Shown here: one piece after another, positions 1-37,177 of the stretch
Numbering within the stretch: the stretch's first letter is position 1
How the letters are laid out: each line of letters opens with the position of its first letter
Assembly (NCBI GenBank): GCA_019186845.1
Contig: JABARW010000052.1
Coordinates: 1-37,177 of the forward strand
Direction of reading: 5' to 3'
Source of the DNA: Planctomycetota bacterium
GTDB lineage: Bacteria; Planctomycetota; UBA8742; UBA2392
Length of the DNA: 37,177 bases
The notes under the pieces: model-generated
What the model saw: only the letters and a program-made list of their open reading frames with translations
Database searches by the model: none
Told to the model about the DNA's origin: nothing
Made by a program: the position numbers and the translations under genes

Positions 1-815
1 TCAACGCCGCGCCCTCCATGGTGCTTCCGGCCGCGCCGGCGGCCCCGACTCTGCCTTCGGCGCGGAGGCCCCAGGCGCCCAGGGCGGCTTCGCGCAGCGC
101 CGCCTATCTGGCGGAGGCCCGCAAGGAAGAGCGACGGCCGGTGCTTCCCATCGTGCTGATCGCCATTGTGCTGCCCATGTTCGCGCTCTCCGTCTGGTAC
201 GCGATTTCCACCCAGCAGAAGCTGTACGAAGTCAGCAGCCAACGCTCCAATGAGCCACAGGAAACGGCGCGGCAGCGCCCGCGCGAAGCCCTGACGCCCG
301 AGGAGGCATTGCCCCCCAAGCCCACGCCCCCGGCACAGGAGCAGCCCAAGGCGCCCGCGGAGACGCCTGCGCCGCCGCGCCCCTCGGTGCCCCCGCCGGT
401 GCTGGAAGAACTGGCCTCCATTGAGCGGGAGGCCGCCGCACCCACCATCCGGAAGCTGGAAAGCCGCGACCTGGCCGTTGTGTGGGAGGGGCTGATTGAG
501 GCGGGCTCGAGGCGACTGATAGCCACGCGGCCCTGGGTCAGGGCGCTGCTGCGGGACAGCGACCCCCGTACGGGGGCTCTGGCCTGTCGCGTCAGTTCGC
601 TGCTGGAGGATGACACGGCGCTGGGCGACATCGACAAGCTGGCCGAAACCGACCCTTCGCCGGATGTGCGCGACGCCGCCCACCTGGCACGGGCGCGGCT
701 GCTGGGCAAGGCCACGCGCGAGCTGGCTGACATGAAGCCCGACGAGCTGGAGGCCCTGCGCCGGCAGATTGAAGAAGAAATCAAGCGCCAGAAGGCCGGA
801 GGCAAGCGTGACTGA
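1..815 (+). CDS. Membrane-anchored proline-rich protein (5' end outside window)
   Basis: The reading frame is open from the window edge (codons from base 3), and the first ATG at 18 has no ribosome-binding site, so the true start is probably upstream. From that ATG, residues about 42-65 form one hydrophobic transmembrane segment. A Pro/Ala/Glu-rich linker (about 90-130) follows, then a helical C-terminal half of about 130 residues that could be a HEAT-like or helical-repeat domain, and a Lys/Arg-rich tail. No enzyme motif is visible. Its stop overlaps the start of the next gene by 8 bp, so the two are very likely co-translated. The arrangement (anchor, Pro-rich spacer, helical domain outside the membrane) is common in planctomycete envelope proteins. 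The function is unknown. Confidence 0.7.
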   Translation, partial: NAAPSMVLPAAPAAPTLPSARRPQAPRAASRSAAYLAEARKEERRPVLPIVLIAIVLPMFALSVWYAISTQQKLYEVSSQRSNEPQETARQRPREALTPEEALPPKPTPPAQEQPKAPAETPAPPRPSVPPPVLEELASIEREAAAPTIRKLESRDLAVVWEGLIEAGSRRLIATRPWVRALLRDSDPRTGALACRVSSLLEDDTALGDIDKLAETDPSPDVRDAAHLARARLLGKATRELADMKPDELEALRRQIEEEIKRQKAGGKRD

Positions 816-2439
816 CGGCCAGGGCCAGTTCATGCCGCAGAGGGCCAGGCGCCGCCGCGACTGGCTTTCGCCGCTACTGCTGACGCTCAGCCTGCACCTG
901 ATGTTCTTTACCCTGCTGATCAACCAGCGCCTGCTGCAGATGGCGGGTGAGGTGCGGGGGGCGGGCGAGTATGTGCTCAGCGTCGGCATGGACAAGGGCG
1001 CCGACGACGAAGCCTCCGCCGAAGAGGCCGGCGCGGCGGCGGGAGCACCCGCCGCCCAAAGCGGCCAGCCGCGCAGCGTCAATGATGCCCTGAAGGAAAC
1101 GGCGGCCCCCGTCGTTGCCCGGCGCGAGGCGGCCCCTGAGCCGCGCCCGGATGCCGCGCCGGAGCAGCCCGCCGAGCAACCCGTGCAGGACAAGCGCAGC
1201 CTCGCCGAGCGACTTGCGGGCTCGGTCGATTCCGCGGGCGGCGGCCAGGCGGGCGAAGCAGGCAGCGTGCAGCCCGGCGGCGGCTCACACGGCCTGCGCG
1301 GGCAGGGGAGGCACGGTACGGGCCTCAGGCGCAACGGAGGCTCAGCCCAGACGGAAAACGCCGTCGAGCTGGGGCTGCAATGGCTGGCTTCAGTGCAGGA
1401 CAGCGACGGCCGCTGGGACAGCGACGGCTTCATGGTCCATTACCTCAAGAATCCCACGTTTGACGACAAGATGGCCGAGGGGCCGGGCGGCACGTACCGC
1501 GACATTGGCATCACGGGTCTTTGCCTGCTGGCCTTCACGGGGGCCGGCTACACGGAGGATGACCGGCGCTACGGCCGTGTCGTGAAGGGCGCGCGTGACT
1601 GGCTGCTGCTGCAGCAGCGGCCACAGGACGGGGGCTTTGGCCTCACGGCCGGCTCCGACATGTACGACCATGCCCTGGCCAGCCTTGCCCTGGCGGACCT
1701 CTATCTTTCCAACGGCGACAAGTCCCTGCGCCAGCCCGTGAAGCGCGCCCTGTTGTTCACGTTGTCGCAGCAGGGGCCCGGCGGCGGCTGGGATTACTCG
1801 CAGGGGGCCCGAAAGCCCCGCGCGGAGGAACGCAACGACCTCTCGATCACGGGCTGGTGCGTGCTGGCCCTCGTGGCCGGGCGCGAGGCGGGCTTTGACC
1901 TGCCTGAAGACAGCCTGCGTCTGCTGACGGCCTTCCTGCGCAAGGCCACGCGCGAGGATGGTGAGGGTATCTACGCCGATGCCTCGCCCCGCAGTGGTCA
2001 GGGCGGCCTGGGCATGACGGCGGTGAGCAACGTGTGCCGCCGCCTGCTGGGCGAGCCCGCGGCGTCGCCCATGCAGGACCGGCAACTGACCAAACTGGCC
2101 AGGAACGTGCCGGACTGGTCGCGCGTGAAGGATGCGACGAATAGCTCATTTTACTACTGGTACTATGGCTCGGTGGCGATGCTGCTGGCCCGTGAAGAGC
2201 CCAAGGGCCAGGACCGCTGGCGCGAGTGGAACATCGGGCTCAAGCACGCCCTCCTGAACAACCAGGTCAAGAGCGGGGGACGGCGCGGCAGCTTCGACCC
2301 CCTCGAGTTCTGGGCCCAGCATGGCGGCGGCCGTCTCTATGCCACAGCCATAAACGTGCTGAGCCTGGAAATCTACTACCGGCTGGAGCCGGAGTTCGTG
2401 AAGGCGAAGGCGGCGGAACTGGGTCACTTCTGGAAGTAA
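808..2439 (+). CDS. Prenyltransferase/squalene-cyclase-repeat protein with N-terminal membrane anchor
   Basis: I chose the GTG at 808 because a GGAGG lies at 798-802; an in-frame upstream ATG at 769 lies inside the previous gene. The 543-residue product begins with a basic stretch and one membrane segment (W-L-S-P-L-L-L-T-L-S-L-H-L-M-F-F). A low-complexity Ala/Gly/Glu linker follows to about residue 180. The C-terminal 350 residues form an alpha/alpha toroid with repeated QW-type motifs (GLQWLASVQDSDGRW, LLLQQRPQDGGFG, LSQQGPGGGWDYS). This fold is shared by squalene-hopene cyclases, prenyltransferase beta subunits and complement-like proteins. The DxDD catalytic motif of the cyclases is not evident, so I infer a non-cyclase structural or binding role in the envelope. 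It overlaps the preceding anchored protein. Confidence 0.8.
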   Translation: MTDGQGQFMPQRARRRRDWLSPLLLTLSLHLMFFTLLINQRLLQMAGEVRGAGEYVLSVGMDKGADDEASAEEAGAAAGAPAAQSGQPRSVNDALKETAAPVVARREAAPEPRPDAAPEQPAEQPVQDKRSLAERLAGSVDSAGGGQAGEAGSVQPGGGSHGLRGQGRHGTGLRRNGGSAQTENAVELGLQWLASVQDSDGRWDSDGFMVHYLKNPTFDDKMAEGPGGTYRDIGITGLCLLAFTGAGYTEDDRRYGRVVKGARDWLLLQQRPQDGGFGLTAGSDMYDHALASLALADLYLSNGDKSLRQPVKRALLFTLSQQGPGGGWDYSQGARKPRAEERNDLSITGWCVLALVAGREAGFDLPEDSLRLLTAFLRKATREDGEGIYADASPRSGQGGLGMTAVSNVCRRLLGEPAASPMQDRQLTKLARNVPDWSRVKDATNSSFYYWYYGSVAMLLAREEPKGQDRWREWNIGLKHALLNNQVKSGGRRGSFDPLEFWAQHGGGRLYATAINVLSLEIYYRLEPEFVKAKAAELGHFWK

Positions 2440-2503
2440 GATCGGCCGCCTTTCCACAAGAAACTGTCAAGGCGCGGCGCCCCGCAAAAAAGTCAGCGTT
2501 TTT

Positions 2504-2531
2504 TTGCGTCGCGGGCCCGCGTGTTTACAAT
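2504..2531 (+). promoter_or_regulatory. Putative sigma-70 promoter for the arginine decarboxylase gene
   Basis: TTGCGT at 2504-2509 and TACAAT at 2526-2531 are separated by 16 bp, and lie 58 bp before the start codon at 2589. An A-tract/T-tract hairpin (GCAAAAAA with TTTTTTTGC, about 2484-2507) just upstream may terminate transcription from the preceding gene. Confidence 0.5.
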
Positions 2532-2588
2532 GCCGCGCCGCTGCAAAGGTGCGGCGGTCAACTCACTCATTCATCAAGGACGGCGAGC

Positions 2589-3266
2589 ATGTACCAACTT
2601 GTTCCCACCCGGTGTTTCCTGACCAAGGGCGTGGGTATCTCGAAGGACTACCTGGCGAGCTTCGAAGACGCTCTGCGCGACGCGGGCATTGCGGCGCTGA
2701 ACATCGTCACCATCAGCTCGATCTTCCCTCCGCACTGCAAACTCATCAGCAAGGAGAAGGGCGTCAAGGAGTTGCATGACGGCCAGATCGGCTTTTGCGT
2801 GATGAGCCGCCAGAGCACCAACGAATACCGCCGCATGATCGCCGCCTCGGTGGGTGTGGCCGTCCCCAAGGACCCCACGCGCTTTGGCTACCTGAGCGAG
2901 CTGCACGACTACGGCCAGAACGACGAGCAGTTGGGCGAGAAGGCCGAAGATCTGGCGGCCTCCATGCTGGCGACGGTGCTGGGCGCTCCCTTCGACTCCT
3001 CCAAGGCGTGGAAGGAACGCGAGCAGGAGTGGAAAATCGGCGGGCACATGGTGGCCACGCGCAACATCACCCAGTCCGCGGAGGGGCCCAAGGACGGGCA
3101 CTGGGCCACGGTGATTGCGGCCTGCGTTTTCATCTTCGACAACTGGGGCCTCAGCCCCGAGGACGCGCGCCTGGCGGCCGCCAAGCACCACCCCGGCGGC
3201 CTGTTGCTGCCCGCACCCATCACGAAGCTGGATCGCCCGCGCAAGAAGTCGGAAAACAACGAGTAG
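2589..3266 (+). CDS. Pyruvoyl-dependent arginine decarboxylase
   Basis: This 225-residue protein is of the PvlArgDC family, which converts arginine to agmatine and CO2 using a pyruvoyl group made by self-cleavage. The family signature is clear: N38-I-V-T-I-S-S-I-F-P-P, with cleavage expected between S43 and S44, and the later G-x-x-x-x-A-A-S-V-G and H-D-Y-G segments. The ATG at 2589 is preceded by AAGGA at 2575-2579. The length is somewhat above the archaeal enzymes (about 160-200). The gene lies 82 bp upstream of agmatinase, so together they would run arginine to agmatine to putrescine plus urea. A strong hairpin lies between the two genes. A role in polyamine synthesis is the simplest reading; acid tolerance, as for the chlamydial relative AaxB, is an alternative. 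Confidence 0.92.
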   Translation: MYQLVPTRCFLTKGVGISKDYLASFEDALRDAGIAALNIVTISSIFPPHCKLISKEKGVKELHDGQIGFCVMSRQSTNEYRRMIAASVGVAVPKDPTRFGYLSELHDYGQNDEQLGEKAEDLAASMLATVLGAPFDSSKAWKEREQEWKIGGHMVATRNITQSAEGPKDGHWATVIAACVFIFDNWGLSPEDARLAAAKHHPGGLLLPAPITKLDRPRKKSENNE

Positions 3267-3285
3267 TCGCTGGCATTGTCCGAGG

Positions 3286-3319
3286 CCGGGGCGAGGCTAG
3301 GCCTCGCCCCGGAGATTTT
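3286..3319 (+). terminator. Intrinsic terminator or attenuator hairpin
   Basis: A perfect 12-bp GC-rich stem (3286-3297 with 3301-3312, loop TAG) is followed by AGATTTT. It lies between the arginine decarboxylase and agmatinase genes, so it may reduce rather than abolish read-through, or stabilise the upstream message. Confidence 0.7.
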
Positions 3320-3348
3320 GCAGACCGCCATCCAACAGGATTCGCGAC

Positions 3349-4311
3349 ATGAAGAAGAGCACCCGCAAAGCCGCTTCTCCCAAGGCAAAGGCCAAGGGGC
3401 CCAGCCTCAATGTCAGCTCCCTCGTCGTGCACGGCGAGAACAACTACTTTGCCATCGACCCCAAGCTCGCCACCTTCGAGCGCGCCCGCTTCGTGGTGAT
3501 CCAGGCCCCGTTTGACAAGACCGTCACTTACGGCGGCGGCACCGGCGGCGGTCCCAAGGCCATCTGGAACGCCAGCCAGCAGGTCGAGCTGTTCGACGAG
3601 ATCACCGGCCAGCAGCCCATTCTCGATCACGGCGTCTGCACGCTCAAACCGCTGGATTGCAAGTGCGACGGCGCCGAGATCAACCGCCGCATCCACGAAG
3701 TGGCGCGACAGGTGGTGGAGGCCGGGAAGATTCCGATTCTCGTGGGCGGTGAGCACACCGTGAGCTTTGGTGCGGTCAAAGCCTGCTGGGAAAAGTACCC
3801 CGAGCTTTCGGTGCTGCACATCGACGCCCACAGCGACATGCGCGACGAGTACCACGGCCAGAAGTTCAACCATGCCACGGCGGCGGCGCGCATCAACGAG
3901 CTTTGCCCCATCGTGCAGGCCGGCATCCGCTCGCGTGAAGCCTTCGAGCCCGGCCACCCCGAGCGGCCCGTGCACTGCTATCACGCCTTCCAGTACCGCG
4001 ACAGCGGCCCCTGGCAGGACGAGGCCGTCTCACGCCTGTCGCGCAACGTCTACCTCACCGTGGACGTGGACGGCTTTGACCCCAGCGTGTTCCCCGCGAC
4101 CGGAACACCAGAGCCGGGCGGCCTGAGCTGGTACACGGGCCTGGACCTGATCGGGCGCGCCTGCAAGGCCCGCAACGTTGTGGGCTTTGACATCGTCGAG
4201 GTCGCGCCCGTGAAGGGCTCGCACCAGACGGAGTTTGCGGCCGCGCGGCTCATGGGCCGCATCATCGCCTTCATTGCCGGCTACTGCCTGCAGGGCAAGA
4301 GCGCGGTCTGA
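3349..4311 (+). CDS. speB: Agmatinase / ureohydrolase family protein
   Basis: This 320-residue ureohydrolase has the di-manganese site motifs G-G-E-H-T-V-S (from about residue 133), D159-A-H-S-D-M-R-D-E-Y and D239-V-D-G-F-D-P-S. These residues bind the two Mn ions in arginases and agmatinases. The D-M-R-D-E-Y form and the adjacent arginine decarboxylase favour agmatinase (agmatine to putrescine and urea) over arginase. The N-terminus is a Lys/Ala-rich extension of about 20 residues not typical of the family. The gene is convergent with the minus-strand DUF481 gene, with only 16 bp between the stops. Confidence 0.92.
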   Translation: MKKSTRKAASPKAKAKGPSLNVSSLVVHGENNYFAIDPKLATFERARFVVIQAPFDKTVTYGGGTGGGPKAIWNASQQVELFDEITGQQPILDHGVCTLKPLDCKCDGAEINRRIHEVARQVVEAGKIPILVGGEHTVSFGAVKACWEKYPELSVLHIDAHSDMRDEYHGQKFNHATAAARINELCPIVQAGIRSREAFEPGHPERPVHCYHAFQYRDSGPWQDEAVSRLSRNVYLTVDVDGFDPSVFPATGTPEPGGLSWYTGLDLIGRACKARNVVGFDIVEVAPVKGSHQTEFAAARLMGRIIAFIAGYCLQGKSAV

Positions 4312-4327
4312 CGCCAGGCGGTGCTGC

Positions 4328-5392
4328 TCAGGGTCCCTTGCCGCCCCAGGAAATGCCCAGCACGGCGCTTATGGTCACGTCGTGGTGGAAGCGTTTGGGC
4401 GGCGGCAGGTTGTCGTAGACGTCGCGGAAGCTGATGCCGAGGGTGAAGATTTCAAAGGCGCGGATTTCCAGCAGGGCCTCATACAGCGCCGTGACGTTCT
4501 TGAGTTCCTCGAAGTCGAAGTTGACCTCGGCTTTGAGACGCAGGTGCAGGGCGCGCTTTTCGGCCCAGACGTCAATCTCCGTGCCGGCGCGGGCACCGAA
4601 GAATTCGCGGTCTTCCGCCTTCCGGATCAGGTCTTCCACAGTGTAGGTGGCCGCGACCGAGAGGCTCCAGCTGGCGTCAGCTTCGCGCACGGGAAAGTAG
4701 CTCAGGCCCGTGGCTGTCACGCTGCGGTAATGGAAGCCCGCGAACTCGTTGATAAACAGGTCCTGGCTCAGGTCGCAGGTCATGCGAAACGGCGCCAGGT
4801 AGCGGTAGAAGAGGCCCATGCCGTAGTCACGGCGACGCACCTGATCTTCCTCCAGCTTGCGGTCCTGCAGGATGTTGCCCTCGGCGAAGAGCTTGATTTC
4901 GTTCAGCGGCGTGTTGCGCCGCACATCGAAGCGATAGCCCAACGCGAAGTTCTTGGTGTTGCCGTCCGTGTAGCTGACAAAGGCGCGGCCGCTGACACTC
5001 CAGGTGGCCTCGCCCGCGGGCACCGTTTCGTCGATGCCTTTGACCTCGCTCAGGCGGATCTCCCTTTCGCCACTCTCACCCCGCACAACCAGCAGGCCCT
5101 GGCGCGTCGAGAGCGTGACTTCTTCCTGGCCGCGCACGTCAATGCCCAGACGGATGCGAACCTTGCGTGCCGCACCCAGGGCCAGTTCTTCGATGCGTTC
5201 AACGGGCACCTGCACCGTGCCAAGGTCCGTGGTCTGAAAGTGGACCTTGCCGCCTTCGAGCTTCAGGAACTTGCCGCGCAGGAACTCGCCCGAACCCGTG
5301 CGCAGGGTGTCGGCCTTGGCGCCGTCGCCGGCACGCAGGCCGGGCGCAAGAAGCAGGATCAGCAGGAAAAGCAGGCAGGTCGCGGGCTTCAT
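4328..5392 (-). CDS. DUF481 family outer-membrane barrel protein (copy 1)
   Basis: The start at 5392 gives a standard signal peptide (MKPATCLLFLLILLLAPGLRA) and a 354-residue product; a longer frame upstream lacks one. After the signal comes a small N-terminal beta domain of about 90 residues ([18 protein letters not shown]..., an SH3-like fold seen before DUF481 barrels). A C-terminal barrel of alternating strands follows, ending in a C-terminal aromatic/Gly pattern (S-W-G-G). DUF481 proteins are outer-membrane proteins of unclear function, some salt- or stress-induced. A clear paralog with the same two-part layout lies at 6015-7073, on the other side of mscL. Confidence 0.85.
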   Translation of the reverse strand: MKPATCLLFLLILLLAPGLRAGDGAKADTLRTGSGEFLRGKFLKLEGGKVHFQTTDLGTVQVPVERIEELALGAARKVRIRLGIDVRGQEEVTLSTRQGLLVVRGESGEREIRLSEVKGIDETVPAGEATWSVSGRAFVSYTDGNTKNFALGYRFDVRRNTPLNEIKLFAEGNILQDRKLEEDQVRRRDYGMGLFYRYLAPFRMTCDLSQDLFINEFAGFHYRSVTATGLSYFPVREADASWSLSVAATYTVEDLIRKAEDREFFGARAGTEIDVWAEKRALHLRLKAEVNFDFEELKNVTALYEALLEIRAFEIFTLGISFRDVYDNLPPPKRFHHDVTISAVLGISWGGKGP

Positions 5393-5481
5393 GCGGGCGC
5401 GTGGGGTCGGTGGGGTTTGGAGGTGCGTGGTTAAACGGCCCTTGGCGCGCCGAAGGGCAACGATTTCCCAACTTTTGTTCA

Positions 5482-5515
5482 AGCAAAGAGGCCGGCCCCC
5501 GGGGGGGCCGGCCTT
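5482..5515 (-). terminator. Intrinsic terminator after mscL
   Basis: A GC-only hairpin (GGCCGGCCCC with GGGGCCGGCC, about 5490-5513) lies just beyond the mscL stop. Read on the minus strand it is followed by TCTTTGCTT. Confidence 0.7.
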
Positions 5516-5533
5516 AGTGGCTCTTTGGCGCGT

Positions 5534-5995
5534 TCAGGCCTTGGCCGGCTCGAGCTCGCTGGTGCAGTGCGGGCAGCGCGAGGCCTTGATGGGGATGCTG
5601 GTGAAGCAGCGGGGGCAATCCTTCTTGTCCGGCGCTGCGGGCGGGGGCGCTTTCTTCAGGCGGTTGATCTGCTTGATGGTGATGAAGATGACGAAGGCGA
5701 TGATGGTGAAGTCGATGAGGTTGTTCAGGAACAAGCCGTAGGCCACAACGGGAACCTTGGCGTCCCGCACGGCCTGCAGCGAGCGTTCGGTGTCCGCCAA
5801 GTCCTGCAGGTTCAGATAGAGGTTCGAAAAATCCATCTTGCCGACCAGCATGCCGATGGGCGGCATGATCAGGTCGGACACGGCGGAACTGACGATCTTG
5901 CCAAACGCGGCGCCGATGATGACGCCTACGGCAAGGTCAATGACGTTGCCGCGCAGGGCAAAGTCTTTGAACTCCTTGAGCATGCCCTTGAGCAT
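5534..5995 (-). CDS. mscL: Large-conductance mechanosensitive channel with C-terminal zinc ribbon
   Basis: The first 115 residues are a typical MscL: cytoplasmic N-terminal helix ([20 protein letters not shown]), TM1 with the conserved gate segment ([14 protein letters not shown]), a periplasmic loop and TM2 ([20 protein letters not shown]). The channel opens under membrane tension and vents solutes on osmotic downshock. In place of the usual charged C-terminal bundle, the last 30 residues carry CPRC and CPHC pairs spaced as a zinc ribbon. The start at 5995 has GGAG upstream. It lies between two DUF481 paralogs on the same strand, and an osmotic-stress regulon is a reasonable inference. Confidence 0.95.
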
Positions 5996-6014
5996 GGGGG
6001 ATCTCCAATGAGGG

Positions 6015-7073
6015 TTAGTACCAGCGCCCGCCCCAGGAGAATCCCAGGGTGAACAGGAAATTGAAGTCGTGGTGGCGGAAACCCTCAGGCGGGATGTTGT
6101 CCCAGGTGTGACGGAGCAGCATGCCCGCGGTGAAATAGCTGGCGAACTTGTACTCCACGAGCAGCGAGTTGTTCACGACGAGGTTCTTCGTTTCGTCGAA
6201 GTCGAACAGGATTTCGCTGATCAGCTTGATGTGCAGATTATCCTCGAGCTGGAAGGTCTCGAACTCGCCGCGGGCGCGCGCTCCGATGTAGCCGCGGTCT
6301 TCGGCGCCGTTCATCTGGTCTTCATAGGTGTAGGTCAGGTGGGCGCCGACGTGCAGCGTGGTCTTGGGCTGGCGCACGATGAAGTAACCGGGGCCCACGC
6401 CCGTGATGCTGCGCCAGTGGAAGCCCGCCAGCTCGTTGAAGTAGAGGTCTTCCGTGACGTCGATGGTCAGGTTGAAGTCAAAGATGTAGCGGTAGGCGTA
6501 GCCAAAGGCGAAGTCGCGGCGGCGCACCTGGTCTTCATCCAGCAGGCGGTCCTGCAGGTAGTTGCCCTCGCCGTAGAGGATATTCTGGTTGTGCTTGGTC
6601 GTGCGCTTGATGTCAAAGCGGAAACCCATGGAGTAGGTTTCGGTGTTGCCCTCGGTCCAGCCGAAGAAGAAGCGCGCGCTAACGTCCCACTGAGGCCGCT
6701 CATCGGGCACCGCTTCGTTGATACCCTTGAACTTGGAAAGGTCGATCTCGCGCTCGCCTGAGGCATCCTTGAGCACCAGCTTTCCTTCACGCGAGGAGAG
6801 CGTGCCGCTTTCCTGGCGCTGGACGTCATCGCCCGTGCGCCACTTCACCTCGCGCGCCGAGGCCAGGCTGATCTCCTTGATGTCCGCGGGGGCCACCTGC
6901 ACCGTGCCCACCTTGGCGGCTTCGAAGTGGACCTTGCCGCCTTCCAGCTTGACGAACTTGCCAATGAGGACGTCTCCGCCCGTGGTGATCAGCTTGTCTG
7001 CGTCCTGGGCCCCCAGCGCGCCGGCGCAAAGCGCCAGCAGGGCCGACAGCATCACTGTCGCCAGACTCTTCAT
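6015..7073 (-). CDS. DUF481 family outer-membrane barrel protein (copy 2)
   Basis: This 352-residue paralog of the gene at 4328-5392 has a signal peptide ([23 protein letters not shown]), an N-terminal beta domain with the shared [13 protein letters not shown] motif, then a DUF481 barrel ([11 protein letters not shown] onward) ending in G-F-S-W-G-G-R-W-Y. Shared landmarks with copy 1 include [15 protein letters not shown] and N-E-x-A-G-F-H-x-R-S. It ends 19 bp before the mscL start, so it is probably the first gene of an operon with mscL. The gene pair looks like a local duplication that ended up around mscL. Confidence 0.87.
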
Positions 7074-7148
7074 GCTCTCTCCTTACAAGGTCCCGCCCCC
7101 GAATCGGGCGCGAAGGTTAGGGAGCGAACTATCCTAGTTCAACCCAAA

Positions 7149-7997
7149 TCACCAAGCCAAAGCAGGTTGCAGTCGCGCCAGTGCGCCTGGAATGCGCGCG
7201 CCGTACCAGGCAAGGTCCTGGCCGCTGCATGGGCGCAGGCGCGAGTGCCGTACGGCACCCATGGCCGCAAAGTGCTCCTGCCACCAAATCAGGTCCGGCT
7301 CCGAAAAACTGTAGGGCTCGTCTGGGAAGAGCAGGATGTCGGGGTTGGCGGCAGCAACCTCGCCGGGTTCGACGGCGAAATATCGCTGAGCATGGGTCTT
7401 GTACAGGTGCTCGCCGCCCAAGGTCTCAATCATGTCGCCCATGAAAGTGCGCGAGCCCACCACCATCCACGGATCTTTCCAGATGAAGGCCACGACGCGC
7501 GGCCGCACGCTCTTTCGGGGCGTCAACCTCAGCGCGTTCTGCGCCTCGAGGTCCGCCAGCCGCGCATTGACGTCGGACAGGACCTGCACGCCCCTGCGCA
7601 CGATGGCGTCGGCTGCCTCTTCGGCCGCAAGCATCTGGCCCAGACGGCTGACAGTTTCCAGCCCCTCGGTCACCGTGACGGGCTCCTCGACGTACACCGG
7701 GATGCCGCGCGCGCGCAGGGCCTCGATGTCGGGTTTGCGGTTCTCCTCGCGATTGGCAAGCACGAGGTCCGGGCGCAGGGCTTGAATGCGTTCGAGGTCG
7801 GGATCCTTGGTGCCGCCGACGCGCTCGATGGCACGGACATCAGGGTCGGGGGAGATGCAATAGCGGGTGCGGCCCACAAGCGATGCCCCCGCGCCGATGG
7901 CAAACAGTGTCTCGGTCACGCTGGGCACAAGGCTGATGACCCGCTTCGGCGGCGCGGCGAGCTCGATGACCTGGCCGGTGACGTCGGCAAAACGCAT
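7149..7997 (-). CDS. Helical-backbone metal receptor (BtuF/TroA-like) protein without signal peptide
   Basis: This 282-residue protein has the class III periplasmic-binding-protein layout: an N-terminal lobe (R-V-I-S-L-V-P-S-V-T-E-T-L-F-A-I-G at about 19-35, typical of BtuF-type proteins), a long connecting helix, and a C-terminal lobe (W-K-D-P-W-M-V-V-G and onward). The family binds cobalamin, siderophores or metals for ABC import. No signal peptide or lipobox is visible in the frame, and no ABC permease or ATPase is adjacent. It may therefore be a cytoplasmic orphan binding protein, or the annotated start may not reflect an export signal further upstream. Confidence 0.85.
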   Translation of the reverse strand: MRFADVTGQVIELAAPPKRVISLVPSVTETLFAIGAGASLVGRTRYCISPDPDVRAIERVGGTKDPDLERIQALRPDLVLANREENRKPDIEALRARGIPVYVEEPVTVTEGLETVSRLGQMLAAEEAADAIVRRGVQVLSDVNARLADLEAQNALRLTPRKSVRPRVVAFIWKDPWMVVGSRTFMGDMIETLGGEHLYKTHAQRYFAVEPGEVAAANPDILLFPDEPYSFSEPDLIWWQEHFAAMGAVRHSRLRPCSGQDLAWYGARIPGALARLQPALAW

Positions 7998-8011
7998 GGG
8001 CCCTCTTGGCA

Positions 8012-8147
8012 GGCCGCTGAAGAGCCGAGATTGCGACTCTTCCAGCCCCGGGCCAAGGCCGCAGTGGCGGCCAAAGCCTGTGATGAAACCGGCCCGTGCA
8101 GCCGCGCAGGCCGGGCAGGCTGCTGAACTGGATTCTTTCCGCAGTCT
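8012..8147 (+). repeat. Dispersed repeat, copy A
   Basis: About 136 bp aligns with the reverse complement of 11509-11648, and its centre aligns with the reverse complement of 14182-14241. The shared 27-bp core is at 8073-8099 (AAAGCCTG, then seven variable bases, ending CGGCCCGTGC). An imperfect inverted repeat around GAAGAG and CTCTTC lies at the left end. The copy sits between the cytochrome c stop and the metal-receptor start. Confidence 0.7.
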
Positions 8148-8187
8148 GTCAGGCCGCGAGTGTAGCTCGTTTGGGCGCGGGCAGAAG

Positions 8188-8568
8188 TCAGGGCTGGGCG
8201 GCCGCCCATTGCAGGTAGGCCGTGACCTTCTCGCGGTCGGCAGGCCTCAACCCGCTGCGCGGGCCGTAGCGCTTGACGTAGCGCGGCCACTCGTGGGGTG
8301 CGAACTCCTTGGGGGCGTAGAGTTCGTGGCAGGTGCCGCACTTGCGATTGTAAAGGCTGCGCCCTTCTTCGTATTCGGGCGACAGGGCCGCGGGCTCCAA
8401 AGCGGGGGCCGGCTGGGCGGAGGCAGGTTCGACGTTCGCTTTGGTCTGGCCCGTGGCCGAGCAGGCGGCGGTGAAGCCGAACAGGCAGAGGAGAAGCAGG
8501 GACGCCACGAAAGTCCAGACGCGCGGCTGGTGGGGGAGAGAGAGGCCCACGTTCGAGGTTGGTTTCAT
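8188..8568 (-). CDS. Single-haem cytochrome c lipoprotein
   Basis: The start at 8568 gives a long signal sequence ending in a lipobox (F-T-A-A-C36). The mature protein of about 90 residues has an unstructured Pro/Ala spacer, then one haem c motif, C77-G-T-C-H81, followed by the helix pattern of small c-type cytochromes. No Met follows the haem motif, so the second axial ligand is probably not the usual Met; H92 in A-P-H-E-W is a candidate. It is likely anchored to a periplasmic face and serves in electron transfer. It ends a two-gene unit with the porin-like gene at 8589-9863, with 20 bp between them. Confidence 0.85.
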   Translation of the reverse strand: MKPTSNVGLSLPHQPRVWTFVASLLLLCLFGFTAACSATGQTKANVEPASAQPAPALEPAALSPEYEEGRSLYNRKCGTCHELYAPKEFAPHEWPRYVKRYGPRSGLRPADREKVTAYLQWAAAQP

Positions 8569-8588
8569 GGCGTCCCCGCGGTTTGGTG

Positions 8589-9863
8589 TCAGAAGCCGAT
8601 GGAGGTGCTGATGACGTAGGTGTTTTCGTCGCCGTCGTCCCGGTTGCGGGCCTGGGTGTTCTTCCACTCCAGGCGCAGCACGAGCTTGGAGATGGGGCGG
8701 AAGCTGAGGCCGATGGTGACGGCGAAGCGGTCGTCGCTGGCGGCCGCGCCCTTGTAGTCGTCGTTGAGGTCGTTCTGTTCGAGCCGGAAGATGAGTCCGA
8801 TGTAGGGATTGGCGCCGAAAACCTTCTCGCGCCAGGCGGCGGGGAAGGGATCGAACTTGAAGAGCACGTCAGCGAACCAGCCCCAGAGGCCGTTGGGAAC
8901 GGTGGGTGAGGAGGAGCGGTTGATCCACAAGCGGCTGAACTCGCCGGTGACGTCAATGCCGAAGCGCTCGACGACCTTGAACTTCAGGCCGCCGTCCACA
9001 CCGACGCCGCGCAGGGACTCCCGGTTGCCCACGGCAATCTGCTGATAAGTGAAGGAGGCGCCGATATCGGCAGTCACGATGTCAGTGCCGAAGTCCGGCA
9101 CCAACCCCATGTGGAACCAGAGCGCCTTGTTGTCGTTGTTGTCGACGCGGAAGGAGGTCCGCGCGTTGCGTGAGCCGTCGTTACTGCTGAAGTTGCTGTT
9201 GAGGCCCTGGGTGACGGCGATGTCGTAATTGAAGCTGATGAAGGGGACCTGATTGAAGCTGCCATAGACGCCCGCGCCGGGCTGCATGAAGGTGCCGGGC
9301 ACGATCAGGCGCGTGGCGAAGGGGCGGTCGGCGAGGTCCCACAGGATGTCATCGTGGTTGCGGTTGTAGCGGCCCCAGTTCACGAGCAGGATGCCGGCCT
9401 TGAAGTTCAGTTCATCCAGGGGCGTAGCGCGGGCCTCGGCGTACTCTAGCACGATGTAGTTGTTGGAAAGGTAGGGCGCGCCCGCGCCGCCGCCCTCGAA
9501 CTCGATCTCGATGGCGAACTCGAGCCAGTCGGTCACCTCCCAGTCCATCTGCGGAACGACGCGAATGGAGTCAAAGAAGTTGGTCGAGTTGCCGCCGTTG
9601 TACTTCTCGATGGTCTTGTGGTGCAGCGAGGCATAGCCGCCGAGGCGGAACTTGCCCACGGGGCTGTCGATCTCGCCGGCGCCACGTTCCCAGCGGCGGA
9701 TGAAGTTCTCGCCGGGTCCGCTGTCCGCTTCCGCGGCGTCGGGCCTGGCGGGTGAGGCGGCTTGGGCGGGTTCCATGGCGCGGCGGATTTCTTCAGTACG
9801 GTCCTGGCAGGCCAGGGGTGCGGCGAGCGTTGCGGCGAGCAGTGTCAAAGCAAGAGGTCTCAT
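8589..9863 (-). CDS. Outer-membrane porin-like beta-barrel protein
   Basis: The start at 9863 gives a 424-residue protein with a signal peptide (MRPLALTLLAATLAAPLAC). A short helical, acidic linker (about 25-55) follows, then a long run of amphipathic strands ending in an aromatic residue (S-T-S-I-G-F), the usual signature of a barrel inserted by the BAM machinery. The strand-turn pattern (LGGYASLHHK..., WLEFAIEIEFEGG...) resembles phosphate-selective or carbohydrate porins, but I cannot assign a substrate. It is probably co-transcribed with the cytochrome c lipoprotein from the promoter at 9897-9925, which overlaps Fur-like repeats, so iron-dependent expression is likely. Confidence 0.8.
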   Translation of the reverse strand: MRPLALTLLAATLAAPLACQDRTEEIRRAMEPAQAASPARPDAAEADSGPGENFIRRWERGAGEIDSPVGKFRLGGYASLHHKTIEKYNGGNSTNFFDSIRVVPQMDWEVTDWLEFAIEIEFEGGGAGAPYLSNNYIVLEYAEARATPLDELNFKAGILLVNWGRYNRNHDDILWDLADRPFATRLIVPGTFMQPGAGVYGSFNQVPFISFNYDIAVTQGLNSNFSSNDGSRNARTSFRVDNNDNKALWFHMGLVPDFGTDIVTADIGASFTYQQIAVGNRESLRGVGVDGGLKFKVVERFGIDVTGEFSRLWINRSSSPTVPNGLWGWFADVLFKFDPFPAAWREKVFGANPYIGLIFRLEQNDLNDDYKGAAASDDRFAVTIGLSFRPISKLVLRLEWKNTQARNRDDGDENTYVISTSIGF

Positions 9864-9896
9864 GGTTTCTCCGGACAAACGGGGCTGTATATGGGT

Positions 9897-9947
9897 TGTA
9901 TAATGAGACTCGCTCGCAATAGCAAATGAGAATTGGTCGCAATTGCA
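9897..9947 (-). promoter_or_regulatory. Promoter overlapped by two tandem Fur-like operator repeats
   Basis: On the minus strand, TTGCTA (9925-9920) and TATACA (9902-9897) are separated by 17 bp, ahead of the porin gene. On the plus strand two adjacent 23-bp direct repeats, at 9902-9924 and 9925-9947, match at 19 of 23 positions; each begins AATGAGA and contains TCGCAAT. The GCAAATGAGAAT part resembles proteobacterial Fur boxes. The overlap with both promoter hexamers suits a repressor. Confidence 0.55.
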
Positions 9948-9963
9948 AAATTTCCACACCCAC

Positions 9964-9993
9964 GAGAACGGCCCGCCGAAGCGGGCCGTTTTC
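9964..9993 (-). terminator. Terminator hairpin after the P-domain lipoprotein
   Basis: A perfect 10-bp stem (9967-9976 with 9981-9990) with loop CGAA lies 19 bp beyond the stop at 10009. It is flanked by short T/A runs on both sides and so may act in both directions. Confidence 0.7.
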
Positions 9994-10008
9994 AGTGCGG
10001 GTCAATCC

Positions 10009-11070
10009 TTAGTAGGTGCGGCCGTTGAGCGTGAGCGTGATGGGGTTGCTCTGGACGACAATCGTGCCGCCGCCGATATCCACGGGGCCGTTGACGCGCA
10101 GCTCAAAGGTGTTGGAGTCGATTTTCTTGTCGACCAGGGCGACTGTCCACGTGCCCTGGGAGGGTTCGCCAAGGAATTCCGGCAGCCCATAGCTGACAGA
10201 GCGCAGCTTGCCGACGCCGACATCGACCGAGAGGCCGCTGTCGCCCAGCTGGTAGAAGGAGTAGTTGCCCGAGGGCGACATGACCAGGAAGATCATGTCC
10301 TCGTCCTTGGCCTCCTCGCGCTGCAGAAGGCTGAAGCTGAGCGTCAGGGAGCGCACGGAGAAGCTCTGCGTGAAAGTGAACTGGTTGAGCAGCATGGCGT
10401 TGACGCCGAAGTAGCCGAAGTCGCCGGTGAACTGTGTTGTCCACACTTCGGGCAACACGTCATAGCGGCCCTGCGTGGCGTCGCGCGAGGCAGTCTCGTT
10501 GGCGTTGCTGGCCAGACCGCGCACGGTGGAAATCTCACCGTCGTTGATGCGCAGTGTCGCGTTGCGGAACAGGAGGCGACCGTCGTCATCCTTGATCGGA
10601 TCGCGCAACTGAACCTTCCACGTGCCCGTGCTGTTTTCGCCGTCAAACTCATAAAGGAAGGGCACAATCTGCTTGGGGTAGTAAATGTCGCCCGTGGCGA
10701 GGTCCACCGGCTTCCAGGCTGAGGCGGTGCCAAGCGGCGAGATGAGCCGCATGTAGAGGTCATAATCGACGGGGCTGCGTCCGCCGCCCACCGTGACGCC
10801 GACTTCGACGTCCGTGACAAGTTCGTTGCCGGCCATCTGGAACTCGAGGGTCAGCTCGTCCTTGTCAAAGGCGTCGCCTTCCGGGATCTTGATGGCCCGC
10901 ATGTCCTTGGGCGTGGTTTGGGTGAGGTAGTAGGTGCGCAGCAGGGGCGTGGCCGCAGGGGCGCGCTGGGGAAGGGGGCGCTCGTCCTCGTCGTTGTCGT
11001 CACAGGAAGCACTGAGCATGACCACCGAGCCAAGGACGACACCCAACAGGAGCAATCTGGGAGCGCGCAT
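10009..11070 (-). CDS. Lipoprotein with two proprotein-convertase P-like beta domains
   Basis: The 353-residue product has a lipoprotein signal with lipobox S-A-S-C23, followed by an acidic spacer. Two beta-sandwich domains come next. Each has the P-domain (P/Homo B) hallmarks: an aromatic/Asp strand (Y-D-L-Y-M-R-L-I-S-P-L-G, and M-I-F-L-V-M-S-P-S-G-N-Y), then G-T-W-x-V-x-L-x-D near the domain end (G-T-W-K-V-Q-L-R-D and G-T-W-T-V-A-L-V-D). P domains usually sit beside subtilisin-like proteases, but no protease is present in this protein or nearby. It is probably a surface or periplasmic adhesion/binding lipoprotein. Confidence 0.75.
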   Translation of the reverse strand: MRAPRLLLLGVVLGSVVMLSASCDDNDEDERPLPQRAPAATPLLRTYYLTQTTPKDMRAIKIPEGDAFDKDELTLEFQMAGNELVTDVEVGVTVGGGRSPVDYDLYMRLISPLGTASAWKPVDLATGDIYYPKQIVPFLYEFDGENSTGTWKVQLRDPIKDDDGRLLFRNATLRINDGEISTVRGLASNANETASRDATQGRYDVLPEVWTTQFTGDFGYFGVNAMLLNQFTFTQSFSVRSLTLSFSLLQREEAKDEDMIFLVMSPSGNYSFYQLGDSGLSVDVGVGKLRSVSYGLPEFLGEPSQGTWTVALVDKKIDSNTFELRVNGPVDIGGGTIVVQSNPITLTLNGRTY

Positions 11071-11508
11071 AACGGCCTCCGTCTTTCGAAAGTTAGAACT
11101 GTCAGCAGTTTAGGCGCACGATAACGTTTTCTTCCGGGTCGTCAACAAACTCGGGCCGGGAAGCAACAACGGCGGTGACGGTAGGCGCCGCTGATTGCCT
11201 CCCGGCCACGATTTCGAGCTACAGGCCGGAGATCTGGATGAATTGATGAACTGCATAGACGTTACAACAGCAAACGCAAAGTGTCAATAAAATTAGTACG
11301 TTTTGGCTTTGTTTTGTCATGGATAAACCATTAGGAGCGTCATGTACGATGAGCTAGAGATTTATAGCACTGAAGCGTTATTCCAAGTGTAATATAATTT
11401 CTGCGCAGGGGACCGACCTGAGACCTTCGCCTCGCCACCTGGCGATGGCGAATCGAACATCGTTGGACGATGGTTCAAAATGTGCCCCGGCGGACAGGCA
11501 TCCTGCAT
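11071..11508. other. Non-coding region
   Basis: No gene is convincing here. The stretch from about 11240 to 11410 is strikingly AT-rich for this genome and may hold promoters for the minus-strand lipoprotein gene. Inverted repeats occur at about 11152-11209 (GGCCGGGAAGCAA with TTGCCTCCCGGCC) and 11426-11452 (TTCGCC and CGCCA arms). Short frames at 11445-11703 overlap the dispersed repeat and look spurious. Confidence 0.5.
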
Positions 11509-11648
11509 CAGCGGACTGCTCAAAGAGGGCATTCAGCAATCAGCCGGGCCCACGCGACTGCACGGGCCGGCGCAGTGACGGGCTTTGCTCGGCAATCCGG
11601 CCTTTGCTTTCCGCTGGAAGAGTCGGCAGTTCGACTCTTCCGGCGGCC
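11509..11648 (-). repeat. Dispersed repeat, copy B, with 15-bp hairpin arm
   Basis: This is the reverse-complement match to copy A (8012-8147), with the core at 11560-11586. It begins 3 bp after the nadC stop. The end nearest nadC forms a 15-bp stem (11611-11625 with 11632-11646, one G-T pair) with a 6-nt loop. It lacks a T-tract and so is not a standard terminator. Confidence 0.7.
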
Positions 11649-11650
11649 GG

Positions 11651-12553
11651 CTAAGGGCGGTCGACTTTCATGGATATGTCCAGTGCGGCGGCGCTATGGG
11701 TGAGCGCGCCAATGCTGATGCGTTCAACGCCGGTCTGGGCGTATTGCTCAATATTGGAAAGATTGACCCCGCCGGAAATCTCAAGTTGCACCCGGGCAAA
11801 GCGCTTCTCCTGATTGCGCATTTCCACGGCCTGCCGGATTTCCTCCATGGAGAAGTCGTCAAGCATTACCACGTTGGCCCCGGCTTCCATGGCCTGCCGC
11901 GCCTGCTCCACGCTTTCGGCCTCGGCCGTCAGGTAGATTTCGGGCTTGTGCCTGCGGATACGTGCCACGGCTTCCCTGAGGTCCAGCCCGCTGATGTAGA
12001 GGTGGTTGTCCTTGATCATGGCCTCGTCGTAAAGACCCATGCGGTGGTTCACGCCGCCGCCGCAGCGCACGGCGTACTTCTCGAAGGCACGCAGCCCCGG
12101 TGTGGTCTTGCGGGTGTCCAGCACCATGGCCCTGGTTCCGGTACACAGCTCGGCCATGCGCGCCGTCAGGGTGGCAATGCCGCACAGGCGCTGCATCAGG
12201 TTGAGGATGGTGCGCTCCGCAGCGACCAGCGCCTGCTGGTTGGAGCGCGCGCGGGCCACTACGGTGCCTTCGCGGATGCGGTCGCCGTCCTGGGCCAGGA
12301 GTTCAACGCCGGCCTTGGGGTCGAGTTCGTTGAGCACGAGCTGCGCCCACTGAATGCCGGCCAGCACGCCGTCCTGCTTGAATTTAATGCTGGCCGTGGC
12401 CGGAGCCGTAGCGCTGAGCAACGCCTGGCCGGTGACGTCGCCGGGCCCGATGTCTTCCTGCAACGCGACCTTGGCAAGCTGACGCGCGAGCATCAGCAGC
12501 GTGTCATCCATCCTGTGTCTCATGACCCGGCCCGTCTCTGTGCGGCCGCTCAT
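11651..12553 (-). CDS. nadC: Nicotinate-nucleotide pyrophosphorylase (quinolinate phosphoribosyltransferase)
   Basis: This NadC protein of 300 residues makes nicotinate mononucleotide from quinolinate and PRPP in de novo NAD synthesis. Family segments are in order: N-terminal E-D-I-G-x-G-D-V-T, then L-N-L-M-Q-R-L-C-G-I-A-T, the PRPP/quinolinate-binding D-T-R-K-T-T-P-G-L-R, the G-G-x-N-H-R-M-G-L-Y-D segment with I-K-D-N-H, and the terminal I-S-G-G-V-N / I-S-I-G-A-L-T-H-S. An alternative start at 12523 (MRHRMDDTLL) is closer to the usual family N-terminus; the longer form begins 9 bp after the stop of the upstream lipoprotein gene. nadA and nadB are not in the window. Confidence 0.95.
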   Translation of the reverse strand: MSGRTETGRVMRHRMDDTLLMLARQLAKVALQEDIGPGDVTGQALLSATAPATASIKFKQDGVLAGIQWAQLVLNELDPKAGVELLAQDGDRIREGTVVARARSNQQALVAAERTILNLMQRLCGIATLTARMAELCTGTRAMVLDTRKTTPGLRAFEKYAVRCGGGVNHRMGLYDEAMIKDNHLYISGLDLREAVARIRRHKPEIYLTAEAESVEQARQAMEAGANVVMLDDFSMEEIRQAVEMRNQEKRFARVQLEISGGVNLSNIEQYAQTGVERISIGALTHSAAALDISMKVDRP

Positions 12554-12562
12554 GCGGCCCGT

Positions 12563-13087
12563 TCAGCGGGCGGCTTTGGCGGCGGCTTCCTGCAGGGCAT
12601 CGTACTTGACGCGCAGCGCGGCAGGCAACGGTTCAAGGGAAAGGCGGTTGGCCAGCAGGGCAATGCAGTCCTGATGGCGGCCCAGGGCATAGTATTCCTC
12701 GGCCATTTCGTAGCGCAGCTCGTGGCGCGAGGCGTCGCGCGCCGCCGTCTGCATGAAGGCCCGCTGGTACCAGTCGAAGGCTTCTGTGTGCTTTGCGGCG
12801 GATGACAGGGCGTCGGCATAGCGCCGGGCGCAGAGCGGGGCGCTGGAGCGCGTGCCCCAGAGGCTGGCCAGAAAGCGGCGGTCCTTATCGTTGGCTTTGG
12901 CCGCCTCGGCCGCGGCAGCGCGGGCCGGCAGTTCCGGCCCGGCGAAACGGTCAAACAGGCGCGTCAATTCAGCCTGCCGGTCGGCCTGCGGAGGCAAAAG
13001 GTCGTCCGGCGGCGGCTGGGTCGAACTGCAGGCGGCGCAAAGCGCAAACAAGCCCAACAACAGAAAGCGAAACGCTGCGGCGTTCAT
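12563..13087 (-). CDS. TPR-like lipoprotein of unknown function
   Basis: The 174-residue product has a lipoprotein signal with lipobox L-C-A-A-C20, then a short Pro/Ser spacer. An all-helical remainder carries Y-A-D-A-L, A-F-D-W-Y-Q-R-A-F and A-E-E-Y-Y-A-L-G-R-H-Q-D-C-I-A-L-L, which read as two or three degenerate tetratricopeptide repeats. It sits 9 bp upstream of nadC in the same direction and is probably co-transcribed with it, though no functional link to NAD synthesis is apparent. It is likely a small periplasmic scaffold. Confidence 0.75.
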   Translation of the reverse strand: MNAAAFRFLLLGLFALCAACSSTQPPPDDLLPPQADRQAELTRLFDRFAGPELPARAAAAEAAKANDKDRRFLASLWGTRSSAPLCARRYADALSSAAKHTEAFDWYQRAFMQTAARDASRHELRYEMAEEYYALGRHQDCIALLANRLSLEPLPAALRVKYDALQEAAAKAAR

Positions 13088-13173
13088 CTAAGGTCCCCGC
13101 TCAGGTCCGGCATGTCGCGCAACACGGCGCCATTGCCTGCAATGTAACGAACGAACGGCTTGCGCGTTGCGGC

Positions 13174-14091
13174 TTATTGCTGCGCGCGCCAAAGGCACCA
13201 GCGGCAGTAGTCGTCAAACTGCGGCCCGTCGTCAAACAGATACTCGCCGGAGTCACTGCCCGCGGCCAGCATCCAGGTCGAAGGGGCCAGCTTTTCAGCC
13301 GGCACCTTTTGCGCCAGGGTGGCCGCCAGAGTGTGAAGCTGTTTGGCGGGCAGGGCGCTGCGCTGCAACTCCTGCACGTGGGATTTCTCTGTGACCCGCA
13401 GGCGCTCAAAGGGCCGGGTGAAGAACAGGTCCAGGCGTGTCGAAATGCGGCCGAATTCACCTTCAAGCGCGGGCTCGGCGGGCTTTTCGCCCTTGGCACG
13501 CGCCAGGCGGGCGCGCTGCGCGCTGGCCAGGGCCTCGGCCAGTTGAGGCTCGTCGCGGCCCAGCTCCGTGGAGAGGGGAAACACCCGCAGGCGCGATTTC
13601 TCCAGCATGCGCTGGGCCTGGGCCTTGCGCACTTCCGCTTCGTGGATCAGCCCGTTTTCAAGGCCGCTGGTCAGGCGTTCGGCCTGGGCTCTGGCGTCGA
13701 TGATAAGGCCTCCCACAGCCACCACCAGATGCTCCCACGGCCACAACTGCGGCAGCCCCGCGCCCTGCAGCGAAGGCGTCTCAAAACAATGTTCGTCCAG
13801 CCGCGCCAAAGCGATTTCCAGCGCTTTGCTCTGGGCCGGCACCACGGCATCGGCCACGACACGAGGCTCCATGCCTTCGCCCGATAGAAGCTCGCGGGCG
13901 GCTTCCGCTCTCTCGGCGCTCAAGCCCTCCAGGATGATGCCGCGCTGCTGGCGCAGGGCGCGCACGGCATCTGAGCGGGTGATGGAGACTCTCTGCGCCA
14001 GAAGGGGGGCCAGCAGGCCCACGTCGGGGGCTGCCGGCTTGTCCAGCAGAACGGAGAAGAGCCCGGGCTCGCGGCTGAGTTTGACGGCCAT
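13174..14091 (-). CDS. Conserved-type protein of unknown function
   Basis: I do not recognise this 305-residue protein. It begins MAVKLSREPGLFSVLLDKPA with no signal peptide. Residues 25-85 look like a compact alpha/beta domain (R-A-L-R-Q-Q-R-G-I-I-L-E-G-L... A-R-E-L-L-S-G-E-G-M-E-P-R-V-V), reminiscent of small domains that recognise short-side-chain motifs. A hydrophobic helix (W-E-H-L-V-V-A-V-G-G-L-I-I-D) and a charged helical region follow. The C-terminus is W/C/D-rich (DDYCRWCLWRAQQ). Similar cytoplasmic proteins are frequent in planctomycetes. The coding frame is supported by its length and codon use. Most other frames here are shadows. Confidence 0.65.
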   Translation of the reverse strand: MAVKLSREPGLFSVLLDKPAAPDVGLLAPLLAQRVSITRSDAVRALRQQRGIILEGLSAERAEAARELLSGEGMEPRVVADAVVPAQSKALEIALARLDEHCFETPSLQGAGLPQLWPWEHLVVAVGGLIIDARAQAERLTSGLENGLIHEAEVRKAQAQRMLEKSRLRVFPLSTELGRDEPQLAEALASAQRARLARAKGEKPAEPALEGEFGRISTRLDLFFTRPFERLRVTEKSHVQELQRSALPAKQLHTLAATLAQKVPAEKLAPSTWMLAAGSDSGEYLFDDGPQFDDYCRWCLWRAQQ

Positions 14092-14181
14092 GGCTTGAGG
14101 TTCCTGATTCGGCGCGCCCTGACATGTTAGCAGGACCAGGCCCGCGGGGCATCTTGCCTTGCCGGGCGGGCCTCAAAATCC

Positions 14182-14241
14182 GTCGGCCCGCATGACAGCA
14201 CGGGCCGACTTCGTCACAGGCTTTTCCCGACACAGCGGCCT
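14182..14241 (-). repeat. Dispersed repeat, copy C (short)
   Basis: The 27-bp core at 14198-14224 matches copy A in about 24 of 27 positions on the opposite strand. It lies immediately downstream of the thiolase stop on the minus strand, the same placement relative to a stop codon as copies A and B. Confidence 0.65.
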
Positions 14242-14242
14242 G

Positions 14243-15430
14243 TCACACCGCAGCGATGGCCAGGGAAGCACCCAGGCCGCCACTGACGCAAAGCGTGGCC
14301 AGGCCCCGTCTGCCGCCGCGCCGGCGCAGCTCGTGGGCCAGAGTGGTCACGATGCGGGCCCCCGTGTTGCCGATGGGGTGACCCAGGGCAATGGCGCCGC
14401 CATTGACGTTGAGGCGGTCGCGCGGGATCTTCATCTCGCGGTCGCAGGCCAGCACCTGGGCCGCAAAGGCCTCATTGAGTTCAATGAGGTCGAACTGGTC
14501 GATCTTCAGGCCCAGTTTCTGGTTGAGGGCTGCTGTGGCCGGCACCGGCCCCAGGCCCATGACCTTGGGGTCCACGCCGGCAAAAGCGTAGCCTTCCAGC
14601 CGCGCCAGGGGCTTGAAGCCGAGCTTTGAGGCCTTTTCCGCGCTCATGAGCAGGAGTGCGCTGCCGCCGTCTGTGATGCCCGAGGCGTTGCCGGGGTGGA
14701 CGGTGCCGTCGTCCATGAACACGGGCTTGAGCTTGGCCATCTGGTCAGGCGTACAGCCCTCGCGTACGCCTTCGTCGCGGTCCAGCACGCTTTCGCCCTT
14801 CTTGTCGCGGAGGGTCACGGGCGCGATTTCATCTTTGAAGCGGCCCGCCTTGAGCGCCGATTCTGCCTTGTTATGGGAGGCTGCCGCGAACTCATCCTGC
14901 TCGGCGCGGCTGATGTTGTACTGCATGCGCAAAGTCTCGGCCGTGCGGCCCATGAGCTGGTCGGCCAGGGGGCAGAGGAATCCGTCGCGGTACATGAGGT
15001 CGGTGACTTCGTGGTGCCCCATGCGCCAGCCGTTGCGGGCGTCTGCGGTGAGCATGAAGGGCACGTTGGTCATGCTTTCCATGCCGCCGGCAACAGCCAC
15101 GTCGCATTCCCCGCTGGTGATGGCCAAAGCGGCGTTAACGATGGCCTTGAGGCCTGAAGCGCAGGCCATGTTGATGGTATACGCGACGCAGGTTTCAGGC
15201 AGACCGGCGCGAATGGCCACCTGGCGCGCCGTATTGGGTCCGTTGCCCGCCTGCCGTCCGTGGCCCATGATCACCTGGCCCACGAGACGGGGGTCAATGG
15301 CGCTTTTCCTGAGCACGGCGCTTACGGCGTGGGTGCCAAGCTGGACGGCGTTGAGGGGCGCAAGCGCCCCGGAGTACTTGCCAATGGGGGTGCGCTGAGC
15401 GTGGGTGATGACGATGTCCGTGATTTTCAA
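14243..15430 (-). CDS. Acetyl-CoA C-acetyltransferase (thiolase)
   Basis: This 395-residue thiolase is the normal family length. The acyl-accepting cysteine is C90 (N-M-A-C-A-S-G), and the catalytic His and second Cys are H351 (G-H-P-I-G-N-T-G-A-R-I) and C381 (C-V-S-G-G-L-G-A-S), in the standard order. The N-Q-K-L-G and N-E-A-F-A segments are also present. It condenses two acetyl-CoA or cleaves acetoacetyl-CoA/3-ketoacyl-CoA; the sequence resembles biosynthetic acetoacetyl-CoA thiolases (AtoB/PhaA). It stands alone with no other beta-oxidation or polyhydroxyalkanoate gene next to it, so the direction is not decided by context. Confidence 0.93.
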   Translation of the reverse strand: MKITDIVITHAQRTPIGKYSGALAPLNAVQLGTHAVSAVLRKSAIDPRLVGQVIMGHGRQAGNGPNTARQVAIRAGLPETCVAYTINMACASGLKAIVNAALAITSGECDVAVAGGMESMTNVPFMLTADARNGWRMGHHEVTDLMYRDGFLCPLADQLMGRTAETLRMQYNISRAEQDEFAAASHNKAESALKAGRFKDEIAPVTLRDKKGESVLDRDEGVREGCTPDQMAKLKPVFMDDGTVHPGNASGITDGGSALLLMSAEKASKLGFKPLARLEGYAFAGVDPKVMGLGPVPATAALNQKLGLKIDQFDLIELNEAFAAQVLACDREMKIPRDRLNVNGGAIALGHPIGNTGARIVTTLAHELRRRGGRRGLATLCVSGGLGASLAIAAV

Positions 15431-15480
15431 GGTGCCTCCGCGTGCGAATTGCCGGCAACATACTAAACGCCGCCAGCGGG

Positions 15481-15508
15481 TTGACGTAGTCTTGTTTGCT
15501 GCTACCTT
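15481..15508 (+). promoter_or_regulatory. Promoter of the tRNA-Phe gene
   Basis: TTGACG (15481-15486) and TACCTT (15503-15508) have a 16-bp spacer. The -10 lies 31 bp before the tRNA 5' end, a normal leader length. Confidence 0.6.
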
Positions 15509-15539
15509 TTCGCGCCTGCCGCGGCAAGACGCGGCACAG

Positions 15540-15615
15540 GGTCAGGTAGCTCAGTTGGTAGAGCAATGCACTGAAAATGCATGGGTCGCCGGTTCAAGTC
15601 CGGCCCTGACCACCA
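15540..15615 (+). tRNA. tRNA-Phe (anticodon GAA), CCA encoded
   Basis: The full cloverleaf is visible: acceptor GGTCAGG with CCTGACC, D-arm GCTC..GAGC with AGTTGGTA loop, anticodon stem ATGCA/TGCAT around loop CTGAAAA (anticodon GAA at 15573-15575), variable loop, and T-arm GCCGG-TTCAAGT-CCGGC. Discriminator A and genomic CCA follow at 15612-15615. Length is 76 nt. Confidence 0.97.
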
Positions 15616-16050
15616 GCTTCCTAAAGAGTGACCCCGGGCGATCTGCCGGGGTCATTTCGTGAGGTTTTCGTCTCGCTGCGCTCGCCGCCGCCAGGCTTAC
15701 GCCCGGCCTGTGGGCCGGGCTGCTTCGCTGTCTCGCAGCCGCGCAGCGGCTGCTCGAAGTCCGGCCCTGACCACCAGCTTCCTGAAGAGTGACCCCGGGC
15801 GATCTGCCGGGGTCATTTCGTGAGGTGTTCGTCTCGCTGCGCTCGCCGCCGCCAGGCTTACGCCCGGCCTGTGGGCCGGGCTGCTTCGCTGTCTCGCAGC
15901 CGCGCAGCGGCTGCTCGAAGTCCGGCCCTGACCACCAGCTTCCTGAAGAGTGCCCCCGGGCGATCTGCCGGGGTCATTTCGTGAGGTTTTCGTCTCGCTG
16001 CGCTCGCCGCCGCCAGGCTTACGCCCGGCCTGTGGGCCGGGCTGCTTCGC
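15598..16050 (+). repeat. 161-bp tandem repeat starting with the tRNA-Phe 3' end (2.8 copies)
   Basis: Copies run 15598-15758, 15759-15919 and 15920-16050 (the last truncated) and are nearly identical. Each starts with the final 18 nt of the tRNA including CCA. Each full unit then holds three strong hairpins: a terminator-like GACCCCGG/CCGGGGTC followed by ATTT (first at 15630-15656), GCCCGGCC/GGCCGGGC, and GCAGCCGC/GCGGCTGC. Short Arg-rich frames run through the array (for example 15789-16079), but nothing shows they are translated. Confidence 0.9.
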
Positions 16051-16198
16051 GGCGAAAACTCAGGGGGCGCAGGGCTTGAAAGAGGCTGTGCACAACTGCC
16101 GGCCTGCGTCGTTCGCACGGGGCCCGGAGAGTCTGAATCACGAGAGCCGGGCGCAGCGGAACGATGCAAAGAAGGGCTGGTACTCAAGAACCGGGGCG

Positions 16199-17506
16199 TC
16201 AGCGCCAGATCACGATGGTCATGATGCGCTTGTCGCCCGACTTCGTTGTCGATGCGCGAAACTTCAGTCTGCCGCGCATCTCGGTGTAAAGTGAAGCTTC
16301 TCCCTTCTTGAGCACGTCAGCCACCATGGCCGCGCAGTCCTGCTCGCTGAAGAACAATGCAAGAACATGCTCGATCACGTTGACGTTCTTGGGCGCCGGC
16401 CGATGGTCGTCCTCGGGCAGTTCGATCTCCAGGGTGATGCGTGTCAGGTCGCTTCGTGGACCCGTTACCGTCAGCACAGCGGTTGGGGTGCACTGCCACG
16501 AATAAGCGGACATGGCGTTGGAGGAAGAAGTCGTGCGATAGTGCTTGCCTGTAAGCTCCGGAATATTGGTGGCAAGTCGGGTCAACGTGCAGCCCGTGCC
16601 CGCTCGCCCGTCAGGGGAGGATGAGTGGCGCAGTCTCTCCTGGTCCCGTCGTTCAATTTCACGCTCCCACATGTCGCGCACTGAAGCCTGGCAAGCCAGC
16701 ACGCGATGTTGAAAGAAACTCGCGACGTCAACGTCGACGAAAAGCTCTGTGAAGTCCTTGGCAATGCCGTCGCGCGCCAGCACTTCGACCTCATCGCTGG
16801 TCAACGTTCCAATGATTTCCACCAGCAGACTGTCGCTGCAAGCCCGCTGGACCTCCCACAGAAATTTCTGGACCTTGTCGAGGCCCGGAGCGAATCGAAG
16901 CGACTGGCAGCGCGTCGCCTGCTTTGCAGCAGCCTCGCGATCGTTGGACTTGAGCAGCTTCCTCAAGTCTTGAATGGCAGCGTCCAGCAGTGTCTGGTGG
17001 CTGGCGTTGAGCTTGGCCGTGATTCTGCCAAGCAGTTCAGCGGCCCTGCCTCGCGTCTCCTCTGCCGCCAAGGGGGAGGCTTCCAGTGCGCCCTGCAAGA
17101 TGTCGTGCGCTTCTTCCGACATTCCCTTTTCGTCCAGGCCCGCGGCACGCGAAAGCTCTGCCCGGAGACTTGCCGTCTGTTCAAGTCTCTTTGTTTGCTC
17201 GGTTTCATGCAGACTCTGCTTGCGACTGTACTCATGCAAAGCAAGACCTGCGCCGACAATGACAAGCGCCATGACCAGAACGGCCAGCACAATGACGCCG
17301 GCTCTCGCTCTGGGGGCGTCAGAACCGCGTCCAGAGCTGCCGGCTGCGGCCTGAGTTGTGACCGTTGCAATTGGTGGCTCTGGAGTTGGTGCTATCGAGA
17401 CATCTTTGTATTCCGCGTCGCAATAGGTGCAGCGCACAACGCCTGGCAGTGCGGTCTCGCTGAAGTCCGAGGACCCACAAGTTGCGCACTTTCTTGAAAT
17501 GAGCAT
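16199..17506 (-). CDS. Zinc-ribbon, single-membrane-span protein of unknown function
   Basis: I chose the start at 17506 because it places a zinc ribbon at the extreme N-terminus: C7-A-T-C10 and C26-T-Y-C29. A longer frame (from 17608) has an unlikely N-terminus and runs towards the merR promoter. After a Pro/Thr linker there is one membrane segment (about residues 70-91, G-V-I-V-L-A-V-L-V-M-A-L-V-I-V). A helical, coiled-coil-like stretch (about 95-200) and a C-terminal mixed domain of about 230 residues with beta character follow. No catalytic motif is seen. Ribbon-in, domain-out architecture suggests an envelope sensor or scaffold. It points away from the merR cluster and is probably unrelated to it. 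Confidence 0.7.
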   Translation of the reverse strand: MLISRKCATCGSSDFSETALPGVVRCTYCDAEYKDVSIAPTPEPPIATVTTQAAAGSSGRGSDAPRARAGVIVLAVLVMALVIVGAGLALHEYSRKQSLHETEQTKRLEQTASLRAELSRAAGLDEKGMSEEAHDILQGALEASPLAAEETRGRAAELLGRITAKLNASHQTLLDAAIQDLRKLLKSNDREAAAKQATRCQSLRFAPGLDKVQKFLWEVQRACSDSLLVEIIGTLTSDEVEVLARDGIAKDFTELFVDVDVASFFQHRVLACQASVRDMWEREIERRDQERLRHSSSPDGRAGTGCTLTRLATNIPELTGKHYRTTSSSNAMSAYSWQCTPTAVLTVTGPRSDLTRITLEIELPEDDHRPAPKNVNVIEHVLALFFSEQDCAAMVADVLKKGEASLYTEMRGRLKFRASTTKSGDKRIMTIVIWR

Positions 17507-17639
17507 CCAAGGATTCCGCAGGCGCGAGGTCGGTCCGGGGTGACGCGAACTGATTGTTTCAAATGGCGGCAGCCAGTTCCAGCCGGCATCAGGGTGGGGC
17601 ACCCCCATGTACCGACAAAAGTACTGCCGCGAAATTGCC

Positions 17640-17670
17640 TTGAACCCGTAGTAAGCTACGGAAGTACTGT
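17640..17670 (+). promoter_or_regulatory. mer-type operator/promoter in front of merR
   Basis: TTGAAC (17640-17645) and TACTGT (17665-17670) have the long 19-bp spacer diagnostic of MerR-activated promoters. The spacer holds a dyad, CCGTAG-TAAG-CTACGG (17646-17661), followed by AAG. This closely follows the Tn501 mer operator, in which a CCGTAC/GTACGG dyad occupies the same place. GGGAGG before the ATG at 17689 is the ribosome-binding site. The regulator would activate its own operon. Confidence 0.85.
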
Positions 17671-17688
17671 TTTCTTGGGAGGTGCCAT

Positions 17689-18132
17689 ATGACCACCATG
17701 ACTGTAGGCAAGCTCGCCGAGTCCACGGGCATCAACATCGAGACCGTGCGCTTTTATGAACGCGAGGGGCTTCTGCCCAAGCCCGAGCGCAGCGCTGGCG
17801 GTCACCGTCTCTATGACGACGACGATGTCGCGCGCCTGCGCTTCATTCAGCGGGCCAAGGACGTCGGCTTTACGCTCAAGGAGATCCAGGACCTGCTGTT
17901 CTTGCGCACCTCCGACCTTGCCACCTGCGGAGATGTCAGTGAGCTTGCGACGCGCAAACTCAACGAAATTACCCACAAGATCGAGCTTTTGACCGAGATG
18001 CGCGAGCACCTCGCGGATCTGATCGAGCGCTGCCCCGGTGGCGACAAGAGCACCCAATGCTGCAGCATCCTGCAGGGTATCGAAGGCGGTTCAGCCAAGG
18101 CCGCCAAAGGCAAGAAAAGGAGTTCGGCGTGA
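17689..18132 (+). CDS. merR: MerR-family regulator, mercury-sensor type
   Basis: The 147-residue protein has a winged helix-turn-helix (residues 4-72; T-V-G-K-L-A-E-S-T-G-I-N-I-E-T-V-R-F-Y-E-R-E-G, then the wing G-G-H-R-L-Y) and a long dimerisation helix. Its cysteines C80, C115 and C124 have spacings of 35 and 9 residues, exactly those of the three Hg(II) ligands of Tn501 MerR (C82, C117, C126). C125 is an extra neighbour. It should bind the 19-bp-spacer promoter in front of it and switch transcription on when Hg(II) binds. A related soft metal is possible. Its stop TGA overlaps the GTG start of the barrel gene (GTGA), giving translational coupling. A basic tail (K-G-K-K-R-S-S-A) ends the protein. 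Confidence 0.93.
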   Translation: MTTMTVGKLAESTGINIETVRFYEREGLLPKPERSAGGHRLYDDDDVARLRFIQRAKDVGFTLKEIQDLLFLRTSDLATCGDVSELATRKLNEITHKIELLTEMREHLADLIERCPGGDKSTQCCSILQGIEGGSAKAAKGKKRSSA

Positions 18133-19016
18133 CACTGAAGCACCTGGCATTGCTGGCACTGGTCTGAGTCCTTGGGGCTGGCGCCGTGAGCGCCCACGAA
18201 ACCATGTTCGGACTGGGACCCAGAACCATCTGGAACAAGGGCCTGGAACTCGAACTCGAACAGGAGTTCGACTGGGCTTTCCGCTATTTCAGCGGAGACA
18301 ACCCCGATTCCAACCCGCGCGACCGCCGCATGTTCATGCACACCATAGAGCCCGGCATCACCTACGGGTTCTCGCGCGACTTCGCCATGCGGGTCAAGAC
18401 GCCCTACTTCTACATGCGCGAACACACCAAGGATGGCAGCGAGGTCTATGCCGGCGCGCGCAAGTTCTCCGTGGCTGGCACGTACCGCTTCCTCAACAAC
18501 GTCTTTGAGGGAGGCTCCACCAAGGCATCGTGGTTTGCCAGCATCGAGTTGCCAACGGCGACTCGGCGCCACGGCAAGCCCATGGGCGACGAGTTTGACG
18601 ACAACTGGACGTTCACGTTTGGCCTCTCAGCCTCCACCAGCACCACGCGCCACTATCTATGGTTTGATCTGGCGGGGCGCGGCAGCACGCAGATTGACGG
18701 CAGCGGCGCGGGCCCCGAGGCTCAGGCCCACCTGGCCTATGCCTATCGCGTGTTCCAGCTGACGGATTACCGCGACTTTGACCTGATTCTGCTGGTGGAG
18801 GCCGACGCGCGCTTTGAGCACCGTGGCCGTATGCACGGTGACCGCGATGACAACAGTGGCGGTTACTTCGTGCATCTGGCGCTTGGCATGCAGATGAACA
18901 TCACCAACCGCATCGAGTGCAAACTGGGGCTGAACCTGCCCGTGTACCGTTACCTGTTCGGCAAGCAGTTCTACCATGAAGGCGAGTTCATGCTGATGTT
19001 CAGCTACCTGATCTGA
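18129..19016 (+). CDS. Outer-membrane beta-barrel protein with in-frame UGA (Sec13) in its signal peptide
   Basis: From the GTG at 18129 (AAAGGAG upstream, overlapping the merR stop) the frame reads VTLKHLALLALV-UGA-VLGAGAVSA-HE. This is a complete signal peptide (basic start, hydrophobic core, A-V-S-A cleavage site) if the UGA at 18165-18167 is translated. The 295-residue product then continues as a barrel (M-F-G-L-G-P-R-T-I-W, alternating strands, C-terminal M-F-S-Y-L-I), like PF13557-type outer-membrane proteins found near metal-efflux genes. Starting at GTG 18186 instead would remove the signal and lacks a ribosome-binding site. A SECIS-like hairpin follows the UGA. If the UGA is selenocysteine, Sec is discarded with the signal peptide, which would make barrel synthesis depend on selenium supply. 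Confidence 0.7.
18165..18194 (+). promoter_or_regulatory. UGA plus SECIS-like hairpin (barrel gene)
   Basis: The UGA is at 18165-18167. A GGCGC/GCGCC stem (18180-18184 with 18190-18194) with loop CGTGA begins its loop 17 nt after the UGA, with G in the second loop position. Confidence 0.5.
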
Positions 19017-19026
19017 GGAGAAGAAC

Positions 19027-19491
19027 ATGACCCGCGGACTCCTGGCGTTGTTGCTGCTGGCCCTGGCGGCCGGCTGCCAGCTCACCAAAGAAGACTTCCA
19101 GCCCGTGCATCTGCGCAAGGGCGGCGGCGAGCCTGCGGCCGTCGACTCCAGGTGCGGCACCCAGCCCGAGCCAAAAGTCGAACCCAAGGCAAAACCCGAG
19201 GCCAAGCCGGAGGTCAAGGAGGTCATATACGCCATCGGCCTCAAAGGCATTGACTGAGGCGGCTGAACCACGGGCGTCGTGGACGCCCTCACCACCCAGT
19301 ATGGGTTGCTGGACAGCTTCACCGTTATCGAGGAATTCACGCTCTTCGTCCTGGCCAAGCCGCAGATCCGGCTCGACGAAAAGACCATCACTGACTTCAT
19401 CTACAAGGATTTCGGCTACGAAGTCTTCAGCTTCAAGGAGGACCTGCAGGGAGACTGGAAGGCGCTCAAAGCGCGATACAAGGTGAAATGA
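19027..19491 (+). CDS. Selenoprotein lipoprotein with UGGU motif, HMA-like domain
   Basis: GGAGAAG precedes the ATG. The product is 154 residues if UGA at 19255-19257 and 19264-19266 are read as Sec77 and Sec80. A lipobox (A-A-G-C17) is followed by a Lys/Pro/Glu spacer (about 45-67). A domain of about 85 residues comes next: V-I-Y-A-I-G-L-K-G-I-D-U-G-G-U-T-T-G-V-V-D-A-L. This lines up with the metal-binding loop and first helix of HMA/MerP domains (G-M-T-C-x-x-C-x-x-x-V-x-x-A-L), with Sec in place of both Cys. The strand-helix pattern continues after the UGAs to a clean TGA stop. It follows the barrel stop by 10 bp, in the same transcript. It is probably an outer-membrane or periplasmic soft-metal binder. 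Confidence 0.85.
19255..19288 (+). promoter_or_regulatory. Paired UGA codons plus SECIS-like hairpin (UGGU gene)
   Basis: A perfect 7-bp stem GGGCGTC/GACGCCC (19272-19278 with 19282-19288) with loop GTG starts 12 nt (to the loop) after the second UGA and 21 nt after the first. This is the best SECIS candidate in the cluster. Confidence 0.7.
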
Positions 19492-19527
19492 CCATTTTGA
19501 TGTAAGGATTAGTCAGGCCCGTTCGTC

Positions 19528-19533
19528 TATAAT
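19528..19533 (+). promoter_or_regulatory. Possible -10 element before the Cys-type HMA gene
   Basis: A consensus TATAAT lies 58 bp before the ATG at 19591, in the 99-bp gap after the UGGU gene. No good -35 at normal spacing is visible, so a second promoter here is possible but unproven. Confidence 0.35.
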
Positions 19534-19590
19534 GGGCTGCGTACAACAAACACGATGGGGCCTCGCCCCGCACTATTGAACGGAGACGAC

Positions 19591-20061
19591 ATGACGAAGT
19601 TCGTGACTGCATTGATGCTGTTCCTCGGCCTGGCTTTCGCCGGCACACCGCTGATGGCCCAGTGCAAGGGCTGTGACAGCTGCGGCGACAAGAAGACCGA
19701 GAAGAAGGAGAGCGAGAAGTGCTGTGAAGAAGAAGGCAAGGGCTGCTGTGACAAGGGCGATGCCAAGGATTGCGGCGGCTGCGGCGAGGTCAAGGCCAAC
19801 AGCTTTGTCGTGACGATTGAGGGCATGACCTGCGTCAAGTGCGCCAAGGCCGTCGAGAAGGCCATTGCCGCCATTGACGGCGTTGAGTCCGTCAAGGTCT
19901 GTGACAAGTCCGGCAAGGCGCTCGTCACCATGAAGGAAGGCAAGACGCTTGACAAGGCCGCCATCGAGACGGCCCTCAAGGAGACGGAGTTCAAGACCAA
20001 GTCCGTCGCCAAGGCCGAGCCCAAGAAGGAAGAGAAGACGGAAGAGAAGTCCAAGGGCTAG
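19591..20061 (+). CDS. Periplasmic HMA (MerP-like) metal-binding protein, cysteine form
   Basis: The 156-residue product has a signal peptide (MTKFVTALMLFLGLAFAGTPLMAQ). A Cys/Lys-rich segment follows (C-K-G-C-D-S-C-G, E-K-C-C-E-E-E, G-C-C, C-G-G-C) with about ten cysteines, able to bind several soft metal ions. Then comes a full HMA domain with the canonical G-M-T-C-V-K-C-A-K-A-V motif and the A-I-D-G-V-E-S-V strand, and finally a Lys/Glu tail. The HMA part aligns closely with the next gene, where the two Cys codons are UGA; it is the Cys reference that makes the Sec reading convincing. GGAG precedes the ATG, and a strong terminator follows. Confidence 0.92.
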   Translation: MTKFVTALMLFLGLAFAGTPLMAQCKGCDSCGDKKTEKKESEKCCEEEGKGCCDKGDAKDCGGCGEVKANSFVVTIEGMTCVKCAKAVEKAIAAIDGVESVKVCDKSGKALVTMKEGKTLDKAAIETALKETEFKTKSVAKAEPKKEEKTEEKSKG

Positions 20062-20083
20062 TCTTTGGCGCCCGCAATTCAGG

Positions 20084-20114
20084 GGGAGCGGCCTGCGCCG
20101 CTCCCTCTTTTTTT
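20084..20114 (+). terminator. Intrinsic terminator after the Cys-type HMA gene
   Basis: A 9-bp stem GGGAGCGGC/GCCGCTCCC (20084-20092 with 20097-20105, loop CTGC) is followed by TCTTTTTTTT. The next gene therefore probably has its own promoter or depends on read-through. Confidence 0.88.
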
Positions 20115-20186
20115 ACGGAATGTTAGGCTGCCCCGCGTAGTTCCATATGGAAGGGTTGTTTCCATTTCTCTTACAGGAGGATGCAC

Positions 20187-20606
20187 ATGCGTCAGATGGG
20201 ATTCATCGCTGCCGCGCTCCTGCTCTCAGTCAGTGTGGCGGGCGCGGCCTGCCAGGCACAAGAGAGCAAGGGCGAAGAAAAGAAGGCCGAGCAGCCGGCC
20301 AAGGTCGCACCCACGGTTTACAAGGTTGGCATCGACGGCGCGACGTGAGCGACGTGAGGACCCGCGGTCGTCAAGACCCTCTCCAGCCTGGAAGGCGTGG
20401 AAAAAGCAACGTGGGACAAGAAGAAGCAGGAAGCCACCGTCACGATGAAGGAAGGCAAGACGATTGAGAAGGATGCAGTCGTCAAGGCCTTCGAGGACAG
20501 CAGGTTCAGCGTCCGCTCTTTCGCCAAGGAGGGCGAAGAGACCAAGGAAGAAAAGAAGGAAGAGAAGAAGGACGGAACTGACGGAAACAAGGGCTCCGGC
20601 AAGTAG
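20187..20606 (+). CDS. HMA (MerP-like) selenoprotein with UATU replacing the CxxC metal site
   Basis: A strong AGGAGG precedes the ATG. The frame reads a signal peptide (MRQMGFIAAALLLSVSVAGAA), a Lys/Glu spacer, then Y-K-V-G-I-D-G-A-T-U54-A-T-U57-G-P-A-V-V-K-T-L and the rest of an HMA fold (L-E-G-V-E-K-A, V-T-M-K-E-G-K-T-I), ending in a Lys/Glu tail; 139 residues. It parallels the preceding Cys protein position by position (G-M-T-C-V-K-C against G-A-T-U-A-T-U; both share V-T-M-K-E-G-K-T). UGA at 20346-20348 and 20355-20357 therefore fall exactly on the two metal-binding Cys. Selenolate pairs would bind Hg(II) even more tightly than thiolates. A standard gene call would give only a truncated piece from GTG 20397. 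Confidence 0.9.
20346..20378 (+). promoter_or_regulatory. Paired UGA codons plus SECIS-like hairpin (UATU gene)
   Basis: A GGTC/GACC stem (20366-20369 with 20375-20378) with loop GTCAA starts its loop 12 nt after the second UGA and 21 nt after the first. This is the same geometry as in the UGGU gene. Outer GAG/CTC bases can extend it across a bulge. Confidence 0.5.
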
Positions 20607-20627
20607 CATCCTCCGCCGCAAATCGAG

Positions 20628-20656
20628 AACCGGGCGACGCCAGTCGCCCGGTTTTC
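20628..20656 (+). terminator. Intrinsic terminator after the UATU gene
   Basis: A perfect 11-bp stem (20628-20638 with 20643-20653, loop GCCA) is followed by TTCT. The next gene starts only 12 bp further on. Confidence 0.85.
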
Positions 20657-20667
20657 TATGTTATGGC

Positions 20668-20979
20668 ATGCGCGTGATGCTGCTTACAGCCCTGCTGCTG
20701 CTCACCGCCTGCGCGGCTCCGCCAAGACCACAAGCGCCCCCGGCCCGGGACTATCTCGCCTGGCTCGAATACGGGCAATGAGGCGAAGACTGACCCGGTT
20801 TCGATCTGATGATCGCGCGCCTGGATGGCGTCCAAAACGTATACGAAGATCCCCAGGGCGAGTTTCACATCACCTGGCGCGGCAGCGATGATGCTTTGCG
20901 CGCCGCGCTCGAGAGGCTGGCCCGCGAGCAGGGGGCCACGCTGCGCCAATTGAGCCCCTTGGCGCTGGCCGGTCCCTGA
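20668..20979 (+). CDS. Small selenoprotein lipoprotein with UGEDU motif, HMA-like domain
   Basis: The 103-residue frame reads through UGA at 20779-20781 (Sec38) and 20791-20793 (Sec42). It starts with a lipoprotein signal (lipobox L-T-A-C15), a Pro-rich spacer and D-Y-L-A-W-L-E-Y-G-Q-U-G-E-D-U-P-G-F. What follows (M-I-A-R-L-D-G-V-Q-N-V, E-F-H-I-T-W, A-L-E-R-L-A-R-E-Q-G-A) matches the helix-strand-strand-helix order of HMA domains, including the L-x-G-V-x-x-V signature. The Sec pair has three residues between instead of two, a variation on the usual CxxC. No Shine-Dalgarno is seen before ATG 20668 or 20677, and a terminator lies just upstream, so how it is expressed is unclear. Confidence 0.72.
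20779..20815 (+). promoter_or_regulatory. Paired UGA codons plus SECIS-like hairpin (UGEDU gene)
   Basis: A CGATC/GATCG stem (20802-20806 with 20811-20815) with loop TGAT begins its loop 13 nt after the second UGA. G is in the second loop position. Confidence 0.5.
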
Positions 20980-21036
20980 ATTGGCGGAACCTCGACAGGC
21001 CCGGCGGCGTCCCAGTTCGGGCCTGAGGAGAACGCC

Positions 21037-21396
21037 ATGAACAGGATGCTCACGCTGGTTTTGCTCACCACCATGTCCTGCGGCGTGCTGACGGCCGCGC
21101 CCCTGGCTCCAACGGCCGCGAAACCCGACTTTCTGTGAGCGGGCTGAGGGCCCCGCAACCTGCCCGTGAAGGCAGCGAAGTATGAAGCCTCTGTCAGTGG
21201 AGTGAAAGACGCCGAAGGAGCCGCCGCGCTCAGGAAGCTTGTGCTCGCGCTCGACGGTGTGGCCGAAGTGAGCGTGGACGAGAAGAACCAGACACTGACC
21301 ATCATCATGAAGGCAGGCAGCGAACTGAGCGAAGAGACGCTCTGCGCCGCGCTGAAAGATCAGCCCTACAGCTGCACGAAGTTCAAGCGGGCCTGA
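21037..21396 (+). CDS. Exported selenoprotein with UAGU motif ahead of a Cys-less HMA-like domain
   Basis: GAGGAG lies before the ATG. The 119-residue frame reads through UGA at 21136-21138 (Sec34) and 21145-21147 (Sec37). It has a signal sequence (MNRMLTLVLLTTMSCGVLTAAPLA; a lipobox at C15 is possible but weak), then D-F-L-U-A-G-U-G-P, then a domain of about 75 residues with HMA order (Y-E-A-S-V-S-G-V-K-D-A-E-G, L-D-G-V-A-E-V-S-V, L-T-I-I-M-K). Where HMA proteins have C-x-x-C this domain has D-A-E-G. The metal site therefore appears lost from the loop and replaced by a Sec pair about 15 residues before the domain. Two Cys near the C-terminus (about 103 and 113) could assist. It ends the cluster; surE is convergent 17 bp away. 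Confidence 0.78.
21136..21175 (+). promoter_or_regulatory. Paired UGA codons plus SECIS-like hairpin (UAGU gene)
   Basis: A CTGCC/GGCAG stem (21160-21164 with 21171-21175) with loop CGTGAA begins its loop 17 nt after the second UGA. Distance and loop sequence match the barrel-gene hairpin. Confidence 0.55.
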
Positions 21397-21413
21397 AAGG
21401 CAATGGCCTGCTT

Positions 21414-22214
21414 TCAAGCCTCCAGGGCGCGTCCCGGCTTGTAATCCGAGAACACGGGCGTCAGCGCAGTGTCCTCGATCGCGCTGACGTCATAGCGAAG
21501 CGGCGTAATGCTGATGTAGCCCGCGCGCACGGCGGCGCTGTCGTAGTGCTCATCCGTGATTTTGTCGCGCGCCGCCTTGCGTTCATCCCAGGTGGGCCAG
21601 TAGTAGTGGCGCCCGTCGGGAGCTTCGCGCTCTTCAAAGTTGTCGCCCTTGACCAGGGGTTCGAGCCGGGTGATTTTTGCGCCCTGCATCTTCGCCGGAG
21701 CAATGGGCGGAATGTTCACGCTGTAAAGGAAGTTGCGCTGGGTGTGACGCGCCGCCAGCAGCGAGCGCAGCAGGTCCGCCACGAGCAGGTCCAGGTGGGT
21801 CCAGTCCGGTTTGCTCCAGGTGGCCAGTGAGAAGGCAATGGACGGAATGCCAAAGCTGTGCGCCTCGGCCGCCGCTGAAACGGTGCCCGAAAAGAACACG
21901 TCCCAGCCCAGGTTGGCTCCGTGGTTGATGCCGGTGACGCAGAGATCGGGTTTGTGCTCCAGAAGCTTGATGCAGGCCAGGCGCACGCAGTCGCAGGGCG
22001 TTCCGCTGATGGCGATGCGCTGCTTCTCGCCGTGTGTCAGGGGCAGCGACCGCGCAAACACGGGTTGCCGCACCGTGATGGCGTGGCTTTGCGCGCTGTG
22101 TTCCTGCTCCGGGGCGACTACATAGACTTCGCCGCCCAGGCGCTGCACTGCCCGTTCCAGCGTCACCAGCCCGCTGGCGTTCATACCGTCGTCGTTGGTC
22201 ACCAGAATCCGCAT
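21414..22214 (-). CDS. surE: 5'-nucleotidase SurE
   Basis: The 266-residue protein opens with the SurE motif M-R-I-L-V-T-N-D-D-G-M-N-A-S-G and retains A-P-E-x-E-H-S-A-Q-S-H-A-I-T, P-C-D-C-V-R-L-A and S-G-I-N-H-G-A-N-L-G-type segments (here T-G-I-N-H-G-A-N-L-G). These form the divalent-metal and nucleotide site. It hydrolyses nucleoside 5'-monophosphates (and 3' in some species) and takes part in stress survival. The ATG at 22214 overlaps the upstream stop by one base (TGATG), so it is the third gene of a tightly packed three-gene unit. The C-terminus is longer by about 15 residues than E. coli SurE. Confidence 0.95.
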   Translation of the reverse strand: MRILVTNDDGMNASGLVTLERAVQRLGGEVYVVAPEQEHSAQSHAITVRQPVFARSLPLTHGEKQRIAISGTPCDCVRLACIKLLEHKPDLCVTGINHGANLGWDVFFSGTVSAAAEAHSFGIPSIAFSLATWSKPDWTHLDLLVADLLRSLLAARHTQRNFLYSVNIPPIAPAKMQGAKITRLEPLVKGDNFEEREAPDGRHYYWPTWDERKAARDKITDEHYDSAAVRAGYISITPLRYDVSAIEDTALTPVFSDYKPGRALEA

Positions 22215-22495
22215 CAAGCCTCCACGTCAATCACGATGCCCAGACCAGGCTGCCGTCCCTGCGCCGGTTCGCCTTCTTCGTCCAGCCGGGCCTTGTCTTC
22301 CGGCGCGGCCTGGCCGGAGTCCCGGCCGGCCGGGCCGTGGCCGTCGGCGTCACGGTCCGGTGAAGTCGCGTCGGCGTCCTTGATCTCGCCCGGGACCGCG
22401 CCAATACGCGCCAGCGGGTCCTGCACCCGCCTGGCCCCGGCCACCTCGGCCGTGCTCTGGGGCGATACAGGGGGCAGGGGCGGAAGGTCATTCAT
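22214..22495 (-). CDS. Small acidic, probably disordered protein
   Basis: The 93-residue frame is supported by its position: its ATG overlaps the stop of the peptidase gene (ATGA), and its stop overlaps the surE start. It is rich in Pro, Asp, Gly and Ala, with no signal peptide and no recognisable domain. The only ordered-looking part is the C-terminal G-L-G-I-V-I-D-V-E-A strand. An alternative frame on the same strand (22231-22491) is Arg/Pro-rich and looks like a shadow. The function is unknown. Confidence 0.65.
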   Translation of the reverse strand: MNDLPPLPPVSPQSTAEVAGARRVQDPLARIGAVPGEIKDADATSPDRDADGHGPAGRDSGQAAPEDKARLDEEGEPAQGRQPGLGIVIDVEA

Positions 22496-24522
22496 GCGAG
22501 CTTGCGTTCCTTTAGCGCCTTGGCCGCGGCCGTGAGCAGTTCGTGCAGGCCTTCCTGCAGTTGGCCCAAGGTGGCGGCATCCCCGGCCAGCAGGCCGCGC
22601 AGGAATTTCTCCTGCGCCACCGAGTGCTCGCCATGATACCAGACCAGGGCCCAGGCCAGTGCGTAGTTCATGCGCTGCACGTCGGGGCTGTAGAAGGAGT
22701 CCAGGCCCGCGCCAAGCGCGCGCCGCGCGGCCTGCGGGTCTTTGAGCGCATCCATCAGTTCTTCAGCCATGCGCGAGAACTCGCTGGGCAGACGGCCAAA
22801 CCGCAAAGTCCCGTCTTTGTCAATCTGCCCCGCAGAAAGATAGACGGCCATGCCCTCGTTGAGCCAGGGCGCCATGGAGTTGCCCTTGAGCGAGTGCACC
22901 GCGAGATGCCACAGTTCATGGACCAGGGTCCGCACCAGTTCATCTTCGCCAAAGGCGCGGCAGGCCACCACGCTGGGGCCGCCCCCGATACCCAGGGGCA
23001 AAAACATGCCTGCCACGTTGTCGAGACTTTCGCCTGCTACAAGCAGGGCTGCGCGCAGGTAGCCCGTCGGCGTGGCATACACGGCGATGGTTCCCTCCAG
23101 CTCTTTGGCGAGCCCCGGCAGCCAGTGGCGGATGCGGTCCATGTAAGGCCCCAGACGTGAGAGCAGCTTGTCCAGCGCGGCTTCGTGCAGGTCGCTGACC
23201 ACGGTCAGGCCCAGGGGGCCCGGCCGGCTCAAGCGCGTCATGTCCGCCGGGGAGGCCAGTTCCTCCGCCGATGCGGCAAAGGCTCCCAAGGCTCCGTGCT
23301 CGGGCCAGCGCGAGTGCGCTGCCGCCAGGTCCCGCGCAGCCTGGGCCATGTGGCCGCGAGCCGCGGCCAGCCGCGCGTTCAGCAGGGCCAGGTCGGCGAG
23401 GAGAGCCTCATCAAGGCCGTTGCGGACAAGTTCAAGGTGGCGGCCCGCGGCGTCAAAGTCCCGCTGGCGCAGGCAGGCTTCCGCGAGTGCCAGCCGTGTG
23501 AGGGGGTCGGCGCGCAGGGCCAGCGCCGTGCTGAGGGCCTCACGGGCGGGCCGCGAAAAGCCCGCCAGCAGCGCGGCCACGCCTGCCTCGTGCTGAGCCA
23601 GGGCGAGTTTGGGGTGTGCCGCGGCAATCTCGCGCAGCAAGCTGAAACGGCGGGCAAAGTCCTGGCTTTGCAGTGCCTCGCGCCGGGCCTGCTGCTGGGC
23701 CGCCTGGTAGGCGCGCAGGTCCTCGGCTTCATCCTTGAGGGTTCCCCGGCACACGCCGGACAGCAATGCCTGGGTCGTGTACTCCTTCAGCCGCGCCAGG
23801 GCACGCCGGGCCTCGAGTCGCGCCAGAGCGTCTTGCCACCACAGCGGGTGGAGCTCACACTGAAGCTGCAGGTCGCGGATGCGGCAGCGTCCGTCGCTGG
23901 CTGCCAGCGCGAGCGTGAAGCCGGCCTTCAGGCGGGCGGCACCGTGGACTGAAGCGCTTCCAAAGGAGGCCTCAATCTTGTCGGCTCCTGCCGTCAGGCT
24001 GAAGTTGGTGGCGACACTGAAGTCGTGGTCTTCCAGGCGGGCTGACGCCGTCTCGGAAAATCCGTTTCGCGTGCGGGTCAGCATGCGCAGTCGCCCTGAG
24101 TCTGCCCCCTCGCGCGCGACGAGCAGGAGGTACTCGGACGTTGTAGCCGTGGCTTCGGTGCCGAGGGCGCGAAGATGGAACGCGACGGAAGCGCCCAAGT
24201 CCAGCTCGACGATGCTAAGGGTGCCAAGGGCCCGCACGAAACCGGCATCCAGTTCTGCCTCGCAGCTCTGGCCTTTGCCCGCGGCCGTGAGCACGAGGCC
24301 CGTCTGGGTGACTTCAAAGCGGCTGGAGGCCGGCAGAGGGTCTGAATTGTTCAAATCAAGGAAGGGCGGAATCTCGCTGACGAAACTTACGGTGAGGGCG
24401 CCCTGGCGCGGTTCGTCTTTGATTGCCGCGAAGTGCTCAGGGCCGAAAAAATCGACTGGCGCCGGCGACTGAGCCAGCAGGGCCGGTGTAACCAACAGAA
24501 GGCTGAGCATCACGATGCGCAT
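22492..24522 (-). CDS. Exported TPR protein with C-terminal gluzincin metallopeptidase-like domain
   Basis: The start at 24522 gives a signal peptide (MRIVMLSLLLVTPALLAQS) and 676 residues; the longer frame to 24774 is not needed. Residues about 30-240 look like a beta-sandwich domain. About 270-450 are helical repeats (A-L-A-Q-H-E-A-G-V-A-A-L-L, A-L-A-E-A-C-L-R-Q-R-D-F-D-A-A-G-R) resembling TPRs. The C-terminal 200 residues carry H535-E-L-W-H539 and, 17 residues on, N-E556-G-M-A-V-Y, the zinc site of the MA-like gluzincin peptidases (PF13485 type). A periplasmic peptidase or peptidase-like binding protein is likely. It heads the unit peptidase / small protein / surE. Confidence 0.8.
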   Translation of the reverse strand: MRIVMLSLLLVTPALLAQSPAPVDFFGPEHFAAIKDEPRQGALTVSFVSEIPPFLDLNNSDPLPASSRFEVTQTGLVLTAAGKGQSCEAELDAGFVRALGTLSIVELDLGASVAFHLRALGTEATATTSEYLLLVAREGADSGRLRMLTRTRNGFSETASARLEDHDFSVATNFSLTAGADKIEASFGSASVHGAARLKAGFTLALAASDGRCRIRDLQLQCELHPLWWQDALARLEARRALARLKEYTTQALLSGVCRGTLKDEAEDLRAYQAAQQQARREALQSQDFARRFSLLREIAAAHPKLALAQHEAGVAALLAGFSRPAREALSTALALRADPLTRLALAEACLRQRDFDAAGRHLELVRNGLDEALLADLALLNARLAAARGHMAQAARDLAAAHSRWPEHGALGAFAASAEELASPADMTRLSRPGPLGLTVVSDLHEAALDKLLSRLGPYMDRIRHWLPGLAKELEGTIAVYATPTGYLRAALLVAGESLDNVAGMFLPLGIGGGPSVVACRAFGEDELVRTLVHELWHLAVHSLKGNSMAPWLNEGMAVYLSAGQIDKDGTLRFGRLPSEFSRMAEELMDALKDPQAARRALGAGLDSFYSPDVQRMNYALAWALVWYHGEHSVAQEKFLRGLLAGDAATLGQLQEGLHELLTAAAKALKERKLA

Positions 24523-24575
24523 AGCGGTGCCGGCCCAGGCCCCACGATTGTACAGGCGGCCCTGCCCGCCCGCCC

Positions 24576-24605
24576 AAGCAAAAGGGCACGGCCAAGGCCG
24601 TGCCC
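24576..24605 (-). terminator. Intrinsic terminator after the DksA-like gene
   Basis: A GGGCACGGCC/GGCCGTGCCC stem (24584-24593 with 24596-24605, 2-nt loop) lies 20 bp past the stop and is followed on the minus strand by TTTTGCTT. Confidence 0.85.
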
Positions 24606-24625
24606 GAAATGCGGCAAACTGCAGT

Positions 24626-25222
24626 CTAGAAGCGATGCTCGGGGTAAACGCCGAACTCTTCGCCTCCGCCCTGTTCTTCGAACTTGCGGCGCGCAGCCAT
24701 GGTGATGCGGGTGTAGGGCATGGCGCGCAGACGCTCGATGCTGATGTACTCGCCCGTGGCCTCGCAGATGCCATAAGTGCCGGCTTCGATCTTGTCGAGT
24801 GCGCGGTTGATCTCGCGCAGTTCCTCGGTTTCGTTCTCGATCTGGTGCAGGGTGAAGTCCTGCTCGTACTGCTCCGAGCTGCTGTCCGCTATGTGGTTCA
24901 TGGACAGTGTCTTGGTTTCGTCGGAGAAGGCCTCCTTCTCCATTTCCTCGACGTCACCCTGAAGCTGGCGGCGGCGGGCCAGCAGAATCTGCCGGAACTC
25001 ATCGAGTTCTTCCTTCTTGAGCTTGCGGTGGTGCAGCGTAACCGGCGTGGCACCCTTGGACTTCTCTTCAAACTCCCGCGCCTTCAGGGGCTTCTCGGCC
25101 ACGGCCACCGCCTTGGCGGCCTTCTTGTCGAGCTTATCCGACTTCTTGGCCTTGGCGGGCTTGTCCGCCTTCGCGCCGGCCTTCTTGACGACCTTCTTCT
25201 TGCTTGAAGGACTCTTTGCCAT
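24626..25222 (-). CDS. DksA/TraR-family protein with degenerate zinc finger
   Basis: The 198-residue protein starts with a Lys/Ala-rich, histone-like extension of about 60 residues. The DksA/TraR core then follows: a coiled-coil hairpin (E-F-R-Q-I-L-L-A-R-R-R-Q-L..., I-E-N-E-T-E-E-L-R-E-I-N-R-A-L-D-K-I-E-A-G-T-Y-G-I-C) and the former zinc-finger region (C-E-A-T-G-E-Y-I-S-I-E-R-L-R-A-M-P-Y-T). Of the four zinc ligands of DksA only the first Cys remains; the others read T, T and A. The protein would enter the secondary channel of RNA polymerase and tune initiation, or act as a general stress factor, without zinc. Confidence 0.88.
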   Translation of the reverse strand: MAKSPSSKKKVVKKAGAKADKPAKAKKSDKLDKKAAKAVAVAEKPLKAREFEEKSKGATPVTLHHRKLKKEELDEFRQILLARRRQLQGDVEEMEKEAFSDETKTLSMNHIADSSSEQYEQDFTLHQIENETEELREINRALDKIEAGTYGICEATGEYISIERLRAMPYTRITMAARRKFEEQGGGEEFGVYPEHRF

Positions 25223-25291
25223 GATGCTCTCCCGCTGTAGGAGCAGCCTGAAAGGCCCGTCAGAGGCCGACGGCTCCCGAAGTGCCGCAAG

Positions 25292-25319
25292 ATGGTATGA
25301 CTGAAGTGGGGGGTGTCAA
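25292..25319 (-). promoter_or_regulatory. Promoter of the DksA-like gene
   Basis: On the minus strand, consensus TTGACA (25319-25314) and TACCAT (25297-25292) have a 16-bp spacer, 70 bp before the start codon. Confidence 0.65.
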
Positions 25320-25357
25320 GCAAACCCGGACTTTTGCGCTGCCGCGGCCGCTTGGTT

Positions 25358-25771
25358 CTAAGCGGGGGGCGAGAGCTTTTCCTCGATGATGCGCTTGAGT
25401 GTAGGCAGGCTCCCCTCGAGGAACTTGTACTCCAGTGCCTCAGCGGGAAGCACCCAACGGTGCAGCAACGCGCCTTCGCGGGCCTGTTGCCCGGGCAGCA
25501 GACGCCCCATGAAGAACGTAAGCTGGACCTCGCGGTCAGGATGCTGCACCACGCGTTTTTCCAGTTCTGTGAGAGGGCCGGCCTCCAGGCCGATTTCCTC
25601 GCGGAGTTCGCGGCGCGCGCACTGTTCAGGACTTTCGCCGGCTTCCACCTTGCCTCCCGGCCACTCCCACCAGCCGCCGAAGTAGGTCTGTTTGGGCCGC
25701 AGGTTGATCAGCATCTTCTCGCCATCGAACAGGATGATAACGGCGACTTGCGAAACTCGGGCAGGGCTCAT
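25358..25771 (-). CDS. Nudix hydrolase (MutT-like)
   Basis: The 137-residue protein has a perfect Nudix box at residues 40-62 (G40-x5-E46-x7-R54-E55-L56-x-E58-E59-x-G61-L62), preceded by G-G-W-W-E-W-P-G-G as in MutT-type 8-oxo-dGTP diphosphatases. It would hydrolyse a nucleoside diphosphate linked to another moiety; sanitising oxidised nucleotides is the best guess from length and the W-E-(W/F)-P-G-G-K motif. Its ATG overlaps the stop of the upstream coiled-coil gene (ATGA). Confidence 0.92.
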   Translation of the reverse strand: MSPARVSQVAVIILFDGEKMLINLRPKQTYFGGWWEWPGGKVEAGESPEQCARRELREEIGLEAGPLTELEKRVVQHPDREVQLTFFMGRLLPGQQAREGALLHRWVLPAEALEYKFLEGSLPTLKRIIEEKLSPPA

Positions 25772-26226
25772 GGGCGCTCATCAACGAAGTGTGCCTGTGA
25801 AGGCGCCCTGGCCCCATAGGCCCGGGCGGCCTGGCCGGTGGAGGCCAGCGCGCGCAACCGCCTTCGCGCGCCCAGCATAGTTTCCTCCGCCACTTTGTTC
25901 GCCGCATCTTCCGCCGTAATCAGAGACTTAAGCGACTCCCGCACCGCCTTCAGCGCTTCATCCACGGGGTGGGGGCTTTCAGTGGCTGCGCCTTGGCGCC
26001 GGGCGGCCCAGCTTGAGACCAGCGGTGCCAGCTCGGCATCAAGAGCCGCCAGAGCTTCCATGGCCGCGCGCTTGCGCTCAAGCAGGGCAGCCAGCTCATG
26101 GGGTTGGGGCATGCTCCGGAAGAACTCGGCGTCGCTCAATGCTTGTTCGCGCATGTGTTCGTACTGCCGACGTTGCTGCGCCAGCAATTCAAGGAAGGCG
26201 GCGATATCGAGGTCCGTGAGGCTCAT
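25768..26226 (-). CDS. Small coiled-coil protein of unknown function (FlgN-like shape)
   Basis: The 152-residue protein is almost entirely helical: residues about 5-85 and 95-140 form two long amphipathic helices with a Pro/Ser break between, the layout of FlgN-type export chaperones. No sequence signature confirms this, and no flagellar gene is in the window. It starts directly after the stop of the 1242-residue TPR gene (TGA-ATG) and overlaps the Nudix gene, so all three are one transcriptional unit. Confidence 0.65.
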   Translation of the reverse strand: MSLTDLDIAAFLELLAQQRRQYEHMREQALSDAEFFRSMPQPHELAALLERKRAAMEALAALDAELAPLVSSWAARRQGAATESPHPVDEALKAVRESLKSLITAEDAANKVAEETMLGARRRLRALASTGQAARAYGARAPSQAHFVDERP

Positions 26227-29200
26227 TCAGCGCTCCAGTGCGCGGCTTTGGCGATACCAGCGAAACCATTGCTCCCAGTAAGTCTTGCCCATACTGCGCG
26301 GGGCTTGAGCCCACTGGCTCTGAGGAATGCGCTCCAGGGTACGCTCGGCGCCGTCCAGAAGCTCCTGCGCGCGCTGGCGGTCGACGGCAGCGCGAACCCC
26401 CAGCAGGCGCAGGATCTCGATACGCTGGGCCAGGCCCCAGGCGCACAGGTAGGACAGGCCGTAGAGGCGCTCCAGGCGCTCATAGGCCACAAGCGCGTCC
26501 TCCAACCGCTTGCGGGCCTCCAGCCAGTCCGAGGGCTGCCCCAGCGGGGCGGCGGCAATGGATTCGAGTCGGCGGCCCAGAAGCTCGAGAACGTCACCCT
26601 TGAGGCACAGCGCGTCGCGTTCCAGGGCCTCGTGTTCAAAGGGGACTTGTTCAGTGTCGCTGCGGGTGCGCAGGTCAGCGAGTTGTGCGGTCAGGGCCTG
26701 CATGCGCGCGGCGGCTCGCTTGAGGGGCTCGAGGCTGGCATCGGACAGGGGCGAGGGCACGTAGACGCCGTCCATCCATTCGGCGCGGGCGAGTTCAAGC
26801 TGCGCGCGCAGCACGGTGTCGCTTTCTTCTTCATGGAAGCGCTGAACAACGTCGTCAAACGAGCGACGGGCCAGGTCCAGCCAGCGGCGGGCGCGGTGCG
26901 GGACAAACCCGTCCTCAGCGCGCTCGAGACGGGCGAGCTCCAGGGCGCAGAGCCCCCGCTCGAACTGGGCGTCGCGCCAGGCGGAGGTTTGGTCAAGGTC
27001 GCGCGGCGGGACTTTGAAGATGCGCGCCAGCAGAATGTGGTCTTCCAGCTCCTCAATGGCCAGGGAAAGCTGGGTCGCATCCTGTCGCACCAGCGCCAGT
27101 TGCCTGCGCGAACGCGCCAGGCCGATGAAGGCCTCAAGCGAGTGGGGGGGCATCTTGCCGCTTTGTTCAATCACGCGACGGGCCTGCATGACGGACCAGC
27201 GCCAGGCGGCCACCGCTCCCCCGAAGTCGCAGCCGTCTCCGGCGTCGCTGAAATTCTCCAGCGTCTCAAAGGAGCGTGCCATCGCGTTGGCAGCCTCGAA
27301 GTGGTTGCCCTTGCCTTCTGCGCGGTCAAGGGCGTCGCGGGCGGCGAAGTACCGGCGCAGGGCGGCCACCGCCAGCAGAGGTTCTCCCCCCTGTTCAAAG
27401 CAAAGCCCCAGCGCGCACATCAGGGCGGCTTCCGAGGCGCCCGGCGGAAGCTGTTTGAGGTCGTCCATCAGGCGCGACGCCGCCAGGCGGTAGTGCCTGC
27501 GTGCCCCGCCCGCGTAGGTCCGCTCCTCCTCGGTCTGGCGTGCTGCCCGGGCGACCTGCGCCAGATGCTGCTCAAGGCCCGCGACGTGGGCCAGCAATTC
27601 GTAGGCGCGGCGGTGCGCCGCCGGGGGCAGCACCCGCAGCGCCGCCAACTGGTCCAGCATAGCCACGTGATCCGTGACGTTCCCCAGTTCGGCCAGTACG
27701 CGCCGGCAGGCCTCGGCGGCGGTCCAGCGAGCCGCCTGCAGGGCGTCAGGCTGGGGCGCCAGGGCCAGCACGCGGTCGAGCCTTTGCAGGTAGCGCGCAG
27801 CAAACGCGGACAGGCTGTCCAGGGCGCCCTGTTCGGAGGGGTCCAGGGAGCGCAGTTCCGAGCCTTGGCACAGGGGAAGATAGATCTCGCGCAGGGCCCC
27901 CGCCCAGTCCCCCAGGAGGCCCGATGAGGCCGAGGGTGCGGGCGAAAGCTCCCGCAGGCGGCCCTTGAGCAGCCTTGTTTCAATGTAAAGGCGGGGATGC
28001 TCAGAGAACCGGGTGCGTTGCTCAAGGCGTGCCAGTATTTCCGCGACCTGGCGCCGGATTTCACGAGGGGGCCCCTCCAGCCAGCGCGCGCGGGCCTCTT
28101 GCGTGCTTTCTCCCGGACGCACAAAGGCGCAGAGGCTCTCGGGGTCCTGCCAGAACAGGAAGTCGTAGCGGTAGCCGGCGTCCGCGAGCAGCAGTTGCGC
28201 CAGGCCCAGGGCGCCGAGGTCGCGCATCTCCGGCTGGTCCGAGTTTGCATCCTTGGTGAGCATGCGCAGGGCCGCGTCCCGCAAAGCGCCATAGTGGGCC
28301 TCAAGCTGAGACAGTTCCGGCCGGCCTTGTTCGTCCATCTGGCTGGCGTCGGGTCGTCGTGGTCCGCTGAGGGTGTGCAGCACCGTAAGCGCCTCGTCAA
28401 GCGCCAGGGCCGTGTGCTCGGAGCTTCCGGTCAGCAGGGCGGCTTCCATGCGCCGCAGCCAGGCCAATTGTACGCGTGCTGCCTCGTATGAATCTCCCAG
28501 GACATGGTTCTGGGCCTTGGCAGCCGTCAGCAGGCTCAAGCCCAGGTGTGCGTTTGGGGAATCGGCGTTGGTCGCGGGGGGCTCGAACTGAACCAGATCG
28601 GCCCAGGCTTCAAAATGCGACTGCATTTCCCGCAGCAACGGCGGAGATTCGTGCTTGCGCCCAGCAAGCCTGGCACACTGGGCGGCGCACAGGTACAGAT
28701 CGGCCGCCAGGGCGTTTTGCGCCAATTGCGCCAATTGTGCAGCATCCGGCAGGGGCTGGCGTGCCGCGCCCACCAGGGGCAGCAGCCAGGGTCGGCGCCC
28801 CGCCAGGGCGGTGGTGATGGATTGCCGCAGGGCCTCCCGCGGCCGCGGCGCGTTGACGACTTCGTTCAATAGCCTGGCCGGGAACTGAAGGAAGGCTGCC
28901 AGCGCTTCCTGGGCCGCTTTGTAGCGCTCAACCTCGACCTTGAGCGCCAGGCGGCGCTCGGCCAGGCGGTCGAGGCGGCGCTGCGCCGTGTCCTTCAAGG
29001 CGGCCTCGAGGGAGGCCGAGTCGGGGTAATAGCGGGACAGGTGCTCGCGCTCCTGCGCCGCCGTCAGCGCCGGCCGGCTCAGGGCGGCGATGTCGGCCTC
29101 CAGAGTGCTTTGTCGTTTGGCCAGCTCCTCGGACTTGCGGTCAAGTTCCTCCCCTGCCGGCCTCGCGCTGCCCGCGGCCATGCGGCACAGAGAGGCGAAG

Positions 29201-29955
29201 CGGTCGAGCATGGATGCGCAGTTTGTCTGTTGCTCGGTCAAGCCCAGGGCCGGGCCACCGGCGGCGCTCTGCGCCAGCGACTGCATGAACGCCTGCAGGC
29301 TTTCGGCTGCGCGGGCACCCAGGGAGGGCAAGACCCAGAGTTCTTCGCCCTGCTCGGTGCGGATGCTCAACGGGCTGTGCAGCAGGCGCAGATACTGCCA
29401 GGCAGCTAAATGGTCGCTCTCTCGCAGGCAGCGCGCCGCAAGCCTCCAGTGGAGGGACTCCAGGCGCTGCGAAAGCTGTTCGCGTGAGGGCAACTCTTCG
29501 CCCAAGGCCTGACGCAAGGCCGCCGCGTGCCCTTGCCCGAGTGATTCAGTACTGGGCGTCAGCGCGGCATTGCCCAGGGCCGAGAGCAATCGCTCGTAGG
29601 CCCGCGCCTGCCCGTGTGAGTTGGAGTCCGAGGTTACAGCATGGTGGTCCAGCTCGCGCTCGGCTTGCCAATACCTGAAGAGTGCCGCAAGAAAGCGAGC
29701 CGTCGGAATGTTGCGCTCGTCGAGCCCGCCCCCTTCCAGGCGGTGTTCAATCTCTGCCGCCAAACCGCCAAAGCGCCGGCTGGCCTGCAAGGGAGTCTCA
29801 TGGGTCGCTGCGGCCTTGGCCCGCTTCAGGTCATTGAGCAGGGCGGCGTGCTCCACTTCATGGGCGCCCAGGGCCACCCAGGCCAGCAACAGCCCCCCCA
29901 GCAGGGCGCCCAGGACGCCGGCGTGCAGCCACCACTTCTCTCTTATGCTTGCCAT
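26227..29955 (-). CDS. Very large membrane-anchored TPR/helical-repeat protein
   Basis: The 1242-residue product starts with a basic stretch and a signal-anchor helix (W-W-L-H-A-G-V-L-G-A-L-L-G-G-L-L-L-A-W-V-A-L). The rest is Ala/Leu/Arg/Glu-rich and helical throughout. Recognisable TPR-like pairs include A-L-G-L-C-F-E-Q-G-G-E-P-L-L-A-V-A-A-L-R-R-Y-F and Y-E-R-L-L-S-A-L-G. No catalytic domain is visible. Proteins of this size and style are typical planctomycete envelope scaffolds. It is transcribed from the promoter at 29993-30020, divergent from the gene at 30138, and heads the unit with the coiled-coil and Nudix genes. Confidence 0.78.
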   Translation of the reverse strand: MASIREKWWLHAGVLGALLGGLLLAWVALGAHEVEHAALLNDLKRAKAAATHETPLQASRRFGGLAAEIEHRLEGGGLDERNIPTARFLAALFRYWQAERELDHHAVTSDSNSHGQARAYERLLSALGNAALTPSTESLGQGHAAALRQALGEELPSREQLSQRLESLHWRLAARCLRESDHLAAWQYLRLLHSPLSIRTEQGEELWVLPSLGARAAESLQAFMQSLAQSAAGGPALGLTEQQTNCASMLDRFASLCRMAAGSARPAGEELDRKSEELAKRQSTLEADIAALSRPALTAAQEREHLSRYYPDSASLEAALKDTAQRRLDRLAERRLALKVEVERYKAAQEALAAFLQFPARLLNEVVNAPRPREALRQSITTALAGRRPWLLPLVGAARQPLPDAAQLAQLAQNALAADLYLCAAQCARLAGRKHESPPLLREMQSHFEAWADLVQFEPPATNADSPNAHLGLSLLTAAKAQNHVLGDSYEAARVQLAWLRRMEAALLTGSSEHTALALDEALTVLHTLSGPRRPDASQMDEQGRPELSQLEAHYGALRDAALRMLTKDANSDQPEMRDLGALGLAQLLLADAGYRYDFLFWQDPESLCAFVRPGESTQEARARWLEGPPREIRRQVAEILARLEQRTRFSEHPRLYIETRLLKGRLRELSPAPSASSGLLGDWAGALREIYLPLCQGSELRSLDPSEQGALDSLSAFAARYLQRLDRVLALAPQPDALQAARWTAAEACRRVLAELGNVTDHVAMLDQLAALRVLPPAAHRRAYELLAHVAGLEQHLAQVARAARQTEEERTYAGGARRHYRLAASRLMDDLKQLPPGASEAALMCALGLCFEQGGEPLLAVAALRRYFAARDALDRAEGKGNHFEAANAMARSFETLENFSDAGDGCDFGGAVAAWRWSVMQARRVIEQSGKMPPHSLEAFIGLARSRRQLALVRQDATQLSLAIEELEDHILLARIFKVPPRDLDQTSAWRDAQFERGLCALELARLERAEDGFVPHRARRWLDLARRSFDDVVQRFHEEESDTVLRAQLELARAEWMDGVYVPSPLSDASLEPLKRAAARMQALTAQLADLRTRSDTEQVPFEHEALERDALCLKGDVLELLGRRLESIAAAPLGQPSDWLEARKRLEDALVAYERLERLYGLSYLCAWGLAQRIEILRLLGVRAAVDRQRAQELLDGAERTLERIPQSQWAQAPRSMGKTYWEQWFRWYRQSRALER

Positions 29956-29992
29956 GTTCCCGCCAGCCTCGGCCCACTCACGTCTTTTATGA

Positions 29993-30020
29993 ATTATATA
30001 GTTTTACTGATTTAGTGCAA
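29993..30020 (-). promoter_or_regulatory. Promoter of the large TPR gene
   Basis: On the minus strand, TTGCAC (30020-30015) and consensus TATAAT (29998-29993) have a 16-bp spacer, 38 bp before the ATG, in a conspicuously AT-rich patch. Confidence 0.7.
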
Positions 30021-30137
30021 GTCCGGCTGGCTAATTACCCGCTTCCCGCTCCGCTTGGGCGTATAAAATCAGGAGCGCGCTTATAGGCGCGCCCCATCAG
30101 ACCCGGTTTTGCGGGCCAGGCGGCAACGGAGTGAAGC

Positions 30138-32225
30138 ATGCAGGTGGTCAAGGTTGCAAAGTGGACGGGCCTGGCGGCAGGCGTGGTGTTGGCCGCGCTG
30201 GCGGGTTTTGTCGGCACCCGATATGCGTCTTCGGGCAGCGAGTTCGAGGGCAAGCTGGAAGATCTGGCCCCGGCCGAGCTTTGCTCGGTGATTCGCATTG
30301 ACGACTTGGGGAAGCGCCAGAAGGAAATCCGCGAGTTCCTTGATGACGGCTTCCTGTCGCGCCCTCGCTTTGGCCAGTTGGAGCAGGCCTCGGTCTGGCG
30401 CGACAACCTCGGCAAGACCGTGGGGCCCAGTTTGGCGGACTTCAAGGACAAGAAGATCGACGGCGGGCTCAAGCGCGGCGAGGCGCAGCTGCGCGATGCG
30501 GGCAATCTGGCCCTGTTTCGCGACGTTCTGGGCGGCGAGCTTCTGCTGTGCACGGACATTGAGGGAGATGCCTCGCACTTCGTTGCCCTGTCGCGCGTGA
30601 GCCGCAAAGTCCGCTTCTATTGGCAATTTGCGGGCTTCGCGCCGGTCTTTGCGCCCGGCGGCCCGGCGAGCCCGCAGATGGAGTTCGACGGCGGCGTGAT
30701 GCGTGTGAAGCTGCCGGCTTCGCCATCCCCTGAAGGCGAGGCAGCGCCCAAGCCGAGGGACCTGCTGGTGACGCTGCTGGATGACGTGCTCGTCATCAGC
30801 GACAGCCCGCGCCTGCTCAATGCCTGTATTCTGGCCCACCGCGGCGAGGCCCAGGGCCTGGGTAAGGGGACGCGCTTCAAGGCGGCCCGCGACATGGCAG
30901 ACGACGACGCCCGCGCCCGCCATTCGTTGAGCGTCTACCTTGACCTGGATCGGCTGCGCTCCCGCCTCAAGCTCATCGAGCGCAATGGCCAGATGGTCAG
31001 CCCCGTGGATGCCTACAACGGCCTGCCGCAAAACGTCGTCAAGCTCAATTACGACGTCTTGGGGCCGATCAATCGCATTGTCGAAAAGGACCTGGACACA
31101 CGGCCTTTCGCGGCGGCCTATTATGGCGTGGACCTTTCGGATACGAGTGCAATTACCTTTGACCAGTACCTGCTGGCCGATGAAGAGCGACTTCGCTCGC
31201 CGCAGTACGCTCACCTGCGCCAGACCTGGGCCCAGCCAGGGGCCAGGCCCACGCAGCTCCAGATTCTGCCGGACGACCTGGTGATGCAGGTCAGCTACCG
31301 GCAGTCCCTTGAAGTCATCAACAACCAGGTGCTCGACGACGCCTCGCGCATGAGTTTCATCGGCGACTTCACGCGCGTCTTGCAGACCATCAAAGCCGAA
31401 GAAGTCGTGATGGGTGTGGCGCCGCGCAGCTATCAGCCCGATGTCACCGAGATTTCGGGCGTGCCCCTGCCCGCTTTCGTGTTTGCCTTCCGCACGCCCG
31501 GCGCCGCGCCCGAGTCCGCGGGCACACTGCTCAACGGCTTTCTGGACAACCTCTTTGGCCGCAAGCCCCAGAACCCCGGCGATCCTCCGCGCAAGACCAC
31601 GCGCAGCGTCCGCACTGAGACGCTGGCGGGCCAGACCGTTTACGGCTTGGACTTCACAGGCGACGAAGCGGAGCGTCAGAGCAATTCCACGCGCCTGACC
31701 CTGCAGACAGTTTCGGCCTTGGTCGGGGAGTGGCTGGTGATCACGAACTCGCGCCGGTTGCTTGAGTTTGCCGTGACAGCCAAGAACCGTCCCCAGGGCA
31801 GCATCGGGCGGCCCGGCGCCCTGCCCGTGGCCGACTTGCCGCACGCGGCCAACGCCACGATTTACGCCGAGTTCGAGCGTGTGGGCGCCTTCATCACCGA
31901 GGGCAACCTGCTCAAGACCCTGCGCGACGCGAAGTTCAACGTCAACCTTGTGGAGGGTCGCGACCCAGGCGCCTTGCGCCGCGAGATTGCCCAGTCCTTC
32001 GGCCTCAACCCCCAGGACGTCAAGTCCCTCTCCGACCCCCGCGTCAGCGCCGAGTATGACCGCCGCAAGAACGCCTGGGTCGAAACCTGCCGCGTCGAGG
32101 GCGACAAGTACGTCAACAGCCTGATCAGCGACGCGCGCGGTCTCTCCTTCTTCAAGGACCTCACGGTCTTCACGGCCTTTGAAGAACGGGGCCTGCACGC
32201 GCGCGGCATCCTGCGCATCCGCTGA
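30138..32225 (+). CDS. Membrane-anchored protein of unknown function (DUF3352-like)
   Basis: The 695-residue product has an N-terminal membrane segment (W-T-G-L-A-A-G-V-V-L-A-A-L-A-G-F-V-G) and then a large extracytoplasmic region. Repeated alpha/beta segments with the pattern L-V-T-L-L-D-D-V-L-V-I-S-D-S-P-R-L-L-N and L-V-G-E-W-L-V-I-T-N-S-R-R-L-L-E are seen; strand-turn-helix units of the type D-x-L-V-I-(S/T)-x-S-x-x-L-L recall DUF3352-type proteins. GGAG lies before the ATG. I see no enzyme motif. A long antisense frame over the whole gene is a codon-bias shadow. It lies 64 bp upstream of the transglutaminase-like gene. Confidence 0.72.
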   Translation: MQVVKVAKWTGLAAGVVLAALAGFVGTRYASSGSEFEGKLEDLAPAELCSVIRIDDLGKRQKEIREFLDDGFLSRPRFGQLEQASVWRDNLGKTVGPSLADFKDKKIDGGLKRGEAQLRDAGNLALFRDVLGGELLLCTDIEGDASHFVALSRVSRKVRFYWQFAGFAPVFAPGGPASPQMEFDGGVMRVKLPASPSPEGEAAPKPRDLLVTLLDDVLVISDSPRLLNACILAHRGEAQGLGKGTRFKAARDMADDDARARHSLSVYLDLDRLRSRLKLIERNGQMVSPVDAYNGLPQNVVKLNYDVLGPINRIVEKDLDTRPFAAAYYGVDLSDTSAITFDQYLLADEERLRSPQYAHLRQTWAQPGARPTQLQILPDDLVMQVSYRQSLEVINNQVLDDASRMSFIGDFTRVLQTIKAEEVVMGVAPRSYQPDVTEISGVPLPAFVFAFRTPGAAPESAGTLLNGFLDNLFGRKPQNPGDPPRKTTRSVRTETLAGQTVYGLDFTGDEAERQSNSTRLTLQTVSALVGEWLVITNSRRLLEFAVTAKNRPQGSIGRPGALPVADLPHAANATIYAEFERVGAFITEGNLLKTLRDAKFNVNLVEGRDPGALRREIAQSFGLNPQDVKSLSDPRVSAEYDRRKNAWVETCRVEGDKYVNSLISDARGLSFFKDLTVFTAFEERGLHARGILRIR

Positions 32226-32289
32226 TTTGCCGCTGTGCCCGGCGCCTGATTCGCTAGCATGCTGCGGGTGAAACCGGAGGGCTTGGACG

Positions 32290-33861
32290 ATGCGCCGACT
32301 CTGCTCTGCTTTGATGCTGCTTTTGCTGGCCTATGCGTCTGCCGCGGCGCAGGAGACCCCCAAGGCCCCCGAGCCCAGTACGTTTCTCTATCTCGCCTAC
32401 ATGAGCAATGCCCGCGTGGGGTACATGAAGTCCACAGTCGAGCGATTCAAAGAAGGTGAGGCCGAGCGCATCCGCACCACGGATGTCCAGCACCTGATCA
32501 TCAAGCGCAGCTGGGACAAATCGACGTTCGAGATCGGCAGCCGCAGCGAAGAGATCTTCGACAGCGACTTCCGCCAGATTTCCGCCAAGGTGTCCAAGAC
32601 CGACGGCGCCCAGACGCTCGAATGCGAGTACACGTTCGAGGAAAAGCGTGTGGCGGTCGTTGTCAGCAATGGCGGCAAGAAGACCAGCCTCGAAGTCAAG
32701 CACGACGGCAACATCCTCTCGGACCGGCAGGCGTTCATGAAGCTCAAGGCGCAGGGAAAGCTCAAGGCCGGTGAGCGCTTTACCTTCACCCGCTTTGACC
32801 TCAGCGACATGGCGCTGGAGCAGTCGACCTGGATGATTCAGGGGGAAGGTACCCGCAAGACCCGCACCGGCGCCAAGCTGACGGGCATGGTTATCAACCT
32901 GATCGAGGGCGGCGAGCGCAGCGAGGCCCTCTTTGACCTCGAAGCCAACCCGCTGTGGATTCAGTCCGGCGGCCTGATTCTCGTGGAGAAGGTGGACGCC
33001 ATCCCCGAGCCCTTCACCGTGGAAGATGTCCCGGCGCTGAAAACTTCGATGGAAGCCAACATCGTTGTCCCCGGCAAGAACGAGAACATCGAGCGCATGG
33101 AGATCCACTTCCGTTTCCCCGTGGACGACGGCGACGGAATTCTCCCGCTCATCGAGACCAACGAGTACCACGACGTCGTGCGCTACGAAAAAGGCAAGGA
33201 AACCGGCTATGCGGCCCGTCTCAAGTCCCGCCGTCTGGGGGCTGACTTCAAGGCTCCGGCCTATCCATTGACCCAGGTGGATGACACCGTCAAAGCCCTG
33301 CTTGAACCCACACCGCAATGCGAGAGCCACGACGATGTCCTGGTCAAGAAGGCCCAGGAACTGGTCAAGGGCGCCAAGGACAGCCGCGCCGCTGCCGAGG
33401 CTTTGTGCAAGTTCGTTTACCGCTACCTAAAGAAGGAATCCGGAAACTCCGGCTCGGCTACGGCGCGCCAGGCCTTCGACGAGAAGAAGGGGGACTGTAC
33501 GGAACACTCGGCCCTGTTTGTGGCCCTGGCGCGGGCAGCAGGCCTGCCCGCCCGCAACGTCAGCGGCGTGGTTTATGTCAGCGGCGGAAGCGAGGGGTTC
33601 TGGGGCTATCACGCCTGGAGCGAAGTCTGGTTGGGGCAATGGGTTCCCGTCGATGCCACGGTGAATGAAGTAGGCACCAGCGCCCGCTACCTGTTCTTTC
33701 AGTATGACGAGCCGGGCGATAGTCACGGTGGGGGGCGCACTTCGCGCGCCCTTGTGAACAACCTTTCACCCTGGATCGACGCCTACAAGCTGGCGGGCAA
33801 AGAGGAAGTGCGCGAAGAAAACGCGCGGCGCTACGACTTTGACAAGCCAGCCACGAAGTAG
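32290..33861 (+). CDS. Exported transglutaminase-like protein
   Basis: GGAGG at about 32277 precedes the ATG. The 523-residue protein has a signal peptide (MRRLCSALMLLLLAYASAAAQ), a beta-rich N-terminal region of about 330 residues, and a transglutaminase-like core with the full catalytic triad. These are C403 (K-K-G-D-C-T-E-H-S), H441 (G-Y-H-A-W-S-E-V-W) and D455 (V-P-V-D-A-T), in the standard order and spacing. Bacterial members act mostly as periplasmic peptidases or amidases rather than cross-linkers. Its N-terminal domain (Y-M-S-N-A-R-V-G-Y-M-K-S) resembles those of planctomycete and myxobacterial transglutaminase-like proteins. The substrate is unknown. Confidence 0.88.
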   Translation: MRRLCSALMLLLLAYASAAAQETPKAPEPSTFLYLAYMSNARVGYMKSTVERFKEGEAERIRTTDVQHLIIKRSWDKSTFEIGSRSEEIFDSDFRQISAKVSKTDGAQTLECEYTFEEKRVAVVVSNGGKKTSLEVKHDGNILSDRQAFMKLKAQGKLKAGERFTFTRFDLSDMALEQSTWMIQGEGTRKTRTGAKLTGMVINLIEGGERSEALFDLEANPLWIQSGGLILVEKVDAIPEPFTVEDVPALKTSMEANIVVPGKNENIERMEIHFRFPVDDGDGILPLIETNEYHDVVRYEKGKETGYAARLKSRRLGADFKAPAYPLTQVDDTVKALLEPTPQCESHDDVLVKKAQELVKGAKDSRAAAEALCKFVYRYLKKESGNSGSATARQAFDEKKGDCTEHSALFVALARAAGLPARNVSGVVYVSGGSEGFWGYHAWSEVWLGQWVPVDATVNEVGTSARYLFFQYDEPGDSHGGGRTSRALVNNLSPWIDAYKLAGKEEVREENARRYDFDKPATK

Positions 33862-33910
33862 CCCGCGACTACCCCCTGCCGGAGCGCGGCACCTTCGCTA
33901 GATTCCCGCC

Positions 33911-34399
33911 ATGACTGCCAAGAAATCCGCAGAGGGCCATCCGGCCCCGCTGACTCACACGACGCGCGTGACCGTTCGCTTCAAGGAGGCTGACGCCCTG
34001 GGCATTGTCTGGCACGGCAACTACGTGACCTACCTCGAGGACGCAAGACAGGAACTGGGTGTGCGCATCGGCCTTTCCTATGAGGATTTCCTGGATCAGG
34101 GCTACTTCGCCCCGCTCGTGGACCTGAAGATCCAGTACAAGGCCCCCGCGCGCTACGGCGACAAGCTGGACGTTACGGCCACCATGCACTACGCCGACGT
34201 GCCCAAACTCGTCACCAGCTATGAACTGCGGCGCGCACGAGACGGCATGTTGCTGGCCACGGCCGAGACCACCCAGGTGCTGACCACCCGGCAGGGCGAA
34301 CTCGTGCTCAACTTCCCGCCCTTCTTTGACAAGGTGCGCCAGGCCTGGCTGCGCGGGGAAATCAAGGGCGGCGCGGCACAGCCTTCTCCTTTTGCATGA
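33911..34399 (+). CDS. Hotdog-fold acyl-CoA/acyl-ACP thioesterase (4HBT, YbgC/FadM type)
   Basis: The 162-residue protein has the 4HBT signature R-F-K-E-A-D-A-L-G-I-V-W-H-G-N-Y-V-T-Y-L-E-D-A-R, where the D of E-A-D-A-L-G and the later H-G-N-Y are the active-site region. The family's second half (P-L-V-D-L-K-I-Q-Y-K-A-P-A-R-Y-G-D-K-L) follows. It hydrolyses acyl thioesters. Its stop overlaps the start of the ketosynthase gene (ATGA), so a role in releasing or editing a chain made by the next two genes is the natural inference. Confidence 0.9.
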   Translation: MTAKKSAEGHPAPLTHTTRVTVRFKEADALGIVWHGNYVTYLEDARQELGVRIGLSYEDFLDQGYFAPLVDLKIQYKAPARYGDKLDVTATMHYADVPKLVTSYELRRARDGMLLATAETTQVLTTRQGELVLNFPPFFDKVRQAWLRGEIKGGAAQPSPFA

Positions 34400-35523
34400 A
34401 ACCGTCGAGCGCCATCTTCCTGGTGAAAGGCGGTGCCATTACGCCTCTGGGCGACCTTGAGGATCTATGGCGCGGCCTGCTTCAGGGGCGCGTGGCCTTC
34501 AAGCCTGCGGGACGCAGCCGGCCCTATGTCGCCGCCCACTGCGAATTTCCCGCGCGCGACCCTGAGCTTTCCATGAGGCGCTGCATGGCGCTGGCCCTGG
34601 AAAGCACCCGCGAACTTGGTCCCGGGAGTGCCAGGTCTGATCGCTGCGCTTTGGTGTTTGCCAGCACCAAGGGCGAGGTCGACCAGTGGGAACTTCAGCG
34701 CGCCTTGCGCGTCAAGCCGCTGGAGACCGGCATCGTACTGAGCGAAATGGCATCGGAGCTCGCGCGGCGACTGGGCATTGCGGGCCGCGTGCTGGCCACC
34801 AGCACTGCCTGCGCTTCAGGCTCCTTCGCGGTCATTGAGGCCGCCGAACTGCTCGAAGATGGCGATGTGGAGGAAGCCCTGGTCGTGGGGGCGGATGCGC
34901 TTTCGCTGTTCATCGAGCATGGCTTTGGTTCGCTCAAGGCTGTGTCCCTTGCCGGGGCGAGGCCCTTTGACGCCTCCCGCGACGGCCTGACGCTGGGAGA
35001 GGCCGGGGCCGCCGTGCGCCTGAGCTTGCGGGCCCATGGCGGCATGCTGGGCCGCCTGGTGTCCTTTGGGGCGAGCAACGATGCCAACCACATCAGCGGC
35101 CCATCCCGCGATGGTCTGGGGCTGGCGCTTGCCATTCAACGTTGCCTGAAGGGGCAGGACGCTGGCCGAATCAAGGCCATCTGCGCGCACGGCACCGCCA
35201 CGCGCTACAACGACGCCATGGAGGCGCATGCCTTTCACCGGGTGTTCGGCCGCCGCATTCCGCCTGTGTTCTCAATCAAAGGCAATATCGGGCACACGCT
35301 GGGGGCCGCCGGCGTGGTCGAGCTGCTGGTGTCCGCCCTGGTGGCCGGCCGCGGCGTCATTCCGCCTACGGCGGGATTCACGGGCCAGGCGGCCGATGAG
35401 CCGTCGCTCGATGTCGTGCATGGGGGCCCGCGCGAGGTGGGCCCGGGCCTGGTGCTGAGCACGAACTCCGGATTTGGCGGCATGAACACGGCCCTGCTGG
35501 TGGGCCCGCCGGAGGTTGCATGA
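34396..35523 (+). CDS. Beta-ketoacyl-ACP synthase (KAS II-like)
   Basis: The 375-residue condensing enzyme has the Cys-His-His triad: C139 in S-T-A-C-A-S-G, His in C-A-H-G-T-A-T-R-Y-N-D (about 262) and His in K-G-N-I-G-H-T-L-G-A-A-G (about 300). It is shorter than FabF (about 410), mostly in the first 100 residues. It elongates acyl-ACP with malonyl-ACP. It is translationally coupled to a thioesterase upstream and a Cys-less partner downstream. A KAS plus Cys-less KAS-like pair is the pattern of ketosynthase/chain-length-factor heterodimers in aryl-polyene and type II polyketide pathways. Confidence 0.9.
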   Translation: MKPSSAIFLVKGGAITPLGDLEDLWRGLLQGRVAFKPAGRSRPYVAAHCEFPARDPELSMRRCMALALESTRELGPGSARSDRCALVFASTKGEVDQWELQRALRVKPLETGIVLSEMASELARRLGIAGRVLATSTACASGSFAVIEAAELLEDGDVEEALVVGADALSLFIEHGFGSLKAVSLAGARPFDASRDGLTLGEAGAAVRLSLRAHGGMLGRLVSFGASNDANHISGPSRDGLGLALAIQRCLKGQDAGRIKAICAHGTATRYNDAMEAHAFHRVFGRRIPPVFSIKGNIGHTLGAAGVVELLVSALVAGRGVIPPTAGFTGQAADEPSLDVVHGGPREVGPGLVLSTNSGFGGMNTALLVGPPEVA

Positions 35524-36326
35524 CTGCGGGCCTCGTAAGCTATGCGCGCATCTCGGCCCGGGGCATCGTGCAGGGGGGCGCAAGCGTCGGCGCTTCGCTT
35601 TGGCGCGAGGCCTCCTGGCCTGAACTCGGGGCGCCGGCAGGCGAAGGGCTTCCCGCGCTCAAGGGCCGCTATTTTTCGGCCACGCCGTCGCCGCGCTTTG
35701 GCCGCATGGATGAACTCTGCAAGCTGGCCCTGGCGGCGGCTGAACTGTGTCTGGCGGGTGTTGGGCTGCCCCGGCCCGACGAAGTGGCGCTCGTGGGGGG
35801 CTCGATGCTGGGCTGCCTTGAAGTGGACGGCCAGTACCACGACACGTTGCTCAAGGGCGGCCCCCAGGGTGCCTCACCTGCTCTTTTTGTGTACACCTTG
35901 CCCAGCATGTTTCTGGGCGAGATTGCCATACGATTTGGACTGCGTGGGCGTACGTCTCTGATCGGCACCGGCGTCACAAGCGCGTTGGCCGCCCTGGCCA
36001 ACGCCGTGCGACTCGTGGAGCGCGGCCGGGCCCCTCGCGCCCTGGCCGTGGGCGTGGAGGCGGTGGGGGCCTTTGCCGGCGAGCTCGACCTCCAAGTGCG
36101 CGGCACATCTGGTGCCAGCGCCTGGCTGCTCTCAGCCGAAGATGGAGGCCTTGCGAGAATGGGTGATGTGCGCTACGGCGACGCGGCCGGCCGGACGCTT
36201 GCGGCAGGCCCCGAGGGCTACGGCCTGACCTACGTGGCCGCCCTTGAACAGGCGTTGCGCGAGCGCCACGTCGGGCGCGTGGTCTGCGGAGAAGGCATGC
36301 AGGCCGTTTCCCTGGCCCTCGAATAG
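35520..36326 (+). CDS. Ketosynthase-like, Cys-less partner (chain-length-factor type)
   Basis: The 268-residue protein starts inside the ketosynthase stop (ATGA). It keeps the thiolase-fold pattern of a condensing enzyme: V-A-L-V-G-G-S-M-L-G-C-L-E near 100 and T-S-A-L-A-A-L-A-N-A-V-R-L-V-E-R-G-R-A-P-R-A-L-A-V-G near 160. Where the nucleophilic Cys belongs, it reads G-T-G-V-T-S-A, and the two His motifs are absent. It is about 100 residues shorter than a full KAS. It is likely a non-catalytic dimer partner that sets chain length, forming one unit with the two upstream genes. The product cannot be told from these three genes alone. Confidence 0.75.
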   Translation: MTAGLVSYARISARGIVQGGASVGASLWREASWPELGAPAGEGLPALKGRYFSATPSPRFGRMDELCKLALAAAELCLAGVGLPRPDEVALVGGSMLGCLEVDGQYHDTLLKGGPQGASPALFVYTLPSMFLGEIAIRFGLRGRTSLIGTGVTSALAALANAVRLVERGRAPRALAVGVEAVGAFAGELDLQVRGTSGASAWLLSAEDGGLARMGDVRYGDAAGRTLAAGPEGYGLTYVAALEQALRERHVGRVVCGEGMQAVSLALE

Positions 36327-36339
36327 TCTCCGGGTTCCG

Positions 36340-37177
36340 TCAACCGATCACGGACTTCCAGGCGTCGAGCGCCAAAGCGACATCCTCGTGGCTGACGTCG
36401 TGGTGAGTGACCATGCGTACGCGCCCGCCCAGGGCCAGAGCCAGCACGCCCTTGTCGGACAGCCGCGCCAGAAGCTGAGGCAGCTCTTTCTCCCGGCCGG
36501 GCAGGGCGAAGAACACGATGTTGGTCTGTACCGTCGCAAGGTCCAGGGCCACGCCCGGCAGCTTGGCCAGGCCTTGCGCCAGGGTCCGGGCGTTGCGGTG
36601 GTCTTCTGCGAGGCGGCTGACCATTTTCGTCAGGCTCACAAGGCCGCAGGCGGCCAGAATGCCGGCCTGCCGCATGCCGCCGCCCAGCTGCTTGCGCAGG
36701 TAGCGACCCCGCTCGATGTCGGCCCTGCTGCCCACGAGAATGCTTCCCGCGGGGCTGCACAGGCCCTTGCTCAGGCAGACAGATACCGTATCGAAGTCCC
36801 GGCACCAGTCCTTGAGCGAGATGCCCGTGGCCACATGGGCGTTCCAGAGGCGCGCGCCGTCGAGGTGGAACTTGAGCTTGTGGCGGCGGGCGACATCACC
36901 CAGGGCACGAATGTTCTCCAGCGGAACGATGGTGCCGCCCGCGCCGTTGTGCGTGTTCTCTACCGTGATCAGCGCTGTGCGCGGATTGTGGATGTTGGTG
37001 GGGCGGATCAGGCTTTCGACTTCCGCGGGATCCATGACGCCCGCCTTGCCCTTGACGGGGCGTGGCTGGGCGCCGGCGATGACCACCATGGCACCGCTTT
37101 CATTGTTGTAGGTGTGGGCCCCGAACTCGCAGACCAGCTCGTCGCCGCGTTTGCAGTGCAGGGCAATGCCGATCTGG
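36340..37177 (-). CDS. Threonine aldolase, low-specificity type (5' end outside window)
   Basis: The coding frame runs from the window edge (Q-I-G-I-A-L-H-C-K-R-G-D-E) to the stop at 36340; about 278 residues are visible and the first 60 or so are missing. It is a fold-type I PLP enzyme with H-T-Y-N-N-E-S-G-A, E-N-T-H-N-G-A-G-G, L-D-G-A-R-L-W-N-A and the PLP lysine in C-L-S-K-G-L-C-S-P-A-G-S, all characteristic of LtaE/beta-eliminating lyase family threonine aldolases (threonine to glycine and acetaldehyde). It is convergent with the ketosynthase unit, with 13 bp between the stops. Confidence 0.92.
   Translation of the reverse strand, partial: QIGIALHCKRGDELVCEFGAHTYNNESGAMVVIAGAQPRPVKGKAGVMDPAEVESLIRPTNIHNPRTALITVENTHNGAGGTIVPLENIRALGDVARRHKLKFHLDGARLWNAHVATGISLKDWCRDFDTVSVCLSKGLCSPAGSILVGSRADIERGRYLRKQLGGGMRQAGILAACGLVSLTKMVSRLAEDHRNARTLAQGLAKLPGVALDLATVQTNIVFFALPGREKELPQLLARLSDKGVLALALGGRVRMVTHHDVSHEDVALALDAWKSVIG

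Follow-up and report, generated by a model that had tools for sequence, protein, structure and literature searches.

A MerR-linked gene cluster with in-frame UGA codons in predicted selenoproteins, including one in the signal peptide of a predicted outer-membrane barrel

Organisation of the cluster

The cluster occupies positions 17640–21396 of the 37177 nt window, the window being the whole stretch of Planctomycetota DNA analysed, and includes a gene for a MerR-type regulator and, behind it on the same strand, a predicted barrel gene and small genes encoding proteins with signal peptides. A promoter/operator of the mer type (17640–17670, + strand) was confirmed from the sequence, as an earlier note had proposed, and is made up of TTGAAC (17640–17645), a 19 nt spacer (CCGTAGTAAGCTACGGAAG) that includes the dyad CCGTAGTAAGCTACGG, and TACTGT (17665–17670). 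The exact dyad CCGTA-N6-TACGG occurs nowhere else in the window, and the published Pmer site (CCGTACATGAGTACGG; PMC11049809) has the same form.

The merR gene (17689–18132, + strand; Pfam MerR_1, 82.9 bits) encodes a protein with three Cys residues, including a C-x8-C arrangement at the C-terminus. All three Cys are retained in 13 of 13 aligned MerR proteins, which were collected with a widened motif search (a narrower motif gave 4) and include one sequence, that of L038, cut at its N-terminus. The exact mercury-ligand spacing claimed for this MerR stands for the protein itself but is variable in the family, with x8 found in 3, x9 in 1 and x7 in 9 of the 13.

Gene A (18129–19016, + strand) encodes a predicted outer-membrane beta-barrel, for which the structure model had a pLDDT of 83.6 and the COG4313 channel and FapF as the nearest folds, and its translation has a UGA at codon 13 (18165–18167). 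It adjoins gene B (19027–19491, + strand; UGA at 19255–19257 and 19264–19266), which encodes a predicted lipoprotein with the motif UGGU (where U is the residue at UGA) and an HMA-like domain that was assigned by profile and fold, there being no Pfam match. Gene C (19591–20061, + strand) encodes an exported HMA protein of the Cys type, with the motif GMTCVKC and a Pfam HMA score of 40.9 bits (cut-off 24.8). The exported product of gene D (20187–20606, + strand; UGA at 20346–20348 and 20355–20357) carries UATU and is also above the HMA cut-off at 31.1 bits. Gene E (20668–20979, + strand; UGA at 20779–20781 and 20791–20793) encodes a predicted lipoprotein with UGEDU that is weakly HMA-like (30%), again with no Pfam match. 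In the exported product of gene F (21037–21396, + strand; UGA at 21136–21138 and 21145–21147), UAGU precedes an HMA-like domain that lacks a CxxC of its own and scores 24.9 bits, just over the cut-off.

By translation, in-frame UGAs are the sole interruptions of five genes within 18129–21396. These nine codons, one in A and a pair in each of B, D, E and F, as well as the single Cys-type HMA gene, had all been recognised in the earlier note and were borne out here. Terminator-like hairpins were found on the + strand 3′ of C (20081–20108, with a T-run to 20115; folding z −5.5) and 3′ of D (20625–20656; z −8.0), hence D to F may fall outside MerR control. A scan of the window at Rfam gathering thresholds matched tRNA only.

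Evidence that the UGA codons are read as selenocysteine

The genome was found to carry SelA, SelB, SelD and tRNA-Sec, the machinery for which a search had been suggested. All nine TGAs are kept in L036, a near relative with a barrel 96% identical to that of gene A, and substitutions between the two were counted at codon positions 1/2/3. The counts were 8/3/56 after the UGA in A, 8/5/16 before and 3/1/11 after the UGAs in B, 1/2/4 and 0/1/7 in D, 7/3/10 and 6/7/14 in E, and 8/5/8 and 8/8/25 in F. Coding across the UGAs is thus evident in A, B and D, with a weaker signal in E and in the first part of F.

Among 17 genomes drawn from the genus, family and order, 15 have the barrel gene, and both UGAs of B are present in all 15 of the cluster-bearing family and order genomes. 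Judged from the sequences, this retention of UGA is more than chance. TGA was the only stop inside the best 16 matches to B, and no Cys form of B was found among the matches listed; a tblastn search of B against plasmids matched nothing. Replacement of UGA by Cys, which had been anticipated for relatives, was seen for part of the cluster: at the HMA CxxC site of the third gene (UxxC in L043, L046, L048 and L049, CxxC in six others), in F (URGU in L037, CACC in L038) and in two barrels. The D pair is UAGU in L037 and UGMU in L038, and the UGEDU pair of E is kept in L036 and L037.

Two SECIS-like hairpins with compensatory changes lie behind the UGA pair of B (19272–19288 and 19292–19308, + strand). 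In a set of 17 sequences, 15 of them distinct, 92.8% of cells were paired compared with 82.5% in shuffles, and 17 cells had double changes compared with 4.5 in shuffles; when the hairpins were slid, at most 53.8% of cells were paired. Covariation thus supports a SECIS for B, and the hairpins of D, E and F are suggestive. The UGA contexts of the window, folded singly, showed no gain over shuffles (z −1.1 to +0.3). The hairpin test counted here used control sites and did not demand a G in the loop, a change made after many B loops were seen to start with A. The version with the G-in-loop rule gave no hairpin for A_L039, B_L039, B_L041, B_L046, B_L047 and D2_L037; in many other cases its p-values were higher.

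It is predicted from these sequence data that the UGAs of the cluster encode selenocysteine (Sec). The UGA pairs are mostly at Cys sites of related metal-binding proteins.

A UGA codon in the signal peptide of the barrel

The UGA of gene A falls within the signal peptide and outside the mature protein. As the Sec would be removed with the signal peptide, it would not bind metal in the mature barrel, and the idea that it acts there as a ligand had to be dropped; its role looks regulatory rather than metal-binding. The earlier view of the cluster as a set of exported selenoproteins otherwise gained from the Sec machinery, the UGA/Cys exchange, the covarying hairpins and the HMA-type folds.

Of the 15 genomes, 12 have a UGA in the barrel signal peptide, situated at codon 6, 7 or 13, and three do not. 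Barrels lacking it have Cys (P0033 and P0035), Gly, Met, Phe, Ala, Ile or Leu at codon 7, and no other TGA-interrupted signal peptide was detected in 381168 bp of the same genome. A candidate SECIS-like hairpin (GGCGC-CGUGA-GCGCC; 18180–18194, + strand) begins 12 nt 3′ of the UGA, and is not significant alone (mid-p 0.38); across relatives, the barrel hairpin was better than synonymous shuffles (mid-p < 0.1) in just 5 of 12.

Proposed function and alternatives

The sequence comparisons favour, with a probability of about 0.55, a cluster that forms a Sec-pair trap for a soft metal, probably Hg(II), at the cell envelope, combined with barrel synthesis that needs selenium. MerR would sense Hg(II) and not some other divalent metal, the UGAs of A, B, D, E and F would be read as Sec, the Sec pairs of the exported proteins would bind the soft metal at the envelope, and the barrel would be the route by which the metal, or whatever carries it, crosses the outer membrane. 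Ribosomes would pass the barrel UGA only when Sec-tRNA is available, which would tie synthesis of the channel to the Sec-tRNA supply, and this UGA would be kept for a reason other than the residue it encodes, which is absent from the mature protein. Tentatively, and at slightly under even odds, the signal-peptide UGA may be a selenium checkpoint through which the channel is made only when its Sec-pair trap partners can be made.

The same selenoprotein system might instead handle Cd, Pb, Zn or Cu, or do redox work, which is possible but somewhat unlikely. MerR scored almost equally against the mercury MerR model (TIGR02051, 130.5 bits, cut-off 150.85) and a Zn-responsive model (130.1 bits, likewise below cut-off), CadR and Tn501 MerR are level at 88.8 and 86.8 bits, most fold neighbours of the HMA domains are domains of copper chaperones and ATPases, and x7 is the prevalent ligand spacing among the MerR proteins. 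However, the operator dyad has the mercury form, the best solved relative of MerR is 4ua1 (101.6 bits), a mercury MerR of Bacillus, and no ligand is known to gain more from selenolate than Hg(II). That the nine stops reflect gene decay, errors in sequencing or a changed genetic code has a negligible probability, although so many stops across five short genes would usually suggest decay. Pseudogenes and sequencing error were ruled out by the spread of the barrel gene, by the recurrence of the B UGAs and identical UGAs in other MAGs, by the third-position bias and by TGA being the lone stop in the B matches, and an altered code was ruled out as UGA also terminates genes A and B and the Sec machinery is complete.

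Two further alternatives concern the barrel UGA alone. It may encode a working selenol, in a signal peptide that stays uncleaved or whose Sec senses metal or the redox state, and the Cys at codon 7 in P0033 and P0035 is a classic Sec/Cys exchange. This is unlikely given that the position of the UGA shifts, that the other UGA-less barrels have such varied residues at codon 7, and that a UGA becomes a Cys codon by one base change. Less probable still is a plain stop or attenuator, with the barrel begun downstream or reached by leaky read-through, as the limited hairpin support and the database gene models, which begin downstream of the UGA, would allow. Against it, the frame upstream of the UGA forms the start of the signal peptide, a ribosome-site-like tetramer accompanies the first start in at least 10 of 12, and none of the ATG, GTG or TTG codons in frame behind the UGA yields a signal peptide with Lys or Arg; the L045 barrel has no such codon at all between the UGA and the mature protein.

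Explanations for the use of Sec usually turn on what the residue does chemically. If the checkpoint reading is true, the conserved signal-peptide UGA would be an instance in which the act of decoding Sec serves as the signal. As the matches listed for B are all of the Sec form, sulfur may not suffice for its task, and the cluster makes metal binding by selenolate pairs at the envelope testable. Proteins of such clusters are hidden by database gene models cut at the UGA.

Comparison with known systems

The three-Cys MerR, the mer-type operator with its 19 nt spacer and the MerP-like fold are shared with the mer operon, but the cluster has Sec pairs where mer has Cys. The earlier note had stated that the cluster lacks merA and merT, and neither MerT nor a MerA above the cut-off was found in the 17 genus, family and order genomes; the MerA count over all 19 genomes scanned for it was zero. 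No Sec in a bacterial signal peptide and no Sec-rich mer-like cluster was found among the matches listed from the open-access literature.

In bacterial SECIS elements of the Escherichia coli fdhF type, a hairpin lies close behind the UGA. The hairpins of the cluster are similarly placed, and the second loop of B is GGUC in 7 of 17 sequences, but B differs in having two hairpins behind a UGA pair, the first with a loop of 3 nt. Gene A resembles the COG4313 channel (4rl8) and FapF (5o65) in its predicted barrel (TMq 0.70 and 0.66), and differs from them in sequence (8–14% identity), in belonging to no Pfam family and in the UGA in its signal peptide.

The closest parallels for the trap proteins are the UxxU metal-binding (seleno)protein family NF041115 and the Sec-containing MerP/MerT-like family NF045683 (listed in PMC13188914 and PMC2398784), which share the small HMA-type domain with Sec at CxxC. 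C and D scored 36.6 and 34.5 bits against NF041115, below its cut-off of 95. In contrast to these families, several such proteins are clustered here with a MerR regulator and a barrel.

Cluster layout and coding frames

The window is contig C33 of a metagenome-assembled genome of 3.74 Mb (87.65% complete), and on its forward strand, at 17640–21396, a mer-type operator was found to be followed by merR and then genes A to F. On translation, the frames of A (a predicted outer-membrane β-barrel), B and E (predicted lipoproteins), and D and F (exported HMA or HMA-like proteins) are interrupted by nine in-frame TGA codons and nothing else, and C encodes an uninterrupted, ordinary Cys HMA protein. 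All nine TGA are retained in a closely related locus, L036. Relative to L036, third codon positions take most of the substitutions in A, B and D, both before and after the UGAs, and this bias is weaker in E and at the start of F. A 161-bp tandem unit (2.8 copies, 98% alike) is present at 15596–16050, with a tRNA-Phe gene (15540–15615) just before the array, and two adjoining DUF481 proteins are encoded on the minus strand (4328–5482 and 6015–7073).

The earlier note had proposed that these genes encode selenoproteins, and SelA, SelB, SelD and a tRNA-Sec close to SelA are indeed all encoded by the same genome; SelA was found in 19 of 19 genomes checked. The selD gene (L013; G000:C2:96966–97889) has its own in-frame TGA, suggesting that SelD is itself likely to be a selenoprotein. 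A second match above the tRNA-Sec cut-off (L003; G000:C58:561–650; 51.2 bits) may be another long-arm tRNA.

Pfam HMA matches were obtained for C, D and F, the last over the cut-off by 0.1 bit. B had no Pfam match, and aligned with C/D at 98.2% probability; E is weakly HMA-like (30%). The B model has a β-α-β-β-α-β domain (pLDDT ~95 in the domain, 78.4 overall) nearest to Atx1, CopA and HMA7 domains (best Foldseek E value 1.7e-3, none <0.001), with the predicted Sec pair where the first helix begins. The A model is a β-barrel (pLDDT 83.6) nearest to FapF and a COG4313 channel.

Conservation and hairpins

Of 99 genomes searched for the barrel, 23 gave a match. The genus, family and order account for 17 genomes, the window's own included, and 15 of these have the barrel; none was found in the other two, G006 and G011. 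In all 15, B lies within ~100 bases 3' of the barrel, with the motif UGGU, UGQU or UGEU. D and E were both recognised in the window, L036 and L037, and D alone in L038. Replacement of UGA by Cys among relatives, a check proposed in the earlier note, was seen for some genes. In the HMA gene at the place of C in relatives, the first Cys of the HMA motif is Cys in six loci (L039, L040, L041, L044, L045, L047) and UGA in four (L043, L046, L048, L049), and the F motif is UAGU in the window, URGU in L037 and CACC in L038. Of 123 B matches in 392 genomes of the phylum, the best 16 (those 15 genomes and G020, down to E 1.4e-19) each have two TGA; the lower-scoring ones fall in other HMA-type stretches, which contain no TGA, one TGA or, in rare cases, a different stop. 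Among the best 7995 protein-database candidates scored, all 12 B matches are halves of 65–88 residues, nine of which stop immediately ahead of the first UGA, while the other three are located beyond the second.

L037 (G001) has an additional gene for an exported HMA-like protein on its minus strand (~6519); its motif, UGIKU, is another case of UxxxU spacing. Near the distant barrel of L051 (G039, another planctomycete family), two UxxU motifs are found on the minus strand (~6462–6780 and 7272), one of them sharing its frame with a thioredoxin-like CAPC stretch.

Two hairpins behind the UGA pair of B are kept in an alignment of 17 sequences (15 distinct, including the distant L050 and L051). 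Paired cells made up 92.8% compared with 82.5% in shuffles, and at most 53.8% when the hairpins were slid along the alignment. There were 17 double-change cells compared with 4.5 in shuffles, a number that none of 500 shuffles reached; a double change was seen in 5 pairs compared with 2.9, and 17 of 500 shuffles reached that number. When codons were shuffled synonymously, mid-p was <0.1 at 14/17 B sites, 5/5 D-type, 3/3 E and 3/3 F sites and one further site in L051, but at only 5/12 barrel UGA sites; these counts are not independent, since the sites are related. Among 383 control sites in mature barrels, for which fewer shuffles were used, 10.7% had mid-p <0.1. An earlier hairpin rule requiring G in the loop gave weaker results than the version counted, and single-sequence folding of UGA contexts was uninformative. 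Each UGA of B may have its own hairpin. The second hairpin (19292–19308) has a GGUC loop in seven of the 17 relatives, resembling the loop of the E. coli SECIS.

The UGA in the barrel signal peptide

In 12 of the 15 genomes, a UGA lies between the barrel start codon and the predicted cleavage site, at codon 7 in nine, codon 6 in L042 and codon 13 in the window and L036; it is missing from L037, L038, L043 and the distant L050. A scan for signal peptides cut by a stop gave 0 by TGA, 2 by TAG and 0 by TAA for 381,168 bp from this genome, and 10 by TGA, 1 by TAG and 0 by TAA for the 15 cluster loci (207,443 bp); the ten comprise 9 of the 11 UGA barrels there and one other, and in the window only the barrel is affected. 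The UGA is therefore kept and gene-specific, and is not bound to one position. In the barrel tree, UGA-7 forms are widespread and UGA-less forms scattered. No in-frame start behind the UGA yields a signal peptide with Lys or Arg, and L045 has no start there at all.

A regulatory gate fits best, in which the UGA near the gene start would halt barrel synthesis under selenium shortage. The main rival is that the UGA encodes a working selenol. At codon 7, UGA-less barrels have Cys (database proteins P0033, P0035), Met (P0036), Phe (P0025), Gly (L043), Ala (L037), Ile (L038) or Leu (L050). Of 21 database barrels, seven have a complete signal peptide and no UGA, two begin deep in the protein, and the remaining 12 have their start within the signal peptide or beyond it; this is what a gene caller halted by an upstream UGA would give, although contig ends or start choice could have the same effect.

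Regulation, metal and relation to known systems

The operator dyad CCGTAGTAAGCTACGG lies inside the 19-nt spacer and shares the form CCGTA-N6-TACGG with the published Pmer site CCGTACATGAGTACGG (PMC11049809). MerR is directly 5' of the barrel in all but two of the 15 genomes (exceptions L042 and L044), and in 7 of these 13 the exact dyad lies in front of it. All 13 MerR have three Cys at the ligand places, but the spacing of the C-terminal Cys is not constant. Cys at the first place is described as indispensable in every divalent-metal MerR regulator tested (PMC3431237). A soft divalent metal as the ligand of the cluster is well supported. Mercury, as proposed earlier, is only the more probable candidate; the window MerR scored below the cut-off of the mercury MerR model TIGR02051 and level with a Zn model. 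The earlier note had seen no merA or merT in the cluster; no MerA exceeded the cut-off in 19 genomes, all with weaker flavoprotein matches, and MerT was found in none of the 17 genomes of the genus, family and order; it is present in the more distant G020 and G039.

Metal-bound MerR would open the operator. Metal would be bound by the Sec pairs of B and its partners, which would be either anchored by lipid or soluble in the periplasm, and the barrel would provide a route across the outer membrane. Terminator-like hairpins after C and after D suggest that D and E-F are driven by their own promoters.

Searches of an open-access library turned up no description of a bacterial signal peptide containing a Sec codon. 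Selenoproteins have been reported from other Planctomycetes (PMC4807772), in a paper whose text contains neither the term "signal peptide" nor "mercury". Families of Sec-containing MerP/MerT-like proteins and of UxxU metal-binding proteins are already listed (PMC13188914, PMC2398784) and are also in NCBIfam; C and D score below the cut-off of its UxxU metal-binding family, NF041115.
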